Assembly (NCBI RefSeq): GCF_000261365.1
Contig: NZ_AJVC01000003.1
Span: 310,001-374,000, forward strand
Origin: Herbaspirillum sp. GW103
GTDB taxonomy: Bacteria > Pseudomonadota > Gammaproteobacteria > Burkholderiales > Burkholderiaceae_D
Direction: 5' to 3'
DNA length: 64,000 nt
A program made the position numbers and the translations under genes. Numbering within the stretch: the first letter of the stretch is position 1; each line of letters opens with the position of its first letter. Positions 1 through 64,000 of the stretch are shown one piece after another. The notes under the pieces were generated by a model that was not told where the DNA came from, ran no database searches, and saw only the letters and a list, made by a program, of their open reading frames with translations.

Positions 1-212
1 TGGCCGAGAAGACACCCGCCAACAAGCCGCTGCTCAAGTACATCATCAACGTCTCGACCTGCTATGTAGGCATGAACAAGGGTGAGCCCGCGCTCATGGC
101 CAAGGTCAATGAGGCGCTGACTGCCTCCAAGAAGAGCGGTGAGCTCAATGGCATCGTCAAGAAGTGGCTCAATGTGCCGCTGCCGGAAAAGATCGCCACG
201 ACTTACCAGTAA
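1..212 (+). CDS. Amino-acid ABC transporter substrate-binding protein, C-terminal fragment
   Basis: Only the last 69 codons lie in the window, reading in frame from base 3 to the TAA at 210-212. The fragment matches the C-terminus of the convergent gene at 258-1055 at about three quarters of positions, including the shared KKWLNVPLP/QKWLNVPLP ending. It is therefore a close paralogue and belongs to the family 3 periplasmic binding proteins that deliver polar amino acids to an ABC importer. The N-terminal part, the signal peptide and any permease genes are outside the window. The gene ends at a hairpin shared with its paralogue. Confidence 0.85.
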   Translation, partial: AEKTPANKPLLKYIINVSTCYVGMNKGEPALMAKVNEALTASKKSGELNGIVKKWLNVPLPEKIATTYQ

Positions 213-230
213 GCGATCCGGCCCGCAAGG

Positions 231-252
231 ACGGCCCGCCCTGGCGGGCCGT
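231..252. terminator. Shared hairpin between convergent paralogues
   Basis: Ten-base perfect arms (231-240 and 243-252) surround a 2-base loop in the 45-base gap between two convergent genes. There is no long T-run on either side, so termination is inferred from position and stem strength. Confidence 0.6.
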
Positions 253-257
253 TCTGC

Positions 258-1055
258 TTATTGGAAAGTGGTCGCCATCTTGGCGGGCAAGGGCACGTTC
301 AGCCATTTCTGCACGATGGCATTGAGTTCGCCATTTTTCTTGGACGCGGTCAGGACCTCATTGACCTTGTCAAGCAAGGCCGCTTCGCCCTTGTTGAGGC
401 CGACGCTGCAGCTGGATTCCTGGATGATGTACTTGAGCACCGGCTTGTTCTCAGGAGCCTTCTCGGCCAGCGCATAGGCCACGAAATCGCCGGTGCCGAC
501 CAACTGCACCTGGCCGGACACGTAGGCCGAGATCATGGCGTTGTTGTCTTCGTAGCGCTTGATGGTGGCGCTCTTGGGGGCCGTGTCGGTCAGTTGCAGG
601 TCCTGGAAGGTGCCGCGTGCCACGCCCACGGTCTTGCCCGCCAGGTCGGCCGGGCCGCTCACCTTGACTGAGGCTACCCCGAAGACGCTGTTGTTGTAGG
701 GCGCATAGGATTGCGAGAAGTCGATCACCTTTTCACGCTCGGCATTCTTGCCCAATGTGGAGATGACCAGGTCCGCCTTGTGCGTCTGCAGGTAGGCGAT
801 GCGGTTGGCGCTGGCTACAGGCACCAGTTGCACCTTCACGCCCATTTTTTGCGCGATCAGCTTGGCCACATCGATGTCCAGGCCCTGCAGTTGCAGCTCG
901 GAATTGACCGAGCCGAACGGCGCGAAGTCCTGCGGCACGGCGATGCGAATGGTGCCGGCCTTCTGGATGTCGGCCAGCGCGTCGGCCCGTGCGAGTTGGG
1001 TGGACAGGCCCAGCAGGGCCAGCGAGACGGCCAGCACCGGTTTGGCAAATTTCAT
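258..1055 (-). CDS. Polar amino-acid ABC transporter substrate-binding protein
   Basis: 265 residues. The start at 1055 is chosen because it begins a clear signal peptide (MKFAKPVLAVSLALLG..., cleavage after about residue 24 at ARA/DA) behind a GAAAGGGA Shine-Dalgarno. The longer reading frame upstream lacks protein-like character. The mature part has the family 3 binding-protein layout: an early lobe (TIRIAVPQDFAPFG), the GLDIDVAKLIAQKMG helix, the ADLVISTL strand and a C-terminal KWL helix. It should bind a polar amino acid in the periplasm. No permease or ATPase lies next to it. A paralogue converges on it from the left. The ligand cannot be read from the sequence. Confidence 0.85.
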   Translation of the reverse strand: MKFAKPVLAVSLALLGLSTQLARADALADIQKAGTIRIAVPQDFAPFGSVNSELQLQGLDIDVAKLIAQKMGVKVQLVPVASANRIAYLQTHKADLVISTLGKNAEREKVIDFSQSYAPYNNSVFGVASVKVSGPADLAGKTVGVARGTFQDLQLTDTAPKSATIKRYEDNNAMISAYVSGQVQLVGTGDFVAYALAEKAPENKPVLKYIIQESSCSVGLNKGEAALLDKVNEVLTASKKNGELNAIVQKWLNVPLPAKMATTFQ

Positions 1056-1402
1056 GTAAATCCCTTTCGTTGAATGGACTGTGTCGTGCCGGGGCGGGTT
1101 TGCAATGACCATGCCAGGCCTGGCGCGGGAGCGGCGGCCCGGTTGCCAATGCGCCGCAACAGGCGCCCGCGCTATCGTCCGGGATGGTGCCGATCCGGCA
1201 TGATGTGATGCCGATATGGACTGGCCGATGGAGGGGCAAGGTCGGGGCGATGTTGGGGCGGGCGGGCACCAAGTTTGTACCTGTCCCGGAGAGTGATAAT
1301 GTGATCGCCCGCCTGGCGCGGCACGAAAAAAAACCACGGATCACACCGTGGTTCTGCTCAACGGCCGGGTCGTGGCCGCGCCCGTGAAGGGGACGGGGCG
1401 CT
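1056..1402. other. Intergenic region without a gene
   Basis: This gap holds the upstream region of the leftward binding-protein gene and, at its right end, the terminator of the cysteine desulfurase gene. I see no convincing coding frame; those present are GC-rich shadows. Confidence 0.6.
1326..1353 (-). terminator. Rho-independent terminator of the cysteine desulfurase gene
   Basis: Perfect 8-base arms (1332-1339 and 1346-1353) with a 6-base loop. On the minus strand the hairpin is followed by eight T residues (A-run at 1326-1333 on the plus strand). It lies about 50 bases beyond the stop of the leftward gene. Confidence 0.85.
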
Positions 1403-2608
1403 TCAGTCGCCGGTCAGTGCGGCAGCCTCGACTTCATGCGCCAGCACTTGTCGTACGGTGGCCACGACATAGTCGATCTCGGCCTCGCTGGTACCGCGTC
1501 CCAGCGAGAAGCGCACGGCATTGCGCGCCACCTCGGGCGAGCGGCCAATGGCCAGCAGCACGAAGGAAGGGGCCGACGCCGCCGAGTTGCAGGCTGAGCC
1601 GGCCGACACCGCAATGCCCAGCAACTGGCTGCCCAGCGTGCCATAGCGCGTGGGCGGAAAGCTCACGTTGAGGTTGTGCGGCACGCGCGCCTCGGCGCTG
1701 CCGTTCAACTGTACGCCCGGCAAGTTCGCCAGGCCCGACCACAGGCGGTCGCGCAGGCAGCGGATGCGGCGTCCTTCTTCTTCCAGCAATTCTCCCGCCA
1801 GCGCAAAGGCCTCGCCCATGCCCACGATCTGGTGTGTGGCCAGGGTGCCGGAACGCATGCCGTTTTCATGGCCGCCGCCATCGATCTGCGCTTCCAGTGT
1901 CAGATCCGGGGTGCGACGCACGTACAGGGCACCGATACCCTTGGGGCCATAGACCTTGTGCGCCGAGAAGGACATCAGGTCTACCTTCAACTGCTGCAGG
2001 TCGATGGCGATCTTGCCGGCAGCCTGCACCGCATCCACGTGAAAGATCACGCCGCGTTCGGCACATACTTCGCCCAGTTCGGCAATCGGCTGTATGACGC
2101 CGATCTCGTTGTTCACATACATCACCGAAACCAGCAGCGTATCCGGCCGCAGTGCCGCGCGCAGCTGCGCTGCCGTGATCAGGCCGTCTGCATCGGGCTG
2201 CAGGATGGTGACCTCGAAGCCCGATTTCTCCAGCGTACGCATGGTGTCCAGCACGGCCTTGTGTTCGGTCGCTACCGTGATGAGATGCTTGCCTCGCCCC
2301 TGGGCACGCAGCGCGTGGGCACTGCCTTTTAGCGCCAGGTTGTTGGATTCGGTCGCCCCCGAGGTCCAGATGATTTCATCGGCCCGGGCACCGACCAGGC
2401 CCGCCACTTGTGCACGTGCCCGGTCGACCGCGCGCCGCGCCTCCCAGCCAAAAGGATGGGAACTGCTGGCCGCATTGCCGAACTTCTCCGTGAGGAAGTC
2501 GCACATGACGCGGGCCACACGCGGGTCAACCGGCGTGGTGGCGCCATAGTCCAGGTAGATGGGGAAACGAAGATCGGCCGACGGGCCGCAGGGAGCAGGG
2601 GCGTTCAT
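1403..2608 (-). CDS. Cysteine desulfurase, IscS/NifS family
   Basis: 401 residues, a pyridoxal-phosphate enzyme that removes sulfur from cysteine as a protein persulfide. Visible hallmarks: the N-terminal [14 protein letters not shown] segment; [14 protein letters not shown] in the cofactor site; [10 protein letters not shown]; the Schiff-base lysine in [10 protein letters not shown] (about residue 209); and the active-site loop cysteine in SAGSACNSA (about residue 335). The loop is the longer class I type. The gene stands alone, without iscR, iscU or hscBA, so it is probably a second desulfurase for a dedicated purpose rather than the housekeeping iscS. It is divergent from the LysR gene at 2911 and has its own terminator. 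Confidence 0.9.
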
Positions 2609-2910
2609 GACGGTGTTCCGGAGAGTGCAGCGTATTCCAGTTGAGCAGGGTGACCAGCGACCAGCACATACAGTAACGCCGTCGCCCGCATCCGGAAAAC
2701 GACTTTGCGCTTATTTGTATATACGATTTGTAAAGATTGCCCGCGAGCATCGCCACTGGCCAGTCCGCAAGGCAGGAGGACGGCGAGATTCGCGATCACA
2801 TGCCACCTCACGTATTTGCTTATACAAAATTATTATACTGAAATAGAATACAAGCAAACCTATAATTCGAAAATCATATGCAAGCACTTTGATCAAGGAA
2901 TGCGATTTCC
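2609..2910. promoter_or_regulatory. Divergent promoter region
   Basis: A 302-base gap between the divergent desulfurase and LysR genes. The stretch 2815-2890 is markedly AT-rich against its surroundings. It holds T-N11-A-like segments typical of LysR operators, but I cannot assign exact promoter boxes. Confidence 0.45.
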
Positions 2911-3849
2911 ATGGACCTGAACCAGCTGGAGGCCTTTGCTGCTGTAATGACCCTGGGCAGTGTGACCGGTGCCGGCCGCAGCCTGGGCCGTTCGCAGCCG
3001 GCCGTCAGCAAGGCCATCGGTGATCTCGAGGCCGAGCTGGGCTATGCCCTGTTCGATCGCAATGGTCCGCGCGTCACGCCCACGGCGAAGGCTTTTCTGC
3101 TCTATGAAGAGGTGGAGCGCTCGCTGGTGGGCCTGCGCAGCATCCGCGAGCGTGCGCAGGAGATCGCCCGCGAAGAAGTCCATCCCGTGCACCTGGTGGC
3201 GACGCCTGCCCTGGCCTCGACCATCGCCCCGGCGGCCCTGCAGTTGCTGGCTGCCGACAGGGAGCGAGCCTTCCCCGAACACGTCCACCTGCGCAGCGCC
3301 TCGGCCGAGCAGGTGGTGCATGCAGTCCTGCACCGTACCGTCAGCCTGGGGCTGACCTCGCTGCCGGTGGCCCATCGCGGGCTGGAGCTGCACTGGATCG
3401 GCGAGGCACCCTGCGTGGCGGTGGTGCGCGCCGACCATCCGCTGGCCGGTCGCGACAAGCTCACCCGCGCGGCCCTGCGTGGCCAGCGCGTCATTACCAT
3501 GTCCAACCGCTATCGCCTGCGCCAGCGCGTGGAGTTGGCGCTGGGCGAAAACAGCCAGCTCGATGTGGCCATCGATACCAATACCTCCTTCAACGCCATC
3601 ATGGCCGCCCGTGCCGGGCTGGGGGTGGCGCTGGTGGAGCCGGCCACGGCCTATGGCATGCCCATCGAGGGCATGGTGGTCAAGCGCCTGGCGGTGGAGA
3701 TTCCGTTTTACTTCGGCGTGGTCACGCCCTATGGCAAACCGGTCGAAGGCGTCACGCAGCGCCTCATCGATGCCGTGGAAAAGGCCGCCCGCATGACCTT
3801 GCAGGGCTTCGTCAAGCGCGATGCCAGCCTGCATGACGAATTGTTGTAA
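2911..3849 (+). CDS. LysR-family transcriptional regulator
   Basis: 312 residues. The N-terminal winged helix-turn-helix is plain: LNQLEAFAAVMTLGSVTGAGRSLGRSQPAVSKAI, followed by the wing LGYALFDRNGPRVTPTAKA. The remainder (about 90-300) is a type 2 periplasmic-binding-fold effector domain. An AAGGA Shine-Dalgarno lies 11 bases before the ATG. It is transcribed in the same direction as the monooxygenase/peptide-transporter operon that begins 132 bases downstream, so it is the obvious candidate regulator of that operon. It also diverges from the cysteine desulfurase gene. The inducer is unknown. Confidence 0.9.
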   Translation: MDLNQLEAFAAVMTLGSVTGAGRSLGRSQPAVSKAIGDLEAELGYALFDRNGPRVTPTAKAFLLYEEVERSLVGLRSIRERAQEIAREEVHPVHLVATPALASTIAPAALQLLAADRERAFPEHVHLRSASAEQVVHAVLHRTVSLGLTSLPVAHRGLELHWIGEAPCVAVVRADHPLAGRDKLTRAALRGQRVITMSNRYRLRQRVELALGENSQLDVAIDTNTSFNAIMAARAGLGVALVEPATAYGMPIEGMVVKRLAVEIPFYFGVVTPYGKPVEGVTQRLIDAVEKAARMTLQGFVKRDASLHDELL

Positions 3850-3981
3850 ATGATTTGGCAGCACGCAGTTAGAACCCAAGCAAGCAGCGTCAACCGGGAA
3901 GGGCGTTGCATCACAAAACCCGAATCGAGACGATCGCAGGCCCTTGCCCGCGACGTCTCTTCATGCTTTTGACGAGGCGCT

Positions 3982-5454
3982 ATGCACGAGACCGAACCGA
4001 CCCTGATCCCCGCTGCTCCCCCGCAAGGACTGGCTGCCCTGGAGGCGCGCCTGCGCCAGGACCTGCAGTGGCTGGCGCTGCCCGGCAAGTCGTGGACCCC
4101 GGCCATCCTGCGCGACGGTGTGCCGGTGATCGACGTGGCCATCATCGGCGGCGGCCAGGCCGGCATGGCCGCCTCGGTGGCGCTGTCGCACCTGGGTATT
4201 CCCAATGTGATCTACGACCAGTCGCCCAAGGACTTCGAAGGCCCCTGGGCCACCACCGCGCGCATGGAAACCCTGCGCTCGCCCAAGACCCTGACCGGTC
4301 CCGCACTGGGCTTCCCGGCGCTGACCTTCCGTGCCTGGTTCGAGGCCCAGTTCGGGCTGGACGCCTGGGAAGCGCTGGACAAGATCCCGCGCCTGCAATG
4401 GATGGAGTACCTGCGCTGGTTCCGTCGCGTCATGCAGCTCGATATCCGCAACGAACACCGCGTGCTGGCCGTGCAGCCGCGCGCCGATGGCATCGTGGCG
4501 CTGCAGCTGCAATCGCCTGCGGGCACATCGACCGTGCTGGCGCGCCGCGTGGTGGTGGCCACCGGCCGCGACGGCCTGGGTGGCGCCTACCTGCCGCCGC
4601 TGGCCGATCAGTTGCCGCGCGATCGCTGGGCACATTCCTCGGACCTGTTCGACTATGCCAGCCTCAAGGGCAAGCGCGTGGGCGTGATCGGTGGTGGCGC
4701 CTCCGCCATGGACAGTGCTGCCACCGCACTGGAAGAGGGGGCTGCGCGAGTGGATATGCTGATCCGCCGCAAGGACCTGCCGCGCATCAACAAGGGCAAG
4801 GGATCGGGCAGCCCCGGCCTGGTTAACGGTCACCTGCACCTGTCGGACGAATGGAAGTGGCGCATCCGCCACTACGTCAATGCGCAGCAGGTGCCGCCGC
4901 CCTCCGGCAGCACCCGCCGCGTCTCGCGCTTTGCCAATGCACGCTTCCTGCTGGGCACCGCCATCGAATCGGTCAAAGTCAAGCCGGACGGCACGCTGCT
5001 GCTGCAGACCAATCGCGGCCCGCTGGAACTGGATTTCCTGTTCTTCTCCACCGGCTTCAAGATCGACTGGAGCCTGCGTAGCGAATTCAAGGACATCGCC
5101 CCGCACATCCTCAACTGGAGCGACCGCTACACTCCGCCGGCCGGCGAAGAAGACCAGGAGCTGGCCGACTCGCCCTACCTGGGGCCGGCATTCGAGTTCC
5201 AGCAAAAGACCCCGGGCAGCCTGCCGGGCCTGGAGCGCATACATTGCTTCTGCTATCCGGCGGCGGCCAGCCATGGCACGGTTTCCGGCGACATCCCCGC
5301 CATCAGCGATGGTGCCTACCGCCTGGCGCAGGGCATTGCTGCACTGATGTACGGCGAAGACGTGGAGTATCACTACCGCAATATCCAGTCCTATGAAGAA
5401 CCGGAACTGGAAGGCGACGAATGGAGCGAATCGCCCTGGGAGCTGCCCGCATGA
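3982..5454 (+). CDS. FAD/NAD(P)-binding oxidoreductase, flavin monooxygenase-like
   Basis: 490 residues, soluble. A first Rossmann motif (VAIIGGGQAGMAAS, about residues 52-65) for FAD is followed by a second dinucleotide motif (VGVIGGGASAMDSA, about 233-246) for NAD(P)H. The order and spacing fit the class B flavin monooxygenase/TrkA-like group, which oxygenates soft N or S atoms. I do not see the exact class B fingerprint, so the reaction is inferred. GAGG precedes the ATG at a short distance. The stop overlaps the next start (ATGA), tying it to the peptide ABC transporter. It is the first structural gene of the operon and the likely oxidation step for the imported compound. Confidence 0.8.
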   Translation: MHETEPTLIPAAPPQGLAALEARLRQDLQWLALPGKSWTPAILRDGVPVIDVAIIGGGQAGMAASVALSHLGIPNVIYDQSPKDFEGPWATTARMETLRSPKTLTGPALGFPALTFRAWFEAQFGLDAWEALDKIPRLQWMEYLRWFRRVMQLDIRNEHRVLAVQPRADGIVALQLQSPAGTSTVLARRVVVATGRDGLGGAYLPPLADQLPRDRWAHSSDLFDYASLKGKRVGVIGGGASAMDSAATALEEGAARVDMLIRRKDLPRINKGKGSGSPGLVNGHLHLSDEWKWRIRHYVNAQQVPPPSGSTRRVSRFANARFLLGTAIESVKVKPDGTLLLQTNRGPLELDFLFFSTGFKIDWSLRSEFKDIAPHILNWSDRYTPPAGEEDQELADSPYLGPAFEFQQKTPGSLPGLERIHCFCYPAAASHGTVSGDIPAISDGAYRLAQGIAALMYGEDVEYHYRNIQSYEEPELEGDEWSESPWELPA

Positions 5455-6425
5455 GTGCAGCGATCGCAAAGAGCGTGTTGCAGGCGCTGATGGTGGTGCT
5501 GTTGATGACGGTGATCGTCTTCTTCGGTCTGCACATGATCGGCAATCCGGTCGATATCCTCATCGGCCAGGATGTCGATCAGGTGGACCGCCTGCGCATC
5601 ATCCAGGAACTGGGACTGGATCAGCCGGTGTGGCGCCAGTACCTGGCCTTCCTCAATGGCGCGCTGCACGGCAATCTGGGCAACAGCTTCGTCTACAACA
5701 CTCCGGCCATCCTGCTGATCTTCCAGCGCCTGCCGGCCACGCTGGAACTGGCCTTGGCGGCATTGCTGCTGGCCTTGCTGGTCGGGGTGCCGCTGGGGCT
5801 GTTGGCGGGCATGAAGCCGGATCATCCCTTCTCGCGCCTGGTGATGACCACCAGCATCTTCGGGTTTTCGCTGCCGACCTTCTGGATCGGGCTGATGTTG
5901 ATCATGGCCTTCTCGGTCACGCTGGGATGGCTGCCTTCGGGCGGACGCGGCCAGACCGCCCAACTGTTCGGTGTGCAATGGTCGTGGCTGACTGCGGACG
6001 GCTGGCGTCACATGATCCTGCCGGCCATCAACCTGTCGCTGTTCAAGATTTCGCTGGTCATTCGCCTTACCCGCGCCAATGTGCGTGAGGTGCTGCCGAT
6101 GGACTACGTGAAGTTCGCCCGTGCCAAGGGCTTGTCCCCGGCGCGCGTGGTGCTGATGTACGTGCTGCGCAATACGCTCATCCCGCTGGTGACCGTGGTC
6201 GGGCTGGAGTTCGGCTCCACCATTGCCTTTGCGGTGGTCACGGAAAGCATCTTTGCCTGGCCTGGTGCGGGCAAGCTGATCCTGGACAGCATCAACGCAC
6301 TGGATCGTCCTGTCATCGTGGCTTACCTGATGGTGATCGTCTGCATGTTCGTCACCATCAATCTGGTGGTCGATGTGCTCTACAAATTGTTGGACCCGCG
6401 TGTGCGGGTGGAGGCCCGTGCATGA
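5451..6425 (+). CDS. Peptide/nickel-type ABC transporter permease, DppB-like
   Basis: 324 residues, with six or so membrane helices and the long periplasmic loop after the first helix typical of DppB/OppB. The binding-protein-dependent transport signature sits at ARAKGLSPARVVLMYVLRN (about residues 222-240) and should contact the ATPases. The ATG at 5451 is preferred because it overlaps the previous stop (ATGA); an in-frame ATG at 5421 would give an unlikely 30-base overlap. It pairs with the permease at 6422 to form the membrane pore. Confidence 0.9.
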   Translation: MSAAIAKSVLQALMVVLLMTVIVFFGLHMIGNPVDILIGQDVDQVDRLRIIQELGLDQPVWRQYLAFLNGALHGNLGNSFVYNTPAILLIFQRLPATLELALAALLLALLVGVPLGLLAGMKPDHPFSRLVMTTSIFGFSLPTFWIGLMLIMAFSVTLGWLPSGGRGQTAQLFGVQWSWLTADGWRHMILPAINLSLFKISLVIRLTRANVREVLPMDYVKFARAKGLSPARVVLMYVLRNTLIPLVTVVGLEFGSTIAFAVVTESIFAWPGAGKLILDSINALDRPVIVAYLMVIVCMFVTINLVVDVLYKLLDPRVRVEARA

Positions 6426-7384
6426 GCGCGCCGCAGACCGAAGTGACGATGACGCAAGAACAGGTGCGCGCCCGCGTGGCCGAGCTGTCGGCCTTCCAGG
6501 CCCCGCGTCGCGAGTCCCCATGGCGGCGCGTGATGCGCCATTTCGTGGCCTCGCGTTCGGCCATGCTGGGACTGGTGATCGTGCTGCTGCTCATCGTCGG
6601 CGCCATCGCTGCTCCGTGGATCACGCCGCAGAATCCGTATGACCTGATGCAGCTCGATGTGCTTGATGCACGCCTGCATCCTGGCACGATTAACGGTGCA
6701 GGCAGCTTTACCTATTGGCTGGGCACCGATGGCCAGGGCCGCGATCTGGTCTCGGCCATTCTCTATGGCCTGCGCATCAGCGTGGGCATCGGCGTGGGCT
6801 CAGCCCTGATCGCCGGTGTCATCGGCACGCTCATTGGCCTGCTGGCCGCGTATGCCGGTGGCAAGGTCGATACGCTGCTCATGCGCTTTGCCGACCTGGT
6901 GTTGTCCTTCCCTTCGATCCTGGTGGCAATGCTGATCCTGGCCTATGTGGGCAAGGGCATCTTCAACGTGATGGCCACGCTGGTGGTGCTGGAGTGGGCG
7001 TATTACGCGCGCACCGCACGCGGCCAGGCACTGGTGGAGCGGCGCAAGGAATACGTGGAGGCCGCGCGCGGCCTGAATCTGTCGTCCTGGCGCATCATGG
7101 TGCGCCACATCCTGCCCAACTGCCTGCCGCCGCTCATCGTCATCGGTACCTTGCAGGTGGCGCGCGCCATCACGCTGGAGGCGACCTTGTCCTTCCTCGG
7201 CCTGGGGGTGCCCATTACCGAACCCTCGCTGGGCCTGCTCATCTCCAATGGTTACCAATACATGCTCTCGGGCGAATACTGGATCAGCTTCTATCCCGGC
7301 ATCACGCTGCTGGTGGTGATCGTGGCCATCAACCTGGTCGGTGACCGCCTGCGCGACATCCTCAACCCACGGTGGCAGAAATGA
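6422..7384 (+). CDS. Peptide/nickel-type ABC transporter permease, DppC-like
   Basis: 320 residues. The N-terminal cytoplasmic tail and first helix (about 41-60) match the OppC N-terminal domain, followed by the conserved GTDGQGRDLVSAILYGLRIS segment. The permease signature is EAARGLNLSSWRIMVRHILPN (about residues 218-238), and the family ending LNPRWQK is present. The start overlaps the preceding stop as ATGA, so translation is probably coupled. It works with the 5451 permease and the two ATPases that follow. Confidence 0.92.
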   Translation: MSAPQTEVTMTQEQVRARVAELSAFQAPRRESPWRRVMRHFVASRSAMLGLVIVLLLIVGAIAAPWITPQNPYDLMQLDVLDARLHPGTINGAGSFTYWLGTDGQGRDLVSAILYGLRISVGIGVGSALIAGVIGTLIGLLAAYAGGKVDTLLMRFADLVLSFPSILVAMLILAYVGKGIFNVMATLVVLEWAYYARTARGQALVERRKEYVEAARGLNLSSWRIMVRHILPNCLPPLIVIGTLQVARAITLEATLSFLGLGVPITEPSLGLLISNGYQYMLSGEYWISFYPGITLLVVIVAINLVGDRLRDILNPRWQK

Positions 7385-8373
7385 GCGCGCCTACTCTTGA
7401 GGTGCGCAATCTGCGCACCCATTTCTTTACCCCCGAGGGTGTGCTGCCGGCGGTGGATGACGTCTCGCTGTCGGTCGGGCGGGGTCGCATTCTCGGCCTG
7501 GTCGGTGAATCCGGATCGGGCAAGAGCGTGACCGGCTTTTCCATCCTCGGCATGGTCGATGCGCCGGGTCGCATCGTCGGCGGCGAGATCCTGTTCCAGG
7601 GACGTGACCTGGTCAGCATGGACAAGACTTCGCTGCGCGAGCTGCAGGGCAATCGCATCGCCATGATCTTCCAGGACCCGATGATGACCCTGAACCCGGT
7701 CCTGAAGGTGGAGGCGCAGATGGTCGATGCCGTGCTGGCGCACAGCAAGGTCGGCCGCCAGCAGGCGCGCGAACTGGCCCGTGACACTCTGGGCATGATG
7801 GGTATCGCCAGCCCGGAGGAACGGCTGCAGGCCTATCCGCACCAATTGTCGGGCGGCATGCGTCAGCGCGTGGCGATTGCCATCGCGATGCTGCACAAGC
7901 CTGACCTCATCATCGCCGATGAACCCACCACCGCGCTGGATGTGACCATCCAGGCGCAGATCCTGTCGGAAGTGCAGAAGCTGGCGCGCCAGCATGGCAC
8001 CGCGCTGATCTGGATCACGCACGACCTGTCCGTGGTGGCGGGCCTGGCCGATGAAGTGGCGGTGATGTATGCCGGGCGCATCGTCGAGCAGGGCAGTGTG
8101 GATGCGGTGCTGGATGCGTCGCTGCACCCCTATACGCAGGGCCTCATCGGCAGCCTGCCCAGCAACAACCGGCGCGGTGCGCGTCTGCGCCAGATTCCCG
8201 GGATGACGCCCAACCTGCTGCACCTGCCGCCGACCTGCGCCTTCGCTGCCCGCTGCGAGCGCCTGTCCCGGCAGTGCCTGGTGGCCCCCGCGATCAGCGA
8301 GCCACTGCCGGCGCACCGGGTGCGCTGCCATCACCCCATCCCAAGCACACAGAGCAACGAGCACCATGGATAA
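7381..8373 (+). CDS. Peptide/nickel-type ABC transporter ATP-binding protein, DppD-like
   Basis: 330 residues. Walker A GESGSGKS (about 42-49), signature LSGGMRQR (about 157-164), Walker [13 protein letters not shown] and the H-loop THDLSVV are all intact. A C-terminal oligopeptide-transporter cysteine patch ([14 protein letters not shown]) is the type that binds a 4Fe-4S cluster in some DppD proteins. The ATG at 7381 overlaps the previous stop; a GTG at 7372 is the alternative. It powers the importer together with the second ATPase, whose gene overlaps this one by 8 bases. Confidence 0.92.
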
Positions 8374-9373
8374 GGCCGTCATCCCTCTGATCGAAACCCG
8401 CGCCGTCAGCCGCCGCTTCGGCGAGCGCCGCCAGGGCTGGCTGGAACGCCAGTTGCAGGCGCGCGGCTGGAGCCGACCGCCGGCCGTTACCCATGCGCTG
8501 GACCAGGTGGACCTCAGGGTCTTGCCTGGCGAAGTAGTCGGCCTGGTCGGCGAATCGGGTTGCGGCAAGTCCACGCTGGGCCGGGTGGCCTGCGGGCTGC
8601 TCGAACCTTCCGATGGCCAGGTGCTGGTCCATGGGCGCGAGCGCGCCAGCCTCAACGGCAGAGAAGAGGCCGAGGCACGCCTGCAGGTGCAAATGATTTT
8701 CCAGAATCCGTATGCCAGCCTGAATCCGCGTTTGCGCATCGACCAGATTGTCGGCGAAGCAGCGCAAGTGAATGGAAAGGTCGAGGGCGACCTCGATGCC
8801 TACGTCTGCCAGCAGTTGCTGCGCGCCGGTCTCGATCCGGCCCTGCGTGACCGCTATCCGCACCAGTTCTCCGGCGGCCAGCGCCAGCGCATCGGCATTG
8901 CGCGCGCACTCGCGGTGCAGCCGCAGATGCTGGTCTGCGACGAGGCAGTGGCGGCGCTGGATGTGTCGATCCAGGCACAGATCCTCAATCTGTTCATGGA
9001 CCTGCGTGAGCAACTGGGTCTGACCTATCTCTTCATCAGCCATGACCTGGGGGTAGTGGAGCACGTGTCGGACCGCGTGGTCATCATGTACCTGGGGCGT
9101 GTGGTGGAAAGTGCGCCGGTGGCCGAATTGTTCGGCCAGCCCAACCATCCCTACACGCAGGCGCTGCTGGCCGAGGTGCCGCGCATGGGAGCACGCAAGA
9201 AGGAATTCACCGCCATCAAGGGCGAGATCCCCAGCCCGCTCAATCCGCCCACTGGTTGCCACTTCAACCCGCGCTGCCCGCATGCCACGCAGCGTTGCCG
9301 TGAAGAGCAGCCGGTGTTGCGCGAGATCGCGCCGGGACACAGGAGTGCCTGCCATCTCAATGATGGCCGTTGA
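8366..9373 (+). CDS. Peptide/nickel-type ABC transporter ATP-binding protein, DppF-like
   Basis: 335 residues. Walker A GESGCGKS (about 61-68), signature FSGGQRQR (about 169-176), Walker B MLVCDEAVAALD and H-loop SHDLGVV are present. Note CDEAVAALD where most relatives read CDEPVSALD. The C-terminal extension with NPRCPHATQRC is the usual oligopeptide-transporter domain. Residues 10-40 carry an insert before the core (ERRQGWLERQLQARGWSR) that separates this subfamily from housekeeping DppF. A 114-base gap follows before the binding-protein gene. Confidence 0.92.
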   Translation: MDKAVIPLIETRAVSRRFGERRQGWLERQLQARGWSRPPAVTHALDQVDLRVLPGEVVGLVGESGCGKSTLGRVACGLLEPSDGQVLVHGRERASLNGREEAEARLQVQMIFQNPYASLNPRLRIDQIVGEAAQVNGKVEGDLDAYVCQQLLRAGLDPALRDRYPHQFSGGQRQRIGIARALAVQPQMLVCDEAVAALDVSIQAQILNLFMDLREQLGLTYLFISHDLGVVEHVSDRVVIMYLGRVVESAPVAELFGQPNHPYTQALLAEVPRMGARKKEFTAIKGEIPSPLNPPTGCHFNPRCPHATQRCREEQPVLREIAPGHRSACHLNDGR

Positions 9374-9487
9374 CAAGGTTTGTTGAAATGTTCTACCTAC
9401 CGTTCGGACTGAGCAAGGGGGCCGTCCAGAAAGCCCCGAACTGATGTATCCGTAGTGCTTCCACCCTGACCACAGAGGAACCCGACC

Positions 9488-11074
9488 ATGAAGAAGACCC
9501 TCCTGACCCGCCTGCTGGCCGTCGCCCTGACCGGTGCAGCCCTGGCCGCTGCCGCCGATGCGGCGCATGCGCAGAACCTGAACATCGGCTTTGCCGATCC
9601 GCTGTCCTCGCTGGATCCGCAACTGAACAACCATGCCGGTGACCGCTCCGTGGACCTGCATTTCTGGGACCTGCTGGTCCAGAACGATTACAACAAGCTG
9701 GTGCCCGGCCTGGCCGTGAGCTGGAAGAACATCGACCCCAAGACCTGGGAATTCAAGCTGCGTCCCAACGTCAGGTGGCAGGATGGCAAGCCCTTCACAG
9801 CCGATGACGTGATCTTCTCCTACCAGCGCGCCCGCGCGGTGCCGGGCAGCGTGGCCACCTTCGCCGGCTACCTGCGCACGGTGGAATCGGTCACGGCCAA
9901 GGATCCGCTGACGCTGGTCATCAAGACCAATGTTCCCAATCCGGACCTGCCGCTGAATCTGGCCTCGGTGCATATCGTGAGCAAGCACGTGGGCGAGAAA
10001 TCGACCACCGAGAACTACAACAGTGGTGCCGCGATGATCGGTACCGGCCCTTACAAGTTCGTCTCCTACATCCCGGGTGATCGCGTGGTGATGCAGCGTA
10101 ACGACGACTACTGGAATGGCAAGGCGCTGTGGGAAAAGGTCAACTACCGCTACATCAACAATGGTGCGGCGCGTACCGCTGCGTTGCTCTCGGGTGATGT
10201 GGATGTGATCGACAAGGTTTCGGTGTCGGACCTGGCCAGGCTCAAGCAGTCACCCGATATCAAGGTCTATCCCTACAACGGCCTGCGCGTGCTGCTGATC
10301 CAGCCGAGCTTCCATGAAGGCCCGAGCCCCTTCATCACCGACAACAATGGCAAGCCGCTGGAGAAGAACCCGCTGCTGGACGTGCGCGTGCGCCGTGCCA
10401 TGTCGCTGGCCATCAACCGCAAGGCCCTGATCGACCGCATCCTGCAGGGTGCGGCCACCGAGGCCAACCAGTGGATGCCGGCCGATACCTTCGGCTACAA
10501 CCCGGAGATCAAGAACATCCCCTTCGACGCTGCGCAGGCCAAGAAGCTGTTGGCCCAGGCCGGTTTCCCGGAAGGATTCAAGCTGACCATCCACGTGCCC
10601 AACGACCGCTATCCGCTGGCGCCGGAGACCATGCAGGCGGTGGCGCAGTTCTGGACCCGCATCGGCATCAAGACCCAGGTCGAGGTGCTGCCGTGGGCGT
10701 CGTATTCCTCGCGTGCCAACAAGAACGAGTTTGCCGTCTCCGTGCTGGCCTGGGGTAACGGTACCGGTGAAGCCAGCTATGCGCTGGTCAATGTGCTGGG
10801 GACGGTCGATCCCAAGAAGGGGATTGGTGCCTCGAACTGGAACCACTACAGCAGCCCGGCCGTGGACAAGGCCCTGGCCGATTCGACCGCCGAGTTCGAT
10901 GCGGCCAAGCGTGAGGCCATTCTGCGTGGTGCTGCCAAGACGGTCTCGGACGATGTGGGCGTGATTCCGCTGTATCACTACCAGAACATCTGGGCGGCCA
11001 GGAAGGGCCTGAAGGTCACTCCGATCACCAGTGACCGTACCACCGCCATGATGGTGACGCAGGACAAGAAGTAA
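9488..11074 (+). CDS. Peptide/nickel-type ABC transporter substrate-binding protein (family 5)
   Basis: 528 residues. It has a signal peptide (MKKTLLTRLLAVALTGAALAAAADAAHA, cut before QNLNIG) behind a good AGAGGAA Shine-Dalgarno. The mature protein has the family 5 layout, with the early WKNIDPKTWEFKLRPNVRWQDGKPF segment followed by the DDVIFSYQRA helix. It should capture the substrate in the periplasm for the permeases encoded upstream. The position after the ATPases is unusual for dpp operons but common in catabolic variants. The ligand may be a peptide-like or sulfur-containing organic compound; the sequence alone does not say. Confidence 0.9.
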   Translation: MKKTLLTRLLAVALTGAALAAAADAAHAQNLNIGFADPLSSLDPQLNNHAGDRSVDLHFWDLLVQNDYNKLVPGLAVSWKNIDPKTWEFKLRPNVRWQDGKPFTADDVIFSYQRARAVPGSVATFAGYLRTVESVTAKDPLTLVIKTNVPNPDLPLNLASVHIVSKHVGEKSTTENYNSGAAMIGTGPYKFVSYIPGDRVVMQRNDDYWNGKALWEKVNYRYINNGAARTAALLSGDVDVIDKVSVSDLARLKQSPDIKVYPYNGLRVLLIQPSFHEGPSPFITDNNGKPLEKNPLLDVRVRRAMSLAINRKALIDRILQGAATEANQWMPADTFGYNPEIKNIPFDAAQAKKLLAQAGFPEGFKLTIHVPNDRYPLAPETMQAVAQFWTRIGIKTQVEVLPWASYSSRANKNEFAVSVLAWGNGTGEASYALVNVLGTVDPKKGIGASNWNHYSSPAVDKALADSTAEFDAAKREAILRGAAKTVSDDVGVIPLYHYQNIWAARKGLKVTPITSDRTTAMMVTQDKK

Positions 11075-11078
11075 GCGC

Positions 11079-12410
11079 ATGCCCAACTTCTCGATTGACG
11101 TCAGCCCGGCCGACGACCTGATCGACGTACCCCGCCGCATCATCGTGCGGGGTGCGCATCCGGGCGAGCCGGTGCGCATTTCCTCGTCTACCTTGCGGGA
11201 GGGTATCGAGTGGCGCAGCGCCGCCTGCTACATTGCCGATGCCTACGGCAATGTCGACGTGAGCATGAATCCGGCCATCGATGGCGATTACTACGGTATC
11301 GATCCCATGGGGCTGCTGTGGTCGCAGAAGCCGGTGCAGGCCGGCCGGCGCGATCTCTTCCATGCCGATGTGCTGGCGCCGCTGGTGACCACGCTGACGG
11401 TCTCTTCACTGGATCAGCCCGGGCTCGCACCTTGTGTCCCGGCCAGTACCGAGCTGGTGCAACGGCTGGCCGGTGCCGGCGTGATCCGGCGCGAGGTGCG
11501 GGAGCAGGGGCTGGTCGGTACGCTGTTCCTGCCGGCCACGCCGGGGCCGCATCCGGCGGTGATGATTCTCAACGGGTCCGGTGGCGGCATCAATGAACCG
11601 CGTGCCGCGCTGTATGCGGCGCGTGGTTATGCGGCCTTTGCGCTGGCGTATTTCAAGGCGCCGGGCCTGTCGGACTACATCTCCAATACACCGCTGGAAT
11701 ATGTTGAACGCGGTCTGGACTGGTTGCGTGCCGAGGTACGTCCCTTGCACGATTTCGTCGCCATCAGTGGGCAGTCGCGCGGCGGCGAGCTGGTGTTGCT
11801 GCTGGCTGCGGTCTTCCCGCAGAAGGTCTCGGCGGTGTTGGCCTATGTACCCAGTGCCCTGGTACACAGCGGCCAGAACGCGGCTGACCCGGCCGTGGGG
11901 CGGGAAGGTCCGACCTGGTTGCTGCGCGGTGTACCCTTGCCGCATCAATGGCAGGACAACCGCACGGCCAGCTGGGCACCGTTTGACGAAGGCCCGGCCC
12001 CGCACCGTCATGCGCTGGCCATGCTGACTGCGCTGCAGGATGAGGATGCGGTGGCGCGTGCCCGCATTCCGGTGGAGAAGATCACGGCACCGGTGTTGCT
12101 GCTGTCGGCCACCGATGATGGTTCCTGGCCTTCCAGTCTGTATTGCGCGATGGTGCGTGACAAGCTGGCCGAGGTGTCGCATCGCTGGCCGGTGGTATGG
12201 CGCGACTATGCGCATGCCGGCCATTCGATTCTGTTCCCGTTTGTTCCGACCACGCAGACCACGTATGCGCACCCGGTCTCGGGGCGCATCAGTACCGGTG
12301 GCGGCGAGCCCGCCGCCAATGCCCGCGCCGATCTCGACGCCTGGCAGCAGGCGCAGCACTTCCTGCGCGAGGCGCTGGCCAGGCACACATCCACAAAGGA
12401 AATTTCATGA
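11079..12410 (+). CDS. Acyl-CoA thioester hydrolase/BAAT-family alpha/beta hydrolase
   Basis: 443 residues, no signal peptide. The N-terminal beta domain (about 1-130) resembles the acyl-CoA thioesterase/bile-acid-CoA:amino-acid N-acyltransferase N-domain. The C-terminal alpha/beta hydrolase has the nucleophile elbow GQSRGGELV, with serine rather than the cysteine of true acyltransferases, an oxyanion region at LNGSGGGINEP and a catalytic histidine in HAGHS. That points to hydrolysis of an acyl thioester or amide. It starts 4 bases after the binding-protein stop and overlaps the next gene by ATGA, so it belongs to the same transcript and probably acts on the imported substrate or its product. 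Confidence 0.75.
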   Translation: MPNFSIDVSPADDLIDVPRRIIVRGAHPGEPVRISSSTLREGIEWRSAACYIADAYGNVDVSMNPAIDGDYYGIDPMGLLWSQKPVQAGRRDLFHADVLAPLVTTLTVSSLDQPGLAPCVPASTELVQRLAGAGVIRREVREQGLVGTLFLPATPGPHPAVMILNGSGGGINEPRAALYAARGYAAFALAYFKAPGLSDYISNTPLEYVERGLDWLRAEVRPLHDFVAISGQSRGGELVLLLAAVFPQKVSAVLAYVPSALVHSGQNAADPAVGREGPTWLLRGVPLPHQWQDNRTASWAPFDEGPAPHRHALAMLTALQDEDAVARARIPVEKITAPVLLLSATDDGSWPSSLYCAMVRDKLAEVSHRWPVVWRDYAHAGHSILFPFVPTTQTTYAHPVSGRISTGGGEPAANARADLDAWQQAQHFLREALARHTSTKEIS

Positions 12411-12928
12411 GTACCCCTGTCTACGACATCAGCAAGGATGTCATCGACCAGTTGGCCGGTCTGGCCGCTGGCAGTCCCCTGCACGGCCTGCGCCATCAGC
12501 GCGACAAGGTGGCCGTGGCGTCACAGGGCAGCTATGACACCTTGTTCGATCCGGCTCTGGAGGGCATCGGCCTGGACGAGCGTCTGCTGGTGGCGCTGTA
12601 CGCCTGCCGTCTGGCGGGTGCGTCCGATCTGGCTGCGCACTACCGCGAACGTGCGCAGGCGGTGTCGGCGGATGCCGGGCAACTGGCGGTGGCTGAGAGT
12701 GGCGCGCCTGAGCAATTGCCGGAGGGCCGTTTGCGCGCCATGCTGGTCTTTACGCGCGCGTTGACGCAGCGGCCGGTGGAAGGCGACAAGGCGGCGATCG
12801 AGAAGCTGCCGGCCGCTGGCATCAGTACGCCTGCGGTGGTGGCGCTGTCGCAGCTGATCGCTTTCGTGTCCTATCAATTGCGTGTGGTCGCGGGCCTGAA
12901 GGCCATGCGTGCTGCCGCTGCCCAGTAA
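12407..12928 (+). CDS. CMD-domain protein with degenerate AhpD-type site
   Basis: 173 residues. The ATG at 12407 overlaps the preceding stop (ATGA) and has AAAGGAAAT upstream; a longer frame to 12197 would lie inside the hydrolase gene. The helical fold pattern resembles carboxymuconolactone decarboxylase/AhpD proteins, and it fits what I remember of the Avi_7170-type CMD family. The place of the AhpD CxxC-x3-H motif reads GASDLAAHY: the histidine is kept but both cysteines are lost. It is probably a structural or substrate-binding partner of the intact AhpD-like protein encoded 11 bases downstream. Confidence 0.75.
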   Translation: MSTPVYDISKDVIDQLAGLAAGSPLHGLRHQRDKVAVASQGSYDTLFDPALEGIGLDERLLVALYACRLAGASDLAAHYRERAQAVSADAGQLAVAESGAPEQLPEGRLRAMLVFTRALTQRPVEGDKAAIEKLPAAGISTPAVVALSQLIAFVSYQLRVVAGLKAMRAAAAQ

Positions 12929-12939
12929 GGAGAGTCGAC

Positions 12940-13545
12940 ATGAGCGACATCATCAAGGCCAATGGCTTTACCAATGAGTCCCTGGAGTGGGATGCCTGGC
13001 TGGATGTGATCCAGCTGGAAGCGGCCAGTGAGGACCAGATCAAGGTGCTGGAAGAAAGCCATCCCAAGGCCAAGACCTCGGACTATTACCTGTTTCTGGC
13101 GCATCAGCCGGACATCCTGCGTCAGCGCTCGGCTGCATTCAACGCCATCATGTATGCGCCAGGCGGGTTGTCGCGCGCCGAGCGGGAGCTGGGTTCGCTG
13201 GTGGTTTCGCGTATCAATGGCTGTGTGTATTGTGCGTCGGTCCATGCACAGCGTTTTGAGCAGTTGGCCAAGCGTAACGATACGGTTCGGCAGGTGTTCG
13301 ATTCGCCTTATGGGGCAGGGGTGGATGCGCGCGAGCAGGCCATCGCCAAGTTCTCGGCGGAACTGACCGAGACGCCTGGTGATATCAGCGCCGGGCAGAT
13401 CAAGGCACTGTATGACGTGGGCTTGAACGAGCTGGAAGTGCTGGATCTGATTCATTCGGTGGCCATCTTCGCCTGGGCCAACCGCTTGATGCTCAACCTG
13501 GGTGAGCCGGTGTTTGCCGATGGCAGCAAGGCTGAGGCCAAATAA
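12940..13545 (+). CDS. AhpD-like alkylhydroperoxidase-domain protein
   Basis: 201 residues, behind a strong AAGGAGAG Shine-Dalgarno. The AhpD catalytic set is complete: a glutamate (ERELG) twelve residues before the first cysteine of CVYCASVH, giving E-x11-CxxC-x3-H. In this family the cysteines reduce peroxides and are recycled by a dihydrolipoyl protein. It fits the peroxidase-related Avi_7169-type family that I recall as paired with the CMD protein encoded just upstream. A lipoyl carrier gene follows 22 bases downstream, which makes a physical electron-donor relationship plausible. Cytoplasmic. Confidence 0.85.
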   Translation: MSDIIKANGFTNESLEWDAWLDVIQLEAASEDQIKVLEESHPKAKTSDYYLFLAHQPDILRQRSAAFNAIMYAPGGLSRAERELGSLVVSRINGCVYCASVHAQRFEQLAKRNDTVRQVFDSPYGAGVDAREQAIAKFSAELTETPGDISAGQIKALYDVGLNELEVLDLIHSVAIFAWANRLMLNLGEPVFADGSKAEAK

Positions 13546-13567
13546 TCATTTGCATGAGGAGACTGTG

Positions 13568-13945
13568 ATGCACATTCCGGATCATCTGGTCTATGCCGAT
13601 ACCCATGAGTGGGTGAAGCTTGAAGACGACGGGACACTGACCATCGGTATTACCGATTTCGGTCAGGAACAGTTGGGGCCGCTGGTGTATGTGGATATGC
13701 CAGCGGTGGGCAAGGTGTTGGCACAGGGGGCTGAATCGGGCATCGTCGAGTCCAACAAGACAGCTTCTGATCTGCATGCGCCTGTTGATGGGGAGGTGAT
13801 TGCTGTCAACGAGGTGCTGCTTGATGCGCCTGATGCCATCAATGCGGCGCCTTATGAACAGTGGATCTTCAAGCTGAAGCCGGCTGTGCCTTTCTCTGCT
13901 GATGGGTTCCTTGATGCGGCTGGTTACATCAAGCTGATTTCCTGA
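13568..13945 (+). CDS. GcvH-like lipoyl carrier protein
   Basis: 125 residues, behind GAGGAG. It has the whole GcvH fold: DHLVYADTHEWVKLEDDGTLTIG, the ITDFGQEQLGPLVYVDMP segment and the hairpin carrying the lipoyl lysine in ESNKTASDLHAP (about residue 63). Canonical GcvH reads ESVKAASD, so Asn and Thr flank the lysine here. It is not beside gcvT or gcvP. It sits last in an operon of transport, oxidation and AhpD genes, so it probably carries a lipoyl arm for that pathway rather than for glycine cleavage. The coordinates assume the ATG at 13568; an in-frame ATG lies upstream at 13502. Confidence 0.85.
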   Translation: MHIPDHLVYADTHEWVKLEDDGTLTIGITDFGQEQLGPLVYVDMPAVGKVLAQGAESGIVESNKTASDLHAPVDGEVIAVNEVLLDAPDAINAAPYEQWIFKLKPAVPFSADGFLDAAGYIKLIS

Positions 13946-13954
13946 CTTGTTCCC

Positions 13955-14810
13955 GTTGCTGGTTGATGTTGTCTTGGCGGGCTTGTGTTTTTGGTTTTGG
14001 TTTTTGGGTAGTCTGCACGGATTGCTGTTCTGCGCTCTAGCTTAATACTTATCATTCTCCGGTCGGAACGGAGCGCCGGGGGCGGCCCGGCAGCCGCTCA
14101 CTTTTCTTGTCTCGCCAAGAAAAGTAAGCAAAAGAAGGCGACCCCAGAGAGCCAGCCCTCCTACGGAGGGTCCCCGCCGCAGCGGAGCGAAAAGTGGGAA
14201 GGATAGAGTCGCTACGCTCCGACTATCCTTCTGATCCACTTTTCGCTCCGCTGCGACGGCTGGCTCTATGGGGAAGAGTCCACTCGGGCTCGCCTGCGGC
14301 CTCGCCGGGTCTCCGACTCGCCTTCGGCTTTGTGTTGGCTCGCCTGTGGCATCGATTTTTTCTTCGATCAACGTCCTGATTTGGTTTTTATTGTTTAAAT
14401 TATTAATGTTCTTTCGTCCTGAGTAGTCGCGCAGCGACGTATCGAAGGCGAAAGAACGCCAACGCAAAGCCGAAGGCGAGGCGTTTAGGTCGTCCGCATC
14501 TGCGCCGCCGATTCAGAAGGCGACAAAACGGATCAGAAAAATAGTCGGAGCGAAGCGACTCTATTTTTCCCGTTTTGTTGGCTTCTGAATCGGGGACCCT
14601 CCGAAGGAGGGCTGGCTCTCTGGGGTCGCCTTCTTTTGCTTACTTTTCTTGGCGAGACAAGAAAAGTGAGCGGCTGCCGGGCCGCCCCCGGCGCGTCCTC
14701 CCGACCGGAGAAAGATAAGCATTAAGCTAGAGCGCAGGAAGAAATTCCGTGCAGACTACCCAAAAACCAAGCCCGCCAAGACAAAAAACCAAGCAAGATC
14801 AACCAGCAAC
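13955..14810. repeat. Nested inverted-repeat intergenic element, copy A
   Basis: A non-coding element of about 856 bases. Left and right arms of roughly 240 bases are near-perfect reverse complements. They run from GTTGCTGGTTGAT (13955-13967)/its complement (14798-14810) inward through TAGTCTGCACGGA, the CCGGTCGG block, a CTTTTCTTGTCTCGCCAAG block and an AAGAAGGCGACCCC block. Between the arms lie further hairpins: about 14176-14262 (CGCAGCGGAGCGAAAAGTGG and its complement) and about 14510-14595 (CCGATTCAGAAG...CTTCTGAATCGG). No transposase or convincing coding frame is present. It lies between the convergent gcvH-like and LysR genes and probably ends transcripts from both sides. A near-identical copy is at 27268-28143 in the same orientation. 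Confidence 0.85.
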
Positions 14811-15695
14811 AACCAACGATCCGCGATATTCCGCCAGCCATTTGGCAAACAACTGTGCTTCAGCTCCCGCCTGAAGATTGATCCCGAGATAGTAAGGTGC
14901 GAGGGGCAGACGCAAGGAGAGGAAGGGGCAGACCAAGCGACCGGCACGCAGATCATTGTCTGCCAGCGACAAAGGAGACAAGGCCACACCCAGTCCATCC
15001 ACTGCTGCCTGCAACACGAAATGTACGTGATCGAAATGCAGCATGGCCTGCGATCGAGAGCGCTTCAGTCCTGCCAGCTTGCGCCAGTCCTCCCAGTCAT
15101 TGCGCCGACTGCGCGACACCAGCACAGTATGCTGCGCCAGCCCTGATACATCCTCCAGCGGCATGGACTGCAACAGAGCAGGAGAAGCCACCAGCACCAG
15201 CTCATCCTCCATGAAGCGCTGCACCTTCAGCGTCTCAGGCCAGTTGGTCTCCCCTCGCCGGATCGCAATGTCAAATGAAGAGCCTACCTTGCCCACCGTC
15301 GCCGTACTGGTCACCACCTGCGGTGCAATCCCCGGATAATGCTCCACGAAACCGGACAGATGCGGAATCAGCCAGCGCACCGCAAATGACGGCCGCACAT
15401 TGATCACCACCGTGCGCGTGGGGGCGTCGCGCATCACCCGCCGCGCCGCATTGGCCAACATGTCCAGCGCCGGGCTGGCTTGCTCGAAGAACTGCCGGCC
15501 ACGATCAGTCAGCAGTACCTGCCGCGTACGGCGCTCGAACAAGGGCATGCCAAGGTAGCCTTCGAGATTCTTGATCTGGCGACTGATCGCGCCATGCGTG
15601 ACATTGAGCTCCTGTGCCGCCAGCGTGAAACTCTGGTGACGGGCCGCCGCCAGAAAGGCGCGGATGGCGTTGAGCGGAAGTGTGAGATCGGCCAT
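14799..15695 (-). CDS. LysR-family regulator, GcvA-like
   Basis: 298 residues from the ATG at 15695, chosen because GcvA-type proteins begin just before LPLNAIRAFLAAARHQSF; an ATG at 15716 is possible. The helix-turn-helix (FTLAAQELNVTHGAISRQIKNLEGYLG) and wing (PLFERRTRQVLLTDRG) are clear, followed by the effector-binding domain. It is divergent from the MFS gene at 15773 with a 77-base gap, the usual arrangement for a LysR protein controlling a transporter. Its last four codons and stop fall inside the outer arm of repeat element A. Confidence 0.88.
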   Translation of the reverse strand: MADLTLPLNAIRAFLAAARHQSFTLAAQELNVTHGAISRQIKNLEGYLGMPLFERRTRQVLLTDRGRQFFEQASPALDMLANAARRVMRDAPTRTVVINVRPSFAVRWLIPHLSGFVEHYPGIAPQVVTSTATVGKVGSSFDIAIRRGETNWPETLKVQRFMEDELVLVASPALLQSMPLEDVSGLAQHTVLVSRSRRNDWEDWRKLAGLKRSRSQAMLHFDHVHFVLQAAVDGLGVALSPLSLADNDLRAGRLVCPFLSLRLPLAPYYLGINLQAGAEAQLFAKWLAEYRGSLVVAG

Positions 15696-15772
15696 GCGTG
15701 AGATATTATCACGCATGGCCGGAATTAATATCGTTTGTCAGCGCCTGCCCATGCGGCGCATCATCGGTCTTC

Positions 15773-16897
15773 ATGACCACGCCAGACCTCCGCCAGGCCG
15801 ACCTCGATTCCCGCCACGCCGCCATGTCGCTCTCGGCCGCCTTGCCCTGCGATATCGTCCTCTACCTGCTGCTTCCCATGTATGCCGCCCAGTTCCACGT
15901 CAGCCTGGCCGAGGCCGGCGTGCTGCTGGCGGCCAACCGACTGGTGCGCATCGCCGGCTATCGCTGGGTCGCCAGCTTTTACGCCCGACGCGGCGACCGC
16001 CCCACCTGCACCCTGGCCGTGTGCGCGGCCATCCTCTGCGCACTTGGCTACACGATGGCCAACGGCTTCTGGGCCCTCCTGCCGCTGCGCCTGCTGTGGG
16101 GCATGGCCTTCGCCGGACTCAACCTTTCTACCCAGGCCATGTCCACCGCCAATCCGCACGGCGCCGCCCGCCGCTCCGGACGTTCGCGCGGGGTGATCGC
16201 CATTGGCCCCATGCTGTGGCTGCCCACAGCCGCACTGCTGGCGCCGCACATCGGACCACGCATGGTGTTCGCCCTGGTCGCCACGACGGCGATCCTGGGT
16301 CTGCTGGCCGCCCGCCGCCTGCCGCAGCACGCCTATGCGCCACCGCAGCCGCGCCGCTGGAAATTGCCCAATGCACTGGATTGGTGGTCCTTCCTCGAAG
16401 GACTGACGCTCGATGGTCTCTTCATCGTCGGCCTGGCCTACATGAGCAAGCAGTCCTTCGGGGCCGATGGCGAACTGGTGGCCGGGGTGCTGATGGCCCT
16501 GCGCTATGCCGGCGAAATCGTCTTGAGCCCGCTGGGCGGCTGGCTGGCCGAGCGCTTCGGTGCGGTCAAGGTATTGGTGATCCTGTCACTGGCTACCTGT
16601 GCGGCGCTGGTCGGTTTCGGAGGCGGGCTGCTGTGGCTGTTTGCGGGGCTGATCGTGATCCTTCGTGCCTTGCAGTTGCCGCTCCTGGCCCCCATCGTCG
16701 CCGCCCGCACGCCTGCGGCGCAGCGCGTGCATGCCCTGGCCGGACGCGCCATCTGGCGCGATATCGGGGCCGGTATGGGGCCGATGCTGGCAGGCTTGCT
16801 GCTGCCGGTGATGTCGTCCCTGTGGCTCTACGGACTGGCCGCCTCGGCACTGGCGCTGGCGGCAATCGCCTGCGCACGCGCACCGGTGCCACGTTAG
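15773..16897 (+). CDS. MFS transporter
   Basis: 374 residues, with about ten to eleven hydrophobic segments and the loop YRWVASFYARRGDRP between helices 2 and 3, which matches the MFS loop (compare G-x3-D-R-x-GRR) loosely. The ATG at 15773 is chosen over an in-frame ATG at 15698 because the latter would cover the whole promoter gap. A second loop, LAERFGAVKVL, repeats the pattern in the C-terminal half. The direction of transport and substrate are unknown; a small metabolite exporter under the neighbouring LysR regulator is plausible. It converges on the acetyltransferase gene with a 19-base gap. Confidence 0.75.
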   Translation: MTTPDLRQADLDSRHAAMSLSAALPCDIVLYLLLPMYAAQFHVSLAEAGVLLAANRLVRIAGYRWVASFYARRGDRPTCTLAVCAAILCALGYTMANGFWALLPLRLLWGMAFAGLNLSTQAMSTANPHGAARRSGRSRGVIAIGPMLWLPTAALLAPHIGPRMVFALVATTAILGLLAARRLPQHAYAPPQPRRWKLPNALDWWSFLEGLTLDGLFIVGLAYMSKQSFGADGELVAGVLMALRYAGEIVLSPLGGWLAERFGAVKVLVILSLATCAALVGFGGGLLWLFAGLIVILRALQLPLLAPIVAARTPAAQRVHALAGRAIWRDIGAGMGPMLAGLLLPVMSSLWLYGLAASALALAAIACARAPVPR

Positions 16898-16916
16898 GGT
16901 CTGTTCACCAAGGGGA

Positions 16917-17861
16917 TCAGGGCTGGCGACAGTCGCTGAGCATCTCCGCCTGGGAGATGTTGCTGCCCGGCGGCACGCTGTGCGTGAGCCAGACATTGCC
17001 GCCGATCACCGATCCCTGGCCAATGGTAATGCGCCCCAGCAGGGTCGCGCCGGCATAGACCACTACGTCATCCTCGACGATGGGATGGCGCGCAATGCCC
17101 TTGACCAGTGAACCATCGGCCTCCTGCGGGAAACGCTTGGCCCCCAGCGTCACGGCCTGGTACAGGCGCACGTTGCGGCCGATGATGGTGGTCTCGCCGA
17201 TGACCACGCCGGTGCCATGGTCGATGAAGAAGCTGGGGCCGATCTGCGCTGCCGGGTGGATGTCGATGCCGGTGGCCGAATGCGCAATGTCGGCAATCAG
17301 ACGTGCCAGCAGCGGGGCCCCCAGCTGATGCAGCGCATGCGCCAGACGGTGATAGATGATCGCGGTGGTGCCGGGATAGCACAGCAGGATTTCCGAGATG
17401 CTGGAGGCGGCCGGATCGCCGTGATACGCAGCCTGGATGTCGCTGACCAGAATGTCACGCACACCCGGTAACCGATGCGCGAAGTCGCGCGTGATGGCCG
17501 CGGCGCGTTGGCGCAGCAGCGCCTCATCGTCCACATCACTGCTGAAATAGAGGCTGCGACGTACCTGCTCGCGCAGGATCGACAGCGCAGCATTCAACTG
17601 GCTGCCAACGAAATAATCGATGGTCTCATCGGATAAATCGGTATGCCCATAATGCGTGGGAAACAAGGCCGCCTGCAGATGTTGCAGCAGCTTTTGCATC
17701 GCTTCACGCGAGGGGAGCTCGCGGATCTCGCCGCGATAGCGGATCTTGTGGGTAATCTCGCGCGAGGTGCGCAGGCCGGCCACAACGGCTGACAAGCCCA
17801 GTCCCGCCGACTCGACCGAGTCGGTCAGCGCGTTCAGTTCGGGGGTGTGAGAAGGTTCCAT
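16917..17861 (-). CDS. Serine O-acetyltransferase-like protein (EpsC/CysE family)
   Basis: 314 residues. An N-terminal helical region (about 1-150) precedes a left-handed beta-helix built from hexapeptide repeats: GIDIHPAAQIGPSFFIDHGTGVVIGETTIIGRNVRLYQAVTLGAK. The HGTGVVIGE loop is the serine acetyltransferase active-site signature. The C-terminal repeats TIGQGSVIGGNVWLTHSVPPGS complete the acetyl-CoA site. It should make O-acetylserine for cysteine synthesis. It is longer than classic CysE and closer to the EpsC type. No cysK is nearby. It ends tail to tail with the MFS gene, without a visible terminator. Confidence 0.85.
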   Translation of the reverse strand: MEPSHTPELNALTDSVESAGLGLSAVVAGLRTSREITHKIRYRGEIRELPSREAMQKLLQHLQAALFPTHYGHTDLSDETIDYFVGSQLNAALSILREQVRRSLYFSSDVDDEALLRQRAAAITRDFAHRLPGVRDILVSDIQAAYHGDPAASSISEILLCYPGTTAIIYHRLAHALHQLGAPLLARLIADIAHSATGIDIHPAAQIGPSFFIDHGTGVVIGETTIIGRNVRLYQAVTLGAKRFPQEADGSLVKGIARHPIVEDDVVVYAGATLLGRITIGQGSVIGGNVWLTHSVPPGSNISQAEMLSDCRQP

Positions 17862-17991
17862 GCCCGCATGCTATCAAAAATGCGCGCGCGGCGTCGGGCA
17901 GGGCAAAGCAGGCAGTCAGTACCGCAAGCGTTTCGGCGACTCGCCTGGTGAGGATTGTTCAATGGCTCACGAGATGATGTATTTGTGTCAT

Positions 17992-18038
17992 TCAGGAAAT
18001 TCCTGACACCAATGCGGGGCGACTCAGGAAGCTCCTGA
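17992..18038. promoter_or_regulatory. Twin operator-like dyads
   Basis: Two 15-base dyads, TCAGGAAATTCCTGA (17992-18006) and TCAGGAAGCTCCTGA (18024-18038), share TCAGGA-N3-TCCTGA. Their centres are 32 bases apart, three helical turns. The first is enclosed by an outer GTGTCA/TGACAC repeat. This looks like a pair of repressor sites; the regulator is not identified. Confidence 0.55.
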
Positions 18039-18178
18039 TACTTGGCGGAACCACAAAAACTTAAAGTCTCGTCATGCCAGTTGCGGCAAGAAATCCGAAC
18101 GAAGGTCGGAGATCAGACAGCCGATCTGGGGAGAGCTTCTGCACGATTACCGGGTAGCCCTGAGGGGGGCTTACTTTT

Positions 18179-18213
18179 GGGCGTACTTCCGCAAGGGGGG
18201 GCGCCCTTTTTTT
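18179..18213 (+). terminator. Terminator or attenuator ahead of the small exported-protein gene
   Basis: Arms GGGCG (18179-18183) and CGCCC (18202-18206) enclose a smaller CTT-CCGC-AAG hairpin and are followed by seven T residues. No plus-strand gene lies upstream in the gap. It either ends a small RNA or attenuates the gene that starts 53 bases later. Confidence 0.6.
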
Positions 18214-18266
18214 GTTTGTGATGCAATACGGGCTTGATCAGAGTGCCTTGTACGGGAGGAGTTTCC

Positions 18267-18641
18267 ATGTCAAAACCGCGTTTTTCCCTGTCCCAGCTGG
18301 GGCTGCTGTGGCTGTTGTCCATGGTGCTGCTGCCTGCCGTCGCGGCGCGCGCGCAGGTTCCCGTGCCGGTCCCGGCGAGCGTGCCGACGCTGCCCGCTGC
18401 CGCGCCCACACCGGTGGCCAGCGACATTACCCGCAGTTGCGCGGCCGGCAGCGGCTGTGTGCTGACCTGCCTGAACATGGCTGCCGAAACCGTCATGACC
18501 GAGACGGCCACACGTGCCGTGCGCATCATTTCCCTCTCCAACGGCAACAGCGAATTCCGCATGGACAACGGCAATGCCGGCATCAATGTCATCCTGGTCT
18601 CGCACGACAATCTGATGTGCAAGCTCAGCGGCGGCGTCTGA
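18267..18641 (+). CDS. Hypothetical small exported protein with four cysteines
   Basis: 124 residues, behind a strong GGGAGGA Shine-Dalgarno. A signal peptide is evident (KPRFSLSQLGLLWLLSMVLLPAVAARA, cut before QVPVPV). A Pro/Val/Ala-rich linker (about 28-55) is followed by a compact domain of about 65 residues with cysteines in SCAAGSGC, LTCLNM and LMCKL, suggesting two disulfides. I do not recognise the family. It is probably periplasmic or secreted. The long leader with a terminator hairpin suggests regulated expression. Confidence 0.65.
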   Translation: MSKPRFSLSQLGLLWLLSMVLLPAVAARAQVPVPVPASVPTLPAAAPTPVASDITRSCAAGSGCVLTCLNMAAETVMTETATRAVRIISLSNGNSEFRMDNGNAGINVILVSHDNLMCKLSGGV

Positions 18642-18665
18642 GGATTGCGCAGGGAGGAACGGGCG

Positions 18666-20381
18666 TCAGTTGCCCAGCAGTTTTTCCCGCACGGATTCTT
18701 CTTCTGCATGGCTCGCGCTGGCCCGCGCCAGATCGGACAGGGACAGCACGCCCACCAGCTGCCGATGTTCTGCCGTACTCACTACCGGCAGCCGCGCCAC
18801 GCCCAGGCGCGCCATCGTGCCGGCGGCAATGCGGGCACTGAGGTGCGGCAAAAGATGGCCGGCATCGGGCGCCAGCAGGGCGCTGCAAGCCTGGGCCGGA
18901 TCGGCCGCCTGCAAGCGCGTCAGCGCGACCATGCCGAGCAGGCGACCATTTGCGGTCACCGGGTAATGGCGATGGACATGGTCCGCTGCGCGGCATAGCG
19001 CCAGCGCCTCTGCGGCGGGCAGGGCCGCCTCCAGGGCCTGCGGTGCGGACATCAGGTCTTCCACATGCACCCGCTCCAACGGGTCGACACCGTATTCGCG
19101 GTGCACATGCAGGCCGCGTCGCGCGATCTTCTCGGTCATGATGGAGCGTTTCATCCACAGCACGTTCACGCCATAGGCCACCGACGTGGTGGCGATGAGC
19201 GGCAGGAGTGCATTGTCGGCATGGGTCAGGCCGAAGGCGAAGACGATTGCCGTCAGCGGTGCGCCCAGCACACTGCCCAGCACTGCAGCCATGCAGACCA
19301 GCGGCCACAAGCCGGGTGAACCACCCGGCAGCCACGGCGAGAGCACCAGGCCCAGTCCGGCGCCCATCATCAGCAGTGGTGCCAGCACCCCGCCCGAGGT
19401 GCCCGAGCCCAAGGCCAGCAGCCAGATTACCGCCTTCACCAGCAGCAGCGCCAATGCCGCCGAGACCAGCATGTGCTGATTCAGCAGGTCAGCGATGACG
19501 TCGTAGCCCACGCCCAGCGCGCGCGGCTGCAGCAGTCCGCCCAGGCCCACGGCCATGCCACCCAGTGCCGGCCACCACATCCAGTGCAGCGGCAGGCGAT
19601 GGAAGCCATCCTCGATACGATACAGGGCCAGCGTCAGCACGGCGGCCAGCACCCCGCTGGCCAATCCGGCCAGCAGACAGGACAGCAGCGCCATCGGCGC
19701 GACCGGTGCCACCTGCAATGGAAAAAGCACACCTGCCTCGATCAGCCACGGTCGCAGGAAAGCGGCGATGACACAGGCCAGCGCAACCGGCAACAGACTG
19801 CGCGGTCGCAGTTCGAACAGCAGCAGTTCCACTGCCAGCAGCAGGGCGGCCAACGGCGTACCGAAGATGGCCGTCATGCCGGCGCAGGCACCGGCCACCA
19901 ACAGGGTCTTGCGCTCGGCAGCGGTGAGGTGCAGCCACTGCGCCAGCAGCGAACCGAGCGAGCCGCCGGTCATGATGATGGGACCCTCGGCACCGAACGG
20001 ACCGCCGCTGCCGATGACGATGCCCGAGGACAGTGGCTTCAACAACGCGACCTTGGGCGACATGCGGCTCTTGCCGAAGAGGATGGCCTCGATTGCTTCA
20101 GGAATGCCATGACCGCGGATCTTGTCACTGCCATAGCGCGCCATGAGACCGACGATCAGGCCGCCGATGACCGGCAACAGCACGGCGATCCAGCCCAGCG
20201 TATGGCCCGCCGGTGAGCTGGCGGCAAAGGACAGGCGCTGGAAATAGAACAGGTTGGTAAAGAGCGCAATGAGCTTGAGCAGTAGCCACGCCGCACCCGT
20301 GGAGAACATGCCGATGAGCACCGCGATGGCGCACAGCAGGGGTAGCCGTCGGTCGGCGGTGTAGTCGCGTTTGTGTTTCAT
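18666..20381 (-). CDS. ClC-family chloride channel/transporter with CBS domains
   Basis: 571 residues: a ClC membrane core (about 15-425) and a C-terminal pair of CBS domains (about 440-560). The gating glutamate is present in GAEGP. The anion-site loop reads GHGIPE, with His where E. coli ClcA has Ser in GSGIP. The helix that carries the proton glutamate reads LAALLLAVELLLFELRP, so by my alignment Leu replaces E203. Selectivity and proton coupling may therefore differ from ClcA. The CBS pair could sense adenine nucleotides. Inner membrane. The stop lies 24 bases from the convergent small gene; no operon partner is seen. Confidence 0.88.
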   Translation of the reverse strand: MKHKRDYTADRRLPLLCAIAVLIGMFSTGAAWLLLKLIALFTNLFYFQRLSFAASSPAGHTLGWIAVLLPVIGGLIVGLMARYGSDKIRGHGIPEAIEAILFGKSRMSPKVALLKPLSSGIVIGSGGPFGAEGPIIMTGGSLGSLLAQWLHLTAAERKTLLVAGACAGMTAIFGTPLAALLLAVELLLFELRPRSLLPVALACVIAAFLRPWLIEAGVLFPLQVAPVAPMALLSCLLAGLASGVLAAVLTLALYRIEDGFHRLPLHWMWWPALGGMAVGLGGLLQPRALGVGYDVIADLLNQHMLVSAALALLLVKAVIWLLALGSGTSGGVLAPLLMMGAGLGLVLSPWLPGGSPGLWPLVCMAAVLGSVLGAPLTAIVFAFGLTHADNALLPLIATTSVAYGVNVLWMKRSIMTEKIARRGLHVHREYGVDPLERVHVEDLMSAPQALEAALPAAEALALCRAADHVHRHYPVTANGRLLGMVALTRLQAADPAQACSALLAPDAGHLLPHLSARIAAGTMARLGVARLPVVSTAEHRQLVGVLSLSDLARASASHAEEESVREKLLGN

Positions 20382-20632
20382 GGATTGCCGTGTTCAAGGA
20401 CGGTAGTGGTAGCGCGATCTTGTAGAGGGCGCATGAATAAAGGGATAAGCGGCAAATATATCGCAATATGATATAAAAACGTGAGGCACGACGGGTTGGC
20501 GCTTGTATGCGCGGCACGACTTATCTGCTTTTCTTCTATGCACAGGAGGAATGATTCGTTCGCAGCGTGCGCGGGTCTGGCTACGCTGTGAGCCTCGATG
20601 TATCGACCTCAACCATGATCGATGGAGTCCCC

Positions 20633-21637
20633 ATGCCACAGCACGAAGACACACCCCGCCACGTCCTCACCGCCTTTGAGCCGAGCCGCAAGCGTCGCCG
20701 CCTGATCGGCGCCGGGCTGGCGTTGGGCGCCGCCGCTGCGACTACCGTTTTCGGTGAGCGCCCGGCGCAGGCGGCCACACGCCAGTTGCGGGTGGGGTAC
20801 CAGAAGGGGGCCTTGAGCATCATCCGTGCCCATGGCTCGCTGGAGCAGCGCCTGGCCCCGCTGGGGGCGAGCGTCAAATGGGTGGAGTTCAGCGCCGGCC
20901 CGGTGCAGCTCGAAGCACTGGGGGCGGGATCCATTGATTTCGGCGATGTCGGCGAAGCGCCACCGATCTTTTCTCAGGCCGCCGGTACGCCCCTGGTCTA
21001 CGTGGGGGCGACCGTGCCGCGTCCTTATGTGGAAGCGGTGCTGGTCAAGCAGGACAGCCTGCAGAAACCGGTACAGTTGAAGGGCAAGCGCATCGCCTTG
21101 AACAAGGGTTCCAACGTGCATTACTTCTTGGTCAAGCTGCTGGAAAAGCATGGCCTGCAATATGGCGACGTGACACCGGTATGGCTGGCCCCGGCCGATG
21201 CGCGTGCCGCGTTCGAGCGCGGTGCGGTGGATGCCTGGGCCATCTGGGATCCCTATCTGGCGGCGGCCCAGCAGACCTTGAAGGCGCGCATCCTGGCCGA
21301 CGCCGATGGCGTGGTCAAGAACCGCGCCTATTATTTTTCGACCCGGACGTATGCGCGCGACAATGCCGACCTCATCCGCATCGCGCTGGAAGAGCTGGCC
21401 AAGGTGGACGCCTTTGCCCAGACGCGTCCGGACGAGTACGCCAGCGAAGTGGCCGGCATCCTCGGCTTGCCCAAGAGCGTCCTGGACGTGGTGGTACGCC
21501 GCTATCACTACGGCACCTTGCCCATCACCCATGCCATTCTCGACGAGCAACAGCAGATTGCCGATACCTTCCTTGATCTCAAGCTGATCCCCAGGAAGAT
21601 CAAGCTGAGCGAGGCGGCACCGCCCTGGCTGGCGTAA
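20633..21637 (+). CDS. Sulfonate/nitrate-type ABC transporter substrate-binding protein (SsuA-like)
   Basis: 334 residues from the ATG at 20633, which has GGAG at the right distance; a start at 20615 is the alternative. The N-terminus SRKRRRLIGAGLALGAAAATTVFG with the later AQA/ATR cut looks like a twin-arginine-style signal. The mature protein carries the SsuA pattern RVGYQKGALSIIRAHGSLE, EFSAGPVQLEALGAGSIDFG, and GAVDAWAIWDPYLAAAQ. It should bind an alkanesulfonate or a similar oxyanion. No ssuB, ssuC or ssuD gene is adjacent. The gene is monocistronic with a strong terminator behind it. Confidence 0.85.
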   Translation: MPQHEDTPRHVLTAFEPSRKRRRLIGAGLALGAAAATTVFGERPAQAATRQLRVGYQKGALSIIRAHGSLEQRLAPLGASVKWVEFSAGPVQLEALGAGSIDFGDVGEAPPIFSQAAGTPLVYVGATVPRPYVEAVLVKQDSLQKPVQLKGKRIALNKGSNVHYFLVKLLEKHGLQYGDVTPVWLAPADARAAFERGAVDAWAIWDPYLAAAQQTLKARILADADGVVKNRAYYFSTRTYARDNADLIRIALEELAKVDAFAQTRPDEYASEVAGILGLPKSVLDVVVRRYHYGTLPITHAILDEQQQIADTFLDLKLIPRKIKLSEAAPPWLA

Positions 21638-21671
21638 TACGTCCTCGCGCATCAGGTCTCACCATGAACGA

Positions 21672-21700
21672 GGCCGCCGCAGGAGAAGCCTGCGGCGGCC
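21672..21700. terminator. Bidirectional terminator-like hairpin
   Basis: Perfect 12-base arms (21672-21683 and 21689-21700) around a 5-base loop in the gap between convergent genes. The flanks have only short T/A runs. Confidence 0.75.
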
Positions 21701-21727
21701 TTGAGCTTGTGACTGGCAGAAGGGAGA

Positions 21728-23440
21728 TCAGCCCTTGAACTGCAGCGCGTTGGTCAGGTCCCCCATGGGCTGCTGGCCGCGCGCGATCATGGCCTCATCA
21801 CGCTGCCTGAGGCCGTCCAGCTTTTCCAGAGCAAAGGTGCGGGTGATCAGGCGCAGGATGGAGGCCGTGTCATAGACGGTATGGTCCACCGTTCCCTTGC
21901 GGGCGAAGGGGGAGATTACCAGCGCCGGCACGCGCGTCCCCGGACCCCAGCGGTCGCCCTTGGGCGGGGCGACGTGGTCCCACCAGCCGCCGTTCTCGTC
22001 GAAGGTGATGACCACCACCATGTTCTTCCACTGCGGGCTGGCCTGCAGGCTCTTGACGATGTGGGCGATGTGGCGGTCACCCGAAGCCACGTCGGCATAG
22101 CCGGCATGCAGGTTGAGGTTGCCCTGCGGTTTGTAGAAGGTCACCGGCGGCAGGCGGCCGGCCTCGACATCGGCCAGGAAACGGTTGGTGCGTGCTTCAT
22201 CACCCAGACCGCCATCGCGCAGGCGCTTGTTGCGTTCGGCAGGATTTTCCGGACCCAGGTTCTTGAAGTAGTTGAAGGGCTGGTGGTGATACTGGAAATT
22301 GGGGATCTTGGGGATGCCCTTGGAATCCTTGAACTCGTCCAGCGTGGCCTGCCAGGCACCCGCATACCAGGCCCAGTCGATTCCCTTCTTGTTGAGCTTG
22401 TCGCCGATGTGCTCGTGCGTCTGCGGCACCAGCACGCTGGGCTGGTTGGGCTCGGCATAGGCCGGGTTGTTGCGGTCACGGCTCCAGGTCGGCCAGTAGG
22501 GCGGGGCCATGGTATTGACCGCATAACCGTCCGGCGTGAGTGCACTGGGGCCGAACTTGGGCGGTCCCTGCAGGGCGCTGGCCGGGCTGTTCTCGGCCGG
22601 GACCAGTTCCGGCGAGAGCGGATCATTGTTCCTGGTCCTGGCTACCTGGGTGCGCGAGACCGAGTTCATCACGTTCGGATAGTAGGGGGCGGTGGCGCAG
22701 ATCAGATACTGGTGGTTCAGGAAGGAACCACCGAAGGCCCCCTGGAAGAAGTTGTCGCACAGCACGAACTCACGCGCTACATCCCACAGGCGCAGGTTGT
22801 AGCGGGTATCCGCGTAGTGGCCCATGGTCAGGCCGCCGGAGTCGGCCCAGGCCACGAAGCCATCATTCTTGCCACCGTTGATCTGCATCTGGTTCTGATA
22901 GAACACGTGCCACAGGTCACGTGTGACCAGCCCCAGCGGCAGGGCCTCGCCCTGCGGACCCTTCAAGGCATAAGGGGCATTGGGCAGGTTGCTCTGGTAT
23001 TGCTTGTCGGCCGGGTAGGTTACGCCTTCGATGGTCTGCTCCTGGCGCACCACGCCGCTCCATGCCGGTGGCAACTGCTTGAGCAGGGTGCCGTCGCGGT
23101 CGCGCTGCTGGTAGTCCGAGGGCTTGAGCGAGGACAGCGGCTTTTCCAGGCCGGGGAAATCGGCGAAGAGGTTGTTGAAGCTGCGGTTCTCGGCGTAGAT
23201 CACCACGATGGTCTTGATGTTCTCGCGCAGGGCGCGATCCAGCGCAGCAGCCTCGGCCGGATTGCCGCTCGGGGAGAGGGCCGGTCCCTGGCCTTCGGTG
23301 GCGCAGGCGCCCAGGGCGCTGCCCGCCCCCAGTGCCGCCACGCCGCCCAGAAAGCGGCGGCGGCTGCTGTTTTGCGGGGGCGGAAGGGTATCGTCGGCGC
23401 TCGGCTGGCTGCCGGCGATGTCGTCGTCGTGCTTGCTCAT
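21728..23440 (-). CDS. AcpA/phospholipase C-type phosphoesterase, Tat-exported
   Basis: 570 residues. A twin-arginine signal ([23 protein letters not shown]) with a possible lipobox (GACA) at the end is followed by the phosphoesterase core. The core has [18 protein letters not shown] (metal-binding Glu-Asn at the start), [20 protein letters not shown], a [12 protein letters not shown] stretch and the [16 protein letters not shown] metal site. This pattern is shared by acid phosphatase AcpA and bacterial phospholipases C. It would release phosphate from organic phosphates outside the inner membrane. Substrate preference is not readable. It stands alone and converges on the ssuA-like gene. Confidence 0.85.
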
Positions 23441-23765
23441 GGATGAGTTTCCTGTCGGATATTGTTATGGGGGTTGGCGCGTAGCGGCGATCAGGATAGC
23501 GCGACCGTATGACAGGGATGTGTCTTTTTCGTCAGGATTTTGCTCAAGAAAATGACGAAACATGCACCAAGAGACAATGAAAGACTAGGTAAAGGACGCG
23601 CTAGGATGCGCCTCATGCGTGGCCAAGGCCCTAGAATGCCTCGACCGCACCGGTTGCAGCCGCGCATCGCGCGGCCCGGCGACCGGGTCAGGTGGGCAGT
23701 TCCGGCCAGGGGATGGCGGGGACTGCTCTCATGTCAATGCGGTCTTGTCTGACGAGGGGAACATC
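23441..23765. other. Intergenic leader region
   Basis: A 325-base gap. The left part is the upstream region of the phosphoesterase gene. The part from about 23600 to 23750 is GC-rich with several short stems (for example GCCGCGC/GCGCGGC near 23657-23673 and CCCGG/CCGGG nearby) directly ahead of a possible small membrane-peptide gene. No known riboswitch motif was recognised. Confidence 0.4.
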
Positions 23766-23861
23766 TTGCTCAAAACTTTTCAATACCTGATCATCGGTGC
23801 GGGCTTCAGTGTCTGGATGCTGTTCATGCTGGCGCTGGCACTGACGGACCCGCTGATCTGA
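23766..23861 (+). CDS. Possible small single-span membrane peptide
   Basis: 31 codons from a TTG start placed 5 bases after a GAGGGG Shine-Dalgarno. The peptide has a short amphipathic start (LLKTFQYL), one hydrophobic span (about residues 8-27) and an acidic end, ALTDPLI. A longer frame from 23619 has an unlikely N-terminus. The TTG start and small size make it easy to miss. It could be a membrane-complex accessory peptide. There is no direct proof that it is translated. Confidence 0.4.
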   Translation: MLKTFQYLIIGAGFSVWMLFMLALALTDPLI

Positions 23862-23905
23862 CAGGCGGCCGGGGAGCAAGGACCGGCCTCTGCCTGCGCT
23901 CCGGA

Positions 23906-24622
23906 TCATTTTCTCTGCAGCACTGGTTTGCCGGACCGGTTGACTGCGATGAACACCCCCATCAATCCCAGGAAGGCCGCCAGCAGCAGGCTGGCGTTGA
24001 GGATCACGCGCGCATAGCCAAGTGCATTGACGTCGATGAAGGGGTAGGGATAGAAGCCCGACAGGGCTCCGCGCCATAGCGTGATCATCAGATAGGCCAG
24101 CGGGTACACCAGCCACAGCAGTGCCTTTTTCAGCGACGCCTGGAACACCGGCACGAAAAAAATCCAATAGACGATTGCCAGCAGGGGCACCACCGTATGG
24201 AGGCTCTCGTTGACCAGTGCGCGAAAGCCGGTGGGCGTCCACAGATGGCGCAGCAGCAGGTTGTAGGCGATGCCCACGAAGGCCAGGTAGGTCACCACGG
24301 CCGAGATCACCGAGGGTTGCCGGAAGAAGCGGCTCAGGGGCGACTTCAGCGAGAGCGCCAGCGAGGTAAAGCAGAGTGCGCTCATGAGGATGGTCAGGTT
24401 GGTCAGATACATGGTCAGCCGGTCCAGGCCATCCAGTATGCCGCCGCCGCGCGCCAGCAGGCGGTTGATGGTGATGTCGGTCTGCGCCGCGAAGGCGAAC
24501 CAGCTGATGAGTGCGATCAGGCCGGCGAGCGTTTGCGCCGCAGCCGAGTTGCGGCGTGCCGGGAAGAGGTGGGCGCCAAAGGAATCCAGCGATTCCGGCG
24601 AGGGAATCTTGTCGTTGCTCAT
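23906..24622 (-). CDS. Multi-pass membrane protein, Pr6Pr-like
   Basis: 238 residues from the ATG at 24622 (MSNDKIPSPE); the longer frame to 24685 is out of character. About six hydrophobic segments are visible. Characteristic pieces are YLTNLTILMSALCFTSLAL, NESLHTVVPLLAIVYWIFF and YPFIDVNALGYARVILN, a pattern I associate with the Pr6Pr family of unknown function. Inner membrane. It is alone, with no visible operon partner. Confidence 0.6.
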   Translation of the reverse strand: MSNDKIPSPESLDSFGAHLFPARRNSAAAQTLAGLIALISWFAFAAQTDITINRLLARGGGILDGLDRLTMYLTNLTILMSALCFTSLALSLKSPLSRFFRQPSVISAVVTYLAFVGIAYNLLLRHLWTPTGFRALVNESLHTVVPLLAIVYWIFFVPVFQASLKKALLWLVYPLAYLMITLWRGALSGFYPYPFIDVNALGYARVILNASLLLAAFLGLMGVFIAVNRSGKPVLQRK

Positions 24623-25452
24623 GGTGTCGTCACGGGAGGTGGAGGGGCCGGCGTCGCAGCGGGGCGGGCGACATCGGCCGGGCAATGGACTCCATCATAA
24701 ATCGGGCGGGCATGGTTGTGCTGGCCGGATGACATTCATTTTCAACGCTTACATCAAGACACATGGTCTCCGGGGTGCGGCGGTCGCTGCGCCTGTCCGT
24801 TCGCGAGTCGGGCGCATCGATGCGCTCATTCATGCTCTTTCATGCTCATCCATTGACGTCGGGAACGAGCGATATTGCCCCGTTTTTCGAGAAGTTTGCT
24901 TGGTCTTGATTTCTAAGTTTTAGATCCATTTCCATGGATGACGTCGAGCCCTGATGAAAATGGATTGATTCTGTGGAAGCCATGTCGGGAGCGGACTTCA
25001 GGGGATGATGTGTCGCCTTCAGGCGACGCCATGCTTCTAACAACTGTTACATTTTTTTTAGTTACAAGGGGTCTCAAAATATAAATAATTTGCTCTGGTT
25101 TGAGAGCGCAAAAAACGGCGCAAAAAACGGTGTTCTCACTGTTACAAATTTGCGGTGAACTTTGCAAAAGGCATCCTGCCGAATCGCACAGGTTTCTTCC
25201 TTGGCAATGTCCGGATGCGTGATGTCCGGGCTATCCATGCGATCTGCGTGGACATTCGGAAGAGCCGCTTTCGTTGACCTTGTCGACGCTACGACGCGCC
25301 GTCCACGCTGCCGGTTTTCTCGATGATCGTGCAGGGCGGTTCTGCTGCCGCACTGGCGGTGGGCGTCATGAGCTTGTCGTGCGCACCTTGCCGCACGTTT
25401 TATTTTCGCGCGTAGATTTTTACGCATCAGCACTACCATTTCAGGAGATCAC
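24623..25452. other. Long gene-poor intergenic region
   Basis: 830 bases, partly AT-rich (about 25030-25150), upstream of the bactofilin gene. It holds a 12-base tandem repeat (GCGCAAAAAACG twice, 25106-25129), a GTTACA motif at 25046-25051 and again at 25140-25145, and short stems near 25012-25027. Several open frames cross it, but none has a Shine-Dalgarno and protein-like composition together. Confidence 0.5.
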
Positions 25453-25974
25453 ATGCTTCGCTCGGAATCCCTCTTCGGCAAACGCGAAACCAGTTCGACC
25501 AATTCCCCGTTCAGCAGTGCGGGCAACGTCTCTTCTACGACAGGCGGCAATGTGACCAGCGTGAACAAACCTAGCCAATATCCTTCTTCCGTTTCCAATA
25601 CCGCTCCTGCGGCCACCGAAGAGAGCGGCAGCAAGCTCACCGTCGGTCCCAACATCAAGGTCAAGGGTGAGATCGAGGATTGCGACACCTTGGTGGTGGA
25701 AGGCAAGGTCCAGGCGACCATCAATTGTCGCGTGGTGCAGATTGCCGAGCGTGGCGCCTTCAAGGGCTCGGCCGAGATCGACCTGGCCGAGATCCGCGGC
25801 GAGTTCGATGGTGACCTGACGGTACGCCAGAAGCTGGTGATCTACTCCAGCGGCAAGGTGACCGGGAAGATCCGGTATGGCAAGCTGGTCATTGAAGAAG
25901 GCGGCCAGCTGGCAGGCGATCTGCAGGTCGGCGGTGGTCACGAGCAGAAGGATCTGTTGCAGAAGACCGCATGA
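25453..25974 (+). CDS. Bactofilin (polymer-forming cytoskeletal protein)
   Basis: 173 residues. A disordered N-terminal tail rich in Ser, Thr and Asn (about 1-60) precedes the bactofilin beta-helix (about 63-160), with repeated turns such as GPNIKVKGEIEDCDTLVVEGKV, RGAFKGSAEIDLAEIRGEFDG and GKVTGKIRYGKLVIEEGGQLAG. Bactofilins self-assemble without nucleotide into filaments at the membrane and scaffold envelope or polarity proteins. No M23 peptidase gene, the common partner, is next to it. An AGGAGATCAC stretch precedes the ATG. Confidence 0.9.
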   Translation: MLRSESLFGKRETSSTNSPFSSAGNVSSTTGGNVTSVNKPSQYPSSVSNTAPAATEESGSKLTVGPNIKVKGEIEDCDTLVVEGKVQATINCRVVQIAERGAFKGSAEIDLAEIRGEFDGDLTVRQKLVIYSSGKVTGKIRYGKLVIEEGGQLAGDLQVGGGHEQKDLLQKTA

Positions 25975-26332
25975 GCTCCCCTGCGGGTGGTGGCGGGTGT
26001 GCAGCGCCGTTCGTCATCCGATGAGGGCAGTGCTTGATGCCCGGCCAGTGGCTTGCTGCGCTGGCTGCATTTCCGGTGGGAAACCATGATGCCTGGTCGG
26101 TGCGATTTGTTGTCAAGTCGTGCCGATCTGCGGTGATTTCCGGTGCAATGACCTGGCTTTGACGTATTCGGCGTGTATTTGCGCGCGGCGGATTTGTCCG
26201 CATGGCCCGGTCGTGCGACAATAGCGCCTTTCGTCTTTTCGTCCTTTTTCCCGCTCAGTCGGGTCGGTGTCGTCCTGAGTGGCGGCGCCGGGAGGGCGCT
26301 GGCGCTTCTCGGTTTCATTGCTCAGTTCACTC
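25975..26332. other. Intergenic region
   Basis: 358 bases between bactofilin and purU on the same strand. No terminator or gene is obvious; open frames here are antisense or out of phase and lack protein features. Confidence 0.45.
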
Positions 26333-27202
26333 ATGGCTCACCCGGAATACATTCTTACCCTGTCCTGCCTGGACCAGCGCGGCATCGTGCATCGCGTCTC
26401 AGGCTTTCTGGCCGATCACGGCTGCAACATCATCGATTCGGCACAGTTCGGTGATGCGCAATCGAAGCTCTTCTTCATGCGTGTACATTTCTCCTCCGAG
26501 GATGCGGCAGTGTCGGACGCGGCGCTGCGTGCAGATTTCGGGGTGCTGGGCGATTCGCTGCAGATGAACTGGCAGCTGCATGACGCGGGCAAGAAGCCGC
26601 GCGTGATGCTGATGGTGTCGAAGATCGGGCATTGTCTGAACGATCTGCTGTTCCGCTACAAGAGCGGATTGCTGCCGGTGGAGATTCCGGCGATCGTGTC
26701 CAACCATACGGATTTCTATCAGCTGGCCGCGAGCTACAACATTCCTTTCCATCATCTGCCGCTGGCGACCGGGTCGTCCATGGAAGTCAAGCGCGCGCAG
26801 GAACAACGCATCATGGAGATCGTGGAGGCCAACCAGATCGATCTGGTGGTGCTGGCACGCTACATGCAGATCCTCTCTCCCGAAATGTGCGAGGCCCTGC
26901 GCGGACGAGCCATCAATATCCATCACTCCTTCCTGCCCAGCTTCAAAGGAGCCAAGCCCTACTATCAGGCGCATGATCGCGGGGTCAAGCTCATCGGCGC
27001 AACCGCGCACTTCGTGACCGGTGACCTCGATGAAGGTCCAATCATCGAACAAGGCGTGGAGCGCGTGGATCACTCCATGGGGCCAGATACCCTCACCGCA
27101 ATCGGGCGTGATATCGAATGCGTGGTCTTGGCGCGGGCTGTCAAATGGTTCACCGAGCATCGTATCTTGCTCAATGGGCATAAGACCGTCATCTTCAACT
27201 GA
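26333..27202 (+). CDS. purU: Formyltetrahydrofolate deformylase
   Basis: 289 residues. The start at 26333 (MAHPEYILTLSCLDQRGIVHRVS) begins directly with the N-terminal ACT domain (about 1-85); the frame open to 26279 is not used. The C-terminal formyl transferase fold has the catalytic trio: Asn and His in INIHHSFLPSFKGAKPYYQA, and Asp in HFVTGDLDEGPII. It hydrolyses 10-formyl-tetrahydrofolate to formate and tetrahydrofolate, balancing one-carbon pools. In E. coli the ACT domain responds to glycine and methionine. It is followed by a terminator and then repeat element B. Confidence 0.93.
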   Translation: MAHPEYILTLSCLDQRGIVHRVSGFLADHGCNIIDSAQFGDAQSKLFFMRVHFSSEDAAVSDAALRADFGVLGDSLQMNWQLHDAGKKPRVMLMVSKIGHCLNDLLFRYKSGLLPVEIPAIVSNHTDFYQLAASYNIPFHHLPLATGSSMEVKRAQEQRIMEIVEANQIDLVVLARYMQILSPEMCEALRGRAINIHHSFLPSFKGAKPYYQAHDRGVKLIGATAHFVTGDLDEGPIIEQGVERVDHSMGPDTLTAIGRDIECVVLARAVKWFTEHRILLNGHKTVIFN

Positions 27203-27221
27203 TCCGCTGGTTCTGATTTAG

Positions 27222-27256
27222 ACGCCGTTCGGGGGCTGCCTGGGCGGCGTTTTTGT
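27222..27256 (+). terminator. Terminator after purU
   Basis: ACGCCG and CGGCGT arms (from 27222 to 27250) are followed by TTTTTG and a second T-run. It lies about 20 bases after the purU stop. Confidence 0.75.
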
Positions 27257-27267
27257 TTTTGTGGCTT

Positions 27268-28143
27268 TTGTTGATGTTGTCTTGGCGGGCTTGTGTTTTT
27301 GGTTTTGGTTTTTGGGTAGTCTGCACGGATTGCTGTTCTGCGCTCTAGCTTAATACTTATCATTCTCCGGTCGGAACGGAGCGCCGGGGGCGGCCCGGCA
27401 GCCGCTCACTTTTCTTGTCTCGCCAAGAAAAGTAAGCAAAAGAAGGCGACCCCAGAGAGCCAGCCCTCCTACGGAGGGTCCCCGTCGCAGCGGAGCGAAA
27501 AGTGGGAAGGATAGAGTCGCTTCGCTCCGACTATCCTTCTGATCCACTTTTCGCTCCGCTGCGACGGCTGGCTCTATGGGGAAGAGTCCACTCGGGCTCG
27601 CCTGCGGCCTCGCCGGATCTCCGACTCGCCTTCGGCTTTGGGTTGGCTCGCCTGTGGCATCGATTTTTTCTTCGATCAACGTCCTGATTTGGTTTTTATT
27701 GTTTAAATTATTTATGTTCTTTCGTCCTGAGTAGTCGCGCAGCGACGTATCGAAGGCGCAAGAACGCCAAAGCAAAGCCGAAGGCGAGTAGTGTGCCTTA
27801 CGATGCCGAAGGCGAGGCGTTTAGGTCGTCCGCATCTGCGCCGCCGATTCAGAAGCCGACAAAACGGATCAGAAAAATAGTCGGAGCGAAGCGACTCTAT
27901 TTTTCCCGTTTTGTTGGCTTCTGAATCGGGGACCCTCCGAAGGAGGGCGGTGCAGCTGCGGTCGCCTTCTTTTGCTTACTTTTCTTGGCGAGACAAGAAA
28001 AGTGAGCGGCTGCCGGGCCGCCCCCGGCGCGTTCTCCCGACCGGAGAATGATAAGTATTAAGCTAGAGCGCAGAACAGCAATCCGTGCAGACTACCCAAA
28101 AACCAAAACCAAAAACCAAGCCCGCCAAAACAACATCCACCAA
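27268..28143. repeat. Nested inverted-repeat intergenic element, copy B
   Basis: Near-identical to copy A at 13955-14810 and in the same orientation, differing by scattered substitutions. Copy B has an extra 28-base segment near 27777-27804, where GCCGAAGGCGA is duplicated around TAGTGTGCC. Its inner right arm (about 27946-27960) reads CGGTGCAGCTGCGG instead of CTGGCTCTCTGGGG, spoiling the inner pairing. Arm-to-arm complementarity again spans about 240 bases. The flank at 28131-28161 holds a tandem CAACATCCAC repeat. It also lies between convergent genes (purU and an acyl-CoA ligase). No transposase is present. Confidence 0.85.
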
Positions 28144-28174
28144 CACAACATCCACCAACACAAAAAGGAAAAGA

Positions 28175-29815
28175 TCACCCCCCGGAAGGATACTGCTCCC
28201 GCATCGCCCGCTTGTTGAGTTTCCCTACGCTGGTACGCGCCAGTTCAGACACGAAGCGCACCCGATCCGGCACGCCATAGCGAGAAATCGTCCCTGCTTC
28301 AGCGGCCGCCATCACATGCTGCCGGATATCCTCTTCGGAAACATTGGCCGCATCCTTCTTCAGCACGACCAGAGCAACGGGCCGCTCTCCCCACTTGCCA
28401 TCCTGCACCCCGATGACTGCCGTTTCAGCCACGGCAGGATGTCGTGCGATGATGTCCTCGATCTGTAGAGAAGAGACCCATTCGCCTCCGGTCTTGATGA
28501 CATCCTTGATCCTGTCGGTCACCTGCAGATAGCCCTCGGCATCCAGATGGCCGATATCTTGCGTATGCAGCCACCCACCGCGCCACAACTCTTCCGATGC
28601 GTCCGGTTGATGCAGATAGCCCTGAGTCAGCCAGGGGGCGCGCACCACGACTTCGCCGGTGCTCTTGCCATCCCGAGGACAGTCGTTCATCTCGGCGTCC
28701 ACCGTGCGCAAGGCCACCAGCGGCAAGGGCCGCCCGGTCTTCACCCGCAGCGTGGCTTCGCGCTCACCGCCCAGCTCCGCGGTCGGCACCTGCGCCAGCG
28801 TCAATACCGGACAGGTCTCCGACATCCCGTAGCCGGTAAAGACATCAATCCCCCGATCCCGCGCCATCCGCGCCAGACTCCCGGTCATCGCCGAACCGCC
28901 AATGATCATCTTCCACCCCGACAGATCCGCCTCGCGCGCCTGCTCGGAAGTCAGCACCATCTGCAGAATGGTCGGCACACAATGCGAGAACGTCACCTTC
29001 TCCTCACGGATCAGCTTGCAGATGGTATCGGGTACATAACGCCCCGGATATACCTGCTTGACCCCCGCCATCGTCGCCACATAAGGCAGCCCCCACGCAT
29101 GCACATGGAACATCGGCGTCAAGGGCATATAGACATCGTCCCGATGCAAACGCCCCTGCTGCGGCGCCAATGCCAGCCCGGCCGTGGTGCCCAGCGTATG
29201 CAGTACCAGCTGCCGATGGCTGAAATACACCCCCTTGGGCAAGCCCGTCGTACCGGTGGTGTAGAAGGTGGTCGCGCGCGCATTCTCGTCAAAGTCAGGG
29301 AAGTCATACCGGCTGCCAGCCTCGGCCAGCAAGGCTTCGTACTCCCCCGCAAAGCCCGGTCCCTGCGGACAGGGACTGCCATCGTCGGTGAGCAGAACAC
29401 AGCGCGTCAGCGTGTTCAGCTCGCCCCGGATCTGCTTCAACACCGGCATGAAATCCGAATTGACCAGCAAGATATCCGCCTGGGCATGATTCAAGGTGTA
29501 GGCAATCTGCTCCGGCGACAGACGCACATTCACCGTCTGCAACACGCAACCCATCATCGGCACCGCGAAGAAACATTCCAGATAGCGATTGCTGTCCCAG
29601 TCCATCACGGCCACCGTATGGCCTGCCTGCACGCCCATTTCCTTGAGCACATTGGCCAGCCGCTGCACCCGCTCGTAAAAGCCGGTATAGCTCAGGCGAC
29701 GCGCGCCGTAAATGATTTCCTGCTCGGGGGCGGTGGCCAGGGCGCTGTGCAGCAACTGCTTGATCAACAGCGGATAGCCATAGGCCGACGGGGTTTGCTC
29801 GATCGCTTGGGGCAT
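28175..29815 (-). CDS. Medium/long-chain acyl-CoA ligase (AlkK-like)
   Basis: 546 residues of the AMP-forming adenylate family. The P-loop motif FYTTGTTGLPKG (about residues 187-198), TGYGMSETCPV (about 340) and the C-terminal catalytic-lysine region DRIKDVIKTGGEWVSS (about 437-452) are intact, as is GKLNKRAMRE near the end. It activates a carboxylic acid through an acyl-AMP to an acyl-CoA. The best match by eye is the AlkK/DmdB-like branch, which handles medium-chain or methylthio acids; chain length is not readable. Cytoplasmic, a single gene. It converges on element B. Confidence 0.9.
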   Translation of the reverse strand: MPQAIEQTPSAYGYPLLIKQLLHSALATAPEQEIIYGARRLSYTGFYERVQRLANVLKEMGVQAGHTVAVMDWDSNRYLECFFAVPMMGCVLQTVNVRLSPEQIAYTLNHAQADILLVNSDFMPVLKQIRGELNTLTRCVLLTDDGSPCPQGPGFAGEYEALLAEAGSRYDFPDFDENARATTFYTTGTTGLPKGVYFSHRQLVLHTLGTTAGLALAPQQGRLHRDDVYMPLTPMFHVHAWGLPYVATMAGVKQVYPGRYVPDTICKLIREEKVTFSHCVPTILQMVLTSEQAREADLSGWKMIIGGSAMTGSLARMARDRGIDVFTGYGMSETCPVLTLAQVPTAELGGEREATLRVKTGRPLPLVALRTVDAEMNDCPRDGKSTGEVVVRAPWLTQGYLHQPDASEELWRGGWLHTQDIGHLDAEGYLQVTDRIKDVIKTGGEWVSSLQIEDIIARHPAVAETAVIGVQDGKWGERPVALVVLKKDAANVSEEDIRQHVMAAAEAGTISRYGVPDRVRFVSELARTSVGKLNKRAMREQYPSGG

Positions 29816-29923
29816 GCCGGAGTCTCCTTTGTTGTGCGGCGGCAGGGCCGCCTCTTATGTCTTATGGACAGGATGGATGAAACGAACCCCGATGATACCG
29901 CCAAGTCCCCGACAGCATGGTCG

Positions 29924-29953
29924 TCGGGACGACGAAATTGCGCATCGTCCCGA
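29924..29953 (-). terminator. Hairpin at the end of the metal-resistance operon
   Basis: Nine-base perfect arms (29924-29932 and 29945-29953), 17 bases beyond the stop of the cusF-like gene. It lacks a T-run, so it may be a Rho-assisted end. Confidence 0.45.
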
Positions 29954-29969
29954 GCTCGCCCTGGCAAGA

Positions 29970-30260
29970 TCAGCGCTTTTCTTCCAGCGAGGTCACGGTC
30001 AGTGCACCATCGACCCGGTCGGCAGTAAAGCGGATCTTTTCACCTTCGCGCGCCCGCGCCAGGATCTCGGGCGTGGCCTTGAACACCATCGTCATGCCAC
30101 CCATCTGCAAATTGGGAATCTCGCCATGACGGATGGTCAGCTTGCCATTGCCGGTGTCGACCTTGCGGATTTCACCCTCCACCTGCGGCGCATCACCCTG
30201 TGCGTGAGCCGCCCATGCGTCAAGACAAAGGACTACGGTGATGAGGAGCTTGCGTAACAT
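29970..30260 (-). CDS. CusF-like periplasmic copper-binding protein
   Basis: 96 residues from the ATG at 30260 (MLRKLLITVVLCLDAWAAHA, signal peptide cut before QGDAPQ), with AGGAAAG upstream; the frame open to 30359 is rejected. The mature beta-barrel has the metal site H-x-n-MGGMTM: His in IRHGEIPNL and two Met in GGMTMVF. E. coli CusF has Trp before its Met pair (NWPEMTM); here the spot reads QMGGMTM, so the capping Trp is replaced by Met. It probably chaperones Cu(I) in the periplasm for the neighbouring oxidase or efflux pump. Confidence 0.85.
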   Translation of the reverse strand: MLRKLLITVVLCLDAWAAHAQGDAPQVEGEIRKVDTGNGKLTIRHGEIPNLQMGGMTMVFKATPEILARAREGEKIRFTADRVDGALTVTSLEEKR

Positions 30261-30359
30261 GATCTTTCCTTTCATGAAGTCGTCAGCGAAGCACAGTCGC
30301 TGATTCAAAAAACAGTCATTCAACAATGAGATTGCCGGGGCCTTCAATGAGTCGAACAT

Positions 30360-31748
30360 TCAATGATGCCCCTGATGCCCGCCGGGCTTGATGACCTCCA
30401 GCGTGGCCGGTGCGCCGGAGCCGGACTGGTCCGGTGTCGCCCGCCGTGCCTCGGGCATCTCGCCTTGCCATTCGCGCGCCACCGTGCCGGCAGGGGCGCG
30501 ATACCAGCCGGGGTCCCGATAGTCATCCCGCGCCAGCGTGCGCCTAACCTTGACGGTGCTGAACATGCCACCCATCTCGATGGGTCCGTACGGTCCGCGT
30601 CCGGTCATCATGGGCAGAGTGTTGTCCGGCAGAGGCATCTCCATCTCGCCCATCGAGCCGCCCTTGTCGCCCATGACCATGTAGTCGGGAATGAGCCGGC
30701 TGATCTTGTTCACTACCTTGGACTGGTCAACCCCGATCATGGTCGGCACGTCATGGCCCATGGCGTTCATGGTGTGGTGCGCCTTGTGACAGTGCAGGGC
30801 CCAGTCGCCTTCTTCGGTGGCGTCAAACTCGATGGCGCGCATCTGGCCCACGGCAATGTCGGTGGTGACCTCAGGCCAGCGTGCCGATGGCGGCACCCAG
30901 CCGCCATCAGTGCCGGTGACGCTGAATTCGTGACCATGCAGATGCAGCGGATGATTGGTCATGGTGAGATTGCCCACGCGGATGCGCACCCGGTCGTTCT
31001 GTCGTACCACCAGCGGGTCGATCCCGGGGAAGGCACGACTGTTCCAGGTCCACAGGTTGAAGTCCAGCATGGTGCTGACCTTGGGGACGGCTGCCCCCGG
31101 CGCAATGTCGTAGGCATTCATCAGGAACACGAAATCGCGGTCCACCCGCATGAAGCCGGGGTCTCTGGGATGCGTGACCCAGAAGCCCATCATGCCCATG
31201 GCCATCTGCACCATCTCGTCGGCATGGGGGTGATACATGAAGGTACCGGCCCGTTTGGCCGTGAATTCGTAGACGTAGGTCTTGCCCGGCGGGATGGCCG
31301 GCTGCGTCAGGCCCGATACGCCATCCATGCCGTTGGGCAGGCGCTGGCCGTGCCAGTGCACCGACGTTGCCTCAGGCAGCTTGTTGGTGACGAAGATGCG
31401 CACCCGGTCGCCTTCCACCACTTCGATGGTCGGGCCGGGGCTCTGGCCGTTGTAGCCCCACAGCCTGGCCTTCATGCCGGGGGCGATTTCACGTTCCACC
31501 GCTTCGGCCACCAGATGGAATTCCTTGACGCCGTTCTTCATGCGCCAGGGCAGGGTCCAGCCGTTGAGCGTGACCACCGGCTGATAAGGGCGGCCATTGG
31601 CAGGTTGCAGTGGCGGCTGCGTCGCGGCGCTGGTTTGCAGCGCGGCTTCGGGCAGGCTGGCGGCGCCCGCGCGGCTGAGGGCGCCGGCGCTCACCGCCAG
31701 GGCCGCGCCTTGCAGGAAGTGGCGGCGTTGTTTGTCGGTCGGGTTCAT
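30360..31748 (-). CDS. Multicopper oxidase, Tat-exported (CopA/CueO-like)
   Basis: 462 residues. A twin-arginine signal (KQRRHFLQGAALAVSAGAL) is followed by cupredoxin domains. All copper motifs are visible: HWHGQ, MYHPHADEM, HPLHLHGHEF and HCHKAHHTMNAM, in which the type 1 copper Cys, His (+5) and Met (+10) are conserved. A Met-rich patch between about residues 375 and 400 (GSMGEMEMPLP, MMTG, MGGM) may bind extra Cu(I). It should oxidise Cu(I) to the less toxic Cu(II) in the periplasm. The gene overlaps the tolC-like gene by 4 bases and precedes the cusF-like gene. Confidence 0.9.
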   Translation of the reverse strand: MNPTDKQRRHFLQGAALAVSAGALSRAGAASLPEAALQTSAATQPPLQPANGRPYQPVVTLNGWTLPWRMKNGVKEFHLVAEAVEREIAPGMKARLWGYNGQSPGPTIEVVEGDRVRIFVTNKLPEATSVHWHGQRLPNGMDGVSGLTQPAIPPGKTYVYEFTAKRAGTFMYHPHADEMVQMAMGMMGFWVTHPRDPGFMRVDRDFVFLMNAYDIAPGAAVPKVSTMLDFNLWTWNSRAFPGIDPLVVRQNDRVRIRVGNLTMTNHPLHLHGHEFSVTGTDGGWVPPSARWPEVTTDIAVGQMRAIEFDATEEGDWALHCHKAHHTMNAMGHDVPTMIGVDQSKVVNKISRLIPDYMVMGDKGGSMGEMEMPLPDNTLPMMTGRGPYGPIEMGGMFSTVKVRRTLARDDYRDPGWYRAPAGTVAREWQGEMPEARRATPDQSGSGAPATLEVIKPGGHQGHH

Positions 31749-33130
31749 GGTTGCTTTCCTGGTTGGGGATGGCCGCCCAGCGCCTGTTGCAGGCCGGCGT
31801 CGGCGATCCAGAAATCACGCTGGGCTTCGATGGCGGCGTTCACGGTGGCAGCCTGTTCGCGGGCGTCGGCCAGCAGGGCGAAGACGCTGATGAGCATGCC
31901 GTTGTAGCGCAGTACGTTTTCCTCGGCGATGCGCTGGCGTAGCGGCACCAGTTGATCCTGGAAACGTCGTGCCAGCGCATAGGCATCCTCCCGCTCGCGC
32001 CAGGCCAGGCGCGCCTGGGCGCGGGCATCGAGCACGCTGGCGGCCAGTTTTTGCGCGCCTTGCAGATAGATGGCCTCGGCCTTGGCCACGCGCGCCTGGC
32101 CCCAATCGAACAAGGGAATCTCCAGCGAGATTTCGTAACCGTTTTCGGGCGGCTTGCCGCGCTCGGTGGTCCGCACTGCGCCCAGGTCCAGCACGTTGAT
32201 CAGGCGCGTGCTGCGGGTCAGGCCCAGCGAGGCTTGCAGGCCCTCCAGTTCGGTGCGCGCAGCCTGCACGTCCAGGCGCTGTTGCAGGGCTTGCTGTTCG
32301 ATGTCGTCCACCGTATCAAGCTGCCGGGGCAGTGCCGGCAATTGCGCGGGCAGGGCGAAATCCGGCGCCAGGCCCAGCAGGCGGGCCAGCGCTTCCTTGT
32401 GTTGCGCCGCCTGCCGACGGGCCTGTTGCAGGCTGGCCTGGGCCTGTCCATAGAAGAACTGCTCGCGCGCCGCATCAAGCTGGCTGATATTGCCCAGCCG
32501 CGCCATCTGCGCGGCCAGTTCATGCGCGGCCTCGGCGGCGTCGGCTACTTGCTCCTGATACTGCAAGCCCTGCTGCGCGGCGACCGCCCGATAGTAGGCT
32601 TGTCGGGTCTGTGCTGCGACCGTCAGCACGCGCCCGGCCAGCCACAGACGGACCTGCTCGAAGCGCCGTTGCTCGATGCGCGAGGCAGCCGGCAGGGTGA
32701 GCAGGCGCATGAGGCCCAACGACAGGCTGCGTTCGATCTTCAGATCGTCACCGGCATGGGTGCGCTTGAAAGAAAACCCCGGATTGGGCAGCCGCCCGGC
32801 TTGCACCAGGTCGGCTTCGGCCACGCCGAGTTGGGCGAACTCGGCCTGCAGGTCCGGATTGTGGATGAGCGCAATCTGCACCGCATCGTCGGCGTTGGCC
32901 AGGCGCGCTGCACCGTCGGCAGGATCGTGCAGCAACTGGCGCACGCGCTCCTTGCTGGCCTGGGTTTGTTGCGGGGTGCGGTTCCAGGCAGGGGCCTGGC
33001 CGAGACGCGCGCTGCTGCTCTGCGCGAGCTGGTCGAAACCGCCGTCGGGCGACAGCTGCGCGCAGCCGGCCAGCAAGGTGCAGGCGGCCACGGCGGCAGT
33101 CCGCCAGGGACGTGAAACGTGGGACATCAT
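31745..33130 (-). CDS. TolC-family outer-membrane efflux lipoprotein
   Basis: 461 residues; two adjacent ATG codons (33130 and 33127) are possible starts, with GAGGA just upstream. The N-terminus VAACTLLAGCAQLSP is a lipoprotein signal with the lipidated cysteine in LAGC. The remainder is rich in long alanine/glutamine helices in two repeats, as in OEP/TolC-family channels (for example LAQSSSARLGQAPAW and EISLEIPLFDWGQARVAKAE, the second a well-conserved family segment). It would form the outer-membrane tunnel of a metal efflux system, but no RND pump or membrane-fusion gene is in the cluster. Its stop overlaps the oxidase start. Confidence 0.85.
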   Translation of the reverse strand: MMSHVSRPWRTAAVAACTLLAGCAQLSPDGGFDQLAQSSSARLGQAPAWNRTPQQTQASKERVRQLLHDPADGAARLANADDAVQIALIHNPDLQAEFAQLGVAEADLVQAGRLPNPGFSFKRTHAGDDLKIERSLSLGLMRLLTLPAASRIEQRRFEQVRLWLAGRVLTVAAQTRQAYYRAVAAQQGLQYQEQVADAAEAAHELAAQMARLGNISQLDAAREQFFYGQAQASLQQARRQAAQHKEALARLLGLAPDFALPAQLPALPRQLDTVDDIEQQALQQRLDVQAARTELEGLQASLGLTRSTRLINVLDLGAVRTTERGKPPENGYEISLEIPLFDWGQARVAKAEAIYLQGAQKLAASVLDARAQARLAWREREDAYALARRFQDQLVPLRQRIAEENVLRYNGMLISVFALLADAREQAATVNAAIEAQRDFWIADAGLQQALGGHPQPGKQP

Positions 33131-33222
33131 GGAATCCTCGTCTGATGATGATCGTCATGCCCCGCACGCGCCGGGTTCGGCACGTGCGGGCTCAGACACA
33201 CGCGAAGGTGTGCAGGGCGATG

Positions 33223-33639
33223 TCAGGCGAGGGCAGGGGGACGGTCGGGATTTTCCGGCAGATAGCCGACGAAGCCGGAAGCCGGCAGCGCGTTGAACTC
33301 GCGCGAGGGAAGATCGGGGGCAGGTGGTGCAGTCAAGGCCAGCGGCAGCAGGCCACCGACGGTGCAGGCGGCGCAGAAGCTGCAGGAGCCGTGGGCCTGT
33401 GGCTGTTGCTGTTGCTGATGTTCGGTCTGTGTATCATCGGCAGCGGCCACTTGCGCTGCTGCCAAATGATCCGCGTGATGTCCTTGATGCGTCTGATGTG
33501 CCTGCGGCATCGCCGACGCGTGATGCTGCAGCGACTGCTGTTGCCCGGGCGCGCAGGGCTGTAGCACTGCGGCCCATCCCTGGACGGGAATGGCCAGCGC
33601 CAGCAACCAGAGCAGGAGGAGTTTTGCGCGCAGCATCAT
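33223..33639 (-). CDS. His-rich exported protein, possible metal-binding
   Basis: 138 residues. A signal peptide (MMLRAKLLLLWLLALAIPVQGWA) is followed by a low-complexity segment rich in His and Gln (about 35-85: QHHASAMPQAHQTHQGHHADH) and the cysteine cluster GSCSFCAACTVGG. It resembles DUF2946-like proteins found in copper and zinc resistance clusters; the exact family is not certain. Metal buffering in the periplasm is a reasonable guess. It lies 52 bases after the P-type ATPase and 92 before the TolC-like gene in the same direction. Confidence 0.65.
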   Translation of the reverse strand: MMLRAKLLLLWLLALAIPVQGWAAVLQPCAPGQQQSLQHHASAMPQAHQTHQGHHADHLAAAQVAAADDTQTEHQQQQQPQAHGSCSFCAACTVGGLLPLALTAPPAPDLPSREFNALPASGFVGYLPENPDRPPALA

Positions 33640-33691
33640 GGGCGGCAGTATAGACCGCCGCTGCGCCGGCGATCAAGCTGTCGCGCCGGAC

Positions 33692-36019
33692 TCAGGAGCC
33701 GGCCTTGCGCTGGCGCAAGCCGCGTACCAGGCGCAGTCCGTTGAAGACCACGATCAGGCTGGCTCCCATGTCGGCAAACACCGCCATCCACAACGAACTC
33801 ATGCCCAGCAGCGCCAGCGCCAGGAACACCGCCTTGATGCCCAGCGCAATGCTGATGTTCTGCACCAGTACCGTATGGGCCTTGCGGCTCAAGCGGATGA
33901 AGTCGGGGATTTTGCGCAGGTCGTCATCCATCAGCGCCACATCGGCCGTTTCCAGCGCCGTGTCGGTACCGGCCGCGCCCATGGCGAAACCGATGTCGGC
34001 GCGCGCCAGCGCCGGGGCATCATTGATGCCATCGCCCACCATGCCCACGCTGCGCACGCCATGGCGCGCAGCGAGTTCCTCGATCACCTTGAGCTTGTCC
34101 TCCGGCAGTTGCTCGCCACGGGCATCGGCAATCCCGGTCTGCGCGGCGATGGCCTGGGCCGTGTGGCCATTGTCGCCGGTCAGCATGATGACCTCCACGC
34201 CCAGCGCCCGCAGCCCGGCCACCGCTTCCTTGCTGCCGGGACGCACGGTGTCGGCCACGGCGATCAACAACTGCGGCTGATCTTCGCGGCATAGCAGGGT
34301 AGTGGTCTTGCCCTGTTTTTCGAAGGCTTGCAGACGGGCTTCCAGTTCCGGGCTGCATTGGCCCAGCTCATGCACCAGACGGTGATTGCCCAGGTGCAGC
34401 ATTTGTCCGCCAATGCGCCCCTGTACGCCGCGTCCGGCCAGCGCGGCAAAGTCGCTGACCTCCAGGGTGACGATCTCTTCCTGATCGGCAATGGCGCGCG
34501 AGACCGGATGATCCGAGCGCGCCGCCAGTGACACCGCCAGTTGCAACAGGGCCTGCTGGTCGGCATCGGCATGCAGCGAAACCACGTCGGTCACGCGTGG
34601 CTTGCCGAAGGTGAGGGTGCCGGTCTTGTCCAGCGCCAGGGTGCGCAGCTGGCGGCCTTGCTCCAGATAGACGCCGCCCTTGATCAGGATGCCATGGCGC
34701 GCCGCCGAGGCCAGGCCGCTGACGATGGTCACGGGGGTGGAGATGACCAGCGCGCAGGGGCAGGCGATCACCAGCAGCACCAGGGCCTTGTACAGCCAGG
34801 GCTGGAAGGGTGCGCCGGCCAGCAGCGGTGGCAGTAGCGCCACCAGCACGGCCATCGCGACGACGGCCGGGATGTAGTAGCGCGCAAAATGGTCGACGAA
34901 GCGTTGCGTAGGCGCGCGCTGGCCCTGTGCCTGCTGCACGCTCTTGACGATGCGCGCCAGCGTCGAATCACCTTGCACGGCTGTCACGCGCATCTCGAAG
35001 GCGCCCTGTTCATTGATGGTGCCGGCGAAGACCGGGTCACCTTCCTGCTTCTGTACCGGTATGCTTTCGCCGGTGATGGCAGCCTGGTTGATGCTGGTGC
35101 TACCAGACAGCAGTACACCATCCAGCGGTACACGTTCCCCAGGGCCCACCCGTACAGTGTCGTCCACTGTCACGGTACGGGCCGGTACAGTTGACCAGAC
35201 ACCGTCCTCGCCGCGCCGGGTCGCCATGTCGGGCGTCATCGCCATCAGTCCGGCAATGGCATGGCGGGCGCGGTCCAGTGACAGGGCTTCGATCATCTCG
35301 GCCAGGGTGAACAGCACGATCACTACGGCAGCTTCCGGCCACTGGCCGATCGCGGCGGCGCCGATGACGGCCAGCGACATCAGGAAATTCATGTTCAGCG
35401 AGACATTGCGCAGCGCGATCCAGCCCTTCTTGAGCGTGCCCAGTCCGCCCAGCAGGATGGCGGCGATGGCCAGGGCGATCACGGGCAGCGAGCGTTCATC
35501 CCCGCTGGTCCAGGCCAGCACTTCGGCGCCCAGAGCGGCCACGCCGGCCAGACCCAGCAGCGCCCAGCGGCGCGCCGGGATGCGATAGGCGGCGGCCTGG
35601 TCGGGGGCGTCACGTCCGGCTTCGGCGTCCAGCGAGTCGGACTTCACGGCAGGCAGCATGTCCAGTGCCTTCAAGGTGTCCACCAGCGGGGCGATGGAAG
35701 GCAACTGGTGTTGCACGGTCAGCTCGCGCTGGATCAGGTTGAAGGCCAGCGTACCCACGCCGGGCATCTGCGCGAGGCGTTCGCGGATGAGCTTTTCTTC
35801 GGTCGGGCAATCCATCTTCTGGATGAAGAAGACCGCCTCTTCGGTCGCCCCCTCCAGCTGCGCCGCCGCCACCGGGGCAGAGACCGCCTCGTTGCTGGCG
35901 CAGCCATGGCCGGCGCAGCAGCCGTGGGCCTGTGTCCGGGGAGCATGCGCGTGGTCGTGGTCATGCTGGTCATGCGAGTGATGGTGATCGTGCTTGTGCT
36001 TGTGCGAATGGGCAGTCAT
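33692..36019 (-). CDS. Zn/Cd/Pb-translocating P1B-type ATPase (ZntA/CadA-like)
   Basis: 775 residues. The N-terminus is a His-rich tail (about 4-33) with GCCAGHGCAS, then a degenerate metal-binding domain with MDCPTEE. The ATPase core has the transmembrane CPC of IACPCALVIST, phosphorylation site DKTGTLTFG, SDHPVSRAI and the hinge GDGINDAPALARAD. The last membrane helix carries ADMGASLIV, with the Asp typical of the Zn/Cd/Pb class. It exports divalent soft metals to the periplasm. It is divergent from a CadR/PbrR-type gene and is the first gene of a leftward cluster ending at the cusF-like gene. Confidence 0.93.
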   Translation of the reverse strand: MTAHSHKHKHDHHHSHDQHDHDHAHAPRTQAHGCCAGHGCASNEAVSAPVAAAQLEGATEEAVFFIQKMDCPTEEKLIRERLAQMPGVGTLAFNLIQRELTVQHQLPSIAPLVDTLKALDMLPAVKSDSLDAEAGRDAPDQAAAYRIPARRWALLGLAGVAALGAEVLAWTSGDERSLPVIALAIAAILLGGLGTLKKGWIALRNVSLNMNFLMSLAVIGAAAIGQWPEAAVVIVLFTLAEMIEALSLDRARHAIAGLMAMTPDMATRRGEDGVWSTVPARTVTVDDTVRVGPGERVPLDGVLLSGSTSINQAAITGESIPVQKQEGDPVFAGTINEQGAFEMRVTAVQGDSTLARIVKSVQQAQGQRAPTQRFVDHFARYYIPAVVAMAVLVALLPPLLAGAPFQPWLYKALVLLVIACPCALVISTPVTIVSGLASAARHGILIKGGVYLEQGRQLRTLALDKTGTLTFGKPRVTDVVSLHADADQQALLQLAVSLAARSDHPVSRAIADQEEIVTLEVSDFAALAGRGVQGRIGGQMLHLGNHRLVHELGQCSPELEARLQAFEKQGKTTTLLCREDQPQLLIAVADTVRPGSKEAVAGLRALGVEVIMLTGDNGHTAQAIAAQTGIADARGEQLPEDKLKVIEELAARHGVRSVGMVGDGINDAPALARADIGFAMGAAGTDTALETADVALMDDDLRKIPDFIRLSRKAHTVLVQNISIALGIKAVFLALALLGMSSLWMAVFADMGASLIVVFNGLRLVRGLRQRKAGS

Positions 36020-36057
36020 TGAGCGCTCCTTGTGCAGCCAACAGGTTTCAGGGGTAT

Positions 36058-36088
36058 ATTAAAAACCCTGAAGTAACTACAAGGTCAA
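36058..36088 (-). promoter_or_regulatory. MerR-family operator-promoter of the P-type ATPase gene
   Basis: On the minus strand, TTGACC (36083-36088) and TTTAAT (36058-36063) are separated by 19 bases, the overlong spacer of MerR-controlled promoters. The spacer holds the dyad ACCCTGAAGTAACTACAAGGT (36065-36085, plus strand), close to known Pb/Cd operators. It lies between the ATPase gene and the divergent regulator. Confidence 0.85.
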
Positions 36089-36100
36089 GCGAGGATCATC

Positions 36101-36553
36101 ATGGATACGCTCAAGATCGGCGACCTGGCCACTCAGGCCGATTGCCCGGTGGAAACCATCCGTTATTACGAGAAGCAGGCGCTGTTACCCGCGCCCACGC
36201 GCTCGCAGTCCAACTACCGCCTCTATGGTGTGCGGCATGTGGAGCGCTTGCAGTTCATCCGTCATTGCCGCTCGCTGGACATGACGCTCGACGAGGTGCG
36301 CGAGCTGCTGCGCCTGCGCGATGCGCCCGAGCAGAATTGCGGGGAAGTCAACGCGCTGCTGGACAAGCACATCGGCCACGTGGCCCAGCGCATTGCGCAG
36401 TTGCAGGCGCTGCAGGCGCAGCTGCAGCAGTTGCGCGCCCAGTGCGAGGTGGAGCAACCGGCGCGCGATTGCGGCATCCTGCAAGGGCTGGCCAGCCTGC
36501 CCGATGACCTCAAGCCGGCCAACCTGGGCAGCCATGGCGGCGGCTGCCATTGA
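36101..36553 (+). CDS. MerR-family Cd/Pb-responsive regulator (CadR/PbrR-like)
   Basis: 150 residues. The MerR helix-turn-helix (KIGDLATQADCPVETIRYYEKQALLPAP) includes Cys15, matching the extra N-terminal cysteine of PbrR. The metal-site cysteines are Cys80 (EQNCGEVN), Cys115 and Cys124 (RDCGIL), and the C-terminus ends in HGGGCH. This set fits Cd(II)/Pb(II)/Zn(II) sensing by CadR/PbrR rather than Hg or Cu. It binds the overlong promoter spacer just upstream and activates the divergent ATPase gene on metal binding. GAGG precedes the ATG. It converges on the hydrolase gene with a 9-base gap. Confidence 0.9.
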   Translation: MDTLKIGDLATQADCPVETIRYYEKQALLPAPTRSQSNYRLYGVRHVERLQFIRHCRSLDMTLDEVRELLRLRDAPEQNCGEVNALLDKHIGHVAQRIAQLQALQAQLQQLRAQCEVEQPARDCGILQGLASLPDDLKPANLGSHGGGCH

Positions 36554-36562
36554 GGCCCGTCT

Positions 36563-37465
36563 TCAGGCCGGGCGTGCCAGCCAGGCCAGCACTTCCTCGA
36601 TCACTTCATCGGGTTTTTCACGCTGGGGAAAATGCCCGGCGCCCGGGATGAGCACACGGCGGTAGGCCTGGCCGAAGTACTGCTCCCGTTCTTCCGAAGT
36701 CGAGGGATGATTGGCACCATCCTCGGTGCCGTGCAGCACCAGCGTGGGCACCATGATGCGCGGCGTCTCCAGCAATTTGGCTTCCAGTGCCGCATAGGCG
36801 GGATCGCCTTCGGCAAAGCCCCAGCGATGACGATAGGAATGCACGCAGATATCGGCCCAGTCAGGATTCTCGAAGGAGGCGGCGGTATTGGCGAATTCAC
36901 TCTCGGCGAATTTCCACGACGGTGACCAGGTATTCCACATGAAGCGTGCAAAGCCACGGCGGTCCTCGCGCAGTTCGGCCTGACCGCGCGGGGTGGCGAA
37001 GAACCAGTGATACCAGTAGTTGCGCGATTGCTGCAGTGACAGTTTCTGGTCCGGCGTATTGGTTCCCCAGCCCACGGAGAGGGCGATGCAGTGGCTGATG
37101 CGTGCGGGCGTCTGCGAGGCCGCAATGTAGGCCGCCCGCGCGCCCCAGTCGTGGCCGATGACGCCATAGCGCTCCAGCCCCAGAGCATCGGCAAAGGCCA
37201 TCAGGTCGCTGCCCAGTGCGGCCAGCTGGCCGCTGCGGGGCGTCGATTCGGACAGGAAAGAGGTCGGACCGTAGCCGCGCAGGTAGGGCCGGATCACCCG
37301 GTAGCCGGCCGCCCGCAAGGGCCGCAGGAAGGAGTCCCAGGTGCGTACGTCATCCGGCCAGCCATGCAGCAGGATCACGGCAGGCGCCTCGGGCGGGCCG
37401 CTGGTCTCAAAGCCGATGCGCAGCCTGTCGGTTTCAACGAAACTCAAGTGATTGCTCTGTGGCAT
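36563..37465 (-). CDS. Alpha/beta hydrolase, epoxide hydrolase-like
   Basis: 300 residues from the ATG at 37465 (9 bases after a GGGGGG run); an ATG at 37474 touches that run and is less likely. Motifs: oxyanion HGWPDD, nucleophile elbow IGHDWGA (Asp nucleophile, as in epoxide hydrolases and dehalogenases), a YWYHWFF cap-domain segment, LVLHGTEDG and the catalytic His in GAGHFPQ. The HGWPD/GHDWG pair favours epoxide hydrolase. Cytoplasmic, no signal. Its place between two metal modules looks incidental. Confidence 0.85.
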   Translation of the reverse strand: MPQSNHLSFVETDRLRIGFETSGPPEAPAVILLHGWPDDVRTWDSFLRPLRAAGYRVIRPYLRGYGPTSFLSESTPRSGQLAALGSDLMAFADALGLERYGVIGHDWGARAAYIAASQTPARISHCIALSVGWGTNTPDQKLSLQQSRNYWYHWFFATPRGQAELREDRRGFARFMWNTWSPSWKFAESEFANTAASFENPDWADICVHSYRHRWGFAEGDPAYAALEAKLLETPRIMVPTLVLHGTEDGANHPSTSEEREQYFGQAYRRVLIPGAGHFPQREKPDEVIEEVLAWLARPA

Positions 37466-37674
37466 CGCGGACATCCCCCCTTTATCTTTATGCGGGTGAT
37501 CTTGACCCTACCCGGATAACGTAATTTTGAGTGACATATGAAGGGTAATTATCATCTCAAGTCCGGTTGCGCGCTGCAAGCCTGGCATTTTTTGCTCTGG
37601 TGAAGGATTTCACCGTTTTGCCAGGATGGCTTGCCTCATCCACGCGGTGCTCGTCGGCGGCCAGGGCGGCATCG

Positions 37675-38097
37675 TCATGTGCGCGCCTGCGCATCGGTGC
37701 AGCACGGTGCTGCGGCCCCGAGCGCATCGAGGATGGGGCAGTCGGGGCGGCTGTCGCCATGGCAGTCCTGCACCAGCCGTTCCAGCGTGGTCTTCATGCC
37801 TTGCAGTTCGCGGATGCGTTGCTCCAGTTCGCCGATGTGGGTCTGCGCCAGTTGCTTGACCTTGCGGCTGGAGCGCGACTGGTCCAGCCACAGCCCGATC
37901 AGGTCGCTCACCTGGGCCATGGAAAACCCCAGTTGCCGGGCCTGGCGGATGAAGCGCAGCAGGTGCACCTCGCGCTCGCCGTAGACGCGGTAACCGGCAT
38001 CGGTGCGCCCGGCCTTGGGGATGAGTCCCGTTTCTTCATAATGGCGGATCATCTTGGCCGAGACACCCGAGGCGCTGGCGGCTTGTCCGATATTCAT
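37675..38097 (-). CDS. cueR: Cu(I)-responsive MerR-family regulator
   Basis: 140 residues from the ATG at 38097, giving the usual MNIGQAASASGVSAKMIRHYE opening; a GTG at 38103 overlaps the copA stop and is an alternative. The copper-site cysteines fall at 112 and 120 (CHGDSRPDC), the same numbers as in E. coli CueR, and Ser77 marks the monovalent-metal class. It activates copA and copZ through overlong-spacer promoters (see 40387-40481). It lies directly after copA in the same direction, probably co-transcribed, giving feedback. Confidence 0.93.
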   Translation of the reverse strand: MNIGQAASASGVSAKMIRHYEETGLIPKAGRTDAGYRVYGEREVHLLRFIRQARQLGFSMAQVSDLIGLWLDQSRSSRKVKQLAQTHIGELEQRIRELQGMKTTLERLVQDCHGDSRPDCPILDALGAAAPCCTDAQART

Positions 38098-38099
38098 GT

Positions 38100-40352
38100 T
38101 CACTTCTCCGTTGTAGCGGGCCCATGCGGGCGCCAGCGGCGCAGCAGCAGGGCATTGCTGACCACGCTGACGCTGGAAAAGGCCATCGCCGCGCCCGCCA
38201 GCATGGGATTGAGCAGACCGAAGGCGGCCAGCGGAATGCCGACCAGATTGTAGATGAAGGCCCAGAACAGGTTCTGGCGGATCTTGCCGTAGGTACGGCG
38301 GGAGATGTCGATGGCATCGGCCGCCAGACCCGGGTCGCCATACATCAGCGTCACGCCGGCGGCCTGCATGGCGACGTCGGTGCCGCTGGACATGGCCATG
38401 CCCACATCGGCGGCGGCCAGCGCGGGCGCATCATTGACGCCATCCCCGACCATGGCCACCACGTGCTTGCCGCCTTCACGCAAGGCCGCTACCGCCTCGG
38501 CCTTGTCGCCCGGCAGCACTTCGGCACGTACCTCCCGGATCCCCAGTGCCGCAGCGACCTGTTGCGCCGCGCCCCGGTTGTCGCCACTGAGCATGGCGGT
38601 GCGCATGCCCAGGGCGTGCAGGGCGGCGATGGCTTCCCGTGCGCCCGGCTTGATCTCGTCGCCGAAGGCCAGCAGGCCCAGGATACGGACTTCCCCGGCC
38701 TGGCGTTCGGCCAGCCAGGACAGGGTGCGGCCCTGTGCCTGCAGCGCGTCGGCCCGTGCTTGCAGGGCTGGCGCGCTGGCCTGCAACTGCTGCATCCAGC
38801 CACTGCTGCCCAGACAGAGCATCCGGCCTGCGACTTCGCCTTCGATGCCCAGTCCGGCCACGCTGCGCACCTGGCCGGCCGGTGGCACGGACAAGGACTG
38901 GCGGGCCGCTGCCGCCTCCAGTACGGCGCGTGCCAGCGGATGTTCGCTGCGTGCCTGCAGGGCGGCGGCCAGGGCCAGCAAGTGGTCTTGCTGATCCTCT
39001 GCGGTGGCGGCTGCGCCGTACAGTTCGGTCAGGCGCGGACGGCCCACGGTGAGCGTACCGGTCTTGTCGAAGGCGATCACATCGACCCGATGCGCAATCT
39101 CCAGCGCCTGCGCATCCTTGATGAGGATGCCGTGACGCGCCGCCACGCCGGTCCCGGCCATGATGGCCGTGGGCGTGGCCAGGCCCAGCGCGCAAGGGCA
39201 GGCGATGACCATCACCGCCACCGCATTGAGCAGGGCCTGTTGCCAGTGTCCTGTGGCCAGGCCCCAGGCGCAGAAGGTGATGGCCGAGATCAGCAGCACG
39301 GCAGGGACGAAGACGGCACTGACCTGGTCCACCAGTCGCTGGATCGGCGCCTTGGCTGCCTGGGCCTGTTCCACCATGCGCACGATGCGCGCCAGCATGG
39401 TTTCGGCACCGATGGCGGTGGCTTCGAAGACCAGCACACCGTCGGTATTGATGGCGCCGGCGGCGAGCTGGTCGCCGGCTTGCTTGGCCTGCGGACGACT
39501 CTCGCCGGTCAGCAAGGCTTCGTCCAAATGGCTGCGACCCTCTTTGACGATGCCGTCGACCGGGACCCGCTCGCCCGGACGCAGCACAACCAGGTCCCCC
39601 ACGCGCACCTGCGCCAGCGGCACGTCGATGTCCTGTCCGTCACGGCGTACCCGGGCACGGTCCGGCCGCAAGGCGTTGAGCGCCGCGATGGCATCGGCGG
39701 TCTGCCGCTTGGCGCGGCCTTCCAGCCATTTGCCCAGCAGCACCAGGGTGATGACCACGGCCGAACTTTCGAAGTAGAGATGCGGCATGGTCATGGCGTG
39801 ATCGGTCATGGCCGGCAGGCTCAGCCATTGCCACAGCGACAGTCCGTAGGCCGCACTGGTGCCCAGGGCCACCAGCAGGTCCATGTTGCCCGAGCGGGCG
39901 CGCAGCGCACCCCAGCCCGCATGATAGAAACGCCAGCCCAGCCAGAACTGTACCGGCGTGGCCAGCAGCCATTGCCACAGCGGGGGCAGGCTCCAGGTGA
40001 TGCCCAGCGGGGCCAGCAGCATGGGCAAGACCAGCGGCAGCGACAGCGCGGCCGCGACCGCCACCGGCCACCAGCTGGGCAGGCCTCGTGCGGTGGCGGC
40101 CGGTGCGGCAGTCTCTTCGGGAATGTGTTGGCGGGCCTGATAACCGGCCTTTTCGATGGCGGCAATCAGGATGGCCGGGGCCACGGTATCGGCCGTGGCG
40201 ATGCTGGCGCGTTCGGTGGCCAGGTTGACGCTGACGTCGGTTACGCCAGGGACTTTCTTGAGGGCCTTCTCCACGCGCATCACGCAGGAGGCACAGCTCA
40301 TGCCTTCGATGTCGAGGCTGATCTCGGCGGCAGCTGGGGTGGAAGTGGACAT
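38100..40352 (-). CDS. copA: Cu(I)-translocating P1B-type ATPase
   Basis: 750 residues from the ATG at 40352, behind GGAG; the frame open to 40463 would run through the promoter. One N-terminal HMA domain with GMSCASC (about 19-25) precedes eight membrane helices with the CPC of [12 protein letters not shown], phosphorylation site [17 protein letters not shown] and [14 protein letters not shown]. Helices 7 and 8 carry the copper-class YN (FIYNLVG) and [11 protein letters not shown]. It exports Cu(I) from the cytoplasm. Cytoplasmic delivery is by the CopZ encoded divergently, and control is by the downstream cueR. Confidence 0.95.
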
Positions 40353-40386
40353 GGCGACAACTCCGGAAGGATGGATCGAAGCCTGT

Positions 40387-40417
40387 ATCATCATCCTTCC
40401 CATGATGGTAAGGTCAA
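40387..40417 (-). promoter_or_regulatory. CueR-type promoter of copA
   Basis: On the minus strand, TTGACC (40412-40417) and a weak -10 GATGAT (40387-40392) are 19 bases apart. The spacer holds ACCTTACCATCATGGGAAGGA (40394-40414), matching the ACCTTCC-type CueR dyad. Confidence 0.85.
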
Positions 40418-40450
40418 GCCCGATTCTCGCATGGATGCCTGTTCTTGCGC

Positions 40451-40481
40451 TTGACCTTGCCATGGCAGGAAGGTTTAAGCT
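40451..40481 (+). promoter_or_regulatory. CueR-type promoter of copZ
   Basis: TTGACC (40451-40456) and TAAGCT (40476-40481) are 19 bases apart. The dyad ACCTTGCCATGGCAGGAAGGT (40454-40474) fills the spacer. It is the second CueR site in this gap, facing the other way. Confidence 0.85.
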
Positions 40482-40516
40482 TCCGTCACTGACTTCATTT
40501 CATGAAAGGAAACGCC

Positions 40517-40717
40517 ATGAGCACCACCTTCACCGTCAACGACATGACCTGCAACCACTGCGCCGGCGTCATCACCAAGGCCGTCAAGGAGGTAGACGCC
40601 AATGCCAGGGTCGATATTGCCGTGGCCGACAAGCGCGTGGTCATCGACAGCAGCCTGCCGGCGCAACAGTTTGCCGAGGCCATCGAGGAAGCAGGCTATA
40701 CCCCGGTCGCGGCCTGA
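40517..40717 (+). CDS. copZ: Copper chaperone, HMA domain
   Basis: 66 residues from the ATG at 40517, with AAAGGA upstream. It is a single heavy-metal-associated domain with the Cu(I) site MTCNHC (Cys12 and Cys15) and the ending EEAGYTPV. It carries Cu(I) in the cytoplasm, most likely to the N-terminal domain of CopA. It is divergent from copA with its own CueR-type promoter. It ends 4 bases from the convergent VWA gene. Confidence 0.93.
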   Translation: MSTTFTVNDMTCNHCAGVITKAVKEVDANARVDIAVADKRVVIDSSLPAQQFAEAIEEAGYTPVAA

Positions 40718-40721
40718 GGAC

Positions 40722-41891
40722 CTACTTGCTGAGCAATCGCATCGCTCCCTCCAGCCCATCCATGGTCAGCGGGAACATGCGGTTGTTCATGAGCTGGCGG
40801 ATCAGCGCGATCGATTGCCGGTATTGCCACAGGCCTTCCGGCTCGGGATTGAGCCAGACGAAGTGCGGGAAGGTGCTGGTGAAGCGCTGCAGCCATTCGG
40901 CGCCCGCTTCCGCATTGTTGTATTCCACCGAGCCGCCCGGCTGCACGATTTCGTAAGGGCTCATGGTGGCATCGCCCACGAAGATGAGCTTGGTATCGGG
41001 CGTGTACTTGCGCAGCACATCCCAGGTCGGGAAGCGCTCGGCGTGGCGGCGGCGATTGTTCTTCCACAGATAGTCATACACGCAGTTGTGGAAGTAGAAG
41101 AAATCCATGTTCTTGAACTCGGTCCGGGCCGCCGAGAACAGTTCTTCGGTGCGGGCGATGTGGTCATCCATCGATCCGCCCACATCGAAGAGCATCAACA
41201 CCTTGATCTTGTTCTTGCGCTCGGGCTGCATGCGGATGTCGAGGTAGCCGGCATTGCTGGCAGTGGCGCGGATGGTGTCGTCCAGCGCCAGTTCTTCCTC
41301 CAGTCCTTCCCGGGCAAAGCGGCGCAGGCGGCGCAGCGCCACCTTGATGTTGCGCGTGCCCAGTTCGCGTTCGCCGTCGTAGTCCTTGTATTCGCGTTCC
41401 TCCCACACCTTCACCGCGCTGCGCTGGCCGCCCTTGCCGCCGATGCGGATGCCTTCCGGGTTGAAACCGCCGTGGCCGAAGGGCGATACCCCGCCGGTGC
41501 CGATCCATTTGCTGCCGCCTTCGTGGCGCTCCTTCTGTTCTTCCAACAATTGCTTCAAGCGATCCATCAGCTTGTCGTAGCCGAACTTCTCGATGGCGGC
41601 CTTCTGCTCGGGCGTGAGGTCGCGCTGCAATTGCTTGACCAGCCATTCCAGCGGAATCTCCGGCCGCTTCTCGAAGATCGTTTCGATGCCCTTGAAGTAG
41701 GCTCCGAAGGCGCGGTCGAACTTGTCGAAGTGGGCCTCGTCCTTGACCAGCGTCAGGCGCGAGAGAAAATAGAACTCATCCAGCGAAGGTGAAATGACCT
41801 GCTTGTCCATCGCCTCCAGCAAGGTGAGGAATTCCTTGATCGAGGCCGGTACGCCAGCCTGTTTCACGGTGTAGAAGAAGTCGATCAGCAT
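40722..41891 (-). CDS. VWA-domain protein, CoxE-like
   Basis: 389 residues. The N-terminal half has conserved segments such as DFFYTVKQAGVPASIKEFLTLLEAM and GGSKWIGTGGVSPFGHGG. The C-terminal von Willebrand A fold begins at KIKVLMLFDVGGSMDDH. Its metal-site motif reads DVGGS rather than DxSxS. Proteins of this type pair with MoxR ATPases as remodelling chaperones that insert metals or activate enzymes. The MoxR partner is two genes upstream on the same strand (42527-43402). Confidence 0.85.
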   Translation of the reverse strand: MLIDFFYTVKQAGVPASIKEFLTLLEAMDKQVISPSLDEFYFLSRLTLVKDEAHFDKFDRAFGAYFKGIETIFEKRPEIPLEWLVKQLQRDLTPEQKAAIEKFGYDKLMDRLKQLLEEQKERHEGGSKWIGTGGVSPFGHGGFNPEGIRIGGKGGQRSAVKVWEEREYKDYDGERELGTRNIKVALRRLRRFAREGLEEELALDDTIRATASNAGYLDIRMQPERKNKIKVLMLFDVGGSMDDHIARTEELFSAARTEFKNMDFFYFHNCVYDYLWKNNRRRHAERFPTWDVLRKYTPDTKLIFVGDATMSPYEIVQPGGSVEYNNAEAGAEWLQRFTSTFPHFVWLNPEPEGLWQYRQSIALIRQLMNNRMFPLTMDGLEGAMRLLSK

Positions 41892-41912
41892 GGCACCCGT
41901 CTGGCCGCCGTC

Positions 41913-42500
41913 TCAGCGGCCCAGCTTGAATTGAAGATGACGACGCACCGTCGGCCACTCCGATTCGATGATGGAAAACACGACCGTGTCGCGGTAGGAA
42001 CCGTCCGGCATGCGCTGGTGATTGCGCAGGATGCCATCCTGCTTTGCCCCCAGTCGCGCGATGGCCGCACGCGATTGCTGGTTCATCCAGTGGGTGCGGA
42101 ATTCGACGGCGATGCAGTGCATGTCCTCGAAGGCGTGCGTCAACAGCATCAGCTTGCACTCGGTATTGATGCCGGTACGCTGGGCGCTGGCGGCATACCA
42201 GGTGGAGCCGATCTCCACGCGCCGGTTGGCCACGTCGGCGTTCATGTAGGTGGTCATGCCGCACAGCGCGCCGGTGTCATTGCGGCGGATCACGAAGGGC
42301 AGCATGCTGCCCTGCTGCTGCAGATGCAGGCGGCGTTCGATCTCGGCGCGCATGGTTTCCGGCTTGGGGATGGCGGTGTACCAGAGCTTCCACAGCTTGC
42401 CGTCCGAGACGGCGGCGATGAGCGCATCGTGATGCTCGGCATGCAGCGGCTCGACAGTGGCAAACTGGCCCTTCAGGGTGATCGGCGAAAGGAATTGCAT
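41913..42500 (-). CDS. GNAT-family N-acetyltransferase, RimJ/RimL-like
   Basis: 195 residues. The RimJ/RimL layout is visible: LKGQFATVEPLHAEHHDAL at the start, IRRNDTGALCGMTTYMNAD, the RRVEIGSTWYAASAQRTGINTECK segment with an acetyl-CoA loop (QRTGIN), and RLGAKQDGILRNHQRMPDGSYRDTVVFSII at the end. It transfers acetyl from acetyl-CoA to an amine of a protein or small molecule; the acceptor is unknown. It lies between the MoxR and VWA genes, 21 and 26 bases away, so it is probably co-transcribed with them. Confidence 0.85.
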   Translation of the reverse strand: MQFLSPITLKGQFATVEPLHAEHHDALIAAVSDGKLWKLWYTAIPKPETMRAEIERRLHLQQQGSMLPFVIRRNDTGALCGMTTYMNADVANRRVEIGSTWYAASAQRTGINTECKLMLLTHAFEDMHCIAVEFRTHWMNQQSRAAIARLGAKQDGILRNHQRMPDGSYRDTVVFSIIESEWPTVRRHLQFKLGR

Positions 42501-42526
42501 GACGGCTCCCGAAAATGGAGACAGCT

Positions 42527-43402
42527 TCAGCGATTGTTGCGCGACATGAAGACCAGCCGCTCGAACAGATGCACGTCCTGCTCGTTCTTGAGCAGGGCCC
42601 CATGCAGAGGCGGCACCACGGCCTTGTTGTCGGGATTGTGCAGGGTCTCGGGCGCGATATCCTCGGCCATGAGCAGCTTGAGCCAGTCGATCAGTTCCGA
42701 GGTCGAGGGCTTCTTCTTGATGCCCGGTACCTCGCGCACCTGATAGAACGCCTCCAGCGCGCGCGCCAGCAGATCGCGCTTGATGTGCGGGAAGTGCACA
42801 TCGACAATCTGCTGCATGGTCTGTTTGTCGGGGAACTTGATGTAGTGGAAGAAGCAGCGGCGCAGGAAGGCGTCCGGCAATTCCTTCTCGTTGTTGGAGG
42901 TGATGACCACTAGCGGGCGGTGCTTCGCGCGCACCAGTTCACGCGTCTCGTAGACGTAGAACTCCATGCGGTCGATTTCACGCAACAGGTCGTTGGGGAA
43001 CTCGATATCGGCCTTGTCGATCTCGTCGATCAGCAGCACCACCGGTTCCTCGGCGGTGAAGGCCTGCCACAGCACGCCCTTGACGATGTAGTTGTGGATG
43101 TCCTTGACGCGCTCGTCGCCCAGTTGCGAATCGCGCAGGCGCGACACGGCATCGTATTCGTAGAGGCCCTGCTGGGCCTTGGTGGTGGACTTGATGTGCC
43201 ACTGCAGCAGCGGGCGGCCCAGGGCGGCCGCCACTTCCTCGGCCAGCATGGTCTTGCCGGTGCCGGGTTCGCCCTTGATGAGCAGCGGACGTTGCAGGGT
43301 GAGGGCGGCATTGACGGCCAGCTTGAGGTCATCAGTGGCTACATAATGCTCGCTGCCGGTGAATTTGCCCGGCTTGGCGGAAGCGGTGGAATGATCTGGC
43401 AT
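42527..43402 (-). CDS. MoxR-family AAA ATPase
   Basis: 291 residues from the ATG at 43402 (MPDHSTASAKP), with AAGGA 10 bases upstream; the frame open to 43615 is not protein-like. Walker A GEPGTGKT (about 46-53), Walker B VVLLIDEIDKAD (about 107-118), sensor 1 VVITSNNEKELPDAFLRRC with the arginine finger, and the C-terminal lid are present. MoxR ATPases work with VWA proteins in maturing enzymes or complexes. It is the first gene of a three-gene leftward set with the GNAT and CoxE-like genes. Confidence 0.92.
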   Translation of the reverse strand: MPDHSTASAKPGKFTGSEHYVATDDLKLAVNAALTLQRPLLIKGEPGTGKTMLAEEVAAALGRPLLQWHIKSTTKAQQGLYEYDAVSRLRDSQLGDERVKDIHNYIVKGVLWQAFTAEEPVVLLIDEIDKADIEFPNDLLREIDRMEFYVYETRELVRAKHRPLVVITSNNEKELPDAFLRRCFFHYIKFPDKQTMQQIVDVHFPHIKRDLLARALEAFYQVREVPGIKKKPSTSELIDWLKLLMAEDIAPETLHNPDNKAVVPPLHGALLKNEQDVHLFERLVFMSRNNR

Positions 43403-43595
43403 GGATGCTGTCCTTGTCAGGTTGCAGTGGTCGGCGTGCCGACAGGATGCGGCATTGCAGCAGCCGTGCCGGACGTTTCCATGAGTATAAGGGAAAAGCT
43501 GCACACCTCCGCGACCGCTTGAAATTGGTGAAAACGTTCCTATATCAAGGGCTACGCATGCAACAAACTGACAGCGCCCCAGGCGCTCACTGCCC

Positions 43596-45845
43596 ATGAA
43601 ATTTCTTTTCTTCAAGATGCTGGTGGTGTGGAGACGAATGCGTCACGGCATGCAGGCGCGTTACATGGATCGCCATGATGTCGGCCGGCAACTGGAGGTC
43701 TTGATGCGCCGCATCGATCCCGCCGCCAGCTGGCATGAGCGGGCCAACTGGATGATCGACGTGGCCGAATGGCTGCGCCATCGTCCGGCCGTCTCGCTGC
43801 TGGATCGTCAGGCCTGGCACCAGGTGCGGCGCCAACGTCTGGCCATCATGCTGGACTGGCTGGATCAGCACCGCGACGTGCGGCGCGCGGTCCAGAACGC
43901 GTTGCAAAAGACCCTGCGCGAAGCCACCGGCCCCGAACTCTTTTCCACCACCGGCCTGCCGCACGAGCCTGGCTTCTTCGGCGAACTGAGCGAACGCCTG
44001 GCCCGGCTGGTCCTGCCGCGCCACCTCTCGCCGACCGATCTGTCCTCGCTCTTCACGGCCATGTTCCCCGATCCGGACGACGCCGCCTGGTTGCTGGAGC
44101 TGGACAATGACCTGCTGCAACGGCTGTGGAAACTGATGGCCGATGATGGGATTTCCCACATGTACTGGCAGCAGATCGAGGAAGCCATCACCTACCTGAC
44201 CACGACCGTGGTGGCCGACGGTATCAGCCCGGCCTTCCGCCAGCGCCTGGAACCCAAGATGCCGATGCGCGCCACGCCCTTCCTGGCGCTGCGGCGCGAG
44301 ATGGAAACCTGGTTGCGCGCCCAGCCGGGCGATCTGGGTGCCTTGCGCAGCGTGCGCATGCTGGTGGCGGTATGTCATGCCCAGACCGATCGTATCTATG
44401 CGCACCTGGATGAGTACGGGGTCTCGGTCAGCCTGGTGTATCGGGTCGAGCGCATGCGCGCGCACCTGCAGCGCATCGGGCGGCTCATCGACGTGCGTTC
44501 CGGCGTGCCCGGCCCGGTCATCAGCCCGGCCATCCCCGGCATGGTGGCCAGGCCGGCTGCATTGGCCGGGGCAGGGCGCATGCAGTTGCTGCTGTGCGAC
44601 CTGATCTCCGCCCATCATCATCGCGATTCGGTACGCGGCCTGATGCGACGCAGCTTTGCCCTGCTGGCGCGCAAGATGGTGGAGCGCAATGCCGATCATC
44701 GCGAGCAGGCCATTGCCCGTGACGGTGCCGGTTACCGCCGCGTGATGCGCGCGGGCCTGCTGGGCGGGGCGGTCATCGCCGCCACCGCGCTGCTCAAGCA
44801 GAGCCTGTCCACGCTGGGCGTGGTGCACTTCGTCGATGGCGCTCTGGCTTCACTCAACTACGCCGCCAGCTTCCTGCTCATTGCCGCGCTGGGCGGTGTG
44901 CTGGCCACCCGCCAGCCGGCCGTGACGGCCCCCGCGCTGGCCTCCCGGATGGGGGACCTCGATAGCGAGGGCATGCGCGATCTCATCGCCGAATCCGGCC
45001 AGCTGCTGCGCTCGCAGTCGGCGGGCATCTTCGGCAACCTGCTGGCCGTGATTCCGGTGACGGCCGCCTTGTGCGCGCTGGGCTGGTTTGCGCTGGGCGC
45101 CAGGCCCATGCCGCTTGACCAGGCGCGCCAGGCCATCAGCGCGCTTTCGCTGGTGGGGCCTACCCCGTTGTATGCCGCATTGACCGGTGTCTTGCTCTGG
45201 CTGGCCAGCCTGGCGGCGGGGTTTGCCGACAACTGGTTCGCCCTGCGCCGGGTACGCGAGGTGGTGTCCAACCATCGTCGCCTGGTGCACGCACTGGGTG
45301 CCTTGCGTGCCCAGCGCTGCGCCGCCTGGCTGGAGCGCAATGTCGCCACCATCGCCGGTAGCCTGGCCTTGGCCCTGCTGCTGGGGATGGCGCCGGTCGT
45401 GGCCGCTTTCTTCAGTCTGCCGCTGGATATCCGCCATGTGACGCTGGCCGCCGGCACGCTGACGGCGGCGGTCTTCAGCCTGGGCTGGGATGCGCTGATG
45501 ACGCCGGCCTTCTGGTTGGCGGCCGGTGGCGTGGTCGTCACGGCCTTGTTGTCGGTGGCGGTCGCCTTCGCCTGTGCCCTGGCGCTGGCGCTGCGCTCGC
45601 GCGACCTGCCGCGTCGGGCCCGCAATATCGCCATGCGGGCGGTGTTGCGCCGATTCGTCGCGCGGCCCTTGTTCTTCATCCTTCCGCAAAAGACCGATGC
45701 GGCAGTGCAGGATGACTCCGCAGACGACGAGGAAGGCGACGATGACGGCCAGGGCGGGTCCCCCGAGGATGAGCCGCAGCCGCGCCTGGCTTCACTTGAG
45801 CACAAGCAAGATATGCAGGTTCAGGCCACACAACATGTCGCCTAG
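43596..45845 (+). CDS. Gcr-family 'site-specific recombinase' protein, membrane-associated
   Basis: 749 residues. It matches what I know of the SpecificRecomb family named after Neisseria gcr. The N-terminal 380 residues are helical and soluble-looking. From about residue 385 there are some seven hydrophobic segments (for example LLGGAVIAATALL, FLLIAALGGVLA, LLAVIPVTAALCALGWFAL, PLYAALTGVLLWLASLAA, GSLALALLLGMAPVVAAFF). An acidic tail rich in Asp, Glu and Gly follows (about 708-730). No tyrosine or serine recombinase motif is visible, so DNA recombination is doubtful. It is a single gene, divergent from moxR. Confidence 0.7.
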   Translation: MKFLFFKMLVVWRRMRHGMQARYMDRHDVGRQLEVLMRRIDPAASWHERANWMIDVAEWLRHRPAVSLLDRQAWHQVRRQRLAIMLDWLDQHRDVRRAVQNALQKTLREATGPELFSTTGLPHEPGFFGELSERLARLVLPRHLSPTDLSSLFTAMFPDPDDAAWLLELDNDLLQRLWKLMADDGISHMYWQQIEEAITYLTTTVVADGISPAFRQRLEPKMPMRATPFLALRREMETWLRAQPGDLGALRSVRMLVAVCHAQTDRIYAHLDEYGVSVSLVYRVERMRAHLQRIGRLIDVRSGVPGPVISPAIPGMVARPAALAGAGRMQLLLCDLISAHHHRDSVRGLMRRSFALLARKMVERNADHREQAIARDGAGYRRVMRAGLLGGAVIAATALLKQSLSTLGVVHFVDGALASLNYAASFLLIAALGGVLATRQPAVTAPALASRMGDLDSEGMRDLIAESGQLLRSQSAGIFGNLLAVIPVTAALCALGWFALGARPMPLDQARQAISALSLVGPTPLYAALTGVLLWLASLAAGFADNWFALRRVREVVSNHRRLVHALGALRAQRCAAWLERNVATIAGSLALALLLGMAPVVAAFFSLPLDIRHVTLAAGTLTAAVFSLGWDALMTPAFWLAAGGVVVTALLSVAVAFACALALALRSRDLPRRARNIAMRAVLRRFVARPLFFILPQKTDAAVQDDSADDEEGDDDGQGGSPEDEPQPRLASLEHKQDMQVQATQHVA

Positions 45846-46211
45846 GCTTGGCATCAGCCAGATGCCATAGCGTTAATATTGCAGCGCATATAATCCGTGA
45901 ATCGCCCGCCCGGCCTTGCCTGGCGGGCGATTGCGTCTGATGGTGCGGGTTTGCAGGCAGGGATGACGCTGCCGGTTTTATTGGTTAGAATCGGAAGCGT
46001 TTTTTGCGCAAGGCAGGGGGAGTGGAGAGACAAGCTTGAGCCGAAACATCGGTTCAGCCATAGCAGAACAGCCAAACCTGCAATACCAGGGCAATCGAAC
46101 AAGCACGATAAAGTTTGCCGCTGGCAGCAAAAAAGATGCGTTTCGTCGGGTGTCCGTCGCGCCGTCGTTGAGGCGGGGCGGATGGCAAGTTCACTCACTT
46201 ACCCTGCTCAC
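45846..46211. other. Intergenic region
   Basis: 366 bases between the recombinase-like gene and the cytochrome genes. It holds a strong hairpin at 45900-45932 and a TATAAT at 45889-45894. Open frames here have no Shine-Dalgarno or protein-like composition. Confidence 0.5.
45900..45932 (+). terminator. Terminator-like hairpin after the recombinase-like gene
   Basis: Eleven-base perfect arms (45900-45910 and 45922-45932), 55 bases beyond the stop. There is no T-run after it. Confidence 0.5.
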
Positions 46212-46532
46212 ATGAAAAAACACCTCGTGTTTCTTGCCCTGGCCGGCATGCTTGGCAGTGCGTCTGCGGCCGACATTGTCGGCAATGCCAAGGCTGCTGA
46301 AAACAAAGTCTCCATGTGCATCGGTTGCCATGGCATCCCCGGCTACAAAGCCAGCTATCCCGAGGTCTACCAGGTGCCGATGCTGGGCGGGCAGTCTGCC
46401 AAGTACCTCGAGAATGCGCTGCGCGCCTACCAGAAGGGGGAGCGCAAGCATCCGACCATGATGGGCGTGGCCGCCAGCCTGTCGGACCAGGACATCGCCG
46501 ACCTGGCCGCCTACTATTCGCAGCAGAAGTGA
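46212..46532 (+). CDS. Small class I cytochrome c
   Basis: 106 residues from the ATG at 46212, chosen for its signal peptide (MKKHLVFLALAGMLGSASA, cut before ADIVGN). Heme-binding motif CIGCH sits at about residues 37-41 and the axial Met in HPTMMGVAA at about 82. The C-terminal helix SDQDIADLAAYYSQQ is typical of the family. It is a periplasmic electron carrier, or a subunit that passes electrons to a terminal oxidase. It is followed after 14 bases by a second cytochrome c, so the two form a pair. Confidence 0.88.
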   Translation: MKKHLVFLALAGMLGSASAADIVGNAKAAENKVSMCIGCHGIPGYKASYPEVYQVPMLGGQSAKYLENALRAYQKGERKHPTMMGVAASLSDQDIADLAAYYSQQK

Positions 46533-46546
46533 GGGGGAGCCACGAG

Positions 46547-46900
46547 ATGAAGAACAATCTGATTGCCCTGACGCTGCTGGCCGCCACGGCCCTGCTGTCG
46601 CAAGCGGCCAGCGCTGCCGACGTGGCCCATGGCCGCGCGCTGGTGGAGAAGTACAATTGCGCCTCCTGCCACGGCAAGGACTACAACTCGCCCATCGACC
46701 CGGGCTATCCCAAGCTGGCCGGCCAGCATGCGGACTACCTCAAGCATGCGCTGACGGCCTACCGCCGTGGCGACACTGCCATGAATGGTCGCACCAACGC
46801 CATCATGTCGGCCCAGGCCAAGCCGCTGACCGACCGAGACATCAACGACATCGCCGCGTATCTGCACAGCCTGCCGGGGAGCCTGGTGCTGCGCAAATAA
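46547..46900 (+). CDS. Small class I cytochrome c, second of a pair
   Basis: 117 residues from the ATG at 46547, with GAGGGGGAG upstream. A signal peptide (MKNNLIALTLLAATALLSQAASA) precedes a mature part with the heme motif CASCH (about 40-44), GYPKLAGQHADYL, and an axial Met in NAIMSAQAK. The C-terminal helix is RDINDIAAYLHSL. Periplasmic. It shares the layout of its upstream neighbour, and the two may be successive carriers or a heterodimer. A terminator follows. Confidence 0.88.
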   Translation: MKNNLIALTLLAATALLSQAASAADVAHGRALVEKYNCASCHGKDYNSPIDPGYPKLAGQHADYLKHALTAYRRGDTAMNGRTNAIMSAQAKPLTDRDINDIAAYLHSLPGSLVLRK

Positions 46901-46920
46901 GAAGGGCCCGTTCTGCAGGG

Positions 46921-46960
46921 AAAAAAACCACGCCGGCGGGGTGTTGCGGCGTGGTTTTTT
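46921..46960. terminator. Bidirectional rho-independent terminator
   Basis: AACCACGCCG and CGGCGTGGTT arms, with an A-run before and a T-run after, lie between the convergent cytochrome and DUF1841 genes. Confidence 0.88.
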
Positions 46961-46976
46961 GTTGTCTTGCGCGCTT

Positions 46977-47408
46977 CTATCCCTGTGCCCGTCGCTTGAT
47001 ATTGTCGATATAAGCTGCCCCGTCCGGCGGCAAGCCGCTGCGCTGGGCGTTCCAGATCATCTCGCCCAGGGCTTCCATGATCTCGTGATGGGCCTCATGC
47101 TCCGAGCCGCGGCGCTGCGCCAGCAACTGAAAGGCGCCGCGGATGCCGGGGGGCTGATCGATGGAAATCTGCTCCGTGATCGACAGGTGCATTGACAGAT
47201 GCAGGAAGGGATTGCTGTGGCCGCGCTCGATGGAATAGTCGGCCGCCAGTGCTTCGTCCACGTCGCGCAGGGCTTCATGGTATTCCGGATGCTGGACGAT
47301 CCAGTCGCGGGCGATGGCTTCCAGGGGCGTGAGCACCTGATTGCCCTGGTGCTTGCGGTAGGCTTCGCAGAAGAAGCGGCGGACATCGTGCTGGGACGGC
47401 GTGAACAT
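46977..47408 (-). CDS. DUF1841-family protein
   Basis: 143 residues, soluble, without a signal. The pattern FTPSQHDVRRFFCEAYRKH, a central NPFLHLSMHLSITEQI and HEIMEALGEMIWNAQRSGLPPDG matches the DUF1841 family, common in betaproteobacteria and of unknown function. It is a single gene with a terminator shared with the cytochrome pair. In other genomes it is often near nth, and here nth lies 1.5 kb away. Confidence 0.85.
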   Translation of the reverse strand: MFTPSQHDVRRFFCEAYRKHQGNQVLTPLEAIARDWIVQHPEYHEALRDVDEALAADYSIERGHSNPFLHLSMHLSITEQISIDQPPGIRGAFQLLAQRRGSEHEAHHEIMEALGEMIWNAQRSGLPPDGAAYIDNIKRRAQG

Positions 47409-47622
47409 GGCGGTGCATCAATCGGAGATAAAGCGCTATTCTACGCCGGTCTGTCCGCCGCATCAGGAGCCGCCTCCGGAGCGGCGACATGGCAGGCGGA
47501 TATGAAGTAATATTCTTTCCCTAAGACAAGCATCAAAATAATCCATCCAAGGCAGTACCCGGCCGCATCGCCGTGACGCGATGGGGGGAAACGCAAGGCC
47601 GGGCAGCGAGAAGGGATAAGGC

Positions 47623-48870
47623 ATGCGTTTTGGTGAAGGCCGGATTCGGCCTGTGCGCCGCTCAGTGTCGTGGTCATGGACAAGACCGTTGTTGTGCGTG
47701 GCGCTGGTTGCCGCGGGCTGGTTGGCGCAGGGTGCGCTGGCGGCGCCTTCGGCCGCCGGCAAGGCGGCCATGACCAGCGACGAGCCGTCGGGCGATGAAG
47801 CAACGCTGGCCATCGGCTTTGCCGGCCCCCTGAGCGGGCCGTCGCTGGGCGTTGGTCGCAGCATGCGCAATGGCGTGCAACTGGCGCTGGACGAGGCCAA
47901 CCGGCGCGGTGTGGTCATCGGTGGCACGCGCTACCGTCTCAAGCTGATCGCGCAGGACGATCGCGCCGACCCCGGTACGGCGCAATATGTGGCGCGCTAT
48001 CTGGTGAGCCAGCACGTCATCGGCGTGGTCGGCCACTGGACCAGCGGCACCAGCCTGGCCGCTGCTCCGGTCTACCATGCGGCAGGCGTGATCCAGGTCA
48101 CGCCCTCGGCGATGAGCCGCACGCTCACGGCGCTGTCCTATCCGCGCATCTTCCGTACCATTCCCAACAACGAGAGCATCGGCCGCTGGTCGGCCCGCTA
48201 CGCGGTCGAGAAGCTCGGTGTGCGCACCGTGGTCACCCTGGACGACCGCACGCCCTTCGGCCAGGGCCTGGCCGAACAGTTCGCCCGCGAAGTACAGGCG
48301 CAGGGCGGCAAGGTGCTGGCCCGGTACGACGTCAGCGACAAGACCTCCGACTTCAACGCCCCGCTGCTGCAGGCCCGCGGCCTGAAGCCGGACCTGATTT
48401 TCTTCGGCGGACTGGACTGGCAGGCCGGCGTGCTGGCCAAATCCATCCGTCGATTGAAACTGGAGGCGCGCCTGATGACCTCGCCCGGTACGCTGGGCTT
48501 GCCCTTCCTCATGCGCGCCGGACCCGATGCCAACGGGGCGCTGGTGCTGGAACCCGGTCCGCCGCAGGACAAGATGCCGGGCTGGCGGCATTTCCGCCAG
48601 CGCTACATCGATGCCTTCGATTCGGAAATCGACCTCTATGCGGTCTTTGCCTATGAGGCGGCGCAATCCATCATCCTCGGTCTGCGCCATGCCGGCAGCA
48701 CCGATCCGGAGGTGATTGCCCGCGCCATGCACCGCCTGCGCTTCGAGGGCGTGAGTGGACCGGTCGCCTTCAACGAGGAAGGCGACCTGCTCAACCCGAC
48801 TTTTACCCTCTATGAAGTTCAGGACCAGCGCTGGGTGCCCATCGCCCGTCTGAACGGGCTTCCTCGCTAG
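47623..48870 (+). CDS. LIV-type ABC transporter substrate-binding protein, orphan
   Basis: 415 residues, with AAGGGATAAGG upstream. A long N-terminal signal region (positive RRSVSWSWTR then PLLCVALVAAGWLAQGALA) precedes the type 1 periplasmic-binding fold. Markers are IGFAGPLSGPSLGVGRSMRNGVQLALDEAN, QDDRADPGTA and a central VVTLDDRTPFGQGLAEQFA. Its family binds branched-chain amino acids, amides or aromatic acids. No liv permease or ATPase genes are nearby. It converges on nth, with 7 bases between the stop codons and no terminator visible. Confidence 0.85.
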   Translation: MRFGEGRIRPVRRSVSWSWTRPLLCVALVAAGWLAQGALAAPSAAGKAAMTSDEPSGDEATLAIGFAGPLSGPSLGVGRSMRNGVQLALDEANRRGVVIGGTRYRLKLIAQDDRADPGTAQYVARYLVSQHVIGVVGHWTSGTSLAAAPVYHAAGVIQVTPSAMSRTLTALSYPRIFRTIPNNESIGRWSARYAVEKLGVRTVVTLDDRTPFGQGLAEQFAREVQAQGGKVLARYDVSDKTSDFNAPLLQARGLKPDLIFFGGLDWQAGVLAKSIRRLKLEARLMTSPGTLGLPFLMRAGPDANGALVLEPGPPQDKMPGWRHFRQRYIDAFDSEIDLYAVFAYEAAQSIILGLRHAGSTDPEVIARAMHRLRFEGVSGPVAFNEEGDLLNPTFTLYEVQDQRWVPIARLNGLPR

Positions 48871-48877
48871 GGCCTGT

Positions 48878-49528
48878 TTACACGCCCTTGGCCGGAAGTG
48901 GCGTTTTCTGCTTGAATTCGCACAGGTCGGCGATCAGACAATTCCAGCACTGGGGCTTGCGCGCGATGCAGGTGTAGCGGCCATGCAGGATCAACCAGTG
49001 GTGCGCATCCTGGCGGAATTCAGGCGCGACGAAATTGATGAGCTTGCGTTCGACTTCGTCCACGTCCTTGCCTGGTGCAATGCCGGTACGGTTGGAGACC
49101 CGGAAGATGTGCGTGTCCACCGCGATGGTGGGATGGCCGAAGGCCGTGTTCAGGACCACGTTGGCGGTCTTGCGGCCCACGCCGGGCAAGGCTTCCAGCG
49201 CCTCGCGCGACTCCGGTACCGCGCCGCCGTGCTGCTCGATCAGGATGCGGCAGGTCTCGATGACGTTCTTGGCCTTGGTGCGGTACAGCCCGATGGTCTG
49301 GATGTAGGGCATGAGCTGCTCCACCCCCAGGTGGTAGATCGCCTCGGGCGTGTTGGCCACCGGATAGAGCTTGCGCGTGGCCTTGTTGACCGAGACGTCG
49401 GTGGCCTGGGCCGAGAGCAGCACGGCGATCAGCAGTTCGAACGGGGTGGTGTATTCCAGTTCGGTGGTGGGGGTGGGATTGGCCTGGCGCAGGCGCTCGA
49501 AGATCTCGCGGCGTTTGGTCGGGTTCAT
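48878..49528 (-). CDS. nth: Endonuclease III
   Basis: 216 residues from the ATG at 49528 ([14 protein letters not shown]); the longer frame upstream is a shadow of rsxB. The helix-hairpin-helix [15 protein letters not shown] carries the catalytic Lys, and [11 protein letters not shown] the catalytic Asp. The C-terminal 4Fe-4S loop is C-x6-C-x2-C-x5-C ([17 protein letters not shown]). It removes oxidised pyrimidines and cuts at abasic sites. It overlaps the rsxB stop by ATGA, so the two are co-transcribed and translationally coupled. Confidence 0.95.
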
Positions 49529-50247
49529 GGCTGTTCGCGTCCGGTCGTGGGGCTGGCTTGTTCGGCTTGCAGTTTCTTCAGGCGCGCACGCTCCATGGCG
49601 GCCTGGATGATGGCTTTCTTGCGGGCCAGTTCGGCTTGTTCTTCGGGCGTGCCGGCCGCGGCCGCTTCCACTTCCTGCAACTTGGCGGCGGCCTTGGCAG
49701 CCAGGCGGGCGTCGTTTTCTTCCTTCTCGCGCTTCAGGCGCAAGGTGCGCCAGTCGTGGCGCGCACGGGCGGCGTCGGCTTGCTCCTGGCGCCATGCCTG
49801 CCAGCCGGTGCGACCGGGCGTGGCCTCGACCATGTTGATGCAGTCGACCGGGCAGGGCGCCACGCACAGATCACAGCCGGTGCACAGCGATTCGATGACG
49901 GTGTGCATCTGCTTGGCCGCACCGGCAATCGCATCGACCGGGCAGGCCTGGATGCAGAGCGTGCAGCCGATGCAGATGGCTTCATCGATCACCGCGACAC
50001 GGCGTGGCTGCTCGCTGCCGTGGGCGGGATTCAAGGGGATCACCGGCTGGCCCAGCAATTGCGCCAGCCGCGCCACGCCTTCGGCACCGCCCGGCGGGCA
50101 CTGATTGTACGCAGCGCGGCCTTCGGCCATGGCTTCGGCATAGGGACGGCAAGCCGGATAACCGCACTTGGTGCATTGGGTTTGCGGCAGCAGGTCTTCG
50201 AGGCGGTCGGCCAGGGTGGCGGACGCGGTGGTGGCGGATGGCGGCAC
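49525..50247 (-). CDS. rsxB: RnfB/RsxB-type electron transport iron-sulfur protein
   Basis: 240 residues from a GTG at 50247; a TTG at 50265 is possible, and there is no in-frame ATG that makes sense (the one at 50766 lies in phaZ). Order: a 4Fe-4S domain with [19 protein letters not shown] and a fourth Cys in QCPPGG (about 15-45); two ferredoxin motifs [14 protein letters not shown] and [14 protein letters not shown]; then a charged helical tail (about 150-235). The N-terminal membrane helix of classic RnfB is missing, as is the rest of the rnf set, so it may be a soluble electron carrier. It is coupled to nth. Confidence 0.85.
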
Positions 50248-50321
50248 GGCGGTCAGGCAGTTCAACGGAATAAGGGCGCTATTATCCGGCCAAACCGCCG
50301 CCAAGTCATGCCGGCAGCTCA

Positions 50322-50360
50322 AAGCAAAACGGCGCCACCGTCGGGACGGGGCGCCGTTCT
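50322..50360 (-). terminator. Terminator of the PHB depolymerase gene
   Basis: AACGGCGCC (50328-50336) pairs with GGCGCCGTT (50350-50358). On the minus strand TTTTGCTTT follows. It lies 20 bases beyond the phaZ stop. Confidence 0.85.
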
Positions 50361-50377
50361 TGCCGTGATGGCGGTAC

Positions 50378-51613
50378 TTACGCGTTGGCGCGGATGAATT
50401 CGCCGATCTTGGGGCAGACGATCTCGCGCCAGCGACGGCCCGAGAAGATCCCGTAGTGGCCGGCCTTGGGCACGGTGAAGTGCTGCTTGCGCGACTTCGG
50501 GATGCTGCTGCACAGTTCCTGGGCCGCCTGGGTCTGGCCGGAGCCGGAGATGTCGTCCAACTCGCCTTCGATGGTGAACAGGGCGACCGACTTGATGTCC
50601 TGCGGACGTACCAGCTGGCCTTCGATTTCCCAGGTGCCACGGGCCAGATTGAAGTCCTGGAACACGACCTTGATGGTTTCCAGGTAGAACTCGGCCGGCA
50701 TGTCCAGCACGGCGTTGTACTCGTCGTAGAACTTGCGGTGTTCCTCGGCCGAGGCATCGTCGCCATCGCGCAGGTGCATGTAGAAATCCCAGTGGCTCTG
50801 GGCGTGACGGCGCGGGTTCATGGCCACGAAGCCGGCATGTTGCAGGAAGCCGGGGTAGACCTTGCGGCCAAAGCCGGGGTAGTTGGCCGGTACGCTGTAG
50901 ATCACCGTGTTTTCGAACCAGGAGAAGGGCTTTTCGGTGGCCAGGTCGTTGACCGCCGTGGGCGACTTGCGGGCATCGATGGGGCCGCCCATCATGGTCA
51001 TGCTCTTGGGCAGCTTGGGATCGTTGGCGCTGGCCATGAGCGAAATGGCCGCCAGTACCGGTACGGTGGGCTGGCAGACCGAGATCACGTGCACGTCCGG
51101 ACCGAGGGTGCGGATGAAGTCCTGCACGTAATAAACATAATCGTGCAGGTGGAAGTCACCCTGTTCGACCGGAACCATGCGCGCATCGGTCCAGTCGGTG
51201 ATGAAGACGTCATGTTCCTGCAGCAGCGCCCTGACGGTCTCGCGCAGCAGGGTGGAATGGTGGCCGGACAGGGGCGCTACCACCAGCACGGTGGGCTGCT
51301 TCAACGCGGCGCTCTGGCGGGCCGACAGGTCCTTCTTGAAGTGGATCAGGCGGCAGAAGGGTTTGGTTTCGACCACCTCCTCGGTGATGCCGACCGGCTT
51401 GTCATCGACAGCGACTTCGCCGATGTTGAATTGCGGCTTTTCGTATTCCTTGGACAGGCGATACAACAGCTCATAGCCGGCGGCAATGCGTTGCGAGAAG
51501 GGGGTGTGGGCGAGCGGGGAAACCGGGTCCGAGAACAGTTTGGCCGAGGTTTCGGCCCATTGCATCATGGGGTTCAGGAACGCGCGATTGAGTTCATGCA
51601 GTTGATAAAGCAT
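50378..51613 (-). CDS. phaZ: Intracellular polyhydroxybutyrate depolymerase
   Basis: 411 residues, no signal peptide. The opening [21 protein letters not shown] and the body ([37 protein letters not shown]) match the PhaZ1-type intracellular depolymerases. The nucleophile lies in ISVCQPTVP, where Cys takes the place of the lipase serine. The acid and base come from ELDDISG and [13 protein letters not shown]. It breaks down PHB granules for carbon reuse. Single gene with its own terminator. No phaC or phasin is next to it. Confidence 0.93.
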
Positions 51614-51930
51614 AGCTGACCTTTATACAAGCACCGGCTGGCTTTCCCGTCCGGGCGGATAACCCGGACCAGGTGCGCAGCAAGCATGTGCCACAAACGT
51701 TTGGCGACGATCATCGGCTGACAAAGTTCATATTGTGTTTAACTTGTCAACTTCTTCCTTGTTGCGACGCAGTAGCATAGCATGCTTTGCCTTACGCCCC
51801 GCTTGCTGGTCAGACCAGTGGTGCCAGTCCCACAGGTTTCTGCAAAAACCTTCATAAATGAAAAGCCCCCGTACCGGACGGGGGCTCTGCCGGCCGCTTG
51901 CAGCGGCGCTGATGATGTTGCGACCAATAA
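51614..51930. other. Intergenic region between phaZ and the ferredoxin reductase gene
   Basis: 317 bases. The right part holds the reductase terminator at 51861-51887. The left part is the phaZ upstream region, with TTGACA on the minus strand at 51747-51752. No gene is supported. Confidence 0.55.
51861..51887 (-). terminator. Terminator of the ferredoxin-NADP reductase gene
   Basis: AGCCCCCGT (51864-51872) pairs with ACGGGGGCT (51878-51886). On the minus strand TTTTCATTTAT follows. It lies about 45 bases past the stop. Confidence 0.85.
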
Positions 51931-53004
51931 TCAGTCGAACACCGGGCTTTCCACGCCCAGGATCTTGTGCAGCTTGGGCGAGGTGGTGGTGTACTGCATG
52001 TGGATCTTCTTTTCCGGGAAGATGTAGGGCGCAGCGCCGAAGGCAGCCAGCGCGGCTTCGTGGAAGCCCGACAGGATCAGCTTCTTCTTGCCCGGATAGG
52101 TGTTGATGTCGCCCACGGCGAAGATGCCCGGGACGTTGGTCTCGAACTTCTCGGTATCCATCACCTTGAGCTGCTTGCGCTCGATTTCCAGGCCCCACTC
52201 GGCGATCGGGCCCAGCTTGGGCGACAGGCCGAAGAAGACCAGCAGCATGTCCAGCGGCAGACGGCGGGTGACGCCGTCGGCGCCGGTGACCTTGACTTCG
52301 GCCAGCTTGCCATCCTTGATCTCGGTGCCGGTGACCTGGCCGATCAGGAGCTGCATTTCATACTGTTCGCACAGTTCCTTCATCTTGGCCACCGAAGCCG
52401 GGGCGGCGCGGAATTCTTCACGACGGTGCAGCAGGATCACCGATTCAGCCTTGCCCACGAAGTTCAGCGCCCAGTCCAGCGCGGAGTCGCCGCCGCCGCA
52501 GATGACGATGTTCTTGCCTTCGAACAGGGCCGGGTCCTTGACGCGGTAGAACACCTGCGAACCTTCGAACTGTTCGATGCCTTCGACCTTCAGGGTACGC
52601 GGCTGGAACGAGCCCACGCCGGCGGCGATGAAGATGGTCTTGGTGATGAACTTGGTGCCGGTGGAGGTTTCGACGTCGAAACGGCCATCTTCGCGCTTGT
52701 TCACCAGGGTCACTTCCTGGCCCAGGTGGAAGGTCGGCGAGAAGGGCTCGATCTGCTTCAACAGGTTGTCGGTCAGTTCCTGACCGGTGCAGACGGGCAC
52801 GGCCGGGATGTCATAGATGGGCTTGTCCGGATACAGCTCCACGCACTGGCCACCGACCACGGGCAGCGAATCGATCACGTGCGCCTTGATTTCCAGCAGG
52901 CCGAGTTCGAATACCTGGAACAGGCCCACCGGGCCGGCGCCGATGATGACGGCATCGGCATCGATGACACCGTTGACTGCCGCAGTCTGGACATTGTTTT
53001 CCAT
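51931..53004 (-). CDS. Ferredoxin-NADP reductase, thioredoxin-reductase-like type
   Basis: 357 residues. FAD motif [17 protein letters not shown] (about 20-36), the [19 protein letters not shown] segment, NAD(P) motif [15 protein letters not shown] (about 168-182), and [23 protein letters not shown] for FAD near the C-terminus. There is no CxxC redox pair, which separates it from thioredoxin reductase. The C-terminal extension [20 protein letters not shown] is typical of the TrxB-like FNR. It passes electrons between NADPH and ferredoxin, very likely the FdxA encoded 311 bases upstream on the same strand. Cytoplasmic. Confidence 0.92.
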
Positions 53005-53315
53005 GATTTTCTTGATATTCCTGTTTCAGTAGATCAGATCAGTAGGGCGGCTTTTCCCTTGCGCGGCGCGCTGGCTGGCGGCGGGGCCGCTGGCGGGGGA
53101 GAGGCCAGGTAAAAGAGATGCGAGATGCTTGCCAAGAGCGCACAGGACTGCAAAGCAGCGGGCAGTTCAGCCCGGCCATGCGGCTCTCAGGGGTATTGCT
53201 GGCGGCCAAATGCAAACGGCTGCGCATCTGGCGTGGGCGATGAAGCTGCCGGGCTGGATGCGCAACCGCCATTGTCGACCGGGACAGGCCCGGCCCACTT
53301 GATTCTCCGCAGGAA

Positions 53316-53639
53316 TCAGCGCTGCAGGTATTGCAGCTTGTCGGTCTTGTCCTTCCATTCCTCGGCTTCCGGCAGCGGTGCCTTGGTCTTGGTGATGGAG
53401 GGCCAGTTGCGGGACAGATCGGCGTTCAGGGCGATGTACTGCTGCTGGTCGGCCGGCACGTCTTCTTCCGCGTAGATCGCATTGACCGGGCACTCGGCCA
53501 CGCAGACGGCGCAGTCGATGCACTCATCGGGGTCAATCGCGAGGAAATTGGGGCCTTCGCGGAAACAATCCACCGGGCAAACATCCACACAATCCGTATA
53601 GCGGCAACGGACGCAGGAATCGGTGACAACGTGGGTCAT
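53316..53639 (-). CDS. fdxA: 7Fe-8S ferredoxin
   Basis: 107 residues. The N-terminal pair of cluster motifs, CVRCRYTDCVDVCPVDC and CIDCAVCVAECP, gives one 3Fe-4S and one 4Fe-4S cluster as in Azotobacter ferredoxin I. The C-terminal half without cysteines (about 60-107, LNADLSRNWPSIT) is the expected extension. It is a low-potential electron carrier in the cytoplasm. The gene lies upstream of the ferredoxin-NADP reductase gene with a long spacer, so each may have its own promoter. AGGACAG precedes the ATG. Confidence 0.94.
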   Translation of the reverse strand: MTHVVTDSCVRCRYTDCVDVCPVDCFREGPNFLAIDPDECIDCAVCVAECPVNAIYAEEDVPADQQQYIALNADLSRNWPSITKTKAPLPEAEEWKDKTDKLQYLQR

Positions 53640-54020
53640 AACTGTCCTATCTGTAAAATTTCTTCAAACCGATGGCTAACTGCGCCGCAATTGATGGCAA
53701 TATGGCACGGTTAAAATCATGTTGCGGCTGGTCAACCTTTGTTGAGGTGCTTTTGCCGGTATCTGGCGTCTTGTGGACGCCTGGAGGAGGCCCTTGAAGG
53801 CTTTCGAGATGCCGCTGCGCAACCCGCCGCAAAGCCTTGCATTTTAAGGTAATTCGATTTTTCCCACAAATGAGGCTTATACAGATTACGTATAAGTAAA
53901 TAAACAAGCGCGCGATAAGCCCAGCCGTCGCCAGGGTCCCGTGGCCTGCCGCTCCAGCCCATGGAGCAGGTCCGCCGACAGGACGCGGCTTACCGCACAT
54001 CAATACAAGGAAGTTCCGGC
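53640..54020. promoter_or_regulatory. Divergent promoter region with a dyad
   Basis: 381 bases between the divergent fdxA and binding-protein genes. An AT-rich core (about 53840-53905) holds the dyad CTTATAC (53876-53882) and GTATAAG (53890-53896) with a 7-base spacer, a plausible operator. No gene is supported in the gap. Confidence 0.5.
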
Positions 54021-55274
54021 GTGAACGCTGCAGGCCCCCAGTCCTCCCCCCGATTCCGTCTTTCCCTGCTGCCGGCCCTGCTGGGCAGGCTGGCGGTGAC
54101 CGTTGCGCTGGCGCTGCCACTGGCCGCCGGTGCTGCCGAGCCTATCCTCATCGGCGAGATCAACAGCCAGGCGCACGCCGCGGCTGCCGCACAAGCCTAC
54201 CGCAACGGCCTGGCACTGGCGCTGGAGCAGATCAACGAGTCCGGCGGCATCCACGGTCATCCCTTGCAGATGATCAGCCGTGACGATGAGGGCGATGCCG
54301 ACCAGGCTGCCCGCAATGCACGCGAACTGGTCAGCAAGGAGCATGTGCAAGTGCTGACCGGCACCATGCCCTCCGACGTGGCCCTGGCGGTCGCGCGCCA
54401 GGCCGCCCGCAGCAAGACCGTGCTGGTGGTGGGTGATGCACTCTCCGATGCCGTGACCCTGGACAAGGGCAATCGCTACACCTTCCGCGTCCGTCCCTCC
54501 ACTTACATGCTGGCCGCGATGCTGGCCGAACAAGCCGCGCGCATGCCGGGCCGACGCTGGGCCATGGTGGCGCCCAACTATGAATACGGCCAGAGTGCGG
54601 TGGCCAGTTTCAAGATGCTGTTGAAGCAGGCGCGTCCGGATGTGGAATTCGTCAGCGACCAGTGGCCGGCGCTGGGCAAGATCAAGGCCGATGACGTCGT
54701 ACGGGCGATCCGTCAATCGCGTCCGGATGGCATCTTCAACGCCACCTTCGGCGAAGACCTGCAAAAATTCGTGCAGGCGGGTAATGACCAGCAGTTGTTC
54801 AAGGGCGTGCAGGTGGTGTCGATGACCTCGCCCGTTGGGCAAATCGTGGAGCCCGGGCAGAGTGAAGCGATCCACGACTGGGTCGCCGTCGGCTACCCCT
54901 GGGACCAGATCAATACGCCCGAGCACCAGCGCTTCCTGGATGCCTATCTGAAGAAATTCAGCGAGCCGCCGCAATTGTCGGCGCTCATTGGCTACAGCAC
55001 CATGATGGCCATTGCAGGCGGTCTGAAGAAAAGCGAGGGCACGCCAGGAGACGCGCTGCTGGACGCGTTGCGCGGCCTGCGCTGGTCTTCGCCGCTGGGT
55101 GAGCTGAGCTTGCGCGCACTGGACCAGCAAGCCTCGATGGGGGCCTTCATCGGTCTGGTCTCGCAGAAGGACGGTCGCAGCACGATGCGCCAATGGCGCT
55201 ACCTGGACGGTACGCCCTACCTGCCGCCACCGACCTACGTACGCACACGGCGTCCGGCTTCGGCGGGCAGGTAA
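54021..55274 (+). CDS. LIV-type ABC transporter substrate-binding protein, orphan
   Basis: 417 residues from a GTG at 54021, 7 bases after AAGGAAG; an ATG at 53961 lies in frame but has no Shine-Dalgarno. A signal peptide (LSLLPALLGRLAVTVALALPLAAGAA) precedes the type 1 periplasmic-binding fold: ILIGEINSQAHAAAAAQAYRNGLALALEQINESGG, RDDEGDADQAARNARELVSKEHVQVLTG, and a second-lobe ARMPGRRWAMVAPNYEYGQ. The family takes up branched-chain amino acids, amides, urea or aromatic acids. No permease or ATPase is adjacent. Confidence 0.85.
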   Translation: MNAAGPQSSPRFRLSLLPALLGRLAVTVALALPLAAGAAEPILIGEINSQAHAAAAAQAYRNGLALALEQINESGGIHGHPLQMISRDDEGDADQAARNARELVSKEHVQVLTGTMPSDVALAVARQAARSKTVLVVGDALSDAVTLDKGNRYTFRVRPSTYMLAAMLAEQAARMPGRRWAMVAPNYEYGQSAVASFKMLLKQARPDVEFVSDQWPALGKIKADDVVRAIRQSRPDGIFNATFGEDLQKFVQAGNDQQLFKGVQVVSMTSPVGQIVEPGQSEAIHDWVAVGYPWDQINTPEHQRFLDAYLKKFSEPPQLSALIGYSTMMAIAGGLKKSEGTPGDALLDALRGLRWSSPLGELSLRALDQQASMGAFIGLVSQKDGRSTMRQWRYLDGTPYLPPPTYVRTRRPASAGR

Positions 55275-55303
55275 GTCGCGCTTTCGCACCGCATCCATAC
55301 CGC

Positions 55304-55333
55304 AAAGCCCCCTCAGGGCAGGGGGCTTTGCCT
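55304..55333 (+). terminator. Terminator after the LIV-type binding-protein gene
   Basis: AAAGCCCCCT (55304-55313) pairs with AGGGGGCTTT (55320-55329) around a 6-base loop. It lies 30 bases beyond the stop. Confidence 0.8.
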
Positions 55334-55469
55334 TGGGCGATCTCGGTTAAGATAGCGGTCGCGACGCTTCAGGGCGTGGCCAACGCATCGTGCGGACCGC
55401 TCCGGGGCGGCCCGCCATGCACGTGGACCATCAACATGGCAGCATGCGGCCTGTCCGCATCCGGACTTC

Positions 55470-56645
55470 ATGATCATCACATCCCTACTCGACACCGACC
55501 TGTACAAATTCACGATGATGCAGGTGGTTCTGCATCACTTCCCCGGCGCCCAGGTCGAATACAAGTTCAAATGCCGCAACGAGCACATCGATCTGACCCC
55601 TTACGTCGACGAGATCCGTGCGGAGATCGCCGCACTCTGCCGGCTGCGCTTCAAGGAAGAGGAACTGAACTATCTGCGCGGCCTGCGCTTCATCAAGAGC
55701 GACTTCGTCGATTTCCTCGACCTGTTCCACCTGAACGAAAAGTACATCACCGTCCAGCCTGATCCGGCCGGCAATGGCGAGATCGACATCCAGGTCAAGG
55801 GGCCGTGGCTGCACACCATCATGTTCGAGGTGCCGGTGCTGGCCATCGTCAATGAAGTGTATTTCCGCGCCACCCAGCGTTCGCCGGACCTGGAAGAGGG
55901 CAGGGCGCGCCTGCGCAAGAAGATGTCGGTCATCACCGATGACCCCGAGCTGGCCGGCTGCAAGATTGCCGACTATGGCACCCGCCGCCGTTTCTCGCGC
56001 AGCTGGCATGCCGAAGTCATCGACGAGATGAAGCAGCACATGGGGAGCCACTTCGCCGGCACCTCCAACGTGATGTACGCCATGCAGCACGACCTGACCC
56101 CGCTGGGCACCATGGCCCACGAATACCTGCAGGCCTGCCAGGCGCTGGGGCCGCGCCTGCGCGATTCGCAGACCTTCGCCTTCGAGATGTGGGCGCGCGA
56201 GTATCGCGGCGACCTCGGCATTACGCTCTCGGACGTTTATGGCATGGATGCCTTCCTGCGCGACTACGACATGTACTTTTGCAAGCTCTTCGATGGTGCG
56301 CGCCATGATTCGGGCGATCCCTTCGAGTGGGGCGAGCGCCTGATCCAGCACTATCGCGACAATCGCGTCGACCCTTCCAGCAAGGTGCTGGTGTTCTCTG
56401 ACAGCCTGGATTTCGACAAGGTGCGCGCGCTCTACCTGCGCTTCAAGGATCGCGCCAAGGTGGCCTTCGGCGTGGGGACCAATCTGACCAATGACCTCGG
56501 TTATACGCCCTTGCAGGTCGTCATGAAGATGGTTCGCTGCAACGGTCAGCCGGTGGCCAAGTTGTCCGATACGCCGTCCAAGAACATGTGTGACGACCCG
56601 GCCTATGTGAATTATCTGCGCCAGGTGTTCCAGATCAAGGCTTGA
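55470..56645 (+). CDS. pncB: Nicotinate phosphoribosyltransferase
   Basis: 391 residues, full length for the family. The opening [21 protein letters not shown], the central [17 protein letters not shown], the [12 protein letters not shown] segment with the histidine that is phosphorylated in the family, and [16 protein letters not shown] with [21 protein letters not shown] for the phosphoribosyl site are all present. It makes nicotinate mononucleotide from nicotinate and PRPP, using ATP, in the NAD salvage pathway. Cytoplasmic; the gene stands alone between a terminator and the antiporter gene. Confidence 0.95.
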
Positions 56646-56794
56646 CCGGATTTGAACGATACCTGAAAGTTTTTCCACTCGGGCGTTTTTGTGCGCGCGC
56701 GGCAGGTCGGCTGCTATAGTGTGACCCCTCGGGATGGCCTGCGCCGGCAGCTGTCCCGAAGAGTTTATTCATCTGCATCCCATCAGGACCACAT

Positions 56795-58207
56795 TTGCTG
56801 ACACGACCGACTGCCCCCGCCCTCTTTGCCATCGTGGCTGCGCTGCTTCCCCTGCCGGGATGGAGTGCCGAGCTGGATGGTGCCGTTCTCTCGCTGGCCT
56901 GGGCCTTGCCCTTTGCCGGTGTCCTGCTGTCCATTGCCGTGCTGCCGTTGCTGGCACCGCGTTTGTGGCATCACCATTTCGGCAAGGTCGCCGCAGCCTG
57001 GGCGCTGGCCTTCCTGCTGCCCTTTGCCGCCGCGCACGGTGCGCATGCGGCGCTGGCCATCAGCGTGCATGCACTGGTGGCGGAATATCTGCCCTTCATC
57101 ATCCTGTTGACGGCGCTGTTCACCGTGGCCGGTGGCATCTGCGTGCGCGGCAACCTGCATGGCACGCCCGCCTTGAATACGGGATTGCTGGCGCTGGGCA
57201 CGCTGCTGGCCAGCATCATGGGGACCACGGGCGCGGCCATGCTGCTCATCCGCCCGCTCATCCGCGCCAATGACGATCGCAGGCACACGGTCCACGTGGT
57301 GGTGTTCTTCATCTTCCTGGTCGCCAATGCCGGCGGCTCGCTCACGCCGCTGGGTGATCCGCCGTTGTTCCTGGGCTTCCTCAAGGGGGTCGATTTCTTC
57401 TGGACCGCGCGCCACCTGCTGGGGCCGATGGCCTTCCTGTGCGGCGCGCTGCTGCTGGTGTTCTACCTGCTGGACCGCCATTTCTACCTCAACCGCGAAG
57501 AGCGTCGCCCGTTCGATCCCACGCCCGACTCGGCGCTGCAGCTGGAGGGCAAGCTCAATTTCCTGCTGCTGGGGGCCGTGGTCGGCCTGGTGCTCATGAG
57601 CGGCCTGTGGAAACCGGGCGTGGCCACCGAATTGCTGGGCACGCCGCTGGAATGGCAGAACCTGCTGCGCGATGGCGCCTTGCTGGTGGTGATTCTGCTT
57701 TCGCTATGGCTGACGCCGAAGACGGCACGCAGCGGCAATGAATTCGGCTGGGGACCGATGCTGGAAGTGGGCAAGCTCTTTGCCGCCATCTTTCTGACCA
57801 TCGCCCCGGTGATCGCCATGCTGCGCGCAGGCGAGCACGGCGCCTTTGCCGCCGTGGTACGCGCCGTCACGGGGCCTGACGGCAAGCCGGACGATGTGAT
57901 GTACTTCTGGATGACAGGCTTGCTGTCGTCTTTCCTGGACAATGCGCCGACCTACCTGGTGTTCTTCAACACTGCCTCCGGCGATGCACGGGAACTGATG
58001 GGGCCGCTGGCCTCGACGCTGGCGGCCATCTCCGCCGGCGCGGTCTTCATGGGGGCCAACAGCTACATCGGCAATGCGCCCAACATGATGGTCAAGGCCA
58101 TCGCCGAGGAGCGCGGCATTCGCATGCCCAGCTTCTTCGGCTACATGGCGTGGTCGGTGGGCATCCTGGTGCCGCTGTTCATCGTCATGAGCTTCCTGTT
58201 CTTCTGA
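56795..58207 (+). CDS. Na+/H+ antiporter, NhaD/ArsB superfamily
   Basis: 470 residues from a TTG at 56795 with AGGA 7 bases upstream; no in-frame ATG fits, so the TTG is the likely start. About twelve hydrophobic segments, beginning with a signal-like helix. Ion-transporter-superfamily hallmarks are VANAGGSLTPLGDPPLFLGFLKG (about 180-202) and FLDNAPTYLVFF with FMGANSYIGNAPNMMVKAIAEE. These match the NhaD-like group annotated as sodium:proton antiporters; a dicarboxylate or arsenite role is less likely. Inner membrane. A TATAGT hexamer at 56715-56720 may be part of its promoter. Confidence 0.85.
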   Translation: MLTRPTAPALFAIVAALLPLPGWSAELDGAVLSLAWALPFAGVLLSIAVLPLLAPRLWHHHFGKVAAAWALAFLLPFAAAHGAHAALAISVHALVAEYLPFIILLTALFTVAGGICVRGNLHGTPALNTGLLALGTLLASIMGTTGAAMLLIRPLIRANDDRRHTVHVVVFFIFLVANAGGSLTPLGDPPLFLGFLKGVDFFWTARHLLGPMAFLCGALLLVFYLLDRHFYLNREERRPFDPTPDSALQLEGKLNFLLLGAVVGLVLMSGLWKPGVATELLGTPLEWQNLLRDGALLVVILLSLWLTPKTARSGNEFGWGPMLEVGKLFAAIFLTIAPVIAMLRAGEHGAFAAVVRAVTGPDGKPDDVMYFWMTGLLSSFLDNAPTYLVFFNTASGDARELMGPLASTLAAISAGAVFMGANSYIGNAPNMMVKAIAEERGIRMPSFFGYMAWSVGILVPLFIVMSFLFF

Positions 58208-58253
58208 GTGTTTCACCCCTTCCGATAACGAAAACCAGACCACGAGACCCCGC

Positions 58254-59234
58254 ATGAAACCCAAGATCTTCGTCGCCCGCGCCGTCTTCCCTGAAGTCCT
58301 TGCCCGCCTGGAACAGCACTTCGAGGTCGAATCCAACCAGGATGACCGCATCTACACTGCCGATGAGCTGCTGGCCAAGGCCCGCGGCAAGGATGGCCTC
58401 TTCACCACCCCCAGCGAACCGGTGACGGCTGCGCTCTTCGCTGCCAATCCACAACTGAAGGCGGTCTGCAACATGGCCGTGGGTTACAACAATATCGATG
58501 TGGCTGCCGCCACCCAGGCCGGCGTCATGACCACCAATACGCCCGATGTATTGAATGAAACCACTGCCGACTTCGGCTGGGCGCTGATGATGGCGGCGGC
58601 GCGCCGCATCACCGAATCCGAGCACTTCCTGCGCGCCGGCCAGTGGAAGAAGTGGAGCTATGACAGCTTCGTCGGCCCCGACATCCACGGCGCCACGCTG
58701 GGCATCATCGGCATGGGCCGTATCGGCCAGGCCATCGCCCGCCGTTCGCTGGGCTTCGACATGCAGGTGCTGTACCACAACCGTTCCCGCCTGACCCCCG
58801 AGCTGGAAGCGCGCGCCAACAACGCCCGCTACGTCAGCAAGGAAGAATTGCTGCAACAGGCGGACCACGTGGTACTGGTGCTGCCCTACTCGAAGCAGAC
58901 GCATCACACCATCGCCGCCCCCGAGCTGGCCTTGATGAAACCGACCGCCACGCTCACCAACATCGCGCGCGGCGGCATCGTCGATGACGCGGCACTGATC
59001 GCCGCCCTGCGCGAAGGCCGCATCGCGGCGGCCGGGGTGGATGTGTTCGAGAATGAACCGGCGTTCAAGCCCGAATTCCTCACCCTGAGCAACGTCGTGC
59101 TGACTCCGCACATTGCCAGCGCCTCCACGCCCACGCGCCTGGCCATGGCCAATTGTGCGGCCGACAACCTGATTGCGGCGCTGTCGGGCCAGCGTCCGCC
59201 CAATCTGCTCAATCCCGACGTGGCTGCGCGCTGA
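58254..59234 (+). CDS. 2-Hydroxyacid dehydrogenase, glyoxylate/hydroxypyruvate reductase type
   Basis: 326 residues. The NAD(P)-binding Rossmann motif is GIIGMGRIGQAIA (about 151-163). The catalytic trio is intact: Arg in NIARGGIVDD, Glu in GVDVFENEPAF, and His in LTPHIASAS. The FTTPSEPVT and NMAVGYNNIDV segments match D-glycerate dehydrogenase/GhrB-type enzymes, which reduce glyoxylate or hydroxypyruvate with NADPH or NADH. Cytoplasmic. It follows the antiporter gene by 46 bases and may be co-transcribed. A terminator follows. Confidence 0.9.
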   Translation: MKPKIFVARAVFPEVLARLEQHFEVESNQDDRIYTADELLAKARGKDGLFTTPSEPVTAALFAANPQLKAVCNMAVGYNNIDVAAATQAGVMTTNTPDVLNETTADFGWALMMAAARRITESEHFLRAGQWKKWSYDSFVGPDIHGATLGIIGMGRIGQAIARRSLGFDMQVLYHNRSRLTPELEARANNARYVSKEELLQQADHVVLVLPYSKQTHHTIAAPELALMKPTATLTNIARGGIVDDAALIAALREGRIAAAGVDVFENEPAFKPEFLTLSNVVLTPHIASASTPTRLAMANCAADNLIAALSGQRPPNLLNPDVAAR

Positions 59235-59263
59235 TGCGGCCAGCAAGCCCGGCCCTGAAGCAA

Positions 59264-59294
59264 AACGGGCGCACCTGATCCCAGGTGCGCCCGT
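59264..59294. terminator. Bidirectional terminator
   Basis: ACGGGCGCACCTG (59264-59276) pairs with CAGGTGCGCCCGT (59282-59294), a 13-base perfect stem with a 5-base loop and TTTCTTCTT after it. It lies between convergent genes. Confidence 0.88.
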
Positions 59295-59344
59295 TTCTTC
59301 TTCGGCAGACGGAGCCTCTGGAGGAGGCCGCCGTCGTGACCGCA

Positions 59345-59602
59345 TCAACCCTTCAGTTCATTGAAGATGTCGATGTATTCCTGCTGCGCCTGGGCCTGTG
59401 GCTTGCCCTTGAGCGCGGCCCAGGCGTCGAACTTGGCGCGGGCCACAAAGTCGGTCATGCCGGGGCGTTCGCCCTGGACGTCGCCATTGCTGCCCTGCTT
59501 GTAGAGACCGTACATCTTCAGCAGGGTCATGTTGTCGGGACGCTCGGGCAGGGTCTTGGATTCTGCGACGGCGGCTTCGAACTGTTCTTGCAGGGTGCTC
59601 AT
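59345..59602 (-). CDS. Acyl-CoA-binding protein
   Basis: 85 residues. The four-helix ACBP signature is present: QEQFEAAVAES, then LPERPDNMTLLKMYGLYKQGSNGDV with the ligand-binding Tyr and Lys, and AKFDAWAALKGKPQAQAQQEYI with Lys and Trp. It binds medium and long acyl-CoA esters in the cytoplasm. ACBP is widespread in eukaryotes but patchy in bacteria. It lies downstream of the FKBP gene on the same strand, 18 bases after its stop, so the two form a small operon. Confidence 0.92.
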   Translation of the reverse strand: MSTLQEQFEAAVAESKTLPERPDNMTLLKMYGLYKQGSNGDVQGERPGMTDFVARAKFDAWAALKGKPQAQAQQEYIDIFNELKG

Positions 59603-59620
59603 GTCTCTCCTCCCTCAGGC

Positions 59621-59977
59621 TCAGACGGCCAGCAGTTCGACTTCGAAGATCAGGGTAGCATTCGGGGGAATCACACCACCTGCGCCACGGGCGCCATAGC
59701 CCAGGCCGGCCGGAATGATGAGCTTGCGGATACCGCCAACCTTCATGCCCTGAACGCCTTCATCCCAGCCCTTGATGACGTGGCCGGCACCCAGCGGGAA
59801 CGCGAACGGGTCATTGCGGTCCTTGCTGGAGTCAAACTTGCTGCCGGCACTGCCGTCTGCATTTTGCAGCCAGCCGGTGTAGTGCACGCTGACGTGGCTG
59901 CCGGCCTTGGCTTCATCGCCAGCGCCAACGTTGATTTCTTCATATTGCAGCCCGGAAGCTGTCGTGATCGTGGACAT
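59621..59977 (-). CDS. FKBP-type peptidyl-prolyl isomerase
   Basis: 118 residues from the ATG at 59977, behind AAAGGAAA; the frame open to 60169 is not used. The FKBP core is complete: VSVHYTGWL, SKFDSSKDRNDPFAFPLGAGHVIKGWDEGVQGMKVGG, RKLIIPAGLGYGARGAGGVIPPNATLIFEVELL. It is a single-domain cytoplasmic isomerase of prolyl bonds, without a signal peptide or extra dimerisation domain. It is the first gene of the two-gene set with the acyl-CoA-binding protein. Confidence 0.93.
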   Translation of the reverse strand: MSTITTASGLQYEEINVGAGDEAKAGSHVSVHYTGWLQNADGSAGSKFDSSKDRNDPFAFPLGAGHVIKGWDEGVQGMKVGGIRKLIIPAGLGYGARGAGGVIPPNATLIFEVELLAV

Positions 59978-60343
59978 CGGTTTCCTTTCGGTGAGGGGAT
60001 GGGTTGGCAGCCGGATCGTCCGTATCCTGACCGAAGCTGACGACGCAGGATGTCCACCGGAAACATCTTGCGCACCAGCTCGTGCATCAGGTGCCGCAGG
60101 CGTGCTGCGACTGGCTTTCAGGCCGCCCCGGCGCGTCATGCGACCGGATCGGCAGGCAGTGTAAACCAAAAATCTAGAAATTTTTCATATTGCCTCAGTG
60201 GGCTGTCAGCGGGAACGTGTCAGCCAGCGTTAAGAGCCGAGGACGTGCCCTATGGCCTGTTCACACTTGATCTGCGAGATGTGCAGATCAAGTGTGAACA
60301 GGCCCTATCACGATAGATCAGGCATTTTTGAGTAAAGTTCGTC
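59978..60343. other. Divergent intergenic region with a long palindrome
   Basis: 366 bases between the FKBP gene and the YVTN gene. Its main feature is the 51-base perfect palindrome at 60254-60304. No gene is supported. Confidence 0.6.
60254..60304. repeat. Perfect 51-bp palindrome flanked by CTAT repeats
   Basis: Two 22-base arms (60254-60275 and 60283-60304) are exact reverse complements with a 7-base loop. The arms begin GGCCTGTTCACACTTGATC. CTAT stands on both outer sides (60250-60253 and 60305-60308) like a 4-base target duplication. There is no T-run, and genes diverge from it, so it is not an ordinary terminator. Confidence 0.8.
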
Positions 60344-61327
60344 ATGTTGCGTCGATTCAGCCAACTTTTATCCCTTTCCTTCCGCGCAGCATGCGTCTCG
60401 GCGATCTTGGCCGTGTCGGCCCATGCCAACGTGGTGGTGGTGCTCAATTCCGGTGACGCATCGGTGTCGCTGCTGGACGAAACCGGCGAGAAGGAGTTGT
60501 CGACCTTCTCTGTGGGCAAGGAGCCGCACCACCTGATGGCCACCCCGGACAACAAGTCGCTGATCGTGGCCAGCGCCACCGGCAACCAGCTCTTGTTCCT
60601 CGATCCCAGGACCGGTGCCGTGCAGCGCAAGCTGCGCGACATCATCGATCCCTACCAGATCGGCTTCAGCCCCGACCAGAAGTGGTTCGTCGCCACCGGC
60701 CTGCGCCTGGACCGTGTCGATGTCTACAGCTATGACGGCCACGATCTGAAGCTGTCCAGGCGCATCCCGCTGGCCCGGACCCCCAGCCACATCGCCTTTG
60801 ACAATGCCAGCACTACCGCCTTCGTGACCCAGCAGGGCAGCGACCAGATCAGCGCCATCGACCTGGCCACCCAGCAGGTCAAGTGGACCATGCCGGTAGG
60901 CAAGCTGCCGGCCGGCATCATCATGACCCCCGACAACAAGTACCTGATGGTGGGCATCATGGGCAGCGACTATGTCGAGGTGATCGACTGGCGCACCCAG
61001 AAGATGGTCAAGAAGATCAAGACCGGCGTCGGCGCCCACAACTTCCGTGGCCAGGGTGACAAGCGCTACGTCTATGTTTCCAACCGCGTGGCCAATACCA
61101 TCAGCGTGGTCGACATGACGACGCTGGAAAACGTCGGCACCATCAAGGTCCCCGGGGGGCCGGACTGCATGGAAGTGACCGCCGATGGCAAGACCATGTG
61201 GACCACCCTGCGCTGGAGCAAGAAGGTCGCCGTGATCGACCTGGCCAGCCGCTCGGTGACCAAGGTGATTCCGGTGGGCCGCTCGCCGCACGGCATCTAC
61301 CTCTACAACCGCGCCCCGGACCTGTAA
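60344..61327 (+). CDS. YVTN-family beta-propeller protein, exported
   Basis: 327 residues. A signal peptide (FSQLLSLSFRAACVSAILAVSAHA) precedes about seven blades with the repeated pattern of a short strand, a turn and GKEPHHLMATPDNKSLIVAS-like segments (for example GKLPAGIIMTPDNKYLMVGI and GPDCMEVTADGKTMWTT). Proteins of this kind are periplasmic scaffolds or ligand-binding proteins; the ligand is unknown. It is the first gene of the rightward cluster with the deacetylase, the hydroxylase-superfamily protein and the EI24 protein. Confidence 0.85.
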   Translation: MLRRFSQLLSLSFRAACVSAILAVSAHANVVVVLNSGDASVSLLDETGEKELSTFSVGKEPHHLMATPDNKSLIVASATGNQLLFLDPRTGAVQRKLRDIIDPYQIGFSPDQKWFVATGLRLDRVDVYSYDGHDLKLSRRIPLARTPSHIAFDNASTTAFVTQQGSDQISAIDLATQQVKWTMPVGKLPAGIIMTPDNKYLMVGIMGSDYVEVIDWRTQKMVKKIKTGVGAHNFRGQGDKRYVYVSNRVANTISVVDMTTLENVGTIKVPGGPDCMEVTADGKTMWTTLRWSKKVAVIDLASRSVTKVIPVGRSPHGIYLYNRAPDL

Positions 61328-61355
61328 TGCCTTGTTCACCCAGGAGGACCGACCG

Positions 61356-62177
61356 ATGACGCTGCGTCCTGTCAATCCCTCCCTGCGCGGCCTGTTCCTC
61401 TTCGCCATCCTGGCGGCAGGGCAGGCCGTTGCGCAACCGGCAAGCCCGCAAGTGCCCGCCTGCAAGGGCAGGATCTATCTCACCTTCGATACCGGCAGCC
61501 AGTCCCAGGCCGAGCTGATCGAGCAGACCCTGCTGCGCCACCATATCAAGGCCACCTTCTTCCTCGCCAACGAGAAGACCATCCACGGCGACTATTCCCT
61601 CGACCCTGCCTGGGCGCCCTTGTGGAAGCGGTTGGTGGCCGAGGGAAACGCCTTCGGTACACATACCTTCGACCATGTCTACGTGCTGCGCGACCTGCCC
61701 GAAGGCCGCATCGAGGTGCGGCCGCAATTCGGTGCCCAGGCCGGCAAGAAGCTACAGTGGACGCCGGCCCAGTATTGCGAGGAAATGAAGCGCGTCGACC
61801 AGCGTTTCCAGCAACTGACCGGCCACAAGCTCGATCCGCTCTGGCGGGCGCCCGGGGGACGGCTGACGCCCAACCTGCTCAAGGCCGGACAGGCCTGCGG
61901 CTATGCCCACGTGGCCTGGGCCCCGGCCGGTTTTTCGGGCGATGAACTGCCCAGCGACAGGTTTCCCAACGAGATGCTGTTGAAGAAAGCGCTCGCCGGA
62001 CTCAAGGATGGTGATATCTTCCTGGCCCATATGGGCATCTGGTCGCGCCAGGATCCGTGGGCGCCAGCCGTGCTGGAGCCGCTCATCAGCGGGCTGGAGC
62101 AGAAGGGGTTCTGCTTTGCCACCCTGCGCGATCATCCGTCCTACCGACATCTGTTTGCCGCCGCCAAGGAACACTGA
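61356..62177 (+). CDS. Polysaccharide deacetylase (NodB-type), exported
   Basis: 273 residues from the ATG at 61356, 8 bases after AGGAGG; an ATG at 61332 lacks this spacing. A signal peptide (LRGLFLFAILAAGQAVA) is followed by the NodB fold. Metal and catalytic residues are visible: YLTFDTGSQSQAE (Asp of motif 1, with TFDTGS in place of TFDDG), GTHTFDHV (His-x3-His) and WRAPGGRLTP. It would remove acetyl groups from an amino sugar in the periplasm or cell wall. It lies 28 bases after the YVTN gene. Confidence 0.88.
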   Translation: MTLRPVNPSLRGLFLFAILAAGQAVAQPASPQVPACKGRIYLTFDTGSQSQAELIEQTLLRHHIKATFFLANEKTIHGDYSLDPAWAPLWKRLVAEGNAFGTHTFDHVYVLRDLPEGRIEVRPQFGAQAGKKLQWTPAQYCEEMKRVDQRFQQLTGHKLDPLWRAPGGRLTPNLLKAGQACGYAHVAWAPAGFSGDELPSDRFPNEMLLKKALAGLKDGDIFLAHMGIWSRQDPWAPAVLEPLISGLEQKGFCFATLRDHPSYRHLFAAAKEH

Positions 62178-62249
62178 GCCCGCACGTCAGTCCAAGCCGG
62201 CGCCGGCCCAGGGGAGGGGAGCTGCTGTCGGCACCGTCTTACCGAATCC

Positions 62250-63245
62250 ATGCTATCCATGATCCAGACCATTTCCGACCTCTTTGCCACCGTCCAGGGC
62301 TGGCTCTTCGAGACCCTGGTACAACCGCTGGTGTTCTTCACCGGCATGGGCGAATTCGTCGAGGAAGCCTTCACCGGCACCGAATTCGTCCTGGTGGGCC
62401 TCTGTGAACTGGTGATCCTGTTCCTGATTCTGCGCCCGCTGGAGTCCATGATCCCGGTCCATCCCATCACCGACCCGCGCGCGCGCTGGAACGATTTCAT
62501 CTACACCGTGCTGCAGCGCCTGGGCATCATTCCCATCCTCGCCTTCCTGCTGCTGGATCCGACGCTGTCCTATCTTCAGGACGCCCTGCACCTGGAAGGC
62601 TGGGGCACTTTCAATCTCGACCAGATCTGGCCTGGCGTGACCGATCGCGCCCTGGTCAGCTTCCTGCTCTACATGGTGGTGCTGGACCTGTTTGAATACC
62701 TCTACCACCGGGCCCAGCACAATGTGCGCTGGATGTGGGCGCTGCATAGCCTGCACCACAGCCAGCAGAACATGAACCTGTGGAGCGACGACCGCAACCA
62801 TATGCTGGACAACCTGGTGCACGACATCATCTTCGGTCTCATCGCCCTGGTGATTGGTGTGGAACCCTCGCAGTACATCCTGCTCATCTCGCTCTCGCGC
62901 ATGCTGCAAAGCCTGCAGCATGCCAACGTGCGCATCCACTTCGGCCGCCTGGGCGAATACCTGCTGGTGTCGCCGCGCTTCCATCGCACCCATCACGCCA
63001 TCGGTGTGGGGCATGAAAGCCGGGGCCGCAACTCCTTGGGCGGACACAACTTCGGGGTGCTGTTGTCGATCTGGGATCTGCTCTTCCGTACCGCCCATTT
63101 CAGCCAGAGCTTCGCCATGACCGGCGTGCGCGACCAGCTGCCGCCACCGGCCGGCAAGGGCCGCGACTACGGACGCGGCTTCTGGGCACAGCAGTGGCTG
63201 GGCTTGAAACGCCTGGTCGAACTGACCCGCAGGAAGCCCCGCTGA
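62250..63245 (+). CDS. Sterol desaturase/fatty-acid hydroxylase superfamily protein
   Basis: 331 residues, with several membrane helices and the di-iron histidine boxes HRAQH (about 152), HSLHH (about 167) and HRTHH (about 246), as in membrane fatty-acid hydroxylases. ATG codons at 62250 and 62259 are both possible starts. It probably hydroxylates or desaturates a lipid at the inner membrane using O2; the substrate is unknown. It overlaps the next gene by one base (TGATG), so translation is coupled. Confidence 0.88.
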   Translation: MLSMIQTISDLFATVQGWLFETLVQPLVFFTGMGEFVEEAFTGTEFVLVGLCELVILFLILRPLESMIPVHPITDPRARWNDFIYTVLQRLGIIPILAFLLLDPTLSYLQDALHLEGWGTFNLDQIWPGVTDRALVSFLLYMVVLDLFEYLYHRAQHNVRWMWALHSLHHSQQNMNLWSDDRNHMLDNLVHDIIFGLIALVIGVEPSQYILLISLSRMLQSLQHANVRIHFGRLGEYLLVSPRFHRTHHAIGVGHESRGRNSLGGHNFGVLLSIWDLLFRTAHFSQSFAMTGVRDQLPPPAGKGRDYGRGFWAQQWLGLKRLVELTRRKPR

Positions 63246-64000
63246 TGCGTCTTTTCATCGCCTCCTTCGGGCGCGCCCTGCTGGCGCAGCTGCATATCCG
63301 CATGCTCTGGCTGACGGCGCTCCCCTTCGTGGTTTCGTTGGGTCTGTGGGCGGTGTGCCTGTGGCTGGGGCTGCAACCCATCATCGACTGGCTGCAGGGC
63401 TACTTCGTCTCGCATGGCATGTTCGGCGAGATCGGCGGCATGCTGGCCTGGTTCGGCATGGGGGCGCTCAAGACGGTGCTGGTGCCATTGCTGGCCATGT
63501 GGACGCTGCTGCCCCTGATGATCCTTACCGCCCTGGTATTCGTGGGCCTGTTCACCATCCCGGCCATCGCCCGCCATATCGGTACCCGCCACTATCCCAT
63601 GCTGGACAAGCGCCATGGCGGCAGCGTAGCCGGCAGTCTCTGGACTTCGCTGTGGTGCTTCGCCGTCTTCACGGTGCTGTGGCTGGCCACGATCTGGGTA
63701 TTCCTGATCCCGCCGCTGGCCTTCGTGATCCATTCCCTGCTGTGGGGCTGGCTGACCTATCGGGTGATGGCCTATGACACCCTGGCCGACTACGCCAGCA
63801 CCGAAGAACGGCGTGCCGTGCTGCACCTGCATCGCTGGCCGCTGCTGGCCGTGGGCACCATCGCCGGTGCGCTCGGCGCGGCGCCCACGCTGCTGTGGCT
63901 GGGCGGGGTGCTGTCGGTGATTCTGCTGCCCGCGCTGGCGGCGGTGGCGATCTGGCTGTATGTGGTGGTGTTCGTCTTCACCGGCTTGTGGTTCCAGTTC
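63245..64000 (+). CDS. EI24-domain membrane protein (CysZ-like), cut by the window end
   Basis: 252 codons are visible, starting in the overlap TGATG and continuing past the edge. At least five hydrophobic segments are present, with the EI24/CysZ-type pattern LLPLMILTALVFVGLFTIPAIARHIG and HRWPLLAVGTIAGALGAAPTLLWLGG. Proteins of this group include sulfate transporter CysZ, but the match here is to the general EI24 family. The membrane role in this cluster is unknown. The C-terminus lies outside. Confidence 0.75.
   Translation, partial: MRLFIASFGRALLAQLHIRMLWLTALPFVVSLGLWAVCLWLGLQPIIDWLQGYFVSHGMFGEIGGMLAWFGMGALKTVLVPLLAMWTLLPLMILTALVFVGLFTIPAIARHIGTRHYPMLDKRHGGSVAGSLWTSLWCFAVFTVLWLATIWVFLIPPLAFVIHSLLWGWLTYRVMAYDTLADYASTEERRAVLHLHRWPLLAVGTIAGALGAAPTLLWLGGVLSVILLPALAAVAIWLYVVVFVFTGLWFQF

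Follow-up and report, generated by a model that had tools for sequence, protein, structure and literature searches.

A GcvH-like lipoyl protein without a glycine cleavage system in Herbaspirillum, and its possible service to an AhpD-like enzyme

Why should a bacterium without a glycine cleavage system (GCS) keep an H protein, and why behind an importer and an AhpD-like gene? GcvH normally assists glycine breakdown as a lipoic-acid-carrying protein. Herbaspirillum are plant-associated bacteria, and in the stretch of 64,000 nucleotides from Herbaspirillum sp. GW103 analysed here (the window), a GcvH gene closes a putative operon for uptake and oxidation. An earlier note on this DNA described the operon and missed its main point: this is the only GcvH of its genome, and the genome has no GCS. 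The best overall explanation, to which we give a probability of about one half, is an importer/flavoprotein pathway in which GcvH passes electrons from its lipoyl arm to the AhpD-like enzyme and so acts as redox donor to the AhpD/CMD pair.

The predicted operon comprises 10 plus-strand genes between 3982 and 13945, downstream of a plus-strand LysR-type gene (2911..3849; PF03466, PF00126) that is syntenic in the genus and whose product is the probable regulator. The first gene encodes an FAD/NAD(P)H flavoprotein that resembles monooxygenases or disulfide reductases (3982..5454). The importer follows, with an OppB/DppB-type permease (5451..6425, ORF-list start 5421; PF00528, 142 bits), an OppC/DppC-type permease (6422..7384; PF00528, PF12911), OppD/DppD-type (7381..8373, ORF-list start 7372) and OppF/DppF-type (8366..9373) ATPases, each matching PF00005 and PF08352, and a family-5 substrate-binding protein (SBP_bac_5, 9488..11074; PF00496, 317 bits) that scores 83 bits against TIGR04028 (KPN_01854), whose cut-off is 468. 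Next come a BAAT / acyl-CoA thioester hydrolase-type serine hydrolase (11079..12410; PF04775, PF08840), its Ser nucleophile predicted from a GQSRGG motif, a CMD-domain protein of the Avi_7170 family (12407..12928; TIGR04029), an AhpD-like, peroxidase-related protein (12940..13545; TIGR01926, PF02627) with a CVYCASVH motif, and the orphan GcvH-like lipoyl carrier (13568..13945; PF01597, 120 bits), with a predicted lipoyl lysine, K64, in an ESNK motif. The ATG at 13568 has GAGGAGA ahead of it, and the ORF-list start at 13502 is too far upstream. Every gene named in the earlier note is present, and the layout was as described there, with no gap above 114 bp between genes over 3982-13945 and ATGA overlaps at several junctions. 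A promoter and terminator scan gave counts close to those of shuffles, and PADLOC returned no defence-system match for the three proteins submitted.

The GcvH of the window is the sole PF01597 match in its own genome (99.99% complete), in which neither GcvP nor GcvT has a match. Across the genus, this GcvH and the AhpD-like gene are present in 29 of 34 genomes, none of which has GcvP or GcvT over the cut-off; at that threshold the two are absent from 33 of the 34, genome G023 being the exception. The same searches recovered GcvP in 17 of a sample of 27 genomes from beyond the genus, and GcvP together with GcvT in G023. Glycine cleavage is very unlikely in the GW103 genome, and we hold it highly probable that its GcvH has no role in that process. 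The genome does encode LipA, the E2 subunits of pyruvate and 2-oxoglutarate dehydrogenase (PDH and OGDH) and lipoamide dehydrogenase (Lpd).

The gene order is not a product of chance, as it recurs when 29 additional genus genomes are read. All 11 genes, that of LysR included, are found in 26 of these 29; two loci (L059 and L068) are interrupted by contig ends, the CMD match in draft locus L059 spanning just residues 1-82 of 173; and in one (L074, of genome G023) only GcvH is missing from the set. GcvH lies immediately 3' of the AhpD-like gene in the window and in 28 of the 29 relatives, at a distance of 7-57 bp in 27 of 28 loci. G023, the sole genus genome with GcvP and GcvT, has a GcvH with ESVK in place of ESNK and falls nested inside the genus in the operon tree. 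That the one genome with these partners is also the one whose operon is missing GcvH speaks for our preferred explanation, but it is a single event.

The AhpD-like protein falls within the TIGR01926 family (212 bits, cut-off 81.8) and below the cut-off of TIGR04030, the Avi_7169 family (182.1 bits against 233.15); its residues E81, E83, C95, C98 and H102 are invariant among 29 sequences. The CMD protein, its putative partner, scores over the TIGR04029 cut-off (108.8 bits against 100.75), stays without a Pfam match at a threshold as loose as E 1 and contains no CxxC. Outside the genus, a CMD match is found in 34 of 34 CMD-AhpD loci, and in some of them a single reading frame covers both it and the AhpD-like region. 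The statement in the earlier note that such pairs accompany peptide-type importers and a luciferase-like monooxygenase proved sound, with TIGR04027 matches of 520-567 bits (cut-off 413) beside CMD-AhpD in the three sister loci scanned. Of the 34 outside loci, 17 have a relative of the window flavoprotein in its place, including those of Caballeronia, Variovorax, Burkholderia, Azospirillum, Rhizobium and Ensifer. LysR relatives occur in 10 of the 34, and the BAAT hydrolase only in the three full-operon loci.

The co-occurrence that the earlier note had proposed to count is strong within the genus (29/34 genomes) and fails outside it for GcvH (0/34 loci), and a general rule that GcvH stands beside AhpD is rejected. 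Complete sister operons in Caballeronia, Variovorax and genome G308 have no GcvH, which makes the GcvH-bearing form a genus-level variant, and the lack of an adjacent GcvH in the outside loci means that the AhpD-like enzyme needs no carrier of its own, a point against our preferred explanation. All 24 source genomes of outside loci that were tested encode GcvH and GcvP elsewhere. GcvP is thus found in 24/24 genomes with the AhpD core and in 319/373 of the rest of the sample (Fisher p 0.027, uncorrected for kinship); 24/24 lies near the base rate of 343/398, and with kinship uncorrected and genome size uncontrolled we give little weight to the idea that the AhpD core needs a GCS. In 60 of 80 GcvH loci, the surrounding DNA available held no match to AhpD, CMD or the flavoprotein. 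A literature search by family name for the Avi_7169-type CMD/AhpD families found nothing relevant, and among the matches listed that pair Herbaspirillum with gcvH, glycine cleavage, alkylhydroperoxidase or desulfurase, none concerns this operon.

Membership of the H-protein family is secure: K64 is invariant, and the protein aligns with the E. coli H protein (3a8i) up to residue 124 of 125. ESNK is found in all 28 operon GcvH rows and in all 20 GcvH loci beside AhpD; valine precedes the lysine in 91 of 92 other rows, a comparison in which ESNK itself defined the operon group, which proved identical to the operon loci, and in which ESVK, absent from the operon proteins, is the typical motif of this sample and not a published definition. 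Besides V63 to N, the operon proteins have Y70 changed to H and further residues of their own; histidine at position 70 is not unique to them, being found in 7 of the 92 other rows. Simulations reported in PMC7733448 have Tyr-70 of the E. coli H protein bonding to the aminomethyl group. Against eight relatives the dN/dS of GcvH is 0.05-0.21, which indicates purifying selection. The closest GcvHs outside the genus (59%, loci L202-L204) have as neighbours a sulfatase and an IlvD-type dehydratase, by a family scan of L202, and not AhpD. GcvH matches also occur on plasmids (161 records), with identity below 60% among the matches listed.

On our preferred explanation, a small organic compound would be taken up through the Opp/Dpp-type importer and processed by two enzymes, the FAD flavoprotein, which is most likely a monooxygenase, and the BAAT-type serine hydrolase, and a reactive oxygenated product, peroxide or sulfenate, would be handled by the CMD/AhpD-like pair. 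GcvH would be lipoylated on K64, its dihydrolipoyl arm would reduce the AhpD-like protein at its CxxC disulfide, and lipoamide dehydrogenase would re-reduce the arm with NADH. The model for the donor step would be mycobacterial AhpD, reduced by a lipoylated succinyltransferase E2 named DlaT. Reduction of AhpD by a lipoyl protein is reported in PMC8945050, which also describes part of AhpD biochemistry as not firmly established. A further point against this explanation is that the lipoyl domains of PDH E2 and OGDH E2 are also present and could serve AhpD.

The lipoyl arm may instead serve another enzyme of the operon, exchanging electrons with the flavoprotein as an NAD(P)H-dependent reductase or monooxygenase, or carrying acyl or one-carbon groups for the BAAT hydrolase. 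Compared by VIA-align, the model of the flavoprotein is as good a match to bacillithiol disulfide reductase as to flavin monooxygenases, and the protein could be a reductase instead of a monooxygenase. Its only cysteines are C422 and C424 (HCFC), which we rejected as a redox pair; because 9 of the 17 relatives outside the genus have another residue at the second of these positions, and no CxxC of the thioredoxin-reductase type is present, a disulfide-reductase role is not favoured. With GcvH directly 3' of the CxxC protein in every locus that bears it, and with a precedent for lipoyl-to-AhpD transfer (PMC8945050), we consider service to another enzyme unlikely.

A third explanation looks to the other side of the LysR gene, where a cysteine-desulfurase-like aminotransferase of class V (1403..2608, minus strand; PF00266, 265 bits) is encoded divergently in 27 of the 29 genus loci, the other two ending short of the position. 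It scores 535 and 522 bits against the PRK14012/IscS models, below both cut-offs, and may therefore be a dedicated paralogue. None of the 34 outside loci matched it at E 1e-10, so we rejected it as a general core part. The gene is possibly linked to the operon and hints at a sulfur link of the pathway; an organosulfur substrate remains a tentative suggestion. If the desulfurase loaded or unloaded sulfur on the lipoyl arm, GcvH would be a sulfur carrier like LbpA, a GcvH-like protein of a sulfur pathway (PMC6067878). We judge this improbable. Against it stand the operon proteins, which include no hdr, DsrE or TusA family, the absence from the operon GcvHs (n=28) of the two cysteines conserved in LbpA (they have 0 or 1, and the window protein none), and G023, which retains the desulfurase-like gene without the operon GcvH.

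That GcvH is a lipoyl relay or substrate for PDH and OGDH lipoylation, its place behind AhpD being incidental, seems to us very improbable. Bacillus subtilis GcvH is a precedent for such a relay. Relay roles in other bacteria are described in PMC6067878. Three genomes of the same genus (G015, G016 and G026, 98-100% complete) gave not a single GcvH match, which suggests that lipoylation in the genus can do without the protein; these genomes also lack the operon-type AhpD-like gene, these two being the operon genes searched there. An ordinary H protein working with unrecognised P and T proteins is hardly credible, for although the NCBIfam gcvH equivalog model is passed by a narrow margin (119.2 against 115.85), GcvP and GcvT stay under the cut-off in 33/34 genus genomes while the same searches succeed elsewhere, the operon GcvH stands apart by its substitutions at V63, Y70 and further positions, and glycine cleavage with hidden partners was rejected on the empty searches.

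Among known systems, mycobacterial AhpD shares the CxxC AhpD-family enzyme and a lipoyl protein with Lpd as proposed electron source (PMC8945050); there, however, electrons come from the E2 of a 2-oxoacid dehydrogenase that metabolism uses as well, and AhpC participates, whereas the Herbaspirillum operon has a free GcvH of its own and encodes no AhpC. The SirTM operons of Staphylococcus and Streptococcus likewise have a GcvH-like protein (GcvH-L) outside a GCS, encoded together with an oxidoreductase and a protein that resembles flavin monooxygenases, and S. pyogenes is also reported to lack a GCS (PMC4518038). GcvH-L is described as lacking a helix of canonical GcvH (PMC4518038), unlike the nearly full-length alignment here, and SirTM has an OYE where Herbaspirillum has the AhpD/CMD pair and importer; membership was rejected, with no sirtuin, macrodomain or LplA2 among the operon and four flanking proteins. 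LbpA of the sHdr pathway is a GcvH-like lipoate-binding protein with a job other than glycine (PMC6067878), and membership there was rejected too, since these same proteins include no hdr-like or lipoate-ligase genes and no cysteine pair is present. The Avi_7169/Avi_7170 - KPN_01858 cluster (TIGR04030, TIGR04029, TIGR04027) shares the CMD and AhpD-like proteins and has a flavin enzyme nearby, often along with an importer of the Opp type; in Herbaspirillum a different flavoprotein replaces the luciferase-like one, the AhpD-like protein is below the TIGR04030 cut-off, and the BAAT hydrolase and GcvH come in addition. CmoO/CmoJ S-alkylcysteine salvage, where flavin enzymes act on a sulfur compound to give a sulfenic acid that needs reduction (PMC10863075), is similar in kind of chemistry only, and we claim no homology.

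One extension of the electron-carrier explanation is more speculative: that the H protein was freed from its complex genus-wide and is now a dedicated AhpD carrier, while elsewhere the ordinary GcvH moonlights as AhpD donor. Were that so, operons in GCS-bearing hosts would need no copy, and G023 would for that reason have dropped its own. Most of what is known about lipoyl proteins concerns their place in a small number of complexes, and a few free GcvH-like carriers with other functions have been described, among them those of the SirTM operon (PMC4518038) and LbpA (PMC6067878). If true, a genus-wide orphan that is still automatically named glycine cleavage H protein would add another lipoyl setting, and would point to a source of electrons for those CMD/AhpD families that occur with flavin enzymes.

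The ten genes of the operon (window 3982-13945) stand behind a LysR gene (2911-3849) and on the same strand, in the order FAD flavoprotein, OppB, OppC, OppD, OppF, family-5 binding protein, BAAT-type serine hydrolase, CMD, AhpD-like protein and GcvH-like protein. The widest intergenic gap from 3982 onward is 114 bp, and the last gene, GcvH-like, starts at 13568 and ends at 13945 (the mechanical open reading frame start at 13502 is not the true one). When families and gene order were checked, the gene list and coordinates of the earlier note proved correct. In the operon loci of 29 relatives from the genus, as in the window itself, GcvH lies immediately behind AhpD, with the single exception of genome G023 (28/29). 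The complete set of 11 genes is present in 26 of these loci; two others (L059, L068) are interrupted by contig ends, and L074, the locus of G023, is missing GcvH alone. Between AhpD and GcvH, 27 of 28 loci have a spacing of 7-57 bp, the 28th value being an artefact. In a scan of named genomes, at least 586 stretches matched a GcvH pattern and 536 were confirmed, and among the best 80 of these 536 there were 20 loci with GcvH beside AhpD, 19 of them titled Herbaspirillum (H. huttiense, H. aquaticum, H. robiniae, H. frisingense, H. chlorophenolicum, H. autotrophicum, H. rhizosphaerae, H. lusitanum and unnamed strains) and one a MAG titled Duganella. Since these 20 overlap our sample of 34 genus genomes, they were kept out of the genus counts.

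The operon GcvH is the sole PF01597 match in its own genome, and the partners that its name implies are rare in the genus. Above cut-off, both GcvP (PF02347) and GcvT (TIGR00528) are found in only one of the 34 genus genomes, G023; below it, G032 has a single PF02347 match of 19 bits, and weaker TIGR00528 matches occur elsewhere, the best of them in G013 (137 bits, cut-off 236). GcvH of the operon type (65-100% identity) is present in 29 of the 34 genomes, while G023 carries a distinct GcvH (46%) adjoining its GcvP, and the search of the 34 gave no GcvH match in G015, G016, G026 or G027 (the last 63% complete). The operon AhpD-like protein (80-100%) is found in 30 of the 34, namely the 29 with operon-type GcvH and G023, and G027 has a relative at 43%. 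The NCBIfam gcvH equivalog model accepts the operon protein (119.2 bits, cut-off 115.85). Because this is the only GcvH in its genome, and GcvP and GcvT pass their cut-offs only in G023, the protein is very probably misnamed after glycine cleavage in Herbaspirillum.

The sequence of the carrier also sets it apart. We compared 49 operon rows (29 distinct) with 92 other GcvH rows, the operon group being chosen by the motif ESNK itself, which can stand for the operon loci because it occurs in all 28 operon rows of an aligned GcvH set, in which the single glycine-cleavage row reads ESVK. In the named genomes, ESNK is present in all 20 loci beside AhpD versus none of the 60 others among the best 80, which have V before the lysine and in whose flanking DNA, as far as covered, AhpD, CMD and the flavoprotein are absent. 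The residues G32, Q35, N63, H70, A90, A94, Q98, F109 and F114 are fixed or nearly so in the operon GcvHs, and each is shared by no more than 10% of the others. N63 adjoins the lipoyl lysine, where 91 of the 92 other rows have V. H70, which is also present in 7 of those 92, aligns with E. coli Tyr-70 (numbering without the first Met is our own reading), a residue that in simulations (PMC7733448) keeps hold of the aminomethyl group as it moves towards the T protein. The operon GcvHs cluster as one group in the tree (support 94, not starred), and dN/dS against eight relatives is 0.05-0.21, so the protein is maintained. We infer that the operon-specific changes reflect a new partner. Among the same best 80 of 536, the closest relatives outside Herbaspirillum are L202, L203 and L204 (59% identity, ESVK motif). 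These three come from MAGs that are betaproteobacterial or unplaced, and the flanking DNA covered gave no match for glycine cleavage; in L202 the GcvH adjoins a sulfatase and an IlvD-type dehydratase. A further set, mostly from methanotrophs, carries ESVKTASDL (L212, L217, L221, L223, L228, L234, L237, L242-L245, L249, L257 and L258). No GcvP or GcvT match was found in the flanking DNA covered of these loci, and they are possibly another orphan group.

Outside the genus the core of the operon is found in a different company. Of 398 genomes of the phylum searched with an AhpD-like profile, 44 matched at E 1e-20 or better, our own genome among them, and the outside set was built from 28 loci in 24 genomes with the better matches and six named plasmid loci. 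CMD is present in all 34 of these loci, relatives of the flavoprotein in 17, of LysR in 10 and of the BAAT hydrolase in three, and GcvH in none; therefore the recurring pair is CMD and AhpD, which a flavin enzyme usually accompanies in the loci examined, and GcvH is a genus-level addition. The co-occurrence of operon genes proposed in the earlier note thus holds within Herbaspirillum and fails for GcvH in the 34 loci beyond it. The three BAAT-bearing loci (Caballeronia sp. SBC2, Variovorax sp. PDNC026 and genome G308) have the whole operon minus GcvH, and the remainder include flavoprotein-CMD-AhpD sets, some with different importers, such as one of amino-acid type in Rhizobium etli and, judged from gene order, one of branched-chain type in Azospirillum. 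Luciferase-like TIGR04027 was found in all three loci scanned among the 17 without the flavoprotein. In L133, L139 and L148 the CMD and AhpD-like parts form one open frame or annotated gene of 360-378 amino acids, which suggests that the pair acts as one unit. All 24 genomes behind the 28 loci encode both GcvH and GcvP elsewhere, the base rate of GcvP in the phylum sample being 343/398, and a tie between the AhpD core and these genes is suggestive only.

A quick tree was built from nine operon proteins joined together, with Caballeronia, Variovorax and G308 as the root; it places G023 inside the genus (SH-aLRT 99 and 97). Because these outgroups are also without GcvH, the simplest history is that the gene was gained once, at the base of the Herbaspirillum that carry the operon, and lost once, in G023. 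That GcvH was lost in the only lineage found with glycine cleavage is a telling coincidence, yet a single event. The glycine cleavage locus of G023 (L083) is the sole such system in the genus sample, and its GcvH is very divergent; the long end branch (1.0) indicates that it may have been gained horizontally.

The operon flavoprotein (window 3982-5454) has just two cysteines, both in an HCFC motif that all 27 genus loci retain, as do 8 of 17 outside relatives, the rest having mostly CFN. The label of monooxygenase given to it earlier is weakened by a model-based fold comparison; the odds for the lipoyl-carrier reading are unchanged, since they do not rest on the fold. Divergent from the LysR gene is a cysteine-desulfurase-like gene (1403-2608, minus strand; below the IscS cut-offs), kept in 27 of 29 genus loci including G023, the other two being cut short, and without a match in the 34 outside loci. 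The downstream LysR neighbour is found in just 8 of 29 genus loci, where downstream coverage is shorter. PMC10863075 describes flavin enzymes whose sulfenic acid product needs reduction, and with this precedent and the conserved desulfurase-like gene, an organosulfur substrate is a fair guess, no more. On the minus strand to either side lie an amino-acid/cystine-type binding protein (258-1058, both models below cut-off) and a serine O-acetyltransferase-like protein (16917-17861; EpsC model 155.8, cut-off 150), which lend the region a cysteine-metabolism flavour in this species. Just downstream of the operon is a large imperfect palindrome with nested hairpins (13969-14784; arms of 260 nt, 85% complementary, 282 nt apart). 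Its 25-nt core has four exact copies in the window, which form the inverted pairs 14101/14642 and 27409/27978, and the latter pair probably marks a second palindromic element at about 27400-28010.

As for mechanism, PMC8945050, citing primary work, names a lipoyl protein and Lpd as the reductants of M. tuberculosis AhpD, and rates part of AhpD's role as not firmly established. The E...CxxC...H residues of the Herbaspirillum AhpD-like protein are kept in 29 of 29 aligned sequences, and its own genome encodes LipA, a PDH E2 adjoining a lipoamide dehydrogenase that bears its own lipoyl domain, and an OGDH E2. Electrons would pass from NADH through Lpd and lipoyl-GcvH to AhpD/CMD and the oxidised product, a chain that is possible because these residues are kept and these parts encoded. 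A precedent is the SirTM operon (PMC4518038), in which a free GcvH-like protein stands alongside flavin oxidoreductases. The finding is real, a redox operon with an orphaned lipoyl H protein as its last gene, and that gene is of more interest than the catabolic pathway guessed at in the earlier note.
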